Part shown: positions 1 to 64,000 of the stretch, in pieces | Numbering within the stretch: position 1 is the first letter of the stretch | How the letters are laid out: the number at the start of each line of letters is the position of its first letter | DNA from: Circinella umbellata | Taxonomy: Eukaryota > Mucoromycota > Mucoromycetes > Mucorales > Lichtheimiaceae | Reading direction: 5' to 3' | DNA length: 64,000 bases | NCBI GenBank assembly: GCA_025093555.1 | Contig: JAIWNF010000090.1 | Location: 1 to 64,000 of the forward strand | Notes under the pieces: model-generated | The model's database searches: none | What the model was told of the DNA's origin: nothing | What the model saw: only the letters and a program-made list of their open reading frames with translations | Position numbers and translations under genes: made by a program

Positions 1-609
1 ATGTCAGATCCGTTGTAAATTTATATGACTAATCGCCGCACCTTAACGTTAATAGTAATAACCAGGATTCTTCGGTAGATGAAACACAATAAATTATGCC
101 ACAAGGGAAATGATTATAAAGAAGGTGAGGAAGTAAAATAAGAAACAAGTAGACTAATTGATAATTCCGTTGATAAGTTCGTTTATTCGTTAATTGATAA
201 TTAGATAGATAGATAGTTCAATTGATCAGTTCGTTGATAAGTTGGTTCGTTCCTTGATTCTTTTCTTTTTATTATTATTATTTTGAATGGTATTTATATA
301 AAAACAAAAATAAAAATAATAATATTTTCAAATAAGAATATGAAACGATAATATTATTAAATAATAGTATTATGCAAAACCGCATGATCGTTATCATGCT
401 AATATTAAGAAATAACGAAATCAAATAAATTAAAACAGAATATTGATCAATATGATCAATGAGAGGCAATACAAAAATAATAAATTATAGATCATTAAAA
501 TGATCTTCCATAATATCGTAAAAGAGAACAATATTAAAAATGGGAGGAAACGTGGAAGGTAATAATAATAAATAAGATAAAACGTGGATAGGGGAGCAAA
601 AGGGAATAA
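1..609. other. AT-rich intergenic DNA, no gene seen
   Basis: Very AT-rich sequence without a convincing coding frame. It holds short irregular repeats of a TTGATAAGTT / TTCGTT type around 160-260 and a small GATA run near 203-215. The only long open frame here is hydrophobic and AT-driven and I do not accept it. Confidence 0.6.
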
Positions 610-733
610 CGGGTAAATACGTTAGGCAGAAGTATTTACCCGGCGACGACCCGGATTCCTGGGTTGGAATCGTCGCTTCGCCGTCACGTTTGAAGCTGAC
701 GCGGAACTAGGAGTAAAACCCGCTTCAGACGCG
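610..733. other. GC-rich triple-hairpin segment upstream of tRNA-Ala
   Basis: Three hairpins follow one another in a GC-rich island inside AT-rich DNA. Hairpin 1 is a perfect 11-bp stem (610-620 with 632-642, loop 11 nt). Hairpin 2 pairs GCGACG (643-648) with CGTCGC (671-676) and ATTCC (55-59 of the 600s) with GGAAT (666-670). Hairpin 3 pairs 687-696 with 722-731 (10 bp, one G-T). The tRNA begins 14 bases downstream. It could be a structured non-coding RNA, part of a tRNA-linked SINE, or a chance remnant. I recognise no RNA family. The pairings are seen directly; any function is inference. Confidence 0.4.
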
Positions 734-746
734 ACATAAACATATC

Positions 747-819
747 GGGGATGTAGCTCAAATGGTAGAGCGCTCGCTTAGCATGCGAGAGGTACAGAGA
801 TCGATACTCTGCTTCTCCA
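747..819 (+). tRNA. tRNA-Ala (anticodon AGC)
   Basis: A 73-nt cloverleaf can be drawn. The acceptor is GGGGATG / CTTCTCC, the D stem GCTC/GAGC, and the anticodon stem CTCGC/GCGAG carries loop TTAGCAT, giving anticodon AGC at 780-782. The T stem is CAGAG/CTCTG with loop ATCGATA. The discriminator is A73. The acceptor has the G3:U70 wobble pair that is the classical alanine identity element. There is a U6:U67 mismatch, and the B box (GATCGATAC) departs from the usual GGTTCGANTCC, so the gene may be weakened or a pseudogene. No intron is present, and the CCA end is not encoded, as expected for a eukaryotic nuclear gene. Confidence 0.88.
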
Positions 820-1126
820 GTTAATTTAACTTCTAAATAATTAGAAGATATAATATTTTTTGATTTTTGTTATGTTGTATTTGTTGTAATATTTTTGGCG
901 GATCAATACTGTCGTATTTTTTATTGATAAAACCACGGAGAGATAATCACAAAGAGAGAATATAAATATGATAGATAATATAAACACGAAGAATAATATA
1001 ACCACACAGGTAGATATAACCACACAGGAAAATACCACAAAGATAGAGAATAGAATATAGGGTAGATAAAAGATATCCTTTTTTATTTAATAAAATAATC
1101 CACTATTTATATATTTTCTAAAACTA

Positions 1127-1270
1127 CTGCGGATGCATACAATAATGATAATAATAATAATAATGTCACTGCGGATGATAATGATGAGTAATAAATAATA
1201 ATAATAATAATGTTACTGCGGATGATAATGATGAGTGATAAATAATAATAATATTACTGCGGATGATAGT
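1127..1270. repeat. Imperfect tandem repeat (ACTGCGGATG plus ATA run)
   Basis: ACTGCGGATG recurs at 1127, 1168, 1215 and 1256, each followed by a GATAATGATGAG-like stretch and an (ATA)n run, giving periods of about 41-47 bases. It lies in otherwise unannotated AT-rich DNA. Confidence 0.75.
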
Positions 1271-4200
1271 GCTAAACAATAACAGAGAAATAAAAGAGAG
1301 CCGCAGTAAAAGAAGTATATTCGGTATTAAAATTAACCGATTAATAATTACGACAATACCATAGCCAATAGAAATAGAATAGAACAAAAGATAATTATTA
1401 AAGAATAAATTATAAGTTGAAAGATAATGTTTTTATTATATGAAATGTAAAGGGTATTTATATATTTTCTAAACTATTAATAAGATATGATAAACTAATA
1501 ATGATAATATACGTGTTCATGACTGAGGGTTGACTACGTGTTCGAATGATTGTTATGATGATGTAACAGTGATATGGATTAACTACGTGGCAATATAAAA
1601 ATAAAATACGTTTACAAAAGAAGTATCACAAATGGATAAAAAAGGAAAAGTAGAGTTACTGCTATTTATGGCTACGACAAGTATGTCATATTATGTCATG
1701 TCGTAATTATTATTAATCGGTTATTCTTAATACTGATTATAACAACTCTTTTACTACGGCTCTCTTTTTAGTCTTTATCATAACCACAGTAATATCATTA
1801 TTATTATTAGCTATTATTATTAAAACCCAAAGTCTCCTGAGGTCACCAAATAAGTTCTTTTTTTTATTTTTGTTATCATATTTCTCATTATTCCTTATAA
1901 ATCATCTAATTCAAACAGTCATTTATATAATATTTCCATCCTCTTATCCTTATAGCAGTTGCCAAACAATCGTCTTCTAATGTTTAACGAAAAAAGAGAT
2001 AAATTAACGCATTGCTAGTAATATAATTGACCATTAATCAATAGTTACAAAGAAAATCTAATAGCAGAAGCATGGATACTATCAGAAATAATAACAGTAA
2101 TAACTATTGTTATTATCATCATACGTGATCAATAAATAGTGAATTCCATAAATTTATCAACAAAATAATGTATATATTTCGTATGTTCTGGTAAAGCCAT
2201 ATTGAAAGTGATCTAAGGGAGCAATATATACTGTATTTCGCTATGTTAAAGTAAAAAAAAAGTAACATGATTTCATTAATCAAATAGTGCGATGTCATAC
2301 GGTATAAAAGAATACTGGGTGTTATGTAGAGATAAATAGTATTTCAGTGATGAACAAGAGTAAAATAGATTTGTGAACATCAAATGCATAATCGGATAGA
2401 TAAAGATGTGTTCGTCATTATAAAAGTTGTAAGATTGTGATAACGTGTCATAACAAAAAAAAGGTTTGAGATTATTAAATTATCTGGTATTTGATTGCTT
2501 GTGTATATAATTATATGTGTTAATGATTAGTAGATGTAAGAATAAATATTGAAATCTAGAAGGAACTAAGGGGTGGAGTATATAGGCTGATGTAGGAAGG
2601 TGAAAATAGAAAAGAGAAAAGAAACGTAAATAATGATAACAGAAAAAAAATCAACCAGGAAATAAAAAAGAATAAGCTTAGCTTATCATTGGTGTAGGTT
2701 TGTAATATGAAAATGAAGTGATATTAAAGCGTGATAAAAATAAAAGTGCTGTTATTACAACTAATTCCTTTGATGACCCATATAAACACATTACAAATAA
2801 TTATTTCATAATAATAACACCATTATCTAAGGGAAAAAAATACGCATAAAAAAATAACTATATCCACATAATACTTTATTGATAATATTGCATAAACAAC
2901 TCCTACATCAATAATAATAACTCGTGTATTATCCAATATCTATAACAATTATTTGTTTTACCATCGTTGACAAAATCAAGTCATAAGTTCTATATACTCA
3001 AATATAAAAAATATTATACAACAGCATAATAGCAACTTGGAAGATGCATAATATATATATAAAAAAGAGATAATACTTATCAATTATCATTATTGTATAT
3101 GATAAAAACTTGAATTCATTGATTGTGTTAGAGATAATAATATCTGCCAAGTGACGCAAGGTGTATTGGTAATAAAAATCAATAGCTAACAGTTCCTGTG
3201 AACGTATGATTATTCAGGTATGAAAAAGGTTATTTCCATCAACAAGTTGAGGATAAATAGTCATGTACATGCCAGAATTGGAACAGTAGTATAGTTTAAT
3301 TGACACTGACGATGGCACCTGCGAGCCAAGGAGGACTATTGAGGAAAATCCAATGACAGTGAACCTTGATCAAAAACAAAGGCCAGCAGTAGACTCATTA
3401 CAGTTTTGAAAAGATCGTGAGGAAGCTGCTGATGGAATTAAAGATGGTAATTGACCATGCCAGCGAGTTCAGTATCAAGTGAGTTCTGTTTCTCTTGAGC
3501 GGCCTAATTCATACCAACTCAACTAAACACATTGGAGTCGAATGCTTTGAAGGAATTTGTCCTGATTGATTCATAAATGGGATTAAAAGCTCATTGTCGT
3601 GGTGAATCTAACAATGTTGAAAGAAGAGCTGAAACAAGAAAAGATAAATAATAATAAGTAATTTAATTGATTTGCATATAGTTGAATGGAACTTGGGAGA
3701 GCAGATCATTGTACAAAAGCCAAAAAAAAAGTTTCTCACTTTTAGTTTACCCCGACATATATATATACATGCGCACATATATATAGTAAGTACCTTCCTT
3801 TTTTTTTCTTTTCTTCCTTCCCTATTTATTTTTTTATACACAGGATCCCCTTTTTCTTCCGCACTCTCTATTTCCTTTTGCTGTCTACTTCTTTAACTTT
3901 CCTTTTTCCTTTCCTCACTTTACTTTCCTTTATCACTTTTATCAATGGTTTTCATTACTAGTAATTTTTCTTATAATAAAACTTATACTCATATATTATT
4001 TCCTGCAAAATATTGCTTACTTTATATGCTATACCTTGATGAATGCGGACTTTTATTAATATTATTGGCTAACTATAGGAGTAAAGTAAAGCACTGTAAA
4101 AGTCTCTTTAGTCTCCTACAAAAAAAAAAGTAAAGCACTGCTTTGACGATCAATATAAAATAAACTATTATGTTCCTTCATATTCATTAACTTGCCATTA

Positions 4201-4349
4201 CTCTTTATTTTGCATCCTTAACTTGTTTTTTTGCTTAGAAATCGCATAACTGTGCTGTGACATATGCATTTACTATCTTAATCATAATTACATGCAAATA
4301 AAAAAAGTACCATCTTGAACATCTTGCTACTCACTACACATTAACCACT
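1271..4349. other. AT-rich intergenic DNA with one possible coding relic
   Basis: No convincing gene. On the plus strand around 3300-3412 a roughly 37-codon stretch reads with normal-looking composition (contains GTCEPRRTIEENPM) before a stop. It may be a fragment of a decayed transposon or gene, but I recognise no family. A second patch at about 3420-3590 is less AT-rich and has no long frame. The remainder is ATA/TAA-rich. Confidence 0.5.
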
Positions 4350-4368
4350 ATCCGATCCGATCCGTGAA
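4350..4368. repeat. Left inverted copy of ATCCGATCCG repeat
   Basis: The 19 bases here are the exact reverse complement of 6809-6827. The pair brackets about 2.4 kb that contains the C-terminal half of the Crypton-like recombinase. It may be a terminal or subterminal inverted repeat of the element, or an independent foldback repeat. Confidence 0.6.
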
Positions 4369-5488
4369 TAACCCTACCCAAGGTGAGGTGAAGACATTTA
4401 ATTAATCGACACAATTGTTTCTGATTCACAGTATATATAGATATATAAGGAAGAATCCAGATAAAAGTTTTTGTTGAATGAAATATATGATGGAAGCTAT
4501 TATTTTATAATAGTTTCCAACTACTAATAATTTTATGCCCTCCTTTTTCTTCATATGTATATACTGATTCACACAAAACCAAACGACTTGACAATGTATT
4601 CACTTCATTAAGCTAGACAAATTATTATTTTATGTGTATATAGGAGCGCAGAAAAAAGGAAAAATAACTGATGTTTTAGTTAATCTATTGTAGCGATAAA
4701 CTGATAATCACTAAATTAATAATAATGAAGCTAATACTAATAGCTTCTTGTTTGTATATGAATTAGATTGACTATAAAAATAAATCAAACTTGATTATAT
4801 TAGAAGGTGATAATTACGGTGTGGTAATGAGAAAAATATTCAGTGAACTGTAGGCATTATATTATGGAATGATCATTACTGGTTTGTACTCACTATATAT
4901 TACCATATTTCATCCGATAATGTTATTTGTTGCTATTATTCATTATTACCACATTATTACCATCAATACTCCCTATACATTTTTGATTGATCTCAAACTA
5001 TCTAACGTCAACTACATGAATTATTTATGATTTTGATAGATGGTGAATTTATTAATATTGTACGATCACCATTACTATGACAGCATCACCACAACAACCT
5101 AATAATGCGTCAACTTCTACAACTATTAAATTATAACTATAATATGCTGGTAGATAAGGTTTGTTATTAGTTTAATGGATTGTATATTAAAAAAACAATA
5201 ATGAATTATCACTATCATATTTTATAAGTTGCACTTTTATTTATAGTTAGTAGAAAACATGAGATATGGACACCTTAAATTAGTAGATAATGAGTATGAT
5301 ATTAATGAATGGGTTTAAATAATATCTGTAAAAGGACATGGACAATTATTACGTGAGTTAATAGAGCAAAGAGAATGAGAAGTTGTCACATTAAATAAAT
5401 ATTCTACCTTTTATATATCGAAAATAAATTTATTAGTTTTCATATCTTTAATGAAAAAAATATTATTTTCCTTTTTTTTACGATACCA

Positions 5489-6699
5489 TTATTCTTTCTT
5501 ATTAATGTTGTTGATGATTTTGTTGAGTTTATCCAATGATAAACGGTAAGTGAAATTTTTTTCGAAAATATTAATGATATATTGTTTTGCCTGGTCGCAA
5601 TTCAAGTCTTCTTGAATTATTGAATGGTGTGCTGTTTGAGCATGCTCCATAATCAGCGAACGGCTTGTGCGTGTTCTAGTAAAGAAAAAAAGGAAGCAAT
5701 TATATTTCAATAGTTTAGGATGAAGTTTTTTGAAATGATAAATTGTATGTACTGTATTCAGTTTTTTCTTCAAATAAAGCTTACTTGTTACACTGATTAC
5801 ACACGTATCGGTTTCGACGTCGTGTTGTATTTTCCTCGATCCACGTTGTGGAGAACGAATGCATTCCTGGGTTGGAGTTTGTTCTCCAACCTTCGAAATT
5901 GGAATTACCTAAGGATTTCCAAAGGTGACGTGCCAGGGCAACAACACCTGAATAGACAAGCAAAGTGTCCCTACATAGAGGACACAGCAGCTTTCCAAGA
6001 TTCTCTTGCAGATTCAATAAGCTTATTATGTATTTTGCTCGCTCGTCATCTAGTGATCTTGTTGTAACGCTGCTGTTACTGCTGGCGTTGCTACTGCTGC
6101 TGGTGCTGTTACTTTTTGTTGCCCAATTGGGTTTTACAATATTTCCTTGATCGTCTATACGAATACTATTCTGTAATTCGTCAAATGCTTTCTTCCTTTT
6201 ATTATGTAAGAGCTTGCATCTCACATTATCTTTTTCGTATTTATATTTTGCTTTGAGAACGGTGATGCTCGGATCATTGTTGTCTTCAGCTTCTTTGAAC
6301 ATTTCTAGAGCAGAAAGTACCTTAGGATCGCTCTTGATTTTTTTCGACTCTTCTTTATCAAGTTTTAACATGTTCAGACGTTCTATTCTGAACTCAATTG
6401 GCGCATCCATTATGGATGTACCATATACTTCTTCGACCTTGCGGTCTAGGTGAAGTTTTGTTTGATCAACATTTCGCATTTGTGAAGAATACGATGTCCA
6501 ATAGGTGTTGGAGGAAACCTCATGGCCGGCTAGTTGTCGAATCTGATGTGGGTCCATGTGTGCCTGTTCTCCACTTTGAAGCACACCGCGTCTATATGCA
6601 TACGGTGTAATGTCAGGCGGAAGACCACAAAGCCGTACCACATTATTAAAAAAATCACCAAGATTCTGCGTGGAGGCAGGCTCATTAGATAGCGTTCTT
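5489..6699 (-). pseudogene. Crypton-type tyrosine recombinase, C-terminal half
   Basis: Two minus-strand exons. The first opens at a likely splice acceptor (TTATAG at 6700 or AAG at 6697) and runs to 5782. A perfect donor GTAAGC follows, and the acceptor TTTACTAG leads to the last exon, which ends at a TAA at 5489. The protein has the second half of a tyrosine recombinase catalytic domain: YAYRRG (Arg of the tetrad), QIRQLAGHE (the R/H box) and a following SYSS region. Downstream is a Ser/Asn-rich linker and Cys/His clusters, including a C-x2-C-x12-H-x4-H finger created by the splice. The gene lacks its first catalytic Arg and N-terminus, which lie on the same strand at 8645-9182, separated by about 1.9 kb of non-coding DNA. 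The closest families from memory are fungal Crypton/Ndc10_II and DUF3435 recombinases; I cannot decide between them. Confidence 0.65.
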
Positions 6700-6808
6700 C
6701 TATAATGTAACAAGTAAAAATGTATAATTAACGTTTATTTATTTTTGATCATTATATAAAAACACTTTTTAATAATAAAAGCAATGTTATTACTTATTTG
6801 TAGCATTC

Positions 6809-6870
6809 TTCACGGATCGGATCGGATCGGATACGGATGCTCGGATGCGGATGCGGATGCGGATCGGATG
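6809..6870. repeat. GGATCGG / GGATGC array, right copy
   Basis: An array of GGATCG units passing into GGATGC units. Its first 19 bases are the inverted copy of 4350-4368. Its end (GCGGATGCGGATGCGGATCGGATG) also resembles, in direct orientation, the array at 8589-8630. It sits just upstream (minus-strand sense) of the recombinase C-terminal exon. Confidence 0.75.
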
Positions 6871-8553
6871 GGTAGATGAAGTGTGTATGTATATTTTTTT
6901 TGGCAGAAATACAGTCGAAGTAGGAAGAGCCGTCGTATTGTAGTGAATCAAAGAAAAGAGTGAAATAATCTATAATAAGTTTTGATTTGGAATGTAAAAA
7001 AAGGTATTGGATATTGTAAAAATTGTTATCGTGATTGATTTGTCTTTTCGTATATAAGTATAATATAGCGCAATTGGTTTAGATTGGTTCAGAATAAATA
7101 TTGTACTTCAAACTGGTTCAAAGAAACAAAATAGAAGCATATTTTAATAAACGATGGCAATTGTAGAAAAGTACATGGTAATTTTTATTATAAATATAAA
7201 AATAAAATAAATAAATCCATAATGTAAAAGATAATATAGTAGATGAAAGTTTTTTATGAAGAGAAATATAAAAAATAGGGAAAAGAATACTTTTTGTTAA
7301 AAAAGCCGAAATTATCAATATTAAGTGCGCGTGCGCGTGCGTATATAGTATGGCTGTGTGTTGAAAAAAAAAACTATGTGTGACAGCAAAAAAAAAAGAG
7401 AAAACCAAGCTTCTTCAATCAAATCTTCGTTACTCCATTTAACACAGTTATCTTTTTTAATAATAGAAAATAATGATCCCAAATGAAACAACTAAGTTTG
7501 GTAGTCTTTTTTTTTATTATATTATTTTAATCACTCATCATCGTATCTATTTTACACACGAACGGACATGTTCAATAACGCCAATAAGCATCTATTAGCT
7601 TAACGATTACAATATTACATCTTTGCTCTACTAACTATTGTGGATTGAGTTTATAGACAAATATATTCTTTACAACAATCTACTTATTTACCAATGGATT
7701 TTAACAAATATTTTATTTAATCTTGGTCAATAAAACTATCTAATATACACATTGATAACCCTACAAAACAACTAGCATTACTCAATTTTATTATCAAAGC
7801 TCCTTCTTTTTTGTATATCCCTATCTTTGACATAATTGCTTTTATATAACTGGACATTGTGCTTGACGATTGGTAAGTGGTACTACTCTTTCTTTTTACA
7901 CACATACTCTTTCTCCGAATTATATTACTATAATGTATTTGTTTACTAATGGTGGTAGTATTTTATTTTATTTTTGTTTGAGTAGATTTTATAACTTATG
8001 CAAATAATCATTGAAAAAAAAGTGCTGCGGATATGGGTTGATATTACGCTTTATATACTTGGATTTGGATGATGAATATTTGGATGATGAACATTTGGAC
8101 TGTACAAAATAGAGAGAGTATTGGGGTTTATAATTATATTATATCTATCACTATGGTAATACAAATATCAAATAAACTATTCTAGATGTCTTCTTCAACA
8201 ATGGTTATTTTTTTTATTTGCTATTCTTTGTTTTGGAAAGGGACAAATATTAGTATTATTATGAAATAATATAGGAAATGTTGTGACATAAATAATTTGA
8301 GGAATAATATGTTATAAGAAATATAATGAATAGGGATCAAGTAATAACATTTCAACATCTTTAGGATTAGATCATTTCAAAAAGTTTGATGAATCTTCGA
8401 GTTGATAAAATAATATTTGTCACATTTATTGACTTGCTACACTTATATTAAAAATGCGACACACTTTTTCAATCTAATATTTTTATGTTTTTTTTATAAA
8501 CACCTATAAAAAAACCCATTACCACTTTCAATCTTTCGGATGACCGCATCATC
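6871..8553. other. Non-coding AT-rich DNA splitting the recombinase gene
   Basis: About 1.7 kb without a believable reading frame on either strand, lying between the two recombinase fragments and bounded on each side by GGATG-type arrays. It contains poly-T/poly-A tracts and a short GCGCGTGCGC purine-pyrimidine alternation near 7325. It may be an insertion into the recombinase gene or the remains of its missing middle exons. Confidence 0.5.
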
Positions 8554-8633
8554 AGATCGGATGATACACCCATCCGCATCCGAACTTGCGGATGCGGATG
8601 CGGATGCAGATCGGATGAGCGGATGTCGGATGA
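8554..8633. repeat. Foldback GGATG repeat inside the recombinase relic
   Basis: CATCCGCATCCG (8571-8582) and CGGATGCGGATG (8589-8600) form a perfect 12-bp inverted repeat with loop AACTTG, flanked by AGATCGGATGA-type units on both sides. It begins about where the recombinase N-terminal frame loses its similarity pattern, so it is probably an insertion or expansion in the exon. Confidence 0.75.
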
Positions 8634-8644
8634 GATGAAGAACG

Positions 8645-9182
8645 CTACTTCTGATCCCATTTTCTCGATCATAGTCACTGAGAAAATTCTTAACAAGAGT
8701 ATCACGAGCTGGTAGATTTGTGTTACCAAGTACAGCAGCCTGGATAGTTTGCAATGCTCCAATGGCCTTGGCATACCCCACTAAAGATTCTTTCCCTAAT
8801 CGCTTAGCACTGCCATCTGGTAGTTTACGTCTTTTATTTTTAATTATTGCTGGTTCTTGACTCTTCTTTCAAAAAAGCAACAAGTTTTGCTTCACTGACC
8901 ATGTTTATATCTTCAAACTCTTGTTTGGCACACCACACCTATATAATTATATCATACAAAAAAAATATCATAGAAAAATGCATAAATTATCATGTAGTAA
9001 ATTATTTGATATTATAAAAATGGTTATTGAAAACTATAACAAACCTCCCAGTGGGCTTGACGCAATTTATACATTCTTTTGGTATTTGAAGATAAGTTTT
9101 CAAGGTGCTTCTCCATAGCCTCCTTGACTTCTTTTTCAAGATATGATTGATCGCACTTGTTGATGGTTGAAGATGAAGACAT
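8645..9182 (-). pseudogene. Crypton-type tyrosine recombinase, N-terminal fragment
   Basis: Exon 1 starts with ATG at 9182 (MSSSS...), reads through SSNTKRMYKLRQAHWE and ends at 9045 before a GTTTGT donor. The acceptor ATATAG precedes exon 2 at 8938, which continues VWCAKQEFEDINMVSEAKLVAFLKE. This is the usual layout of the N-terminal core-binding domain of Crypton/Ndc10-like recombinases. A one-base frame change then occurs near AAAGAAGAGTCA. After it the frame reads SQEPAII... to GYAKAIGALQTIQAA and LVKNFLSDYDRENG, and it ends at the GGATG foldback at about 8640. The frameshift plus the missing catalytic middle make this a pseudogene. It is on the same strand and in the right order to be the 5' part of the 5489-6699 fragment. 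Confidence 0.6.
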
Positions 9183-9239
9183 AATAAATTCAATTGAAGT
9201 AAATAAATAATATAAGAGAAAAGGCAAAAAAGAACTTTT

Positions 9240-10676
9240 TATTTTAATAGTTCTTTATATACAGAAGATTCCTATTAATTTCATAGGTGTCATATGGCAC
9301 ACGTGAATCCTTCATCTCAGATAATTAAAATATAAATTATAGGTAAAAACCACTAAAATAATCCTACATCAGTTGCTTTCTAAATACACAAATAATAATT
9401 CTACCACAATAACACTTTTTATACAATATACAAGAGTAATAATATAACATAATTTATTTATTAATAATCACATACTGTAGTACACAATTTAACATAATAT
9501 AACATCATCTACAAATACAGGAAAATATTTATATATAAAACTTACTTGTAATAGAAATAATGATCTTAATATTACTTTCATATAATAAAACACCTAAAAG
9601 ATTCTCACAAAATTTATTCTGTTATCATTTTTATACTTATCTTGTTTTCCTATTAAATTCATATCCATAACTACCACAATAGGTCCATTCTCCATTTTTT
9701 TGGTGAAAATAAGGGGCTATAAAAATTAACGGGTACTATGGATTTTTTTCATATATTGAATACTTCAGCTCACTACTGTATATCTTTTTTTTAATGTATT
9801 AAAATACGTATAAATTAATGAACTATTTCTACGTATGTGCTTGTTCTTAATGCATTTTTGTTACTATTTCTTTTTCTTATTTGACCATGTCTATATGTAA
9901 CTTTTTTTTAAAAAAAGCTATATATAGATCCAAGAGCTACAAAGATCATTTCTTATATAACACCATTTTTTAATTTTTTTTACATCTTTACTGTTATATA
10001 GAGAGTCCCTGTTAGTTTCAGAGAGACATTTTTTTCATTTTTTTCTGTGAAAATAAAGGGCTGTGAAAATTGATGGATACTATTTCAAAAAATGTGCATA
10101 TATTGAATACTTCAAGTCACTATTATCTTTTAAAATATCTAAATATTAATTAATGAATTAAATCTGTGCACTTGTTCTCTATGCGTTTTTGAAACACTCA
10201 ATTTTTTTATTTGAGCACATCCTTAACTATTTTTTTTTCATCAAAAGAGGAACTGATCTATCTAGTCCCAAGAGCTACAAGCATATTTATTTTCTTTTCA
10301 TCTCTAATGGCTATTATATATATTCTACTCTATATATATTAAAATGACATCAACCAAATCATACCTTAGCTTCTTGACAGCTGAGCAGTATGGTATGCTG
10401 GATGAGAAGATAGAAAAGACGTCACTTCTGAACCATAACAAATTGATCACTGGCAACAAAATAAAAATAAATGAGTTCAAGCTGTTTAAGACATGTAACA
10501 TTATTATGATATCCAAAGGGTTAACGTGAGAAAAATAACAATCAAATAAATATTGTATAGATTCCTACGTTTGAAAAAACATGTAACAGAGATAACAGAA
10601 AAAAATCAGTTCATTCTTTATAATAATCTAATTGTGATCCTTATACTTATCATATAAATAGTTTCTTTTAATTCTA
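9240..10676. repeat. Degenerate ~300-bp tandem repeat in AT-rich DNA
   Basis: The stretch around 9655-9953 and that around 10005-10290 are diverged copies in the same orientation. Anchors are GTGAAAATAAGGGGCTATAA at 9703 versus GTGAAAATAAAGGGCTGTGA at 10046, CATATATTGAATACTTCA in both, and CCAAGAGCTACAA near 9930 and 10267. No gene is visible. Short frames at 10325-10529 are AT-driven and rejected. Confidence 0.6.
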
Positions 10677-10830
10677 TCCATTAAGGATTCAATGCCGTTA
10701 GATACTATGTAAATAAAATAAAAGGGGATATGAAAATTTTATTATGTTATTTTTACCATTTCTTGATTTTTGGTGAAGTTAATGAGGTGTGAAAATTAAC
10801 AGATGTGAAACTAACGAGGATTCTCTGCAT
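10677..10830. repeat. Dispersed repeat, copy A
   Basis: Closely similar to 21049-21203 in the same orientation, sharing TTAAGGATTCAATG, TGAAAATTTTA, TTCTTGATTTTTGGTGAAGT-like sequence and TAACGAG(G/A)AT. It probably belongs to the same mobile family as the ~300-bp repeats just upstream, which share the GTGAAAATTAA motif. Confidence 0.8.
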
Positions 10831-10990
10831 ATTGAATTTATCAAATAAGACCCACACTGAGAAATACCATAGGTATTTTCAATAGTTTCTATGTCACGGC
10901 TGAAAAATACCAAGTATTTTTTCAGTCTAAGCTTCAATTATTTCAAGACCCAATTCCAATTTTTTGGACCTAAACCCAAAATACTTAACA

Positions 10991-11042
10991 AAATTAAATT
11001 ACTATTTACAGTATATTTAATTGTTAAGGATTGAATCCCTAT
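10991..11042. repeat. Direct repeat copy 1 flanking decayed gene exon
   Basis: About 50 bases (AAATTAAATTACTATTTACA... TTAATTGTTAAGGATTGAAT) recur with a few changes at 11794-11843. On the minus strand both copies read D-S-(I/V)-L-N-N-stop, so the repeat carries the end of a coding frame. The pair encloses the exon at 11067-11408. Confidence 0.65.
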
Positions 11043-11066
11043 GTTGGGCAAATTAAGTAGGAACTT

Positions 11067-12616
11067 CTAGATTGCTACTTGACGTTCTTCTTCTTTTTCA
11101 GTCTTTGTGATGGCTAATCTGAAAGATGGTGGTGTTATGACTGATCTGCAAAGTCTAAATCTTTGAATCTTCTTGATGTTACTAATTAAGTTTAATGAGT
11201 TTGTTATAGTTTCCTTTAAGTCGTAGATAGAATGAATAATACATTCTGTATTTGTTAAAAAGTCTGCAGCAGTTGTTGGGTAATGGTAAAAGCAAGCAGG
11301 ACAATTGATTCTGGATACATATCTATGTGGGCAATCCATGACAATAGGGAGCATGTTGAGACCTAGTATGATCATGGAGTTAATACATATGGATGATTGA
11401 GGTATCATTGTTTTAATTTAAGAAATACACTAACCCCAAATTACAATGCCGCATGTTTTAATTTCTTTCAACTTTGATGGGCATTGGGAATCAACCCATA
11501 ATAACTATTAATAAAAGATTTAGTTAATAATTATTATATAGTTATTTAAAAATATATATGAGAAAATAAAGAATTAGATTATACTTCTTTATTCTTGGAA
11601 CAAATAAAATATTTTTTAAAAAAGCTTTTAATTTATATTTTAGATTTAGGTTTTATATAGACATGGTTAAACTATAAAAACATTATTAATAGATAATAAT
11701 TAATCCAAGGCTAGACCTACTGGATCGACGCCTTTCAGTCACATACTTTTTAATGAAATACAAAAAATAGTAGATGCTTGATATGAAAGACTTAAATTAA
11801 ATTACTGTTTATAATAAATTTAATTGTTAAGGACTGAATCCCATTCTTGGATCAAGTCATATTGAATATCTTTTAAATTTTTAAGAAGTTTCATATGTAC
11901 TTCATATAAAGTTTTTGTACTGTTTACATCAGAGATCTTTCCGGCCTCAACTGTCCCAAACTCCAAATATTCAGTTGTGAACAAAATATCTATTTTTGTA
12001 CCAAGTTTTTTTTTCGAGATATGACAGCAAGTGAGCGATCCATGTTGGTTCGTGCAGAGCTAGCCTTAGATAAATATTCTCCACTAAGATAAAATAATAG
12101 TAAAGTGTTAAAAAAATCCCTAATAATCTGTCACTGGCATCCATTATCAAATACATACGAGATGGCATTGATAGCACTATAATCAAAACAGTTGTTGATG
12201 ATCACCCATACTCTTTTCATAAGATCGGCTTCAGTTTTAAATTCTTTCTGTAATCCAAGCATTAAAATCTCCAATATTGTTTGAACTGCATTATGAGCCT
12301 AATATAGAATAGAATCACGAACAGGATGAAACGTATGCTTGGTATATTCTGCCCAAATGTCGTCAAGTGTTTTCTAAAAATAGTTCAAATTAGGCTAGGT
12401 ATATCACTCTTCAGGAAATAAAAAGGTTAAAAAAAGGAAAGAATGAAAAAAAAAACTTACAAGATCCTTGTAACTGTTCAGATATTCAGTGATAATGTTA
12501 GGCAGTTCTGCAATAGATAGCTGCTGTTCATTATCAATTTCATCAACTTTACTTAAGGTGAAATAATCAAGCTAAATGGGGTCTGAGATATCGAGAATCG
12601 TAGAGTGGCAAGGGCT
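11067..12616 (-). pseudogene. Decayed multi-exon gene of unknown function
   Basis: Three coding-like blocks. Exon A (12616-12461) reads ...QQLSIAELPNIITEYLNSYKDL with an in-frame TAG near its start and a GTAAG donor. A pyrimidine-rich intron ends CTATTTTTAG. Exon B (12373 to about 11838) reads KTLDDIWAEYTKHTFHPVRD, a TAG at 12299-12301, then NAVQTILEILMLGLQKEF, and after frame changes RSLAVISRKKLGTKIDILFT and a region ending IQYDLIQEWDSVLNN. Block C (11408-11067) reads IILGLNMLPIVMDCPHRYVS and continues to a stop. Retained splice signals with stops and frameshifts show a real gene that decayed. The layout resembles a protein family I have seen repeatedly in mucoralean genomes, but I cannot name it. 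Confidence 0.5.
11794..11843. repeat. Direct repeat copy 2
   Basis: Partner of 10991-11042 (see that entry). It coincides with the end of the exon B frame of the decayed gene. Confidence 0.65.
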
Positions 12617-12831
12617 AAAGCAAATTTCAAATTAGAATAATGAGTATCAAAAAAAAGGTAAGAGGACTAATTGGACTAGTCCTATACAGGTCGAAATCAT
12701 TAGATTTCTAATTATTGGCACCTTTTTTTAGATAAAAAATAAGCATTTCAATAAAGTATATTGAAAATGAAAATCCTAAATACTAAAATTCTTGTATGTA
12801 AACAATCTATAGTTATTTCTATCATAACATT

Positions 12832-13135
12832 ATGAACCAAGTCATGGAAAATTATTTTGATGATGAAATTCTATGCAAAACAAAAGAAAAAAAAACAAAG
12901 ACTCATGAAAAATATAGTTAAAGAAAAAATAAAAGAAATGAAAACAAAAACTTTTCAGTATGAGAATAGTAGCAGTAATATATGTACATATATGCATAAA
13001 AGAGGACAGAAACAAGGACATATGTGTCATAAAAAAATAAGAACAAATATAGGTGATAATAAGCCAGATTTTCTATGTTCTCAACATAGCAAGCTCAATA
13101 TACCTAAAAAAAGTGAGAAAAGGAAAATCCTATAA
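12832..13135 (+). pseudogene. Small Cys/His-motif protein gene, copy 1
   Basis: The frame begins around ATGAACCAAGTCATGG (12832) with VMENYFDDEILCKTKEKK. It shifts at a nine-base A run, then continues MKNIVKEKIKEMKT and a Cys/His region: CTYMHKRGQKQGHMC, then CSQHSK, giving C-x13-C-x16-C-x2-H. It ends at 13135. Motifs of the type C-x-Y-x(2)-KRG-x-K-x-G-x(2)-C followed by C-x2-H are known to me from proteins of nucleocytoplasmic large DNA viruses; that link is from memory and not tested. Copy 2 (14214-14447 plus 15250-15345) agrees closely through the basic N-terminal part and the Cys/His part, which argues that the reading frame was once functional. Confidence 0.5.
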
Positions 13136-13329
13136 GTTTTGAAATAAAGAGAAAAGGTATTAAAATAGAAAAGTAAAAAAAGTTTATATATGTAGTAGAG
13201 GGATACTTAATATTACTGATGTTATTAATAAGCTAACAAAATAAAGTATACTGACTTTATATATTATATATCATAAAAAAAGATAACTAATCTTTTTTAA
13301 TATATAGGATATAATATGTCCTTTTTTAT

Positions 13330-14200
13330 ATAAAAGTTTTTCTCTTTCATATAATCATTAATGATATCTCTTGTATTAAAACTATTTTCTTTAACGCAGC
13401 TATTTTCATTACACTATAACCAAGCCATTTCACATAAAATATTAGTTTATTATTATTATCAACCATATGATCTACTATTTTTTTTTACTTGAAATACATT
13501 ATCACTACTATTATTTTTCTATTTATTACGTTTTCTTTTTTTAGGTGCATCAATGGTTATAATCTCATTATTATCTATATTATTTTCTGTATCTTTTTCA
13601 ATATCTTCTATATTTAAATTTAAAATTTGGATTGTAATTCCCATATCTCATTATATTGTTTATTTACTTTTTGTTTATTACTAAAAACTAAATTAATCTT
13701 ATTCATTTTTGTAGGAAGTTCAAATCTATCAGTATACCATGCCATATGATGTGGATGAACTTCTATATTATAACTTTCACAAAAGTTATGAATATTTTTT
13801 AATTAACAGGCAACATAAAACTGAAGATTATAATATTTTTATATCTGACATTTGTAATGCTGCTTTATTATTATTAAATCTATTGAATTTTGATGCCAAT
13901 ATAGAAAACTGGCTTTCAATTTCAGATCTAAATGATCCAAATTCACTATTATAATTTAATTCATTAATTGTTAAGTTTTTATTAACCTCTTTTCTAATTG
14001 GATAAGCAAAATTATTATACAGGTATATCCACAGCAGCAAAAATGTTACTACCTATAAACTTTTTGAAATTCTATTAACTTTTTACTATTTCGGAGATTC
14101 AAACCATGCATACAATTAATTTTTATTTTAGAATTTTTTTTTCTATATAAAATATAATCACACCAAGGTTTAATAAAACAATGGCAATTCTCAACACAGA
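13330..14200 (-). pseudogene. DDE transposase relic with C-terminal chromodomain, copy 1
   Basis: Reading the minus strand from 14200: CHCFIKPWCDYILYRKKNSK, then INCMHGLNLRNSKKLIEFQK and a broken SNIFAAVDIPVYNNFAYPIR, ELNYNSEFGSFRSEIESQF and SKFNRF. The order KP..Y..RK / SK..IN..GL / YP.RK / N..F...RS.IE..F matches the C-terminal half of Harbinger/DDE_Tnp_4-type transposases. Farther on, HPHHMAWYTDRFELPTK precedes a basic, Asn-rich linker (APKKRKRNK). Then comes a chromodomain: IVDHMVDNNNKLIFYVKWLG followed, after a frame change, by a C-terminal helix IINDYM. Several frameshifts, one at an A9 run, and missing N-terminal catalytic residues show it is dead. The transposase-to-chromodomain order suggests one protein, but a second gene is possible. 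Confidence 0.5.
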
Positions 14201-14213
14201 GATTCTTGTATGT

Positions 14214-14447
14214 AAAAAAACTATGGCCCATTCAATTAGTGATATTATGAATGAGGTTATGGAAAAATACTTCGAAGATGAAGTCATATGTAAAACAAAA
14301 GAAAAAAAACAAAAATTGATGGAAACTATTATAAAGGAAAAAATAGAAGAAACAAAAACAATACAATTCTGGTCTATTAATTCTAGTTCTAATGTATATA
14401 CTTATGTTCATAAAAGAAGAAAGAAAGAGGGCCATATGTGTCATTGA
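14214..14447 (+). pseudogene. Small Cys/His-motif protein gene, copy 2, 5' part
   Basis: Reads ISDIMNEVMEKYFEDEVICK, KEKKQKLMETIIKEKIEETK and YTYVHKRRKKEGHMCH, then stops. Relative to copy 1 the first Cys is Tyr (VYTYVHK versus ICTYMHK), so one putative metal ligand is lost. The rest of the motif is displaced to 15250-15345. Confidence 0.5.
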
Positions 14448-15245
14448 AAAATAGAGAGATAAACTCTAATAGTAAATATTTTGTAAACTATGAAATTTTT
14501 ATAATCACAAGATTATTAAAAATTAATATGTTTACTTATAATTATTTAAATATATGATTTTTTTAAAGTGTTTCAGATTTATTTGATGGTCAAAATTAAA
14601 TATTTTAATTTTATCCATCTGAGTTTAAAATAATATACCTCCAAAATTTTTAAAAATTAGAGGTATATTTTTATTAATATAAATATAGAAGATTTAGATA
14701 TTTTTATATCTACATCTTTAATAACAACAACATTAATTAGACCTAACGGTTTTCTTGATAAATAATATCCTTATATACATAAGTTCATTATTATATTAAC
14801 ATTATTTAATTAAAAGATAAAAATAGTAAATATAATATATTTATGATTAATTTTTTACTTTTTAAGATATAATGATACTATTAAATTAGAAATATTAAAT
14901 ATATTATATTTTTATTTCTGAAAAAACAAGATTTATATATAAATATTTGTTTTTTAATATATATAATTAATTAAAATTAGATTAGGTGTTAGTGAAAAAT
15001 AAAAACAAATTGTTTTTCTTTTTCTTTATGTTATAAATTTATGTTTTTATAAATTCCATAAATGTCAAAATATCCAAAATTTTATAAATTTTGATATTTT
15101 TTATTATATTAATATTTCAATGCCAAGAAAATCAAAAATATTTTATATTTTGATTTTAATCTCTTGGCATATAATTATTTAATTTGTATATAAAAATATT
15201 ATAGAATTCTTGAATACTATAAATTTTTGTAATTATTAAATTAAT
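14448..15245. other. Hairpin-rich AT insertion in the Cys/His gene
   Basis: About 800 bases absent from copy 1. Four strong palindromes are visible: 14585-14619 (16-bp stem, two mismatches), 14633-14668 (ATATACCTC stem plus AATTTTT), 15067-15100 (15-bp stem with one bulge, loop TATA) and 15121-15169 (TGCCAAGA / TCTTGGCA outer arms with AAATCAAAA / TTTTGATTT inner arms). A weaker one lies at 14887-14919. I see no coding frame. Two of the hairpins differ in sequence, so they are not one duplicated element. Confidence 0.6.
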
Positions 15246-15249
15246 GTTT

Positions 15250-15345
15250 ATTCTTGATAAGAACAAATACTGGGAATAATAAACCAGATTATTTATGTGC
15301 TCAACATAGTAAGCTTCATATAACAAAAAACAAGAAAAAAACCTA
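15250..15345 (+). pseudogene. Small Cys/His-motif protein gene, copy 2, 3' part
   Basis: Reads IRTNTGNNKPDYLCAQHSKL, nearly identical to IRTNIGDNKPDFLCSQHSKL of copy 1, carrying the final C-x2-H. It is detached from its 5' part by the insertion described at 14448-15245. The following non-coding DNA up to about 15600 also resembles that after copy 1. Confidence 0.55.
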
Positions 15346-15604
15346 AACACGAAATTATAGAAAACATTGATAAAATGGTTTATAAAAGATTAAAAGATAT
15401 AAAAGATATAAAAAAAATTAAAAAAAGAAAAACAAAAGAAATCTACATCTATAGTAGTGGAACACTTAACTTTGCCAATATTGTTAATAAAATCATGAAA
15501 TAATAGGTGCTGATGTTATATATTATACACTGAAAAAAAAGAGAATAGTTAAATTCTCTCAAAATATATTAGGTATAGTATAACATTTTACATTATATAA
15601 CTAA

Positions 15605-15885
15605 ATTAAAGTATGCCAAGATTATTGGTTTCAATATATGTTTTTAACATTGCTTTTTCATTAAAGTTATCAATAGTTAACTATGTATTGTCACTTTCAG
15701 AATAATCTTTCCATTTAACTAAAAAGTAATATATGTTATTTTCAATTTTATAACTAACAATTGCTTCAATGTCATATAATTTATATGCTCTTTCATTTCC
15801 TTTTCCTTTAAGTTTCCTTTTCTTTGATAATTCTTTACTTTTTTTATAATCATCACTTGAATCACTAATGCCTCTCTCAAGTCAA
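15605..15885 (-). pseudogene. Chromodomain relic, copy 2
   Basis: The minus strand reads SDSSDDYKKSKELSKKRK, then YDIEAIVSYKIENNIYYFLV and KWKDYSESDNT, followed by TAG (15681-15683) where chromodomains usually have Trp, then LTIDNFNEKAMLKTYIETNN. The aromatic cage position, VKW core and C-terminal helix make the chromodomain call good. The TAG is a one-base change from TGG. The N-terminal transposase part present in copy 1 is absent. Confidence 0.6.
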
Positions 15886-17930
15886 CTTAGATATCCTTGA
15901 ACTACTAGATCCCATATTAATGATTGAAGATTACTTGATCTTACAGGATCTTTATAACAATAATTCTTTGGCGACACACAAGCTCAAGATAAACTATGAA
16001 AATGTTTTATGTACTGTGATGATCATTCAAAATAGTCTTCAAAAGCATCTGGTAAAATGCTGCGATTTCATTGTGAAAAGCTGGAGAAAGTCACTGTTTA
16101 CTGGAATTCGTCAACAACTATTACAAAATAATAAGTTATGTACTTAATGTGGAGAAAGAAAACATCAATTATAGGAAGTGTATTGACAAAGCAGATTTAG
16201 TTTACATTAGTGAAGAATATTTAATTGGTCAAAAAAGAGCCAACCTGAGAAAGAAGTGGTTTCTAACAACTGAGGTGTAGAGATTTCCCATTCCATTATT
16301 CCATGTTGTATTCTTGAAGAATCAGTGTTATAGTTTTTACTGCTGTTTATTTGTAGTTTTACACCGTCATATTTTAATGACCATTATTTGTCCCTTTATT
16401 AATTAAATAGAATGATCAATGTTTTATTTGGAATCCTTTTTTTACCAGATAAAACCAATGTGTAAGATGTTAGTCTGGAATATAAAATACATACAATTAG
16501 AATATATTCAGGTGTCGAAATAAATTCTAACAGAATTGGTTGAGACACTCAAATAAAAAATATGAAATATGATTTGATTTGCTTTATCTTCTTTTTATTT
16601 AATGTTAGTAAAAAAATAATAAGTATAAAAATGAGTTCTAATGCTATAATATAATAATTGATTTTCTTTTTCACTCGGTTAGCCCTGCAAAATATGGACT
16701 CTAACTCAATTACTCAAAACAAATAATGTATTGCTATGCAACAAAGACTACTTCAATTATAACAGATCATAGCACAATCAAGCGCTCAACCTTCTGCAGA
16801 GCCCCTGTTATCCCCTAATATTAATATCGAGGATGATGAAGAAGAGACCCTGTCATCTCTACACTCAACACTCATTACCAGTGTGACCTTCCTATATACT
16901 CTTGGTCCCGGTCACCTTTTTTGACTAAAGTTCTTTCCTTAGACTGTTCATTGTTCCCAACTATAATGCTCACTGATGATGAGCATCACAAGACCTTATA
17001 TTTTCAGTATCCCATTGTTGTATCCAACACATATTATTCATAAAGATAATTATTTGTCATTCTAATTATTAAAGTATAGCGTATCTTTAATTATGCTTTG
17101 CTGACATTCGTGTATTTCCCTATTTGGACCATGATTTATAAGAGCACAGAAGTCCGTCTTCTATAATGATATAAGGTTACAGCTGCGTAGATATATCATA
17201 TCGTCAACCGCTCAAAGTCTAATCTTAATATCATTAATCTTATATTCATAATTCACACGGCCATGACAGATATAAATCTTACGTATACACATATCAATAT
17301 ATCCCACTGATAATAAGATTCATATAAATAGAGATAATATTTTATTTTAATAAACTTCAGTTCAATTATTGTTCTTTTGGGTCTCGTTGACTTTTTAACG
17401 TCTCCTTTATTTTATTATATTTGATTGATATAACACCCATTCTCAATCATTCATTATGTAACGGACCTCATAACAAATAAAAAATTATGAGAAACTCTTA
17501 TATAATTTCAATACTCCATTCTTAATCCTCCATTATGAATCTTTCTCCCAATTTACCTTCCTCGTATGTGGTAGGGTATCTCCAGACCTTTTCAAAAGGT
17601 GGGATAGTACAAGTAAGCAGGAAGAGCAGAAAGAGGGACAACGTTTCATAACAGAGAATTAAAAACGTATAAGGAAATTATCTTCGCGCACTAGGCGCGC
17701 ACCAGGGGAAAATAATAGAGAAAAAAAAAGAAACTTACTAGTGCAAAAAATTGTTAAACCTCACACGGCACCTAATTATGAACCGCCAAGGTGGATCACT
17801 ATGTAAAAGTGACAGAAAAGTTGTCCCATTACTAAAAACTCATGGACTAAAAAAAATTACGGCGGCACACCTTAAAGAAGTGCATAGGCCAGCCTTTAAA
17901 AGTCCGGCGGGACGGCAGTGGGAACTTGCT
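15886..17930. other. Gene-poor DNA with two coding relics
   Basis: At 15920-16147 a plus-strand frame of 75 codons (contains KCCDFIVKSWRKSLFTGIRQ) ends in a stop and further stop-broken frame follows; probably part of a decayed element. At about 16735-17010 the plus strand reads, with breaks, SAQPSAEPLLSPNINIEDDE and LTDDEHHKTLYFQYPIV, again a relic of an unidentified gene. CCATTCTCAATCATTCATTATG at 17438 is repeated with changes at 17517. Around 17685-17700 is GCGCGCACTAGGCGCGC. No functional gene is supported. Confidence 0.45.
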
Positions 17931-18267
17931 TAAACATCAAAAAGAATTAAGTCACATCCAATGTCCGGTTTCCATTAGAAATTGGCAAGAACTATTTTTT
18001 GGGGGGGGGACCAAATAATATATTTTTTTTAAAAATGAAGACAAGATTTTTTTTTACAAGTGAACAATTCGCGTCAGTGGAAATCATCATTAGCAAACAC
18101 AGCATAATATTTTTCTTTAGCACCTAAGTAAATACGACACGATAATTTCTTAAGTAAACACAACACACCAAAAACAAGTCTTTTTGATGTTTTAAGGATT
18201 ACGAACTTTTTTTCTTTTTTTCACCCAACCTTAAACATCAAAAAGAATTGAGTCACATTTAACGTCC
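17931..18267. repeat. TTAAACATCAAAAAG repeats ahead of the MULE gene
   Basis: TTAAACATCAAAAAGAATTAAGTCACAT at about 17932 recurs at about 18231 (TTGAGTCACAT variant), and an inverted CTTTTTGATGTTTTAA lies at about 18180. The inverted pair about 250 bases apart could be a small MITE. The direct pair brackets the MULE upstream DNA. Confidence 0.55.
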
Positions 18268-18272
18268 GTCTA

Positions 18273-20734
18273 ATGAAATTTTCCCTGTCACAATTTTTTA
18301 TTTTCTTTGGCTTCATCGTGCTGCCCTTGGTAATGAGTACTGAGGAGAAGAAGAAGAAGAAGGAGCTAGGGTATATCCAGAGGGTCGCTCCTAGCTATCC
18401 TTTACCAATTTTCACCTTTTCCGTTAATGATCTTAATACTTTTTATAATTGGTTTGATAATATTGCTTCACAACATGCAAATTTTGTAAAAAATGGTTCA
18501 TATACTCCAGTCAAGATCTCAAATTCAACTTTTAATAATGCTATAACTCACGTCGGTCGTCACCAAGAAGTGCAAAAAACTCTATATTTTATATGTGATC
18601 ACGCAGGAAAACCCCCAAAAAAGAATAATGCTGAACAAAATCAACCCAAAAAACGTCAACGCACCAATCCTACTATTAAAGTAGATTGTAAAGCAAAAAT
18701 TGAATGTAGAATTTTACTTGATAATACTTGTGAAGTTATTTATCATTGGCAGCACTCCTCGCACGATCCTACAGAATATTCAGAATTAAAGAAATCACGT
18801 CTCCCCACTGAAGTAAAGAACTGGATAAACGAGCATGTTGAAAAAAACATGGATTGGAAAGCATTTAAAGATTTGTTACGTTTATCACCTAAAGAATTAC
18901 AAGAGGTTAGTGAATCATAAATTGAAACAGTTCTTCATGGCTTGGTTTTATCTAACAGCTTCTATATTTATCTTAGGCTGAAAATGATGATTCAAAAGTT
19001 CCATTATCTCTATTAGTTAATGCATCTGATGTTCAAAATGCTATCTTAGCAAAGCTTTCGAAGTCGTCAAGAAAAGCTTATATTGATAAAGAAAGTGTTT
19101 TGTTGTGGCTTGATGAATTACGTAAAAAAGAATATCATGTTCTTCAGCATATATATTCCAGCTCATTTGTGATTGCGTGGGTATCCCCATGGCAAAAATT
19201 GGTGAGTAATAATAAATATTGTTGGATAGAGCTATATGGTGTCAGATGAATGGATGATCTGACTTGGTTATCAAAAAATCTTATTTGTTATTTAGATTTT
19301 ACAAAGACGATATATGTATTGATTCGACTCACAAAACTTGCAAATCATTTTTAAATGATGAAGACTGTTATTTGTTTACCATTGTTGCAAAGAATAGTTC
19401 AACAAACAAAGGATGTCCACTGGGATTTATGATAACGAATAGTGAAACGTCTGAAACTGTATCTATGTGGTTAGAATGGCTAAAAAAAGAAGTTGAATTT
19501 ACTCCAAAAACGATAATGATAGACTGCAGTCCTATTGAAATTAATGCAATCAGAGTTGTTTTTCAAGAATCGGTTCAAATTCTTCTCTGCCATTGGCACA
19601 TAAAGCGTGCATGGGATAAAAAAATTAAAAAAGATGTAAGCATTGTTATAGTCATTGATATTTTAGTCCTATACTTACATTCTAAGTATATATATATAAT
19701 GTAGGTCAAGGCATCAACTGGTACCAAAGATTCAATGATTTTACGAAGTGAAGCACATTCTGATTTAAATAAGTTAATGCATTGTGAAAACCAAGATGAT
19801 TTTGAAGTTTTGTGGGGCGAATTTGTTATTAAATGGAGAGATAACAAAGGCTGTCTCGAGTTTTATGCGTATATGTTGTCACGTTGGTACCCTAAAAGAG
19901 AATTGTGGTGCAAAGCATGGCGTTCGTCGTGGTCGTTCCACACAAATAACTATGTTGAAAGCTGGCATAATCAGCTGAAGTCTTTTTATCTTGGTCGTTC
20001 TCGCTGTTGTCGTGTAGATCGAATTGTTTATACATTAGTCGAGCTTGTTGAAATAGATTATCGTCAATATGCTTTACAAGTCAAATATGGTTTCAAGCAT
20101 ATGTCTTTGTCTGCTCATGAAAAACAAAGAAAAAAAGAAGCGAACAAAATTGATTTCGATGTTGCTAATAGTATGATTGTATTTGAAAATGGTGTGGTAA
20201 GTAAACCGTTTATTTATATGTACCTTTAGTTTATTTAATATCTAGCTCTAACTGTAATTCTTATAGCTATACTGTAGATCATTCACGGATTGTGGAAAAT
20301 GGTATATAGTTAATTATAAAAATAATGAAAATGGACAATTGTTATTATCGACATGCTCCTGTCCTGATTTTGAATACTCTCGTAAACTTTGCAAACATAT
20401 ATTCTTGATAAATCGTATTAAAAGTATCCCATACCAAGTGCAACATATAACCACACAAAATAATCAAGCATCATCATCATCATCATCATCATCATCACCA
20501 CTATCGCCATCACTACCATCATCATCACCGCTACCATCATTTTCTGAAACAAGGCTTTTAGATTTACAAGACGCTACGTTTCAAGAATATAATAGAAATG
20601 CAAAACTGTTTTTACAAAATTATAAAAAATTAGATTGTAATCAATTAGAACAAATAGGAGCAATTTTAAAACAATCAGCATCTTCATTTGAAAAAATAAT
20701 TAATCCTCAAAAAGGACCAGAAAAACAGAAATAA
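18273..20734 (+). CDS. Mutator-like (MULE) transposase, apparently intact
   Basis: Five exons: 18273-18905, 18977-19201, 19296-19635, 19705-20196 and 20267-20734. Introns are short GT-AG. The true start may be the ATG at 18333 (MSTEEKKKKK), because the first 20 residues are a hydrophobic stretch. The N-terminal domain has a FAR1/WRKY-like KVDCKAKIEC ... HWQHSSHD pattern. The transposase core carries ICIDSTHKTC (first Asp), MIDCSPIEINA (second Asp), CHWHIKRAWDKK and NNYVESWHNQLKSF (catalytic Glu). The end has a SWIM zinc finger, CSCPDFEYSRKLCKHIF, then a Ser-rich tail. All DDE residues are present and no stop breaks the frames. The exon 2/3 junction as written is one base out of phase, so that splice site is uncertain or carries a single frameshift. 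Role: cut-and-paste transposition in the nucleus. Confidence 0.8.
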
Positions 20735-20957
20735 AATCTTATTAAGTTTTATTATTATATTCTTAGTTCTATTGTTTTTTGTGGAATCGAATCCAATTTC
20801 AGGTAAAATCGAATCATGTTCTAGGTAATGTTTCAAGTACAATTAATTCTTATTGGATAGAGGTAAAGATTATTATTGATTGTAGATCTTCTGATATTTG
20901 TTTAGGTGATAGTACTGATAGTAATGATAATAATAATAAGAGACTGGCAACCTCGAA

Positions 20958-21004
20958 AAGAGGGGTACGTAACAATACATAAGTTGTACGTACGTACCCC
21001 TCTT
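20958..21004. repeat. Perfect 14-bp inverted repeat downstream of the MULE gene
   Basis: AAGAGGGGTACGTA (20958-20971) is the exact reverse complement of 20991-21004, with a 19-base spacer that itself contains ACAA/TTGT. It lies 224 bases after the transposase stop. It could be part of the element end or a transcript 3' structure. Confidence 0.75.
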
Positions 21005-21048
21005 ATATATATTTTACATATATTTATCAGGTATTTTTTTTTAATTTA

Positions 21049-21203
21049 TCCGTTAAGGATTCAATGTTGCTTAGGTGCTATAAAAGTGAAATAAATGAAG
21101 ATGTGAAAATTTTACTATGTTGTTTTTACCGTTCCTTGATTTTTGGTGAAGTTAATGAGGTGTGCAAATTAAATGATGTCAAATTAACGAGAATCCTCTG
21201 TAT
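21049..21203. repeat. Dispersed repeat, copy B
   Basis: Partner of 10677-10830, same orientation, sitting between the convergent MULE genes. Confidence 0.8.
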
Positions 21204-21238
21204 CAGTGGCTTTATGTTTTTCCAACCTATGAATTTAA

Positions 21239-23461
21239 TTAAAAAATGTTAGATAATATGTCAAATAGTATCAATTGTTCAAATAAGTTTAAAAATAAAA
21301 ATAAAACAATACCAAGTTTCAGCAGCTTCACAACCAAAACTGGGGTTTGCATTCTTGCTCTTGGTATTCTGAAGCAATGAAGGCACGCTTTCTGCTGTTT
21401 TTCTCTTGATCTTTCCCATATTACCTTTTTCGGAAAGGTTTTTGGTGGTTGCAATTCTTCAAGATTTATAAATAAGTCGTCGCTAACTGCTTGTAAGTGT
21501 TGTAAGAGAGCTTGCGGTTGGTTTGGATATTTATGTAATAGGTTATTAATGCGTACGAGTTGAGTATTAATCTTATTCTCAACAGTTGGTGCAATATACG
21601 GCTCTGTTATAGAATTGATGGTGTTTTTCTTGTTGTAGTAGTGTTCTCTATATAATTTCATTAAAGTATGAATATTGAGTGTACCCGTTGCTATTATTGA
21701 TATTACCTTTGGTTGCAGTTTTTTCAGGATAGAGATGCCAGTGTCTTGGAACCAAAGTTAAGGAATTTCACCAGTAGTTGGTGAAATGTGGCAATATGGA
21801 AGGTAATAATGGGCTTTGATATTACATTTACAATTATCGGTTTTCATAATATTACATACCATGTGTAAACTCTTCGCGGATGGCATAAAATGCAAATTTG
21901 GATATTTTACGCACTAATTGAGCTAGTCGTTGCCTATGGTTAGGTGGAAGATGAGGATCAACTTCAAGGATTCTTTATCCAGTTGTCTTTTCCATGCCAT
22001 ATTCTGTTTCAAAAGATGATAAAACAATTAGCACAAACATCCATATATGACGCGAGACTATTTCTACTTACTTTTAATCTACAGTGTTCATCAATCTGCT
22101 TAAAAGTAGAGTATAGATTGCCACAGAATGTTTGAATTGATTTTTTCAGACTAGCATGTGATCCTTCAACCCGGTTTATACTATTATTTCCAAAATGTGT
22201 GCCATACGTAATATCTCAGCCTAACCACTTTTCACCAAACTCGAGCTTTCTATATTGTTGACCAAATATATACGTAGATGACAATAATAATAATTGTGAA
22301 TAGCTTATTTTACAAATAAAGATAGCGTTATAAATTTACTTACTCGTTTAAATATTGTATGACTTCTTCGAGTTTCTTGGACCTCATTACTATGTCTTTG
22401 TATTTGGCCGATGCGTTTGTCTCGAATTTTTAATCTGGAACAAGGCACATGTTCGAGAGAGTCATCATATTTATCAGCCCCCAAAAAGCTGATGCATTTT
22501 TTAAGCTCTTCATAATCACCCTTGGTATCAAAAAGCTTTTGTAATGTTGTTCGAAAATTACGCCGGACGTGAACTTTGCATAATAACTCTTTTCAATCAG
22601 GAAATATTTTGTCTAAGGCCTTTATCAAAGGATTTACACTATCAGTAACAAACGTTAGGGAGACACGAGTTAGTCAAATGATCAAACTATGTCTTGAAGT
22701 CTTTGAATAACCCAAGTATAAGTCTCGTTTGTTTCCCGACATACCCATCCACCAGAAATCCAAAATGTTTTTAAGCTAGAATAGCCAACGTTTCTTGTGC
22801 CTACGACATTGACAAAAGGCATTCGATGCTTGTTCGTTTTATATGTATGTTGCGTTAAAAATCACTATCACTGGAAACTTGCGTGCCAGATCGATAGCTG
22901 ATTAATGTGCCCAAATAAGTGAGACCAGGAACCATTTCTCTCCTTCTTGCTTTGAATCAAACGCGACTTGATATCCACTCTCGTGGAGCTTCGTAATTAA
23001 TTGGATTACTGTATGATCAGCATCGTTATTGAATACTGTTTGCCGCAAATTAGTAATATCTTTTAGAACAACGATCTTGCTCCGACTAGCAAGAAATGAC
23101 TTGATATCCATTTGATGCACCACTCTTAATCATGTGTAAAACAAATACTTAATCATCAGTAGCAAGTTGACGCAGCATTGGATACAATAATGGTTCCTGT
23201 GTTAGTTCATGATTATGTTCCCCCTTACATATAAAAGGAGACAACATGTCATCGCTGACGATCCGTATTTGATTAGCGAAGAGTCATACGGAATGAACGT
23301 CCAAAACGTTGCGAAAATTCTTTATGCTGTTTGTTCTGCTTGTGGTCGCCAGAATCGATAATTTTACGGCTGTCATTGGCAACAAATATTTTTGATTTGA
23401 TAGTATCCTGGTGAATGCTGTTGTTAGTTGGATGGCCATCATGTTTACATCCAAAAATCAT
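21239..23461 (-). pseudogene. Decayed MULE transposase
   Basis: Minus-strand coding relics in order: a possible N-terminal zinc region (KHDGHPTNNSIHQDTIKSKI) at 23461; DIKSFLASRSKIVVLKDITN and SGYQVAFDSKQEGEKWFLVS at 23120-22905; then SIDLARKFPVIVIF and TYKTNKHRMPFVNVVGT (the first catalytic segment of MULEs, with the Asp codon damaged). A middle part has several stops, and a C-terminal part SITEPYIAPTVENKINTQLV runs to about 21400. It differs in sequence from the 18.3-20.7 kb MULE, so it is another subfamily. Stops and frameshifts throughout rule out a functional product. Confidence 0.65.
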
Positions 23462-23469
23462 TTATCTTT

Positions 23470-26149
23470 TATCATCTTTTTTTTTCCATGGGAAATATTG
23501 CTTCTCATTGTATAAAAAGCAATTCCATTTTTTTCGCCCCATGCAAAGCATGTATTTTCTAACACCATTATAATCATCTCAAGTTCCCTGCAGTTCTTGA
23601 GGGATTAAGGTTGGAAATAGAGATTCAGATATTGCAATCAGTGAATATTAAAAAAAATGTCGTTTTTCGTATAAGAAAACCAAATTTTTTATGGTCTGTG
23701 TTTAACGGTGTTATTATTATCGCTTCATATATATTTTTTATATATTTGAATATTATCTGAATGTTATTCGTATATTTATATATTTCGCGTATATTTTTTC
23801 TCTACGGTGACCAAGCAGAAGTTATTGAGCATTACAAGAAGTACACAGTAAAAATAAAGAATTAGTCACCACCATATTATTCAGTATGTATAACGACTAA
23901 CATTATTAATATTATCAAACACTACTGCTCCAACACAACTGGTTTATTTTTATTCTCGATGATTCTTCTTTTTATTAGCGTAAAACTAAAGATCATCTTT
24001 TACTTATCAAGAACATGATCTATTTACTTATTAATACATTCTATGCCGATTATGTTAGCTACCGCATCTTACGTACGTATCAACAATGAGAGAAATAGAA
24101 TAAAAGTTGCTCCCATTCACTGTATATCATAAATCATTTTTTTTACTCATCCATTTTCCTTGATTCTTCAGCTTGAGATCCATCTTGGTTTTATTTTAAT
24201 CGATCACTTTTCCATTGAAATGGACCGTGATCCATCCAACTGCTTGTGTTGAGAAAAAGAATAGTCTTTTTTTTGAGATTCCCACGGCTACTGAAAATTA
24301 TAAAATCGTAAAAATGATTTCGTGATAAAAATAACCTCCTTTTTTTTCAACCGTTTTCTTTTTCTTTGTAATCAATCGTCAGCTGTTAAGTTACATTCCA
24401 TATATTATTTATCTTCAATGGAAAATGAGCGAGAAGAGAACAATGTCTATATGAAGGATAGCAGCAGAAAAATCTAAGAAAAAAAAATATTACGGTCCCG
24501 TAATAAACTAAACAGCTATATATATATATATATATATATATATACCAACAAAGGACGAATGGATTTCAACACATCTGCTTAATCATCTTAATCTTTTAAT
24601 ATTTAAACGAATTCTATATCGTCATGAAAAGGTTAGTAGGAATCTTGTTGTGAAATTGAGATGAAGATGAGACTTGTATGTTGTTCTTTTATTTTATGAC
24701 GGTTCTAACTTGGTAATAATAAACTTTTATTTTATACAGCGGTTGAGTTGGAACATAAACGGTTTGGGTTATTTAATGGGTGATTAGTTGTATATAATGG
24801 GTTACGTACGAATAGAAAAAGGATGATGGTGTTTTTTATATATGATGATTTTATTACAATTTATTATTATTGCATATCATTATTACGGTGGCTATTATTT
24901 TATTTTATTCGTTATTCTTCAACACTACCAGTTAATACCATCAATTATTTTTATATCTGATCTTCACTACCATCTTTGTTATCTTTGAACTTGAGACACA
25001 ATTCTTTCCTTTATCATGATTCAATATCACCATGCTGATAACCATTAGTTTATCCGTCATCCTTCAACATCACGATCGATACTCAATCTTTTTTTATCAC
25101 CATCCAATACTACTACGTGTTATTTTATTCACGATGCTTCAACATCATCCTTTTCTTGATCATTATTAACTAATGTCATTATTACTACTACAGTCGTGAT
25201 TTTTAGCACTTCAGGGCATGTTGAAGTTAGCTAATTAAATATCGTGACGCCGTGTATTTCATAAACAATGAAAAAAATTATACATCCACGATACCATAGC
25301 TTCCATACGTTGGGAGTTAAAACTATACATAAAGGTAAGATAATTTATAATAATAAATATATTATATACTTCTGTCGTTGGTATTTTTTTAAGTAATGAT
25401 AAACATTTCTTCTAATATTATGGATGATATATAAAAATAAATAAAAGAGGCCAAGAATTATATATTTTTTCTACAAGTGATTAATCCATGGGGGAATAAC
25501 GTTCCCGAGATCTATTGCAATGGCAAGGACATGAAGCTGTTGAATACATATTATATGAATATCTTTGCGAAGAGGAGATTGAGGATTACGTATGGGATAG
25601 TTCAAAACAAAGGACATGAAATGGTCGCGTAAAAGATATTATTTCGTGCTGGATTAAAAAAAACTTATGTCTGGTGTTTTTTTGACCGAGGAAACAAAAA
25701 AAAGACACCTCAGACTTTATACCCGCCTTACCTGGCATTTGAAAATTAAAAAAGGGTCACTATTAACATGTGTAACTTTATCATCAAGTAACTTACATAT
25801 TGTTAATAATAATAAAAATAGTGTATATATATATAGCCGTAAATTCCAGATTTTACGTATATGTTCGTTAAGCTTAGAAAATAATAATAAAGATAGTCAT
25901 ATTATTGCAGTAATAATTATAGTGATAGTGATAAACAATCAATAATAGTAATAGTAATAGTAATAGTTAATAACATTTATGTCTTGATATTATATTCAAA
26001 AAAATATACAAGGAATATATAGATATATGGATAGTATTCAGATAGTATTCAACTATTTAAAAATATATAATAATATTCATGTATTGATATCATATTGAAA
26101 AAATTTACAAGAAATATACAGTTATACGAATAATATATTTATTAGAATG
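23470..26149. other. AT-rich intergenic DNA with (TA)n
   Basis: No gene supported. A pure TA microsatellite lies at about 24515-24544. Several stretches rich in ATCATTATT / CATCATTC-type triplets occur between 24840 and 25190. At 25500-25615 a short plus-strand frame (RDLLQWQGHEAVEYILYEYL) looks less random than its surroundings but ends quickly; it may be a relic. Confidence 0.5.
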
Positions 26150-26539
26150 TCAACGAGGTACATACTCTAAGTTATAGTCAATGGTAATATCTTTTAGCGA
26201 ATGTGGAGTTTTTTGGGACCAGTAAATGTGTTCACGAGTATTTTTGCCTTTTGTTCGACCTGCAAAACCAATTACGTTATCTTCTTCGATTACTACATAA
26301 ATTTTACTACTAGCATCTGTTTTATACGGCCGTGGCCCATGGCCTTTAACTAATCTACATAACTCAACAAACGCAAGAAGTTTTTCACATTTCCCTTCAT
26401 CTTCATCCACGACAAACCCATGCTTAAAAAAGGGAATGACTACGGGCGCGCCAATTCTGAGCCGGCACTTTAGTAACATGGCGCGCCCTTCGTCTGTTTT
26501 ACTTTGCTTACTCTTGTTCAAGTTTGCTATATGAAACAT
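26150..26539 (-). CDS. Hypothetical protein overlapping a GGCGCGCC module
   Basis: An uninterrupted 129-codon frame starting with ATG at 26539 and ending at 26150. Composition is protein-like (KCEKLLAFVELCRLVKGHGP, IYVVIEEDNVIGFAGRTKGK) rather than low-complexity. I recognise no domain. Its N-terminal coding DNA contains two GGCGCGCC octamers 35 bases apart, and this module recurs inverted at 27727-27799 in DNA that is not open, so the frame may belong to a repeat family rather than a host gene. No intron or partner gene is obvious. Confidence 0.3.
   Translation of the reverse strand: MFHIANLNKSKQSKTDEGRAMLLKCRLRIGAPVVIPFFKHGFVVDEDEGKCEKLLAFVELCRLVKGHGPRPYKTDASSKIYVVIEEDNVIGFAGRTKGKNTREHIYWSQKTPHSLKDITIDYNLEYVPR
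26445..26487 (-). repeat. GGCGCGCC module, copy I
   Basis: GGCGCGCC at 26445-26452 and 26480-26487, 35 bases apart. Reverse-complemented, the spacer reads ATGTTACTAAAGTGCCGGCT and onward, matching copy II at 27727-27769 with few changes. The flank GTAGTCATTCCCTT also matches the right side of copy II. Confidence 0.85.
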
Positions 26540-27690
26540 ATCTTATTTAAACTGAATTTTCTCTACTTTAAATAAAAGAATTATGAATAAAAATATGACA
26601 GTCCGGTTGAATCATCATCATTCTTCAGTTGAATACTTTTTGATAATAAAAATATCAAGCCATTTGAAAAACTATTAAAGATATACATATTAATTTCTTT
26701 TTAATCTATTATATCCAATAGGTCAAATCAAATTAAGAATTAATTCATACGTATAAAGTAAAAAATCATATTCAATTTTTATTTTTACTTTCAAAGGTTT
26801 TAGTAATAGCATATTGAAATAATTATGCAATGGAAATATTAATAATAGGTGTTGTAAATATTAATATAAGCTTGCTATTATGGGATCCATGGACCAGCAG
26901 GATTCTTTAATATAGGTTCATTACAAAAAGCAATAACATTTGAAGACTATGCCGCTATCTTTCATACAAAGTGTTCTTGTTCTTGACTCATTCAACAAGA
27001 CTACACCAATATTTCATACGAGGATGCAATAGAATTCTTGTTTAAGAATCAAAATCTTGACTCAAGAGTTTACGATCAGCCACAAGACGAAAATTATACC
27101 TTTAAGAGAGATTTCTAGAAGCTATTGTTATTCATATTTAATATGATTGATTTGATTATTTTTTATCGTTTTGTATTATTATGTATATTTATGTCATCTT
27201 TTTTTTTTCGTTATACTACGTATGACCCAATTTCTTTCTTCTTCCCTATTTATATGGTACTCTCTTACTTGGTAATTTATATTATACAGATTATTCCTTT
27301 ATCCTACGTAATAAATGTTGATACGTGATCTTTTTTTGAGCTGCTCCTATAGCCCACGCATTCTTCTATATTATAATTCATATGTCCTTTTCTTATAATT
27401 TCGTTTATTTATAGCACAAGCATTATATAGTACGTATTATAGTTATATGCCTACAATTAGTGCCATTTTTGATCTATGTCATACTGCTTCGCTCCTTTGC
27501 TGTTGGCTTTTTTGTATAGTCACAGAAGTTTACGTATTGCATTCTTTTATAACTTTTTGCTTCAGTGATTTTTGAGTATATTTTATGGCGTAGAAATAGA
27601 AATAAACTCTATGTTCAATTGGCACAATACGTTAAATATATTGTTAATAAGTATTGTTGAGATTGTGAATATTTTGAATAAGTGAAGAAA
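26540..27690. other. AT-rich DNA with a coding relic near 26.9-27.1 kb
   Basis: At about 26880-27118 the plus strand reads AGFFNIGSLQKAITFEDYAA and, after a break, YEDAIEFLFKNQNLDSRVYD, ending at a TAG. This is a relic of an unidentified protein. A hydrophobic frame at 27125-27328 is AT-driven and not accepted. Confidence 0.4.
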
Positions 27691-27692
27691 AA

Positions 27693-27799
27693 GGGCAGAT
27701 GAAGGGTAGATGAAGGGTAGATGAAGGGCGCGCCATGTTACTAAGATGCCTGTTCAAAATTGGCGCGCCCCTCGTCTGACTGTAAAATTTTGGCGCGCC
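27693..27799 (+). repeat. 11-bp minisatellite plus GGCGCGCC module, copy II
   Basis: Three copies of GGGTAGATGAA-type 11-mers (27693-27725) run straight into GGCGCGCC at 27727, 27762 and 27792. The first interval (35 bases) equals that of copy I. Copy II adds one more octamer and the segment CTCGTCTGACTGTAAAATTT. The orientation is opposite to copy I. Confidence 0.85.
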
Positions 27800-28416
27800 C
27801 GTAGTCATTCCCTTAATTTAATGTAGAAACAAACACGCTTTTTTTGTTTTACTTCGCCGTAGTAGCATGTTGTCCCGCGAAAAAAAAAGACAAGTAAATC
27901 TTTTGTCGAGCGCGAAACCCAACAAAGGTGGAATAGGGGAAGCTCGTTATTTATATAAAAGATATATAGAATCCCTTTTATATCTAAAGAGAACGTTTAC
28001 ATATGAACTATCAAAGAAAGAGCCATAACTCTTGGCAACACTCGTTCAAAGTAAAATATCAATATAACGTGTTTGTGAATTGTGGGAGAGTGGAAAGAAC
28101 CCTTTTACTGAATGCATCAATTTCAAATGTTTTACTTAGACAGAGTACCACTAACTTGGTTCTTTTTTTACATAGGTGTAAATATATGATAAAAAATATC
28201 ACCTGGTGCTTCACCGAATAATTTCACTCGTATAAGTGTGTATCAGATATCACATTAAATCTATTTAGGTACAAGAACACATGATCATATAGCATAACAT
28301 ATTACTTTCTTATTTCTATAGGTAATAGAATTAGCTATACTCAAAATTATCTTTAACTATTACCTAATCTTTTTTACACGTGATTATTAATTTCCTAAAT
28401 GAGCATTTCACTATAA
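27800..28416. other. Intergenic DNA, no gene seen
   Basis: The 27830-27930 part is less AT-rich. A 72-codon frame at 28003-28221 has no recognisable features and I do not call it. Confidence 0.5.
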
Positions 28417-29307
28417 TTGGCATTGCTAAATATATTAGTTTCAATTGCCACTATCTCACCAAAATTTCTAGTATCAGACATGTACACTTGGTCACCATTA
28501 TCCAACTCTCTTACTCTCCAGTTTCAGGGTCAAATTCCAACAGCAATTGCAGCCATCAGCACTCAACTCCTCTTTGACAACATCGACATACATCCCTCAA
28601 TTGCTCATGCTCTACAGCCAAACCATTCTACACCCAATTGGGACAACAAACAAATTAATTTATCGCCTTGGCTCTTACCAATTTCTCTTCCCTTACGCAC
28701 CCCACGAAGCAGACCTCCTCGTCCCATTTTCATTATGCACACCGGCCCTGGCCGACTACGTCGCTTATGGCAATCTCAAGGTACATCTTTCACTACTTCT
28801 ACATCAAGAATTATCACCACAGCACCGACACCATCAGCTTGGCGACGTTTTTGGCGTCTTCAGCTCCCCCATAGTATCCGTACCACCTGGTGGCGCTTTC
28901 TTATCAATCGTATCTCCAACAAAGAGCAACTACATCGAGTTTTTCCAAGTAAACACACGTCCAATATGTGTCCAATTTGTGGCAATGAAGTAGAAACACT
29001 TCGACACTTTATGCTAGACTGTCCTTTGAAATTCACCTTTTGGACCATTGCACTACCCAAGATTAATGCTCCGGATACCATTACACATGCTGACATTTGG
29101 ACAGCTCTTCAACTTAAAACGTCAACATTACACCATCCTTTTCTTCACCACCATTTAGATTCTCTTGGCTTGATATTTCAAACAATATGGGCCATGCATT
29201 GGCGTACGGTCATTGACGGACACCCTTGGTCATTCCTTATTGCTGAATCTCACTTAGATAATCTCATATCTCGCTCCCCTTTCATTATTCCTGACTCTAT
29301 TCTGTAA
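28417..29307 (+). pseudogene. LINE ORF2 C-terminal fragment (zf-RVT)
   Basis: An open frame of 296 codons whose end carries the zf-RVT zinc-binding region typical of plant and fungal LINE ORF2 proteins. It reads TWWRFLINRISNKEQLHRVF, then CPICGNEVETLRHFMLDCPL, a C-x2-C-x7-H-x4-C arrangement after the LW/WR motifs. No reverse transcriptase YXDD block is present, so the copy is 5' truncated, as is common for LINEs. After the TAA/TAG stop comes GGGCTCAGAGCCC and an AATAAA, consistent with a 3' UTR. It may belong to the same family as the minus-strand LINE at 32.2-35.5 kb, which lacks this very part. Confidence 0.75.
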
Positions 29308-29516
29308 TAGTTTATAAAAATTTGGGCTCAGAGCCCCAATAAATTTAGTTTCATCCAAATAGAATCAACTCTACTGTATCATCTCGATGAACCATATATT
29401 ATTATGATATATGTACGTAGTCTAATTAGACCAAAGAGTATACGAATAAATCATTTACTTTAGTTATTGTTCCATAGACAGATTTAATAAATCTAATTAG
29501 AAATATTTTAGTACTA
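29308..29516. other. LINE 3' flank and short spacer
   Basis: GGGCTCAGAGCCC palindrome and AATAAA at about 29323-29342 fit a LINE 3' end. The rest is AT-rich spacer. Confidence 0.4.
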
Positions 29517-29730
29517 TTGTTTTTTTCCTAAAGATTCGCGGCCAAATTATTTTTCACTTTGCGTCCCCTGTGATTTTACGTTTGCGCTTGATTATTTTCA
29601 ACTTCGCGCTGTTTATAGTACTAATATACAAAGATTTCCGCGAAGTTGAATATAATCAGACGCAAACGTAAAATTACAGCGGATGCAAAGTGAAAAATAA
29701 TTTGGCCGCGAATCTTTAGGAAAAAAACAA
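29517..29730. mobile_element. Foldback MITE, ~214 bp
   Basis: The two halves are inverted copies over about 90 bases with roughly ten differences. The ends read TTGTTTTTTTCCTAAAGATT and its complement, and the arms contain TTCGCGGCCAAATTATTTTT. The element is flanked on both sides by TA (29515-29516 and 29731-29732), the target duplication of Tc1/mariner-like elements. The spacer is about 25 bases. There is no coding capacity. Confidence 0.8.
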
Positions 29731-30164
29731 TATAAGCCTATCATTCATCATTGTTTCTATCGCAACTAGGGCAAAAAAAAATAGTATGGGAGTACATCTT
29801 CAATATCAAAATCATCAGATTAAAAGAATCTGATAATCAAAAAATTGAAAAAAAAAATCCATGTCATTTACTTACTTATATCTAATCATGATTCATAAGT
29901 ATTTATTAAGTCTATTAATGACACACTTATGATGTATCTATGTGATAATGGGGGAAGATAAAGCGGAGAAAAGAATTATGTCATTTCTTTTGTATAAATT
30001 TACATTAAAAAAATATAGTTCAGTTATCGGGAAACAAAAAAAAAACGCGGGAACGTAGTAGATTAAGTACAACCATTTTAGCATTATAATAATAAAAAAA
30101 AAACTCTGTTCCTTTTTTTTTTTGGCTTTTCTCTTCACTCTATTATTGAGAAAAAAAAAAGACC

Positions 30165-31257
30165 ATGTTTCGACCATTGTTTCGATCGTTAACCAATCGT
30201 TCATTAAAACTTACAGTACAACGTAATGTTATTGTTACATCAAGACAATTATTACCTCGTATTCAAATGCCAGTTCAAGAAGTGCTGGTACAACCCCGCT
30301 GGTATTCTACTCCACAACAACAATGTTGGCATTGTGGCACGCCAACAAAGACTACTTCAGTTATATGTGAAAATCCTGAATGTCATTCTATTCAACCTGT
30401 TCAACCTCAAGTGAATTATTTTGATTTATTATTGGAAGGGTAAATAATTGTATATATATGTATGTGTATGTTACTGGGGAGAAGGAATGGAACATTGCGG
30501 GAGTATGTTTTTTTTTTTTCAAGAATAATAACAACAAAGAATAGAAACTAACAGAAAAAAAATATTATAGAAAAGAACATACTTTTGATGTAGATATTAA
30601 AGCTATGCGATTCAAGTTCTTAAGTTTACAACAAAAAGCTCATCCTGATAGTTATTCACAATCATCCAAGGTAAAATACACGGGAACAAAAAAAAAAGTA
30701 TTCAGGAAGACGAAATGAAAAGTTTAATAAATAGGAACAATTTATTTTATATATAAATAGAAAGAGCATGAATATGCACAATTACAATCATCTTTACTTA
30801 ACAAGGCATATGGTACATTGAAGGATCCATTGGCAAGAGCTCGATATATGTTAGAATTAGAAAATGTTGAGGTATCGGAATCAGATTCATTGCATGAACC
30901 TGAATTGTTAATGGAAGTTATGGAACTACGTGAAGAATTGGATGAAGTGACTAATGAAGAAGAATTGGATCAAGTGAAACAAACAAATGATGGTAAATAT
31001 TTATATAATAACAAAACATTTCGAGAAGGATAGAATACTGGAGGGGGGAGGGGGGAGGGTTGTGTTGTATACATATAAATATGCCTCAATGAAATTAATA
31101 TTTTATTTATAAAATAGCTAAATACGAAGAAACAGTAAAAAATTTATCTGAAGCATTTAAATCAAAAAATTTGGATCATGCAAAGGAATTAATGATACAA
31201 CTTCAATATTGGGAAACTATCCGACGTGCTATTATTGAATGGTCACCATCTCAATAA
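30165..31257 (+). CDS. HSCB/Jac1 mitochondrial Fe-S co-chaperone
   Basis: Exons 30165-30439, 30571-30670, 30761-30992 and 31118-31257 join in frame to 248 aa. Type III J-protein that delivers the Isu scaffold to the mitochondrial Hsp70 for Fe-S cluster transfer. Residues 1-45 are Arg-rich and lack acidic residues until Glu39, fitting a mitochondrial presequence. C54-x2-C57 ... C68-x4-C73 is the tetracysteine metal-binding region known in HSCB of animals and many fungi but absent from yeast Jac1. The J-domain carries the diagnostic HPD at residues 116-118 (QQKAHPDSYSQ). The C-terminal helical domain ends with KELMIQLQYWETIRRAI, typical of the Isu-binding HSCB C-terminus. Introns are all GT-AG and short (90-131 nt). 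A second-exon start is excluded because the cysteines are upstream. Flanked by LINE fragments on both sides. Confidence 0.93.
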
Positions 31258-32163
31258 AAAGAAAAGTATAATATAATATAAATAAAATAGAATATTAGAG
31301 TTCATTGTAAAATTTGTAATAGTATTAGATCCACCATATTATTATTTTTAGAATAGATAAGTATATTTATTATAAGATCAAAGTTGCATTATCAAATCGA
31401 CTCTAATTATCAATAGATTCACCTTTTAGTTTATTTGTTAAAATAAAAAAAAATCTTTTCTCATCCTCCCCCCTCCCAAAAAAAAATTAGTTGCTACGTA
31501 TCATATCCAAATCAAGTTACAAAAAAAAAAAATTACTGCCAAGTGGCAAATGTATATTAGTGTTAACTATAAAAGAAAAAAAGGTTATTAAATATTATTT
31601 AGAGTTGACCATGCAAGAAAAGTTTTCTTCCATTAGGAAATTGGGGGGGGGGCTGTGCACCCAAATATAAGTTTTTATTTTCTATATTACTAAACTTTGA
31701 TTCATTTTTCTCTTACTTTATATTACATTATTAAAAACGTATAACATCCAAATACATTATACTGTAGAAAGTTAAAAAAAGAAACCGAGAGATGAAACCT
31801 TTTTATATGTTAGTGCGACGTAGGGTTTTTTTTTCATTTTTGGCGCCAGCGAAAAAATATTATTCATTTAAATATCCTATGTGTACTACGTAGATTTTAA
31901 CTTTGCTATATATAACCAAAAAATCCAAGTTAACTTTAATGTATTTAGAATAAATATACATATACATGAAAAGATTCATTTACTAAGTTTTACCAAACGA
32001 AATCATTACATATTAAGGTACAAATAATCTATTCTTTGTCGTCTCTTCAACAAAGAATAAGTACAACATAATATATATGACTTTGTTGATAAATTTATTG
32101 TTTTTTCTTTATATAGAAAAACCATATGAATCTTTAAACTTTTTTCTCGTATAACCCTTTGTC
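31258..32163. other. Intergenic DNA, no gene seen
   Basis: AT-rich with several homopolymer runs, including G9 at about 31643-31651. Nothing coding is visible between the HSCB stop and the LINE. Confidence 0.6.
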
Positions 32164-34110
32164 TTAATCCTCAATCTTGTTGGACAGCGTCACTAGTGAA
32201 CCCATGAACCATGACAGAAATAGATGTACTAAAAAATAAATTCCAAAGTGAGAGAACAAATGATATCGGCAGCCCAATGTGGAGAAGAACAAGTCGCAGA
32301 TAAGTGGGGTGAACCGCATCATACGCCTTATTATGTTGATCCAAAATGAGATCCACACCCGGAATACGGTGGTAGCAAGCATATTCCATAATCAATCTTG
32401 CAGTAAGACCATTCTCCTTAATAAACTTACCTGGCAAAAAGCCCGTTTGAACAGGCGAGATAATAGGTTGAACGACAGACAGTAATCTTGCATTTACCAA
32501 ATGAGCAAAAGCTTTGGCATTAGTCTTGATTAATGAAATAGGTCGTCAATTGGATAATAGAGACAAATCTCCATTTTTTGGTAAGAGGCATAAACGAGTT
32601 TCGGACCAAGATTTGGGAAAAGCACCAGCACCAAGTGCATCATTATACACATTAACAGCGAGCGCCCCAGTCAAAGGATGCTCAAAAAGAAGTTGTAAAA
32701 TTGGATATGGCAAACCTTCACTACCAGGACTACTAGCTCTGGGAGCACGTTTGGGACCGTCAATGAGACCCCCCCCAAGGAAAAAGCAGAAGTTAAACGA
32801 GATTGAATAATTGATAAAGAAAGTAAATCATTGGGGACAGGTTGGAGTATCTTATCAATGACATTATGGTCAACCGGTTCTGGTGAATAAAGATGTTGAT
32901 AGAACATTTTTGCAGCTTCGGTCATGGAGTCAGGCGTAGTACATAATGTGTTGGTGGTAGGATGACAAAGATAGGTTATAGTTCTTTTGACTTGTCGAAC
33001 TTCAATTGAGCATTTGGTATACGTAACCGGCAAATTGTTCATCATGTTACCGCCAACGTAAGCCAGCTCGAAGAGCATTAAGATATACTAAATCAGATTA
33101 AATGGTAGCAATTTCGTCTTCCAATGAAATCAGAAATCAGATAGGTGTTGTGTCGAAGTTCCATGTTGGTACAAGCTGATAAGTAGCCTCGTCGTTTCTT
33201 TTGTAATAATTGTAACCGGATTTTATTATGCGTTCCTCTTTTCCTTGAATACTTATATGCAAATTTACCAGTAATTAGCTTGATATGATCCCATTTGTGT
33301 TGAGTGGAAAGAGTATTAGGTAATTTTGAATATTCGTCTGTAAGTAATTGGTATAAACTGCTACAGAATTATTCATCATATGCTAATATAGAATTACATC
33401 GTCATAAACCAGGTCTAAGAGGTGCTTGGCCCAAGCGTAATTTAACAGAAACAAGTTGATGATTAGTCTATTAAGGGTTAATAAAATCAATAAAAGGAGA
33501 AGAAGTATAAGAGAACAAATCGTCAGAGGTAAAAATATAATCAATACAGGAACGAGAAGAATTACGAAGAAACGTGGGGTTTGGGCAATCACCAGAAGGT
33601 GTTACACAATCCACCCAAGAAGCAGAAAGATGTTTTTTCCAAATATCAGGAATACCATGAGAAGAACAAGAAAGGATTTGGTAATTAAAGTCACCCAAAA
33701 AAACACTATGTTCAATGGAAGAAGAAGAAGAAAAAGGCAATTGATATAAAGAAGAATAAAAAGGTACACGTTGAGAAGAACGGGTAGTAGGGGCATGAAG
33801 AACAATAATATTAATAGGGGCAAAAGAAAATAAAGAATGAGAAGCAGTGACATGTAAGACTTACCATCCAACTCGAAGGAATTTAAAGAAAGTTTAATAG
33901 ATGAATTAAGAGAAATGATTCCAACATGTTGGGACCAAAAAGATGATGATGCTTGAAATTGTGTAAAAACTGGATTGAAGGGTGTCATCGCCGGCATGAG
34001 TTTCTTGGAGAGTCAAAATATCAAGAGATTGTGATCGAAGAAAACAAATAAATTGTTTACTGCGTTGGGGATCGTCTGTATTAGGCAAGCCATGACAGTT
34101 GAGGGTACCA
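32164..34110 (-). pseudogene. LINE ORF2 (endonuclease-RT) relic
   Basis: APE-type endonuclease motifs (LNCHGL, LQETHA, GDFN, DYIF) then the N-terminal part of reverse transcriptase (QTGFLPGKF, LILDQHNKAYDAVHP). Low-complexity expansion occurs in the 33600-33900 part. Frameshifts lie at about 33990, 33470 and 32650. The catalytic YXDD region is absent. Confidence 0.7.
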
Positions 34111-34129
34111 ATTCTCATATTGATATTTT

Positions 34130-35527
34130 CATTGATTAGGGTTTTGATTAGGTTTGGGTTGACGAGAGCTACGCCGAGCACCTGTTTCACTATAAGTTGA
34201 TCCAAAGATTCGTATAGCAACACCATTGACTGTTTTCATAATAGACATCGTGGAATTGTATTGATTTAGTTCTATAGAAGAAGACAGTAGATTATTATTT
34301 TTCTCAGAAGAAGATGGGTCTCTGGAGTTTAAAATGTTAGCTAGTTCTTTTTCGTTGTCAGTTTCTTGACCAGTTGTGCCTGTGATGCCAGTGCTCACTG
34401 GAGTAGGCATAAGAGAGCTACCTGTTCCAGCTCCACTTGAAGAAGGGTGACCTTGGTTCGGCTCTTGTTGATCCAAAGAGAAAATTGGCGCAATGGCATC
34501 AATGTCTATATCTGTCGACTGGCGAGGTGATGGTGGAGCAGAAGAAAATTCTACATCACTTTCTGGTTCCTCCTCGGCTGATGTACTTAAACCTTCCAAA
34601 GGGCCATCCTTTTTATTTTGTATTTTGATTTGTATTTTGTTGAGGTGGAAGCACAGACTCAGTTGTGTCACCGACGTAATGCTGAGTTGGTTTAGGTGGA
34701 TGTGATTTTTGCTGACAGTTTTGCGAGTAGTGACCATAAACACCACAAGATGAACATGCTTTAAAATGTTTAGAATTAGCTTTTGGGCAAGTATCTTTTT
34801 CATGAGTATCCTTGCGGCAAATACGACAGTAAGGGGGTGATCCTTCCCAAAAGGCTCCAATTTCATAATCCATATAGGAGAATTGAAACGTGTGGGTGGT
34901 CAATTTTTTATTCGAGTTGGTAACATCTAAACATGCACTACCTTGACCCATGGAGAAAGAATGAGGTGGTGATAAGAAGCGACTGATATCCAAGAGCCGG
35001 CCATATGACTCTAGTGTCTTTTGAATAGCTTGGAATAAGTTATGTTCTGGAAAATGTGATAAGTCATAAAGATTAATAGTCATAAGTCCTGATCCTTTGC
35101 GAAAAGCAGGAATACCAAGGATTGTTTGTCCTTGAATAATCAGCCCAGTGGATGATAAAGTATGGCGTTGTTCGTCGTTACGAGGTGTTATTTCGACGAC
35201 GACTCGTTTATCTTTAAATCTGAATTCCACTCCTCGAGGAGAAGATGGGGAAATTTCTGAGCAATAGCATCACAGATTAGGTGTCGATTATTAGTGATGG
35301 AAGCGGTTTCAAAAAAGAGACTTGGATTTATAGATGAAAAATATTCGGTGGTGCAAAGATGTTTGCCAGGAGCAATATGGTGAACACCAGAAGAAGAGAA
35401 AACTAAGCGGCGCACACTTTTGAGAACTGGTATAGCTGTTTTGAGGCGATTGTCATTATTTGACTTGTTCACATGTGGAGAAGTTTTTGTTGTTTTGGTA
35501 TGAGGACATTTTCTTTTTTTGACTCAT
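34130..35527 (-). pseudogene. LINE ORF1 (gag-like) relic
   Basis: Three overlapping frame blocks (35472-35188, 35230-34613, 34866-34129) together read as one nucleic-acid-binding protein with two CCHC knuckles in the order C-x2-C-x4-H-x4-C. The frame changes at the block overlaps are small and consistent with one ancestral frame. Confidence 0.7.
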
Positions 35528-36184
35528 AGGCGAAAAGAAAAAGGTGAAAACAAGAAGGCATCAACAGCAGAACTGAGATTTTTTTTTGGGGAGGGGGTGA
35601 GGTGGTTTTGATAAAAGTTCGGATTAGCATTATTGCGTATTCTTAATTAATAGATCCAAAATTATGGTCCAAAACTTCTTTGGGATTGGCTTAAAGGACC
35701 TAAAATTTTAAAATAGATCAGAATAGTTAATTTCCGATAGACATTTTTATCCGTATATGTCCATATTTGGGACACGTTGCTTAATAATAAATCTATTGTC
35801 ATCGCTCAACTATTTATCCTTACATGGTTTTTCTTTCAAGATGCGGAAAGAATGGATCTTCATCGAATTTGTTCGTAGCCATATTTCAATATATATATAT
35901 ATATATTTACATGAGCAAAATGATCTCGGACTCACTTTTTTTTTACCTGGAGCGTTTGATGATATGCAAGTTGATAAAGTTTATCTTATTTGCTTTTTTG
36001 CTTTTATTTGATTATATATTATAGTCTATTAACTCATAAAAATATAATATAGGCGGCCCTGGCATTATTATAAAAGTATATGAATCTAAGTTTAAAAAAA
36101 GAAAGGTGTTAAAAAAGTAGAAAAGGGGGAGAAAAGGGTACATGGTGTCATTAGGTTATTGGTAGTGGTGAGTTGAAAGAGTAC
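35528..36184. other. Intergenic DNA, no gene seen
   Basis: Contains a G-rich tract (about 35586-35604) and a short TA run at 35893-35907. Two overlapping frames at 35757-36024 have no protein-like features. Confidence 0.55.
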
Positions 36185-36560
36185 CAGAAAGAAAATGCTT
36201 TTTGGTTACCGTTCCTGATAGATTTGCTGCTATGTTAGAGCCTATTCTAAGAATATAGATTCATCCACACAGATATGTGGGAAGGGTTATTCTCGATTGG
36301 ATAATCTAGAAGAAGTATAAACACCCATAAAACAGTTTGTAGAATTTAAAACGACAGATGAAACTCACACTAATATTATTGAAAGTGAATATTTTTTTTA
36401 TGAAGTTAACTTTATCTTATCTTAGGTACAACATGGAATGGAATTAAACCCAGAGTTTAGGTCCTAGGCATAAAGATTGCATTTACTATGTCATGGAAAT
36501 TAGTAGAGTTTATCTGGAGAAGAATAAGCATGCTCGGGATTTTGTGGACAAACCAAACTA
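36185..36560 (+). pseudogene. Merlin/ISXO2-like DDE transposase relic
   Basis: Plus-strand fragments in changing frames: IHTDMWEGYSRLDNLEE, THKTV, FVEFKTTDETHTNIIESEYF, then, after an intron-like stretch ending in TTAG, TWNGIK and LVEFIWRR. The order hTD.W.GY..L / HKTV / F......HTN.IES / W...K / L.EF.WRR is the C-terminal half of ISXO2/IS1595-Merlin transposases. Several stops and frame changes rule out function. The HTN-IES segment holds the third catalytic residue in this family. Confidence 0.6.
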
Positions 36561-39394
36561 CTACAAAATATAATGTGTTGTTCTTTATTACAATAAGTTC
36601 TTATTGCAACTATATTGTTTTTCAATCAAGTCAAGCATTTTTGCGCTAAAATTTATTTGTGCAAGGTCATCTTCTTTAGTTGAAAAGTAAACAAGATAAA
36701 ATTGCCGGATCCAGCATCTACAATGGAACAATTTATGTAGAACGATTAATTATTTATTAATCTTTATCTTTCTTTTTACTAAATAAGTATGATCTAACTA
36801 CCTCTTATGATAAGTATAGAAGAAGATCAGAATATATACAAGATATAAAAATCGGCTATGTATTAGATAGAATACTTTTTTCGTTCTATTGTAAAAGCTC
36901 TATATAAATTTCATTTTTTTTGTCATATTATACTTTTAGAAAAAGAAAAACTTTACTAATATGATAATATGCATGATTCTCATCAGATCATTCTTCATCT
37001 TTATCTATTGTATTTATTTATTTATATTATTTATCTTGTTTTTCTTCATCATTTTATGAATTGTAAAAAAAAAACCATTTATGTGCCTATTTCCTATCTA
37101 AAAAAATAATATTAAAGTTGATTCAATATGCAGCGTTGTTATTATTACGTACAATTTGTTAAACTGTAACAAAAAGTTATACTATTCCAAATTAAATATT
37201 ATTTCTTATAGAGATAGTAATAAATATTTCTAGCATCTAGACCTCAAGAGAAATGAAAATTAGGCTTAACCGAAACAAATGGTTATAAAATTCTATTTGA
37301 GTATAAAATACTTCTTTTAGTTCTTCGCGAAATGAAAAAAAAAACAGAAATAGAAAATCTCCTCATCGGGGAATAGAAAAGATCGTCAGAGCTTTTTTAA
37401 AATGAAAGATCTTAAAAAAAACGTGATAAGGATAAAATAAAAATAAAAATATAAAAAAACGTGGCTATACTATAATCATTACGCATTATAATAATAATTT
37501 GTGCACGGTTAAAAAAAATTATTTTCTCTTGTTAATAATAAATTACTAAACTTGTTAACCAAAATAACTTATAAAACTTTCTGGTTTCTCCCAACTTTTT
37601 TTTTTTTGTAACACCATCTAAAATAAAAATCAAATATAATCTTTAGCCAATAAAAGTTGTATCCTGGTAAGAAGCAACAATAAATTATTATATTTGTTAA
37701 CCCTCCTCATAACCGCCCCCCCCATCATCTTTTTCGAATAGTTAATAATTACTCTTCACAGAAAACTTATTCTCTCAAGTATTTAGATACATTAATTTTA
37801 TTTTATTTTTTTACACTTTTCACACTGTGAGTTATGGATATTTCACATGAATTATCGGAAATGAATGGACCTTGGGTGTGAAATATATCATGAAAAAGTA
37901 GGCAACTAATTTTTTGTAAATAGTTTCATTCATTCACTCATTTTTTTTAATATAATTATTATCCTGTTTGGATTGATTTATACTTTATTATCAAACTTGA
38001 GATCCTTATTAAATGTACCTTGTAATATATTCTATTCTATTTATTTATGTTATAAAAAAAAGAAAGTAAATGGAAAGGATCGCCCTGAATGTTTTTTAGA
38101 GTTCTTTCCTTTTTTGAAAATAATTCGCGTCTTCCTTTCCTCCCCCCCCCCAAAATTTGTTTTTAAGCAAATCTAAATTTCAACAATAATTATTCATCTT
38201 TTTTTTTTACACATATCGACTCATATGTCTCTTTTAAATATATATATATAAGGACAATCGAATCAGATTAGAGTAAATAATTAATAATATTAGTAAGGAG
38301 GGAGAGGGGAATTTTTGTATAAGCAAAACTTTTATACTCAAAACATTCCGGTTTATTGAAATCACATTTCTAAATAATGATAACCACATAACCATAATAA
38401 ATTATATGTTAGTAGTAAAAGAGTAATATTTAAGAAACTTATAAATAGAACTATTGCCAAATGATTGACATATAATAATTTACTATTTGAAGAGTTATTC
38501 GTATCTCTCTCCCCTAGAATAAACCATCTAATCAAGAAATCTCCATGGTAACCATCTCACGTTGTTGCCCTGGATATCTACTAATAGATATCAACTTTTT
38601 TTTATGCATATATGTATATATATATATATATATATCAAGCAAAGTAAAAGTAATAGATAGATATACAATAACATGAAACTTTACAACTTAATGCAAACGA
38701 AATTATTATAAAAAATTATGAATATGAAATTCCGGAGAAGAGTGCGTTTTTTTTTTTTTTTTTTATTCGGATACAATCTTATCAAGAGCGAAAAATACAA
38801 AAAAACCCCAAGTCCGCACTTAGTGTCGTGTTCTAATAATCCCAAGTCGGAGAAAATCCTTATTTAAAACGCACTTTATATTGTTCGGTTTTTGTGTAAT
38901 TACAACCCGCTTTTTTTTTTGTTAATAAAGCGCGGTATATCTTCTTGTTGCACAGGAACAAGAAGAATAAAAATTTCATCTCTTTAACACCTTTTATTTT
39001 TTATTCCATCTACTTTTTTTTTTTTTTTCGTTTCTCTTTCACTTCCTCTTTGTTCTTCATTTCATTTCAATCCATCTTTTTTTTTTTTTTTTTTTTGCTC
39101 TCTCATTTTTTCTTTTTTGTTTTATCTCGCAAACTCATAATCTCATTCCTCCTCTCTCTTTTTTTAAAAAAAAGCACGCGCATCATTCATTTTTTTTTCT
39201 TACATTTTAAAGATAATATTCATTTCATCATCATATAACGTATTTTTTCTCTTAAATACGACAACAGCATATTCTTGACCCATTTATTACAATTAAAATA
39301 GAACAAACCGCAACCCACAAAAAAAAAGTAACAACTAACAACAAAACAACAGTAAAATCAACCCACAAACAATCAACAACAACAACAACAACAA
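36561..39394. other. Long AT-rich intergenic region and CDC24 upstream DNA
   Basis: No gene is supported. Features: T17-T19 runs (about 38744-38764, 39079-39096), a TA run at 38611-38635, a C9 run at 38141-38150, and directly before the CDC24 start an A/C-rich leader with (CAA)n at about 39375-39394. The leader looks like a 5' UTR of the AAC/CAA type that precedes many fungal genes. Confidence 0.5.
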
Positions 39395-42300
39395 ATGGCT
39401 GCATTAGCCTTGAAGCGTAGGACTCCCTCGCTTGGTACTTTACCTAATGTACCAGCAAATATATCTATTGTCGATAATCCTATGCCACCTACACCAGCTA
39501 CCACTATTTCTTCCATGAATCCTTTCAATAACAAATCAGGAGGATCCCTTTATCATACATGTCGTTCCGTTTATGGAAAGTTAGCATTGGTAGAAGGAAT
39601 GGAAGATTACCTTAATGCCGATGAACATCAACAATTATCAGCAACATCCCCATCATCATCTGAACCATCTACACCCACATCAGGTTGTGATCCTTTATCT
39701 AAATTATGGAGTATTTGTCGAAGAGGAGCCCCTCTTTGTACCTTATTTAATGCAACCCAACCCGAGAAACCACTCAAAGTGGATCAAAACCCTTCTTTAA
39801 ATACATTAAATTCTTGTAAAGCAAGTGTTTATCATTTTATTGTTGCTTGTCGAGATCAACTTGAATTTACTGAAGAAGAATTATTTACTATTACTGATTT
39901 ATATCAAGATGATACAAACGGTTTTGTCAAGGTAAATATATATATTGTTTCATTGTTTTTTTTTCCTCTTTCTCTCTCTCCTCCCCCCACCCCTTTTTTT
40001 TCTTTTTCTTTATATATTCTTTTAGGTAGTTCTAGTCTTCCCCACTTCTTTCCCTCCCCCCCCCTTTTTTTTTTCTTTGGAGTAACCGTCTTTTTTCTCG
40101 GGGTTACCCTTATGGATGATGGTTCCTCTCCCCCCCTCCTCCCTCCCCCGAAAACAAAAAATTTAAGATTTTTTTCCCACTTTTTATTTTTCTGTTTCCT
40201 TCCTCCCACCCCCCATAAAAAAATTCTCTCTTGTATCACATGCGGAAAAGAACTAGAACTCACAACATTACACATGCGCACACCATTATAATCAAAATAC
40301 TCACACCCTAACTTTGAAAAAAATAATCATCCACACACTTCACATGTATATTATAAAAACTTGTCAATCAATCCAACTATATAACTTGATTTTACTGTCG
40401 TACTAAATTTATATCATTTTATTCTTTTATTTAGGTTGTCAATACTGTTAATAAATTACTTCATATTTTGGAGAAAGATGGCGTGATTACTGTACGTTCA
40501 AATAACAGAAACTCAGATCCTAATGCTCCAAAAGATACAAGAGATAAAGTAGTATTGGAATTAATTGAAACAGAAAGAAAATATGTTCAAGATTTAGAAA
40601 CGCTTCAGGTATTTGAAAAAAAAAAAGCAAACAAATAAACAAACGCTTTGACCTCCATTCTATATATACATATACTCATCTTCCCCCCCCCTATCCCCAT
40701 CCAATAATTATAGAATTATATGCGTGAATTACAACATCAAAAAATCTTATCACCTGACACTGTTCATTATTTATTTGGAAATCTAAATACACTTGTGGAT
40801 TTTCAACGTCGATTTTTAATTCAACTTGAAAATGCAGCAGAATTTCCACCGGAAGAACAACGATTTTGTTTATTATTTTTACAAATGGAAGATGCATTTG
40901 CTGTTTATGAGCCTTATTGTGCCAATTATTATTCAGCGCAAGATTTAGTGGTGCAAGAAACACCTAAATTACAAAAATTGGCCGATATTATGAATCCAAC
41001 GTATGAATTACCTTCCATGTTAATTAAACCCGTTCAACGTATTTGCAAATATCCATTATTGTTGAATCAATTGATTAAGACGACCAATTCAGAATGGCCT
41101 CATTATGCTGAAATGGAAGAAGGTTTGGAAGCAATTAAACGTGTGACTGAAAAAGTCAATGAAACTCAACGTAAACATGAAAATATACAAGCTGTTGAAG
41201 ATTTACGTAGACGTGTAGATGAAACTGAGGTAATTAAAAAAAAAAAAACGTCATTTATTTTTAATTATGTTTTTAACTCATATATGGAATATATATAATA
41301 TAGCGTGATATTATGGATGGTCAGGGAAATTTATTACTTCAAGGCAAATTAATCATGATCAGTGGTGACAGTGAACGTGAATTACATACGTTTTTATTTG
41401 AAAAAGCATTTTTAATTTGTAAAGAAACCAAAGATGCTTCCAAGAATCGTTTGACCAAAACAAATACATTATCTATCAAAAAGAAAAGACGTGCTAGTTT
41501 ACAACCTAAAGGTCGTATTTATACAAGTCGTATTATTAGTATTAATAACAAATCTGTACCTGGTAATGATCATGTTTTTTTTTCTTCTCGTCTTTTTTTT
41601 AGTAATAGTTGTGTATTAATGAACATGTTGTATTATTTTATTTTAGGTACTTGGGCATTAGTGGTTGAATATAAAGATCGTGATATTGAACGATTTACGC
41701 TCAAATTTCGTAATGAAGAACAATTAAAATTGTGGGAATCTACTTTGAATAAAACCAAAGCAGCTCACAGAACACATGTTCCCAATACACATTTACTTTC
41801 CATGTCGGCACCCATGACACCTGTGAATTCTCAAGGTCGAAATACGGATGGTTTATATTTGGATGATGATGACGATGATGATGACGATGATTCTGATGAA
41901 GATGATTTTCAAACCGCACGGTCACGTAGTAATTCTGTTTCTGCACAACATATATTAAATGGAGGAGGCATGCGACCTAAAATGCCACGTAATAATAGTC
42001 AGGATGCATCCATGTTTAAAACTACCAATGGAAATGGTCAAAGACATCAACCCATGCCTGGTATGAATTTATCACCCCTTCCACGACCTGCTACAGCAAG
42101 TGGATTACCAGGATCACCTCCTATTGATTATGGTAATGTATACCCAGCATCACCTCCTCCATCCAGTCCATCTTCTCCAGCCAACTCAACTTCTAGAACA
42201 TCCACAGGAACAAATGCATCGTCATGGCATCGCCAACGTACAGATACCAATGAGACATCTCCTTTAGCTGACATTGCAAGTAAATTCATGTCAGTAACAG

Positions 42301-42962
42301 ATGCTATTACACCTGCTTCTGAAGAATATCGTCCATTAGGAGGTCCTCCTGGACGTAGTCAATCTCATTCAGCAGCTCCTTTTGCTCATCAACAACAAAT
42401 GGCAGCATTACAACAACACCCACCTATACCTATTCCATCTACATCTTCACCTCGAAGTCGTGTACGATCACAAAGTAGTCCTAATATTCACAAAAATATG
42501 CAACAATGGGATGAATTACCACAAGTACCTATTAATTCACGTACTTTATATCGTGATACAAATAATAATAATAATAATAATAATAATACTACATCCGGTG
42601 TACGTAACGTAGCCTCCACACCTCGATTATCAGAAATGGCGACTTCACCAGGTTTACAATCTCAAATTGATCGTGTTGTTTCTGCTGTACCTAATTCGCC
42701 AGGCACCATTAAAATCAAATTAAGTTACAATGAAGGGATTTATGTGATTATGGTACCTCAGGAAGTCACTTATTTGGAATTAATGGAAAAAGTGGAAAAG
42801 AAGATTCGATTAGTAGCAAGTTTAAAACCAAGTGATATGTTACGTATTAAATATCAAGATGAAGATGGTGATTTAATTACAATTAATTCTGATGATGATG
42901 TTTTAATGGCCTGTGAAAACCGAGGAACCCATGCTGCATTGAACTTGTTTGTCAGTGTTTAA
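39395..42962 (+). CDS. CDC24: CDC24-type Rho guanine nucleotide exchange factor
   Basis: Exons 39395-39931, 40435-40608, 40714-41229, 41304-41562 and 41647-42962 give 933 aa. Activates Cdc42 at sites of polarised growth. Domain order is that of Cdc24/Scd1: an N-terminal CDC24 calponin-like domain (about residues 50-200, LYHTCRSVYGKLALVEGMED), a DH domain (about 215-400; LELIETERKYVQDLETLQ, SMLIKPVQRICKYPLLLNQL), a PH domain (about 412-530, WALVVEYKDRDIERFTLKF), a long low-complexity Ser/Pro/Asn linker with an acidic run (DDDDDDDDDSDEDD), and a C-terminal PB1 domain (about 848-933) with the acidic OPCA-like YQDEDGDLITINSDDD. The PB1 partner in yeast is Bem1. The (CAA)n leader abuts the start codon. 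Intron 4 is 84 nt and open in frame, so its retention would add 28 residues inside the PH domain. Confidence 0.95.
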
Positions 42963-44347
42963 AAACACACACACACACTCTCTCTCTCTTATTATATACA
43001 CATTTACTTTTTTATACTATTACTATTACTATTACTTTTTATCAAACGAACAAAAAAAAACCTTTCCCCTCCCCCTTCCTTCCTTCCTTCTTCTCTATTC
43101 TTTTTGAATCATTACTTGTTATATTGTTATCATTATTTTATTGTTATTACTCTTATTATTATATCATCTTTTCGTGCATTTTTTTTATATATTTTTAAAC
43201 ACCCCTTTTTTTTTTTGTATGGCCAATACCCTCATTATTTATTATTTGTTTCTGTCTATCTCTCTCTCTCAAACACACACCATAGCATTATTATTTATAG
43301 AGAGAAACCTCCTCCTTCCCCGAAAAAAAAAGACAAAGAGAGAAAGTTATCTTTTGGAGGAAGTAAAACACACACACGCACACACACCTCTCCCATTGTT
43401 TTAGAAAGAAGAACAAAAAAAACAAAATAGCCCCCTTTCCCCTTCCTCCTCCTCGTCCTCCCCCCAACCCTGTTGTAATTTCCATTATCTTACTATCTCA
43501 TACACACAATAGGGGAGGAAAAGAGGAAAATGTAATTGTAGTAGTGTGAACACCCAATACATCAAAACACACACACACAGACACACACACACACACACAC
43601 ACACCTATTTCCTTTCTTTTTTTTTTGTTGTTGTAAATAGAATATTATTATTTATTTATTTATTTTTCTTTTTATTATTATGATATATATATAAAAAAGA
43701 AGTTGACTTTTTTTTAATATTTGTAAGTTGGTGTACAGTTTTTTTTAAATGAATGTCAAGCTTTTGTTACTTGCTTGTGCACCAAAAAAAACTATTTAAT
43801 GACATTTCCCATTTTTGGTAAATATTGTTAATTGAATGCCCTTAATTCTTTTTCTTTTAATCCCCACACCCCCGCGCTCCCTATTAACAATAAGATAATT
43901 TCTATAGCAACGTTATATAATACATTTATTTTCATTTACTGCTTATTTGGTTACCAAGGTAACTAATAATAAAAAATAAAAAAATTCTTTTTCTCTCTCT
44001 CTCTCTCTCTCTTCATGTTTTTTTCACAAGTTTTTTTCCAAATCATCATTAAGAAAAGAAAGAACGGGGGAAAGTGGGACCTTTTTGACAACGAAAATCT
44101 TTGTGTGTGTGTGTGTAACTGTACGTATCTTATTTGACAAAAAAAAAAGTGCTTCTCAAGCTCAGATGCAAGTTTAGGTGTTACAATCGATTTTATGCGT
44201 TCTAAAAAAAAAATACGTTGATGGGAAATAAAAATCTCTATTATGCAACATCTCGGATAACCCATTCCAAAATAATGTAATGAGAGGTCATCATTTTTTT
44301 TTCGCATAAACAAAATCGGTACATATAAGTAGATCGAACGCTTTATT

Positions 44348-44379
<32 letters not shown>

Positions 44380-45315
44380 GCAGCCATATATATATATATA
44401 TATATGCCCGCTTGGGTCATAATGTAAGAATTGAAAGTGATGAATAACTCACCATCATGGATTTGGAGACCTTTAAAAGTTTTATATTTGCCCTCATTCA
44501 ATATTATTCTTACTTTTTATATATCGTTTTATAACTAAAACATACTGCTTTTTCTAAATGTATATTAAAAAGAACCCATTTTATTTTATTTTTTTAGTTT
44601 GACCATGTGGTATGCATATATGCACCAATCATGTCTGCATCTGAAATTAAAAAACTTAAACAGAAAAAATAAAGAGCATGAACAAAGAACACACACACAC
44701 ACACTACAAAGCATTTACAAAGGATTTTTTATTTTTTTAATATATAAATAATAGTATCTATATATATAATAAAATGACTATTAGAAAGAATCAAAAAGGA
44801 AAAATAAAAAACAAACTCAAAAAAAAACTAGAATGAAATGGTTATATAAAAAGAACAAAAATAATAATGCTTTAAAAAAAACGTGAGATAATTGTTAATA
44901 GGGGAGAAGAAGAAGAAGAAGGGGGGGCAGGAGGCGGAGTAAAAATAAAAATGATGGTTTGGGTTCGGGTTGTGAGAAGAGTGAATGAGAAGAGTGAGTG
45001 GAGTGTGGTATGTTGGTTTTTTTTTTTGAAATGAAATAAAAAAAAATGAACAAGTGAAAAAAGATAATCTTTTTAACCTTTTTTTTTGGATGCGAATTCA
45101 ATGAGAAGGAGGAAACTATGTTGAAACTATTGTGGAGAAGGGATGTTTTGATATTGAATAGTGTGTGTGTGTGTATAGAGTGATATAATATATATAATGT
45201 ATATATAATTGAGTAGCAAAAAAAAAAGGAGATTAGAGAGAAAGAGGGCTGATTGTAGTTGCGTAATCCAAAAAAAAAACAGAAAGAAAAAGAGAAAGAA
45301 CCCAATATTTTTTTT
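42963..45315. other. Intergenic DNA rich in microsatellites
   Basis: Between the convergent ends of CDC24 and the BTG/TOB gene. Contains CA arrays (about 43371-43388, 43566-43604, 44692-44703), CT arrays (about 42978-42989, 43991-44012), GT (44104-44116), TA (44388-44405) and long T/A runs. Frames in this stretch are translations of simple repeats and are not genes. AATAAA-type signals are abundant, so polyadenylation sites cannot be singled out. Confidence 0.6.
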
Positions 45316-46119
45316 TTAATTTGCCATGACCAAAGGTTGTTGTTTTTGTTGTGCTTGTTTTTGTTGTGCTTGTTTTTGTTGTTGTTGTTGTTGTTCTTCA
45401 GGTGGAGAAGGAGGAGTTTCTGGCTGATGATGTTCTTTAGTCAATGGAGAAGATTGATGGATATGATTCTTTACTTTAATACTTTCGGGACTATTAGGTG
45501 GTGAAATACGAACAGGTGTTGACATTCTTGGTTGTTGAATATAAGCTAAAGCTTTACTTTTGGATATCGATGATGGATCCATTTTAAGTGTAATACGTCC
45601 ACGCGATCGATCTTCAAACAAGGTCATAATGTTACCATGGTCACCTACTCGATAAGAAACGGAACCAGGATCAATCCATAATACAAAATCACGCGGTAAA
45701 TGTGTATGAATAAAAGTCGGTGGAATGGATACATTGAGTGCAGCTATTTTGTAACAAAATATTTTCTTAATAACTTTTCTCTCCATGTTGAAACAATTGA
45801 GTCCAAAGAAGAAAAAAAAACCGCACCTCCTCTCCCCCCTCCCCCATTCCCTTTCATAATAACTTTCTACTCTACTCTTTTCCAATAAAATTATTATTAT
45901 TTTACCTTTCACTAATACAGGATCCAATTGTCCATTAAAATTTGAGATGGCTCGAAACCCATTACCTCGATAAGGTTGTTGTGGATCCCAATGATTAACA
46001 AAACGTTGTTTTAATAATTCAGCTAGTTCGTCTTTTAATGTTTGAAGCATAGCTTGGTCTAACTTTGAATGAAGTAGTCGTCCAAGGAAATCGGTTGCTT
46101 GAGCGATTTCCATATGCAT
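45316..46119 (-). CDS. BTG/TOB-family anti-proliferative protein
   Basis: Two exons, 46119-45906 and 45743-45316, joined across a 162-nt GT-AG intron, give 213 aa. ATG at 46119 (MHMEIAQATDF) is chosen; an ATG two codons later (46113) is equally good by the family pattern MExEI. The BTG domain spans about residues 3-125 and shows both signature boxes: box A HWDPQQPYRGNGFRAI and box B LPRDFVLWIDPGSVSYRVGD. In animals these proteins bind the CAF1/CNOT7 deadenylase and promote mRNA decay; the same role here is inference. The C-terminus is Pro/Ser-rich, then an acidic-Gln run of QQQQQQ with QKQAQQKQAQQK repeats. The intron contains a poly-C/T tract and can be read in frame on paper, but the splice sites and family alignment make it an intron. 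Confidence 0.9.
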   Translation of the reverse strand: MHMEIAQATDFLGRLLHSKLDQAMLQTLKDELAELLKQRFVNHWDPQQPYRGNGFRAISNFNGQLDPVLVKGKIIIILLEKSRVESYYEREWGRGERRCGFFFFFGLNCFNMERKVIKKIFCYKIAALNVSIPPTFIHTHLPRDFVLWIDPGSVSYRVGDHGNIMTLFEDRSRGRITLKMDPSSISKSKALAYIQQPRMSTPVRISPPNSPESIKVKNHIHQSSPLTKEHHQPETPPSPPEEQQQQQQKQAQQKQAQQKQQPLVMAN

Positions 46120-46449
46120 GTTTTTTTTTTTTTCTTTATGGTGATTTTGGGCTGAGTTGGTAAGAGAGAGAGAGAGAGAGTTTAGTCCAAGTAAAAGGTT
46201 TATATATATATATATATATATATGCTCCAATGGTTTTGTTGTTGTTTCCCAATGAGGGTTTATACTAATGTTGAAATAATAAATAATAAATCAAAAAAAT
46301 CAAAAAAGAAATCAAAATTTATATAAAATGCTCAAGTTACTTTTTTTTTTTGAAAGCAAAAAGGAAAAAGGTTAAAAAGAATAAAGAAAAAAGGAAAGTG
46401 AAAAAAAGCGAAAAAAAAAAAAAAGAGTAACGGACTCTTTTTTTTGGGG

Positions 46450-46491
<42 letters not shown>

Positions 46492-47864
46492 GTGTGTGGG
46501 TTTAGAAAAGAAAAAGGTGGTATGTTTAAGTAAAAAGTGTGTGTGTTGGGGGGGAGAGGAATAATAATAATAATAAAAAGGATTATTTAAAGTGCACGGC
46601 TCCATTGTCATAAAAGGCAATTTAGTTCACTCCTTGTTTTTATAAATGTTTATAATAATAACCATTATTTTATATGCGTAGTAGAAATATTTTAATGTAT
46701 TAACAATGATATTAAAAAAAAGTGTTTGTTTTAATCATACAAAGGAAAGATACTAATAATAAAACTCTTCAAAATACATTGCAGAATTTTTACCTCGTGG
46801 CTCAAAAGTTATATTATGCAAAATAAAATAAAAATGATTTGCATACAGAAAAAAAAAATTATGATTTTAAGGATCCACTGAAATAGTTATACAAGTAAAT
46901 TACATGAAGAACCTCCTTATTATTATTATTGATACGTAATATATTATTATTATAGTTAAAACTGATTGAGAACTAAAAGATATATATATATATACCACCT
47001 TCGCTTGATTTTTTTTTCTATATCTTGACATTCACACACCTTGACTCTTTCTTTTTTTTTTTACATTATTAAAGTCATTTCATTCAATGAATTTATTTCT
47101 TAGTTACTTACTTTTCACCTTTTGCCACTTCTTTCACCACCACCCCCCCCAAAAAAAATTCCGTTTGTTTTATATTTTCAAACTAGAATAGATAGTACGG
47201 TTTCACTGCCTTTTTTTATTATTGCTTCTCACACAGTTTTTAAAAATAAAACTCCACTTCCCCACCCCCTTTTTTTTCTAATAACTGAAGAAGATTAGTT
47301 CAAAGGTAATATAGTTATAGATCATAAAAGTCCAAATAGTAGAAAATATTACTCATTGTTAAGCAAGTGGTAATGTCCTTTTAAAGATAAAAAATACCAA
47401 TAATAGACTTTTTTTTCGGGAGAGATTTATTATAAATATATAGTAGTAAGTTCATATAAGTATACTGAGCAAATCAACCATTTGATTATATATCAATTAT
47501 CCTCCCACCCTCCTTATATATTATCTGATAATCCTACGTATCTGAATAAAAAAAAGACAACTGTATTGGAGATACTACTCTGGAAGTTTATATTTCATAT
47601 CATATTAGCTACTCGCCATGGAAACTATAAAATTCGATACATCTATTTTGCGTTACCTAGGGAACGACCTATGTACTGCTAATTACCTATCTGAACAATT
47701 ATTTTATACCTACGTAGTTCTCTACGTATCATAGCACAACTTAACATTTTAATAGTATTATTTTTTCTATATAATAGACCAACACCGCAAGAGAAAACAT
47801 AAAATATAACATTTACGTACGAATAATCCATTGTATACTACTACTACTACTACTACTACTATTA
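46120..47864. other. Intergenic DNA, no gene seen
   Basis: Upstream of the BTG/TOB gene. Holds a GA array (46450-46482 and about 46165-46180), TA (46203-46223), TG (46538-46546) and AAT (46560-46575). A CTA array at about 47838-47862 abuts the pogo-like element. The 5' UTR of the BTG/TOB gene should lie in the first few hundred bases. Confidence 0.55.
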
Positions 47865-48639
47865 CAGTAAGTATTCGCTAAACCGGTAATATTTCTTAAA
47901 TATTTTTTATATACTTAGTAAAATACCGGTGATTCGCTAAACCGGTATCCGGTAAGCTTTCTTAAATATTTACCGGGTTTATAATAGTATTATTTTTTCT
48001 TATATAATATAATATCAGTTTTTATGGATAACATTATTGACACGGCCTTCCTTTAACGTCATCTCAGTTCTTCGCTTTGTTTTCAGTTGGCTACTTTGTT
48101 TCCATAGAAATTGAAAATACACAAATCATTCTTGCCGTCAAAAGAAACCTTCTCAACACCTTATTGATAACAGTGTCTCTTTTTCACCAACTTCACACAG
48201 ATGCTTTTTCTTCTTTCTTATCTGGATATGTATGTGTTCCTCTTCAACTTTGTCACGTACTTGTTTATTACCATTGAGTAATGTATGTAATTAGGTTGCT
48301 GATTCAATTCATTTTTACTCATTTATTCAACCGCTAACCATGGTCCATATTTTAAACACACTTTGTTGTACATTCATTATTAATCCTGTCTCTGGTTAAC
48401 TGTTACTATTCGATGAATACTGTATACTAATATCATTTTTATCACCAAAATATTAGCTCATAATAGCATAGATACATTATATCAGCTATCATTTTTTTCA
48501 TCTTATCCGTACAGCTTAGTTATTTTTTCAGTATATTACATATTGGTACCAGCTGCGTTTCAATTCGTTAAACCGGTAATTCGGTAAACGGGTACAAACC
48601 CTCACATATATTGAGTACCGGTTTAACGAATACTCACTG
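47865..48639. mobile_element. Pogo-like Tc1/mariner non-autonomous element
   Basis: 775 bp with inverted ends CAGTAAGTATTCGCTAAACC... (left) and, reading inward from the right, CAGTGAGTATTCGTTAAACC, continuing GGTA on both sides. TA flanks both ends (47863-47864, 48640-48641), the Tc1/mariner target duplication. The CAGT..A.TTCGCT start recalls the pogo terminal repeat. Inner copies of ATTCGCTAAACCGGTA and CCGGTAA occur at about 47930-47955 and 48565-48595, so the termini are multiply repeated. The interior has no transposase frame; a 66-codon frame at 48077-48277 has no DDE or helix-turn-helix features. Confidence 0.75.
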
Positions 48640-48641
48640 TA

Positions 48642-49930
48642 ATTAATAATGATCTTTTTACGTACGTACGTACACAGAACACTTTATATATAACGCTCCA
48701 TGTTTATTTATCTATTTAAAATGAATTATGCTACGTAACAATAGAAGGCAACGTTAGATTCTGAAAAGTCCGCTTTCTTTTCCACACAAGAAAAACTTGT
48801 CACCAGCAATTCTTGAAATGGACATATCATCGATGAATGAAAACTATATGTACAACTTTTGAATAACATGTATCGTTCAGTAAAAATAATAAAAGTAAGC
48901 TCTACGTACGTATTGAAGATCACATCATTTCATATAATTATATATTGGAAGAAAATAGTATATATATCAGTGATTATTTTGTTTAAGCTACTTGACTAAC
49001 ACTACTACTATTTACAGAATATTATTTAGTGGTTGAGTTAATTTATATTCTTCGGGAACAGTTTTATATTTTATTTTAACACCTAAAGGTATGAATAGCA
49101 TTTTTTTAAGAAAAAAAAGAATGTACGTATTAAAGGTAAAAAAAGGTCACCTAGTTATTAAATAGGAATCCCAAGTCATTATTAACATGAACGGAATATA
49201 AAAATGATCACATCAGTAAATATATACCAAACATATAACTTGAGAACTTTGTTTTCTCGTGATCAGAAGGGGGATGATCACCACCTTTCAATGATCACTC
49301 GGACATGCTATTGTTACTAGATATAATAAAACAACATTTTAAACTAAAATAACGTCGTTCCGATTAAAAAAATAATAATTCAAGAGTTTTATGTACGTAC
49401 GTAATCTATTGATATAATTACGTACATAAAGAGTGGTTTAATAAATATATTCAATTACATAGTTCGCAAACTAAAAAAAAAGGGGGGGTGGGTTGGAGTG
49501 AATGATCGTTAAGAAGAAAAAAATCGTGTCTACTAATAACGTACCACTTTTCACAACCATATGGCCTCACCAGTGGTGGACACATAAAATGTCACTTATT
49601 TATGAATGGTTTGAATTATTTAATTTTTGTTAATAGACACGTAAACTAAAAAGAAAAATGTATATAAAAGATCTTTTTAGTACGCTTAACAATGAATCCA
49701 GGTATCTATTTATGTATATATTATTTTCATCTTTTTTATGATAGATTAATAATCATCATTGGATTTTTATATCCAAAATAAATATGGGTTGTCAAAGTAT
49801 ACTAATAACTTTATAATGTACGTCAAAAGAATGATAACGCGTGTTGTCGCCTTAGATGGTCAAAGTTGTCAGTACACTAATCTCTACAAGAAGATACGTT
49901 ATTAACTTTTGTTTAATAAAAGTATTTTGC
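48642..49930. other. AT-rich intergenic DNA
   Basis: No gene seen. TACGTACGTA-type tetranucleotide runs recur (48658-48673, 49392-49402 and also 50672-50682). A possible short plus-strand frame begins with ATG at about 49817 (MYVKRMITRVVALDGQ). Confidence 0.5.
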
Positions 49931-49932
49931 AG

Positions 49933-50549
49933 CTTCTAAGTGTGAAAGAAAAAACAATTAGCAAGGATACCAAAATTAAGTTATTTTTCTCTAATAAACC
50001 TGTCCAGAGTGCTCTAACTGGTGTAAAAATGCTCGACTTGATAGAAATACCAAAATCCGAGCGAAAATAATTATATGGTCGTTCCAATTTTATCAAAAGT
50101 CAATTGATCATACTATGGTCAATGTACGTAAATGAAAAGCACTAATTATGTATAGTATTTGACTTGACACATAAGCTATACTTATTATTTTTATAAACAA
50201 TAGTTAGTTTCTGTTTTCTTACATAACTTTAGCACACAAAGTTGGATGTGTCAATGAATGTTTTCCGTTTGACTTAAACGTGGTTACCTTCAGACAAACC
50301 CATGTACGTAAGTACTATTATAATTTACTCGAGGGAGTAGGTGAGATCGTACATGTCAAGCAATTGGAAGACAAGACGGTTCTCACTTTAGATCATGAAT
50401 TGAGGCACCAGAGTGCAGTCGCTCACTTTTTGGTAAGTAGTTAGTCATTGATCTTTTCCTTCATTAATAATTTTCTTTTTCAAAAGTAGGTTCAACCTAT
50501 TAAACCTTTCCGATTACTCTCCTTTGTCTGCTATTTTATTTTCAGTTAG
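49933..50549 (+). other. Orphan exon-like blocks, unknown gene(s)
   Basis: Block 1 (49933-50070): acceptor TATTTTGCAG, then a 46-codon open frame (LLSVKEKTISKDTKIKLFFS, SALTGVKMLDLIEIPKSERK) ending in TAA. Block 2 (50233-50432): acceptor AACTTTAG, 200 nt open (LNVVTFRQTHVRKYYYNLLE, VLTLDHELRHQSAVAHFL), donor GTAAGT. A 57-nt intron then ends AAAAGTAG, and a 20-codon block starting VQPIKPFRLLSF stops at 50549 in the matching phase. The protein-like composition and good splice sites in AT-rich DNA suggest one small real gene or a decayed one. No family recognised. Confidence 0.35.
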
Positions 50550-51688
50550 ACTTTTTTCTTTCATTCTTTTTGTGAAGCACTCTTCAACTATTGAATATGT
50601 ATTAATACCAGAAAGAAAAAAGAATGATCTTTTTACCTGCAAACTCATGAAACAGTGAAGGTATATTATGTGTACGTACGTATCACAAAAGAAGCATAAA
50701 AAGAGACAACGTTAATTATTATGCATTTGTTTTTATTACTAAACCTTGGATGTTGTTATCAATAATAATATGTATTCTTTGTCAACATTATGAAAATATA
50801 TATAAAAATAACCTAACATCTTTTATCGTTATTAATACTAATTCATTTTATTGGACCAGATGATAACAATAAAAAAAAATTGATTCCGCCGCATTAATGA
50901 GCAAGCACTCAAAAGTAGATTTATTAACTTGGTCGTCAAATTCGTCTTCCCAAAAAAAAAAAACCATATGATCTTTTTTATATATGTACTCTCACTAATA
51001 ATTTATGTATCAAGTAGTTGTTATTACAATCTATTTAAGACTTTTTTTATTATTTTTGTACGTATTCAAATGGTTCTATTATCTTATTCATAAAGTTATT
51101 TGAAAGAAAAAAAAAGTCTAAATCCTATCAAATTGTTTTTTTTAAAAGAGTTAGGAAAAGACGTGCTACGAATAAGCACGAGTGCGCCATTGTTTATTTA
51201 AAAAAGTGCCACCCCATTGAATTGTAGTCAAAATATTTGTGTGAACTCTTTGGATTTCCCTCATTGTTAATAAAGCCGAAAGTATTTTTATTTTGGAAAG
51301 TTCATTTTGCCATCGGAGTAAAAGTAATAGCTTCACCATTTGGTAAGTGCAGGAGTAAAAAAAAAAAGAATTGTCCTCTCTCTTTCTTATCCCCTCCCCT
51401 CCCCCTCCTATTTTTTTTCTTTCTTTTCCTCTTGAACAAACAACTCTTTTATTCTTTTTTCTTTTTTGCTGCGAAAAGTAAAGAAAAGAAAAGAAAAAAA
51501 AACCTTGAGGCAGTTGTTGCCCTCTCTCTCAATAATAAAAATAAGAATAATAATACTTTTAAACGTAAAAAAAATATTATTCCTCGCTCTCTTTTTTTTT
51601 TATATCTTTTCCCCCTGATCTCCTAATTTGTTATTACTTCATTTTCTAAAACATAACCCCAACAATTTGAACACCATTTTTTTCCCTG
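50550..51688. other. Intergenic DNA upstream of the kinase gene
   Basis: AT-rich, then pyrimidine-rich from about 51370 (CTCTCTCTTTC, CCCCTCCCCT runs) up to the kinase start. The pyrimidine-rich leader is the kind of promoter/5' UTR composition seen before several genes in this window (also before 56060 and 59237). No gene seen. Confidence 0.5.
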
Positions 51689-54600
51689 ATGCAACACGTC
51701 AACGGAGTACCAGTTTATAACGATGACCCTGCTAATTATTATGAAGGGTTAGATGAAGAACCGACATGGTTTAGTGCTCAAGGTGGTGTTTACAAATGTA
51801 AAACCCGTCAAGCACCTTATACCCGAGTAGCTATAAAAAAATATCTTGTTGAAGATTCAGAAATTTATCCTGATCTTTTTGTCATGCCAAAAGAATTAGT
51901 TGAAAACGAGATTTATACAATGACAAAATGTAACCATCCTAATATTCTCAAGTTACAAGGTGTTTATTTACATGATGAGTTTGTCTATTTGATAATGCCT
52001 TATTGTACAGGTGGATCTTTACAACAATATGTGTTTGAACACCACCTGACTATCGGTCAACTTGTGCATATAATTACATCGGTAATAAAATATATATCTA
52101 ATCTATGGAAAAAAAGTAGCTTTTTTTTTTATTAATGTTATGTAATGCTTTTATATCTTTCTTATGGTTATTAGATTGCAGCTGGATTAGCAGAAGTTCA
52201 TGGTCATGGATACATTCATCGGGATATTAAGTGTGATAATATTTTCTTGGTTGAAAAATCAAATGAAATTGTCATTGGTAAGAAAAAAAAAATGTTCTAA
52301 CTGGTAGATATTTATATAACAAAGTAAAAAAAAACTTATCTCTCTCTTCCTCTCTCTCTCTTTTTTCTTCTCTTATCTAGGTGATTTTGGTGTAGTATCG
52401 ATTACACCAGCCGCAGATTCCAATGTAGAAGAAGCTGGCGTTGTTTTATTCTGGTCACCTGAACTCGTGCAGCGGAAAATCGTAAACCGAAAAATAGATG
52501 TTTGGGCATTAGGTATTGTCATCCTTGAGATCTTAAATGGAGGCAAAGCACCTTATGAAGATGAAAAATTAAATGAAGATGAGGTATGTTTTATTATTAT
52601 TATTTATGTTCGCTTTCTTAACTACGATCCCATCCCTCCCTCTTTCCCCTCCTCCCGTCTCTCTCTCGTTTCCTCTACTTTTCTCCCTTCCCCCCCCCCA
52701 AAAAAAAAATCATGAAAACCCCAGATCTTTTTCTCCCTTTTTTTTGTTTTTTTTTGTCTCACAAAATAAACATACCATGTTATTTTTTTTTTGTTTTATA
52801 TCAACAAATAATATAAAAAAAAGTAAACTAATGATAATTTTTATTACCTGTGAATAGATCAAACAACGTATCCTTGACAACGGTAAACCAGTTTATCCAA
52901 GTAATTTACCATCACGATTAGTTAGTTTATTAGATCAATGTTTAAATCCTGATCCTCGTGAAAGAGCTGCAGCTTCTGATATACTTCAGGTAAAAAACAT
53001 AATATATCTGTAAAGCATGGTTAAAACAAAATATGATACACGTGTAATTATAAAATATTACTCTCACTTTTTTTAAAACCCCTCTTCCATTTACGCCCAC
53101 AAAAAAAAAATAACAATGATTGTGTTGTCTGAAATAATATTGACAACGGATAATTTCCTTTTATAGCATCCATTCCTGTGTGATTATGAACCTGAACCAT
53201 TATTCCCAGCGAATCGTATTGAACCTATGTCTGAAGAAGAAGAAGTAGAAGGGGAAGAAATTCGACCCGGTGAACAATATAGTGAAAAAATGGCTGTAGA
53301 TAATGAAGATGAAAATATGGAGGATGATACAGCTATGATAACTGCAATTCAAAAATTACGGGCCTTGGAAACATTGCATGATATTGATATTGGAATTTCT
53401 GACATCACGAACGATACTAAACAAATGAAGGAATCATCACTTTCTACAACACCTCATGTAACTACTCAACCTTCAGAAATGATGACAGGTGACACGAATA
53501 TGAATGATACAAGTCCTCCTTCGAAAACACCTTCACTTCAACCCGATTCTCCTGAAGCAGAGGAGGATGTATCTACTACTGTACAATCACAAAAAAGTAC
53601 GACGCTTACTAAAACAGATAGTATATCAAAAAAGAATTATCGTCAACAACAAAAACAACAACAACCAATATCCGATATTCGTCGTTGTCGATTACCTCTA
53701 CGTTCGTTTACACTTTCAAAAGAAGACGCAGCAACAGCATCAGCACAAGAAAAAGTACTGAATGTACTTCGAAAACGTCAATCCATATCAGATGCTCATT
53801 GGAGTCAAGGTTCACGGTTACCCATGTTTAAAGCCATGACCTTACCACCTCCTAGTAAAGCAATTTCTACTGAAAAGAAACTTCGACGCGCTAAATCCGT
53901 ACGATTACCTAAAGATAGTATATCATCCAGGTTATCACCCTCATCCGAAACTGAAAATACAAAGTCTGTACGAAAACCAATGATTCGAAGCAATACAGTA
54001 CCTTCATCACAAAGTAGCACTTTACTTTTACATAAAAAGACAACAACAAGTTCCGAAAATAAAAAACAGTTACCAAAGAAATCAAATAAAAACAAAACTC
54101 ATCATGAAATAAAGTCTCCTTCCTCCTCTACAGGTAGTTTTTCTTCTGCCAAATCACCTACTTCACCTACACCCTCATCTAAGAAACGGTTACCTACACG
54201 ACCTAAAGTATTATTAACGTATGGTGGACGTACAGCAGAACATGAAGAACCGCCCAAGAAACGTTTATCTATGTTTCGTCGTAAATGTCCACCGGGTGAA
54301 ACACGAACAGCACGACTTATGATGGGAATTAGTACAACAGGACGACGTCACACAAGTTCTGCACGAGAACCGCAAGAGCCACAAGAACCTACCAATGAAG
54401 ACAAAAATGGACGACGACCGGGACGATTACTTCGATTTGCCTATAAACATCATCCACAAGAACAAGAAAATACACATCCGGGTAAAAAACGACCTGTATC
54501 CGTAGGTAGTAGTAAAATACAAAGTGAATCTAAAAAATTACAACCCGAATCTTCACAAACAGATATAAGGACTTCATCACGAAGACAATCCGTACCCTCA

Positions 54601-54705
54601 GGGTTTACAGGTCGAAAATCAGCTTCCACGGATAAACAAATTGTTCCAACGAAAAATAATCAAAGTACAACTGCATTAGGTGCTAAAGTTGTTCGAGTAC
54701 ATTAA
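51689..54705 (+). CDS. Ste20/PAK-like serine/threonine protein kinase
   Basis: Exons 51689-52081, 52175-52277, 52381-52583, 52858-52989 and 53167-54705 give 789 aa. The N-terminal kinase domain (about 25-325) has the ATP-site Lys in VAIKK (K50), the alpha-C Glu in ENEIYTM (E74), the catalytic loop HRDIKCDN (146-153), DFG (167-169) and KIDVWALGIVILEI in lobe F. The HRDIKCDN form and the overall pattern point to the STE group. Oddities: the glycine loop is thin (FSAQGGVYKC), and the usual GTPYWMAPE is replaced by AGVVLFWSPE, so regulation or substrate handling may be unusual. The C-terminal 460 residues are a low-complexity Ser/Thr/Lys/Arg-rich tail with an acidic start (SEEEEVEGEE) and no recognised domain. 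Substrates cannot be told from sequence. Confidence 0.88.
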
Positions 54706-56059
54706 AAAAAAAGAAACCCTGTTTATTATATCTTTTATTTAAAACATGCATGTTATTATTCCCCCACCCCCGCCCCACTTTTCTTTCTCTCTTTCTTTCT
54801 TTCTTTCTTTTTGGCATATTATTGTAGCAGCTTATTATACCGCAATTATCTATATATACACAAACAATTCACTCTGACTTTATTAGTATTATTCTTTCTT
54901 CCACCTTTCTTGTCACTCGTCTTTTTATATTCTCTAACCCCCATAATACTCAACCATGTCTTTTTTTTTATATCTTCATTCTCATATTATTATTATTATT
55001 ACTATTATTATTATTGTTATTATTTATATTTATAGTGTTATCATTTTATTCTCAAGAATACAAATATACGACCCATCCAACACTTCTTAGTAATACGATT
55101 CATTCAGACCCTCCTATTTTTGTTATTATTATTATTAATGAGAAGAAACGTCAACAATGCTTTTTTTTATTATTGTTACTATTGCTGTTGTAATAAGGTG
55201 ACACAGATGGGGTTATGCTATTTTTTATGTTGTGTGAGGATGGCGCATCTTTAGTGTTACGTTTATGCCACTTGCTAATTGGGTCTTATACTGTAATATA
55301 TACATATATATATACATCTCGAAAATGTAAAATTATAAGTGGCGTAAATTATATTAGAAAGCCGTTCATTTATCAGTGTTGGGAAAGGTGGGGGCTTTGC
55401 ATTGTTTACTTTTTGTTATTGGGAAAATTTATAATGTCTAGTAACATGTGGTTTGGTTGTCTGATCATCCCTGCTTCTTTTTATGATAAGTGCACACACA
55501 GGTTCATCTGTATACTGTTAATGGCTTATAACTACATAAGAAACAAACCATTTGTTTTTAATAATACCTAGAAATGTAAGCGTCTACGAATCTTCACATC
55601 CGGTAACCCAAATTTAAAGCATAAAAAAAAAAACTGAGTGAAGAAAATTTTTTTTATCAGGAACAGGATTTTCACCCGAGTTGTAAAGTTCCATAATATA
55701 ATTAGAAGGGTGAATGAATAATTATTTTTAATCGAGATATTATTCTTTTAAGAGAAACTCATTATTCTATTTAATCAAGTGTTCAATAAGAACTTGAGGA
55801 GAAGGTTATAAATATTTATATATGAAATAATTATATAAAAAAAACAGAATGTAAACTATAAATAGATCCTTTTTTTCCCCTCCGCCATCCATCCCCCCCT
55901 TTTTATAGTCAACTGTTCTCGACATTATTATAGACGGCTTTACCCTTTTTTTTCTTTCTCTTTTTTTTTGTGTGTGTAGTACCCGCTCTTCTTTACGAAC
56001 CCTTCTTTTTTTGTTGGTTCATTTCATTAACCCTCCCCCCAAAAAAAACGAAAAAAAGG
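54706..56059. other. Intergenic DNA, no gene seen
   Basis: CTTT array at 54785-54812, TTA arrays near 54985-55035 and 55122-55140, C/T-rich tracts near 55870-55905. A plus-strand frame of 118 codons at 55215-55571 (Cys/Tyr-rich, MLCEDGASLVLRLCHLLIGS) lies in less AT-rich DNA but has no recognisable domain and I do not call it. Confidence 0.5.
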
Positions 56060-58356
56060 ATGCCACTCGACCTTCCACAATATAAGAGTGACACTGTTCC
56101 AGCACGACGACCACGAACAAATAAACGGACGTTAGCTGCACTAGCTGTTGTCGGTATTTTTTTCCTTTTCTTTTTGAATGCTCGGGTAAGCCATCCCGAC
56201 ACACCTTCATCCTCATCCATTCAAGAACCATCCAACAATGATCCTTCATTACCTACTACCCATAATGAAAAATCACAACCTCCACCTATCATCATTGAAG
56301 AAGAAGTAAAAGAACAAAACGAATATATTAGCAACGATAACGATCCTGACTATTTCCCCACTTTGGACAATGACGATGCTACAAGTGAAGCTGCCAACAT
56401 TTTACCTGACCAAGAATTGTTCCCCATAGGAAACCAACAACAAGAAGAAGAGGAAGAAGAAATGAAAGGAGGTGATAATGCTGTATCTCCTCATTCCAAT
56501 CAACATAGTACACTTCCACATCCACTTTCTGAAGAAAATCAAGAAGATATCATTTTAAATGATTCCAATCATTATACTTATCTTGTGGTGATTGCTTCTC
56601 AAGCAACTGAATTAGCTCGTCGTCAATTGATTCGTGAAAAGTATTTTGGTTTACTTGATAATTTATTACCTTGTATGCAATATAATACGGATATGTTATA
56701 TAAGTTTTGGATTTATGGTGATATGATTCCAGCAAAAACGGATGAACGTCGTCGATATGAAGCTGAAAAGATGGAATGGGATGATCTTGAAGAAGTGGGT
56801 AAAGGTATAAAATATGAACAAACTAGTATTTTGAAATGGGTAAAGTATCTAATTTTTATATCTTGAGATGGAATGAGGGAGGAGGAGGGGAGGGCAAAAG
56901 ATAGCATAATATTAAATTTGTATCACTTGTTGGTTCTTCTTAGGCTGAAACCACTTTAGCGGATCGTGGTATTACATATGACTATCTGATTGTACAAGAT
57001 ATTAATACTTTTATTCAATTATCCAACATTAAACGAGAATTGGATAATGGTGTGATTAGTGAAAGCACGAATTCACCTGTTGCTATCAATACCGATACAC
57101 CTACCAATTTAGTTTGGGGCAACTTTGCTGGAACAGAAAGTGACAAGCATGCATTCATTGTGGGTTCTGCTGCTGTCAAATTGGCTATGGAAAAACAATA
57201 TGACATTACACAATTTGATGTCAATGGTCCTCATCTTTTGACGAATATGTATCATTATTTTGAATCCGTGGGGGCTGATGTTGAAAGTGCTGTGGATGCT
57301 ACCTTAGAACCAGAAGCCGCTGCTGAAGAACAAGAACGTGTTATTCCTTTATTTATTCGTGAAGATGGATCTGAAGGTACTCATCGTTTCATTCGTTGGG
57401 AAAATAATGTTGAATCTGTCCATGCCGAAGATAGTGTTGTTACACAAATCTATCAAGATGCCGAATTTGCTGATTTGGCGCGTTGGACTTATCTCAAACC
57501 ATCTCCTGTGTGTTATCCACGTAAATCAGCATTCAAGGACGGTCAACCTCCCTTGGATCCATTAGATGATGATCAAGAATCATCGGATGCTATCACATCG
57601 GATGAAAACGATTTTCCCAATGCCAATAATGCAACATCTTCCATGACTGCTCATGCGAATGGTCCTTCTATTGCCTTGATGACTTCTTCTTTTATTTACC
57701 CAGATAATTGTATGGAACCTTCGGCTACATTATCGGCTATCAATAAACGTAAGTTTGCTATACGTCATGGTCACAGTTTCGTCGCTCGATCTGCTGAATT
57801 TGCTCAACAACGCGGTCGTAAAACTGTATGGGGCAAGATTGATGCCATTGAAAAAGTATTACCTAAATACGATTGGATCTTTTGGATGGATATGGATGCC
57901 GTTATTATGAATCAAGAACGTTCCCTCTTCGATCTATTGGATGATTTACGTGATCGTTATCCTGATGGTAAAGAAGCATTTGATGAAAATGTTAATATGA
58001 TTGCATCACGACCTCGAAGTGATCCCATGTTTAATGCGGGTGTCTTTTTCATGCGTAATTCACCATGGAGTATGGAATTCCTTCGTGAAGTGCAAGCTTT
58101 TGAATCGTGGTATAATAAGGGATCTGCTTATGAACAAGGTGCTATGGCTGATATCATTGAAGATCCAAAATATAAGGAACATGTGTTTATGCTTTATCCC
58201 GATGTACATACATTTAATACTTTCCCCAAGTATTACAAGCCTGGTGATTTTGTGGTTCATTATGCACCTGATAAATGTCCTTCTCCATTTGTATTAAAAG
58301 GATTGGAAGCTGCTGAAAGAATTGAAAATGGTGAAGTGATTGAATCTCTAGTATAA
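56060..58356 (+). CDS. Type II membrane glycosyltransferase, GT31-like plus GT34 (GMA12/MNN10)
   Basis: Exons 56060-56839 and 56944-58356 give 730 aa. Start chosen at MPLDLPQYKSD. Residues 25-41 (LAALAVVGIFFLFFLNA) form a signal-anchor after a basic N-terminus, so a Golgi type II protein is expected. An acidic, Glu/Pro-rich stem follows to about 165. The first catalytic-like region (about 168-400) has VVIASQATELARRQLIREKY, FWIYGDM and YDYLIVQDINTFIQLSN, the outline of a GT31 beta-1,3-galactosyltransferase, but its DDD/DxD position reads QDIN. The second (about 490-730) is GT34: IALMTSSF, NKRKFAIRHGHSF, the DxD in WIFWMDMDAVIMN (D576, D578), NAGVFFMRNSPWS and VVHYA near the end. It probably adds galactose or mannose to glycoproteins; donor and acceptor are not deducible. 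Confidence 0.82.
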
Positions 58357-59236
58357 AATCATTATTTATTCCTTCTTTATATATATACATAACCCCTCTC
58401 ACGTTGTCTTATCCCATCCTCTCGAAACATATACAGACACACATCCAATTTTTTTTTTTGTACATTTAAATTTAATATTCTCCTTCCTTTTTCTAAAAAA
58501 AAACAATACATTATTTTCACTCAAGTTCTATCTGTCATTGAAGGGTTACAATTATATTTATTTTTGAAAAAGATATTTTTTTTTTCATGTGAAAACAAAG
58601 TTTTGTCGGCATAGTGAACATCTTCCATCCTTCACTTATCCAAAGTTTAACAACCTTCTATCGGCGCCAGGGGTAGGGGAAACATAACCAAGACTCCGCT
58701 TTTCAAATGTTTTTTTTCCAAAATAATTATATTTTTTTTTGTGGCGTGATGTCAGCCAATTTTTTTTTTTTTTGTGTGTGTGTTATGTGTGTATTTGCGG
58801 TTTTATAAAAAAAAAAACGCGAACCTTTCTACCTGCACACACGCTTCTAGCACTTTGTTACTATACCCTATCACTTAAGGGAGTTCTTTCCCCTCCACTC
58901 TCTTTTTTTTTCCTCTATCTTCTCTTCAGACCTTATACAAACGCCATTCCACATTCTTTCCATTGAAAGAAGTTCAATAACACTATAGACTTATACCTCT
59001 CTTTCTCTTTTTCTCTCTCTCTCTCTTTTTTTTCGAGGGGGTTGTTGAACGTTTTTTTTTCCGTAATACATTCTGGGGTGGTAACTCGATACATCGATCG
59101 TTTATTATTATTATTTTGTCTCCACCCCATCCCGTTCATTCCTCTCCCCTTTTTTTCTCCAAAACAATCGATTTGTTAATTTTTTTATTTCTCTCTTTTT
59201 TTTCTCTCTTTCTCTCTCTCTCTCTTTCTCATTTAA
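58357..59236. other. Intergenic DNA and pyrimidine-rich leader
   Basis: Homopolymer T runs, CT arrays (about 59002-59015, 59209-59226) and a pyrimidine-rich stretch running up to the PPR start codon. No gene seen. Confidence 0.6.
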
Positions 59237-59574
59237 ATGAGTTCGGCGCTCGCTCGACGAGGGAGCAAAACTGCCGCTACTGCTTGCAAACACCATCCTA
59301 ATCGAAATTATTTTAGTCATTCGTTCTATCGTCGCGATGTATTATCACACCATCAAAATATCCGAGACATGTCCTTACTTTGGCTTCTGACAGCTGCTGC
59401 ATGTAGTCCACCTACACGTTTATATGCTTGTCAAACAGCACTTTCCATGACAACAACAGCCATACAACAACGACGTACATTTCGAGCCAAAAGTGAACAA
59501 TTAGCATCGGCATCACGATCCATGGCCATGATGGACGATACGTCTTCTCTTCTCACAGACTCAACATGTACTTC

Positions 59575-59608
<34 letters not shown>

Positions 59609-61705
59609 CGAGAAAAGTCACTTTCTAAAAAATTCCATCCTCGAAGAATTGGTAAAGGATGTGATCTGGACGAAATATTTCAATATTTGATCGAATCAAG
59701 TCATCAACTTGGACGTGAACGTGTATTCAAGTCACTTCGAACAGCTCTTTATAATGCCAGTGGTTATCGAGTGGAATCAGCATGGCGAATCTATCAACAA
59801 ATGATGCATCACAAAGTAACAGATTTGATGGGTCCTAATAATTATGGTCATTTATTGAACATATTAAAATATGGAACGGATCCAACAACGACTATTTCAA
59901 GAATGTTGAATGTATTGGATGATTTACGAATACAACAAGGAAATCAACGCTTAAAAATTTCATTGATGCATTATTCTCAAGTGTTGTTTGCCATGGGTCG
60001 AATAGGGGATGCAAAAGGGGCCTGTGCACTGATTCAAGAAATAAAAACACAAGGTCATGTACCATTACCAAGTCATTTTACCTCATTGGCAATTGCTACT
60101 CGGAATGACAAATCCTACGATGCTACTCAAGAAGCTGCGGAATTGATGATGGAAGCCATGAATAAGGATCAAGTCGTGTTAGAGAATGATGCGTGTGTTA
60201 CCATGGTTAGTTTGTTATCAAGGCAAAGGTCACGAGGGCAACGTCAACAACAAATGACAAAAGAAAATGATGGGATTGATAGGACAGTCAAGTTTTTGGA
60301 AGCAGTGGAATATGTACGTAACAAGGAAGGTGTGGATGATACCCCAACTACAGCAACGACAAAATCACAGTACAATGTTCATGTGTATACATCACTTATA
60401 TCCGGTCTAGCACAAAAAGGGGATGCTACAAATGCCAAACGGTTATATGACAAGATGCGACAACAAGGTTTAAAACCAACCATTGCAACACGGACAGCAT
60501 TAATTGAAGCGTATGGACGAGCAGGTGATTTTGACACTGCACTTAAACTTTTGAATCGAAAACAGCATACTTCAATGGTCACTTCAGTACTGACGAATGC
60601 GATACGACACAATAAGTGGGATGTAGCAGAGATGTTGGCGACACCGTGGATGAAAAAACTTGAGAGTGCGAAATTAGACGACAAGTTGCGGGCAGCTTTA
60701 ATGTGGGTCAAGGTGAAATCAGATTTAGATGACGCACGTTCATTCTTTGACACGTTATATCAAAAGGATGCATCCTATGTGAATACAGTTATGGTGAATC
60801 ATTTGGTAGCGGGTAGTGGTAACCAAAGGTCCAATGAAAAAGTGAAAGAATCTTATGGTTTACATTCATCAACGGGCAAGTCACCATCACTCTTTTCACA
60901 ACATGTGTTGGTCGATGCATTATTCAAGTGTCGTGATGTTCCTGCCGCACTTACTGCATTTATGAGTATGCGAAGGCAAGGAATACCAGATGATATTACA
61001 CTGGCCATGGTGATTCGAGGATTGATTATGAATGATGAAGACACTATAGCTTGGAACGTGTTTCGTGCTCTCAAAAAGGATGGTGTTCAGCCAAACTTGT
61101 GGGCCTATACCAGCATGCTTAAAGCTTATGCTAAATCAAATTCAACCACGGGAATCAACAAGGAATTAGTGGATGTGTGGCCAGAATTACATCGAGCCGT
61201 CACGGGTAGACATGCCACCACTGAATCCACAGTGGAAAATAACAAGGAAAAAGTAGAAGAGGAGACACCTGTGTTAATGCCAATCACCAAGAATCCTTCG
61301 CAAGCATACCTATTGTTTCGAGAATTAACTGGTTTTCAAACACCTAACGAGTATACTTATACCACACTTATTGCATGTTTTTCAAAACACAGTCTTGCTC
61401 GGGCGACCGATGTATTTTCGCACATGTGTGCATCTGGAGTTAAACCTACAGTTCAAACATACACAGCCATGTTACAAGCGTGTTCTATTTTTCGAAGTGC
61501 AAGGGGTGCATTATTAATTTTTCGACATATGCGTGATCAACAAGTGGCTCCAAATTCTGCAACATGGCATTACCTTCTTAAGGCATTCGTTCGTGCACGC
61601 GTAGATAAATCAAATATTGATCAAATTGGAAATATGGCACGTGAGGCCATGGGAAGTAATGATAATGATAAAAGTAATAAAAGTAAACGTAAAAAACCAT
61701 TATAA
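59237..61705 (+). CDS. Pentatricopeptide repeat (PPR) protein, probably mitochondrial
   Basis: A single-exon frame of 822 aa. The first 40 residues are Arg/Lys/His-rich without acidic residues until Asp34, fitting a mitochondrial presequence. A (Thr)n run encoded by ACA repeats lies at about 114-127. PPR motifs of the form VxTYTxLIxxxxxxGxxxxAxxLxxxMxxxGxxP are visible, for example HVYTSLISGLAQKGDATNAK, TRTALIEAYGRAGDFDTALK, LWAYTSMLKAYAKS, YTYTTLIACFSKHSLARATD and QTYTAMLQACSIFRSARGAL. PPR proteins bind organelle RNA; by size and position of repeats this may be a mitochondrial translation or RNA-processing factor, but the RNA target is unknown. The C-terminus is Lys/Asn/Asp-rich. No frameshift or intron is needed. 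Confidence 0.88.
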
Positions 61706-61816
61706 TCATATACACTTTTCTTTCAAAAAAAAAGCATACAAATACACACACACACATACACATACACACCCTCTCACATATATACAGCATTCCTTTCTCA
61801 CTATTATACAAATTCA

Positions 61817-61847
<31 letters not shown>

Positions 61848-62020
61848 ACATTCTGCTCGATTCTTTTATTATTATTATTATTTTTGTATTATAGACAAAA
61901 AGTAAATTAATATTGTACAGTTTTTTTTTTGGAAGCAAAACGATGAAACATTTTATTAAAATTAAATAATTTTTCCATACGGCTTCTTTTTTTTATTATA
62001 ATCATTGGTTATATTCCATG
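61706..62020. other. Convergent intergenic spacer with microsatellites
   Basis: Between the ends of the PPR and antiporter genes. Contains CA (61744-61770, 61834-61846), TA (61818-61832) and a TTA run (61866-61882). Both 3' UTRs should fall here. Confidence 0.65.
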
Positions 62021-64000
62021 CTATTCACTAACAACAATGTTATTCTTATTCTTTGTTTGTTGATGAAGTGGTGGTGGTGATGGTAATGATGATTGTCTAC
62101 TACTATTGACTTCATTGAATAATACTGCTGTTGTTGCTTCGCTTATATTACCAGTGGTCGTACGTGTCAAAGTGAATGCTGGTCTTATGTTTGTTGTTTT
62201 TTCAATATCTGTTGTTGTTGTTGTAGGGGTAATAATACAACGATAGATAGATTGAGCAGCAACTACCATGGGTATGGTTAATCCATGGATGATGACAGAA
62301 GATAAAACAATAAAGTAAACAATAGGTTTTAATATACCAGCAATGGACTTGCCATCATCTGTAACGATAAAAGTGCCCATCCCTTCGGTTGCTATAGCAG
62401 AATAAAAAATGGCACCCACACCCACGGGTCCAAACCAGCCAGTAAACAATGCTTCACGCCAATTTTTAATTATTGGGACACATTTATATAAACACAGTAC
62501 AGTAGGCACACGTCGAAGTAATAAAACAAGTAAAGCTAGAGCTGTAAGTCGCCATAGAGAAAGTTCAACAAACATTAACAGAGGCTAAATAAATATATAT
62601 TTACGTAGTAAATAATAGGACTTTTTTTTTGGAACACGTTAAATGTGGATGTATAAAATCATAGTTGTATAAGTATAACTTTACCATTGTCACTCCAATA
62701 TATGTAAATACACCAATAGACAACAAGGAATCTAGTACCTTATTGACGAACGAAAAAGAAAAAAAATTAGTCATTCATTGTACTGTGTCAAATATATAAA
62801 AAGTTAATATAAATGATAGTTTAGTTATTGAATACAAATAAAGCTAACCAATAAAAAAGAACCTTTAGATGCTGTTTTATCTTGGAACCATTCGTCCCAT
62901 GATAAGATACATCCAGCCATGAAACAGGCTAATAAATCATCACTTTTCATCCACGCTAGTGAACCCATGAGAATAAACTATATTGACAAATGTATGTTTG
63001 TGAATCAATGATTATTGTTTTTTTTAGTTACTTTTTAAGATTTGTATACTTACTGTGAGCATGAGAGGACACAAATGGAGTGCTTCTGATTCGACCATAT
63101 ATCTATATATTTTGATGGACAATATTAATCTCATACGTATTGAATAGTGGGACGGGGCTATTAACATTAACCATTTGTTAGGCAAAAAAAAAGAAAAAGT
63201 CGATTACCTTTTATCGCACCATTTTATTAAAATCCTTACTGTCCAACCAATCAATACACCAAGAACAATTGATAATGCAATCTCTTGTAACATAATGTTT
63301 AGAAACCAGGATCGAAGAGCATCACCAATAGGCATTTCCATCCAATAAATTGCTATGAATAGGAATGGATAACCAAGTCCGTCATTTCCAGCGCTATATT
63401 AGATATCACAACCTTTCATGTAAGTTATATATAAAAACCAAATACATTACATATCTTGAATATATATATTAAGCTCAAATTACTATACAACCTTTCAGCG
63501 GCAATCAAGTCTCTAATTTCTCGCCGTACATTTTTTTCAGCATAGCAACCTTGAACAATGGAACTTGAAAGAACCTATAATAGATAAACATATATAAATG
63601 TACACTTGATTATTTATATAGTAACAAAATACGTACTATGTACGTAAAAAAACATACTGGATCTGTAGGCGTGAAACATGATGCCACGATGAGTGCTTGA
63701 ATCTAATATAGATCACAATATAGTATCCTCGTTTATCAATAAGCTATTAATCTCATTTTATGTTCGTCATATGAAAATGATGTCGAATTTCATTCACTCA
63801 CATAATCGAGACTTGGAATCATTAAGTAGACAAGTGATCCACTCACAAACCACATTCCCAGCATAACAGGAATGAGCATTATAATCATTGACCGATAATG
63901 AGTGTAGATAAATTTACCAGGTATAGTTACAGCCCCTGTAATCATAACTTGGATCGCAATGACCGCACGAGTGATCTCAGTAGTGACCACCACTTCGTCC
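62021..64000 (-). CDS. Na+/H+ antiporter, CPA1/Nha1-like (3' part)
   Basis: Minus strand, 5' end beyond the window. Exons: 64000-63802, 63702-63658, 63574-63492, 63393-63208, 63102-63054, 62977-62849, 62738-62685 and 62584-62021, all phase-consistent with short GT-AG introns. Membrane exchanger of Na+ (or K+) for H+, at the plasma membrane in yeasts. Diagnostic motifs: SCFTPTDPVLSSSIVQG (the TDP of CPA1 exchangers, spread over two exons), RDLIAAESAGNDGLGYPFLF (the essential ND pair), MAGCILSWDEWF and LFTGWFGPVGVGAIFY (conserved GPxGVGAxFY of fungal Nha1/sod2). About nine hydrophobic segments are visible in this part. The cytosolic tail after the last membrane helix is short (about 65 residues, Thr/Ser-rich), closer to S. 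pombe sod2 than to the long-tailed yeast Nha1. The introns average about 100 nt. Confidence 0.9.

What the first reader, a model, noticed from the sequence alone, without database searches (positions are those of the whole stretch)
12776..15885. Tandem fossil transposon pairing a DDE-chromodomain protein with a convergent Cys/His protein
Two head-to-tail copies of a ~1.4-kb unit each carry, on opposite strands, a small basic Cys/His protein gene and a transposase-like gene whose C-terminus is a chromodomain (VKWLGY in copy 1, VKWKDY in copy 2). Known two-gene Harbinger-type elements pair a DDE transposase with a Myb-like or other DNA-binding protein. A DDE_Tnp_4-like transposase with a chromodomain plus this Cys/His partner is an arrangement I do not recognise. 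The chromodomain could steer insertion to modified chromatin, as in chromoviruses; that part is inference.
Basis: partly seen in the sequence, partly recalled or inferred. Interest (0 to 1): 0.75.

Follow-up and report, generated by a model that had tools for sequence, protein, structure and literature searches.

The report
Chromodomain transposon fossils in a fungus
The window holds two decayed, nested copies of a fungal jumping gene whose cutting enzyme ends in a histone-reader-like domain and which travels with an unfamiliar Cys/His protein; intact copies elsewhere in the same genome show that the odd gene pairing is real.

Summary
The gene pairing is real; the tandem is not. The genome (apparently Circinella umbellata, Mucorales) holds intact 2.3-2.4-kb relatives. 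In them one 500-aa frame carries both DDE_Tnp_4 and Chromo (Pfam 9.9e-7, 4.1e-10), tail-to-tail with a ~170-aa protein with invariant C-x13-C-x16-C-x2-H. Where a Cys/His gene lies within 300 bp of a transposase, 18 of 19 pairs are convergent; the exception is the window's own junction. Of 14 copies with both ends located, 13 have 3-bp target duplications (chance 0.026 each). The model's core aligns with piggyBac and Tn5 transposases, its C-terminus with HP1. In the window, copy 2 (14020 to about 15869) lies inside copy 1's transposase gene (12662-14019), and an 803-bp insert splits copy 2's Cys/His gene. It is Harbinger-like, but without the TNA target rule, a detectable Myb partner or strong terminal repeats. 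Chromatin targeting is inference; a neighbourhood test was mixed. The second gene varies: some subfamilies have none, and one carries a 734-aa geminivirus/CRESS-like Rep (an older Rep-plus-transposase report exists from truffle). Ten searches of an open-licence library found no description of the chromodomain pairing. New variant of a known kind.

The parts
12662..12719 (+). left end of copy 1, GAGGACTAATTGGACTAGTCC..., decayed form of the end seen in intact copies
   Evidence: 86% match to positions 1-58 of the intact left end; read
12767..13235 (+). copy 1 Cys/His gene, broken
   Evidence: protein matches at E 1.1e-31 with stops; hmmsearch 3.5e-35 for its main piece
13336..14019 (-). copy 1 transposase remnant, residues about 270-499, many stops
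   Evidence: E 1.7e-55, 22 stops; DNA homology stops at 14019 in six genome matches
13392..13484 (-). copy 1 chromodomain remnant with VKWLGY
   Evidence: hmmsearch 2e-5 to profile positions 443-472; letters
14020..15869 (-). copy 2, inserted in copy 1's transposase gene; starts with (C)AGGTATATCCACAG, right part missing
   Evidence: nearest relative C1:1578554-1579603, 87-92% identical
14178..14453 (+). copy 2 Cys/His gene, first part
14454..15256 (.). 803-bp AT-rich insert splitting the copy 2 Cys/His gene; flanking duplication ATA (14451-14453 and 15257-15259)
   Evidence: 3-bp overlap of the two flanks on the uninterrupted relative L007; flanks read; repeats elsewhere in both directions
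15257..15500 (+). copy 2 Cys/His gene, second part
15618..15881 (-). copy 2 transposase C-terminal remnant
   Evidence: hmmsearch 9.2e-11 for 15684-15881; tblastn E 4e-5 for 15618-15929
15684..15776 (-). copy 2 chromodomain remnant with VKWKDY
   Evidence: Pfam Chromo 6.5e-6, above cut-off

Best explanation
The region is the wreck of two cut-and-paste DNA transposons, one inserted into the other. They belong to a Harbinger-like family of mucoralean fungi whose autonomous members encode a DDE_Tnp_4 transposase with a C-terminal chromodomain and, in the subfamilies seen in the window, a small basic Cys/His protein tail-to-tail with it. Shown: the one-frame fusion, the linked convergent partner, element ends shared between copies, 3-bp target duplications, many copies. 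Inferred: the transposase (D173, D249, E306) cuts out the element and joins it to the target; the Cys/His protein does what the Myb-like protein does in Harbinger, binding element ends and helping the transposase; the chromodomain docks the complex on methylated histone H3 and so favours insertion into silent, repeat-rich DNA, the family's own copies included.
Against: No function was measured. The family is not closer to reverse-transcriptase or Helitron domains than DDE_3 elements on the same contigs (7 of 47 against 5 of 35 within 10 kb; on all contigs 16 of 81 against 16 of 150), so general targeting to repeats is not shown; the own-kind count is confounded by the choice of contigs, split elements and palindromic contigs. 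Some relatives lack the chromodomain, some lack the Cys/His gene. The C79 copy has no duplication. The Cys/His model is poor (pLDDT 64) and matches nothing. Foldseek gave no match at E<=0.001 for the transposase.
Confidence: 0.75

Rival explanations
1. Same transposon, but the chromodomain does not choose insertion sites: it is structural or binds something else, and clustering only reflects survival of insertions in gene-poor DNA.
For: Own-kind clustering is confounded, and closeness to other repeat domains equals that of DDE_3 elements. A supported subclade of database relatives lacks the domain (11 of 11 without PF00385; tree).
Against: The cage-like aromatics are kept across a divergent family, and the model fits histone-bound HP1 closely.
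Confidence: 0.4
2. The Cys/His gene is a passenger with another task (regulator, defence against silencing) and is not part of the transposition machinery.
For: One-gene subfamilies exist. The element on C18 has a transposase 99% identical to C79's but a Cys/His protein only 64% identical, so the two genes can part or evolve at very different rates.
Against: Tight convergent linkage, present in both main transposase clades (C79/C130/C18 and C133b/C1), and an invariant ligand-like pattern. In Harbinger both genes are needed for transposition in vitro (PMC9179366, introduction).
Confidence: 0.3
3. The two copies are a true tandem duplication of one unit.
For: Constant 1414-1415 bp offset of the first matching blocks.
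Against: Copy 1 ends at the same base where a different terminus begins; the two copies have different nearest relatives (C57/C18 and C1/C78) and different left ends.
Confidence: 0.03
4. Chromodomain, DDE region and Cys/His gene come from unrelated elements that happen to lie together.
For: Each remnant in the window is broken and could be read so.
Against: Open one-frame fusions and intact linked pairs on C79, C130 and C18.
Confidence: 0.01

Closest known systems
PIF/Harbinger DNA transposons
   Same: DDE_Tnp_4 transposase; two-gene layout, tail-to-tail as in Ectocarpus Harbinger (PMC12477816, section 5 read); 3-bp target duplications
   Different: Chromodomain on the transposase; Cys/His protein where Harbinger has a Myb-like one; duplications without the TNA or ANT rule; short, imperfect terminal repeats
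ISL2EU and Spy (Harbinger-like groups)
   Same: ISL2EU shows that the second gene can differ within the superfamily; Spy that it can be absent (PMC9179366, introduction)
   Different: No YqaJ exonuclease was found among the second genes here; duplication of 3 bp is present
Chromoviruses and Maverick/Polinton integrases
   Same: Chromodomain at the C-terminus of a DDE integrase, able in retrotransposons to steer insertion to heterochromatin (passages in PMC10799480, and PMC12477314)
   Different: Here the catalytic domain is DDE_Tnp_4 and the 2.3-kb element has room for two genes only; no reverse transcriptase or polymerase
Geminivirus-like transposon of Tuber melanosporum (PMC3198968, passages)
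   Same: Fungal element with Rep-like and transposase frames; a precedent for the Rep-bearing sister subfamily L023-L026
   Different: There the Rep frame is interrupted, the transposase frames are interrupted or truncated, terminal repeats are 37 bp and no duplications were seen; here two copies have both genes open, with 3-bp duplications and a chromodomain

Membership tests
PIF/Harbinger | DDE_Tnp_4 catalytic domain with DDE triad | tested here: met
   Pfam in 25 of 26 alignment members; triad counts
PIF/Harbinger | 3-bp target duplication | tested here: met
   13 of 14 copies; chance 0.026 each. For L028-L031 the boundary was shifted by 1-3 bases after seeing the flanks
PIF/Harbinger | target of the TNA type (or ANT in the Pangu subgroup) | tested here: not met
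   TNA in 2 of 13 duplications, ANT in 2 of 13; the middle base is A or T in 13 of 13, in an AT-rich genome
PIF/Harbinger | terminal inverted repeats of 25-50 bp | tested here: not met
   over the outer 20 bases, 13-14 match in the Cys/His subfamily, 11-12 in L028-L031, 7-8 in L012/L013 and L023-L026
PIF/Harbinger | second frame with Myb/SANT-like domain | tested here: inconclusive
   no Myb family among Pfam hits at E<=0.1 for 20 Cys/His proteins; structure model too poor to judge
PIF/Harbinger | grouping with Harbinger transposases in a tree | not tested
   no reference Harbinger proteins were in hand; the tree holds this family only
ISL2EU | second frame with YqaJ exonuclease | tested here: not met
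   no such Pfam hit in the Cys/His proteins or the two Rep pieces of L023
Chromovirus or Maverick | reverse transcriptase or polymerase with rve-type integrase in the same element | tested here: not met
   elements of 1.8-4.0 kb hold only the transposase, plus Cys/His or Rep
Chromodomain (HP1-type reader) | Pfam Chromo and fold | tested here: met
Chromodomain (HP1-type reader) | binds methylated histone H3 | not testable with these tools
   only the cage-like aromatics can be seen

The most novel reading that the evidence does not exclude
A lineage of cut-and-paste transposons that reads histone marks through a chromodomain built into its DDE_Tnp_4 transposase, a kind of steering so far described for retrotransposon and Maverick integrases. 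It exchanges its second gene freely: a Cys/His end-binding protein, nothing, or a geminivirus-type Rep that may copy excised circles, so that a cut-and-paste element also replicates.
Probability: 0.25. Interest if true: 0.8.

Novelty: new variant of a known kind. Interest (0 to 1): 0.6.

Why it matters
Chromodomain-guided insertion is known from retrotransposon integrases. The exchangeable partner (Cys/His, none, or Rep) also offers a natural series for asking what a transposon's second gene does.

Tried and rejected
Tandem duplication: rejected. Separate genes from different elements: rejected. Viral origin of the pair: no match to the transposase in phage records; neither protein confirmed in viral contigs; absence at that sensitivity only. 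A named family for the Cys/His protein: no consistent Pfam hit in 20 members (the commonest weak hit in 3 of 20, best E 0.0041), one PDB chain at E 0.95, one Foldseek match at E 7.9. A likeness to zinc-binding motifs of giant viruses came from memory and was not confirmed. A geminivirus-type origin (nonanucleotide) in the Rep element: one loose match to the pattern, not convincing. Helicase part of the Rep: no PDB match for that piece of L023 or for the relative P0099; the helicase label rests on the Walker A motif and recall. Foldseek listed mostly chromodomains at the top and nothing at E<=0.001; the DDE core was seen in the second look.

Chromatin test: mixed, see the Against line. Flanks of the 13 duplication-bearing copies: transposable-element domains near 6 of 13 (L013, L023, L028, L029, L031, and L016 below the Pfam cut-off); one to three chosen frames per site, none scanned for L030, no random control, so no weight is put on it. 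The chromodomain flags in the tree script were a crude pattern that missed domains Pfam finds in L028, L032 and L038; Pfam counts are used instead. The tree is a quick one without bootstrap. Its row CH_C68 was labelled as Cys/His-linked, but that pair runs in one direction, so I do not count it.

Dropped before the duplication count: L027 (right end missing), the mirror arm of L012, and every copy with only one end located.

Literature: ten searches in a library of openly licensed papers; not every listed paper was opened. The survey by Muszewska and colleagues of 2017 (recalled; its reference seen) is not held, so mention there cannot be excluded. Papers: PMC12477816 section 5 and passages; PMC9179366 introduction and passages; PMC10799480, PMC3198968, PMC12477314, PMC7928374, PMC3145265, PMC10085805 passages only; all others listing only.

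Full report
What is in the window. The reported region is transposon wreckage. Ungapped repeat blocks of 70-80% identity lie at spacings of 1414-1415 and 2259 bp. Against the whole genome (50.8 Mb, 210 contigs) the stretch has 101 matches, itself and matches to the nested insert included; 40 of 164 candidates were scored, so the count is a lower bound. The genome is apparently Circinella umbellata: a protein record of that species lies on a contig of exactly the length of C79, 817,719 bp; lineage Mucorales, Lichtheimiaceae. The region is 20.6% G+C against 31.4% for the window.

How the copies are arranged. Copy 1 begins at 12662 with an element end seen in intact copies. Six genome matches to it stop at 14019, in the transposase gene near residue 270. 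At 14020 (give or take a base) a different terminus starts, shared with elements on C1, C68, C156 and C142; from there on the sequence is closest to C1:1578.5-1579.6 kb and C78 (87-92%). So copy 2 lies inside copy 1. Copy 2's Cys/His gene is split at 14454-15256 by an 803-bp repeat; on the uninterrupted relative L007 the two flanks overlap by 3 bp, and both read ATA. Copy 2's DNA homology ends at about 15869. The 1.4-kb spacing is thus an accident of where copy 2 landed.

Intact relatives. The transposase search gives 94 matches in the genome (lower bound, 86 of 244 candidates scored). Open 500-aa frames 99-100% identical lie on C79, C95, C130 and C18, and a 396-aa open piece on C133. Those on C79, C130 and C18 have a complete open Cys/His frame beside them. 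The C79 protein has DDE_Tnp_4 at 9.9e-7 and Chromo at 4.1e-10 in one frame. In 7 of 7 further transposase frames scanned from other subfamilies both domains appear at E<=0.1, one of each below its cut-off. In the protein database 33 of 83 relatives carry both precomputed domains; among relatives with a named host these are two of Circinella minor, while named relatives in Mucor hiemalis, M. plumbeus, Lichtheimia corymbifera, Rhizopus microsporus and Dissophora ornata are listed without the chromodomain, some of them short. In the 26-member alignment the triad is D173 (26 of 26), D249 (24 of 25 filled), E306 (25 of 25 filled).

The partner. The Cys/His family has invariant C75, C89, C106 and H109 in 20 aligned members: C-x13-C-x16-C-x2-H. 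The database holds 15 relatives; the only named one is C. umbellata's own. Merging the genome hits (94 transposase rows; 73 of 96 Cys/His rows after leaving out overlapping ones) gives 81 and 72 places. Of the 81, 35 have a Cys/His place within 3 kb: 26 convergent, 5 divergent, 4 in one direction. Within 150 bp it is 13 of 13 convergent, within 300 bp 18 of 19, the exception being the window's copy 1/copy 2 junction. Its structure is uncertain (pLDDT 64), and no family or fold was found. The C18 element has a transposase 99% identical to C79's but a Cys/His protein only 64% identical, which suggests exchange of the partner by recombination.

Ends and duplications. Of 14 copies with both ends located, 13 have identical 3-bp flanks: CTG, TAT, ATA, ATA, CTT, ATG, ATA, TAC, AAT, TTA, TTA, ATT, AAG; random places in the fetched loci match at 3 bp with frequency 0.026. 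The failure is C79 itself, where another element begins after a 15-bp spacer that also occurs at C133. For L028-L031 the boundary was shifted by 1-3 bases once the flanks were seen. The middle base is A or T in 13 of 13. Terminal repeats are weak: over 20 bases 13-14 match in the Cys/His subfamily, 11-12 in L028-L031, 7-8 in L012/L013 and L023-L026.

The second gene varies. L012/L013 (2.0 kb), L028/L029 (1.8 kb) and L030/L031 (2.1 kb) leave no room for a second gene of this size. L023-L026 (4.04 kb, four full copies, 99.4-99.6% identical to L023; duplications ATG, ATA, TAC, AAT) carry a convergent Rep-like gene in place of the Cys/His gene. It is open over 734 aa in L024 and L025 and interrupted in L023 and L026. 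Its N-terminal part matches a solved Rep (PDB 9pqf, 1.5e-7) and, below the cut-off, Gemini_AL1 (5.2e-4), with H-V-H and Y-x-x-K motifs; the C-terminal part has GPSNVGKT. A database relative, P0107, passes the Gemini_AL1 cut-off (2.3e-8). A decayed second pair lies on C68 at 475-480 kb: transposase on +, Rep pieces on -, 60-86% identical. Related proteins exist in Rhizopus stolonifer and C. minor. A Rep-plus-transposase element was reported from Tuber melanosporum (PMC3198968, passages), so this sister type has a precedent.

History. In a quick tree of 75 transposases, elements with a convergent Cys/His gene fall in both main clades (C79, C130, C18 in one; C133b, C1 in the other); one-gene and Rep-linked elements nest among them, and so does a supported group of 11 database relatives without a chromodomain. 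The simplest reading is that chromodomain and Cys/His partner are old in the family and were lost or replaced in places; other histories are open.

How it probably works. Shown: fusion, linkage, copy number, duplications, folds. Known for Harbinger (PMC9179366, introduction): the second protein binds the element ends and goes with the transposase into the nucleus. Inferred: the Cys/His protein fills that role, and the chromodomain tethers the complex to methylated H3. For targeting: the window itself is one element inside another, and on the 20 contigs of known length 28 of 47 places have another of their kind more than 4 kb but less than 10 kb away, against 10 of 35 for DDE_3 elements and 4.6% of random points. 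Against: closeness to reverse-transcriptase or Helitron domains is no greater than for DDE_3 elements there (7 of 47 against 5 of 35), and the contigs were those that hold this family. So targeting is open.

Novelty. The domain pair already exists in database records, and one source names a protein by it. No paper describing it was found in ten searches (listed under Tried and rejected), not every hit was opened, and one key survey is not held. PMC10799480 (passages) names Maverick and chromovirus integrases as known carriers of transposon chromodomains. I rate this a new variant of the Harbinger-like kind.

Noticed in passing
L024 728-4763 (C66) and L025 3001-7036 (C146): 4036-bp elements with 3-bp duplications in which an open DDE_Tnp_4-chromodomain transposase faces an open 734-aa geminivirus/CRESS-like Rep gene.
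   Followed up: partly
window 14454-15256: AT-rich repeat with internal palindromes, ATA duplication and GAGAGATAAAC / GTTTATTCTTG ends; may be a non-autonomous passenger of a related transposase.
   Followed up: partly
L030 2694-4806 and L031 2917-5029: Transposase gene flanked by 201-203 bp repeats in direct orientation, by my reading; each starts AGAAAC and ends GTTTCT, so the unit looks like a composite of two small elements around a transposase.
   Followed up: no
L015 5032-5046 and the matching spacer in L014: The same 15-bp spacer (TAAAAAAAGCTTAGA) joins the right end of one element to the left end of the next at two loci, which suggests recombination or movement of a dimer.
   Followed up: no
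L011 2897-5333 (C18): Transposase 99% identical to the C79 copy but Cys/His protein only 64%: likely exchange of the second gene.
   Followed up: partly
database proteins P0008, P0010, P0012, P0013, P0015-P0019, P0021, P0023: A supported group of transposases without a chromodomain nested among those with one; P0017 and the Rep-like P0099 share a longest-contig length of 4459 bp, a hint that this group may be Rep-linked.
   Followed up: partly
L012 (C198) around 821-3512 and 8967-9953: Palindromic contig with long frames that reminded me of RNA-virus genes; three pieces gave no Pfam hit. A copy of the transposon sits beside them. Not pursued.
   Followed up: no
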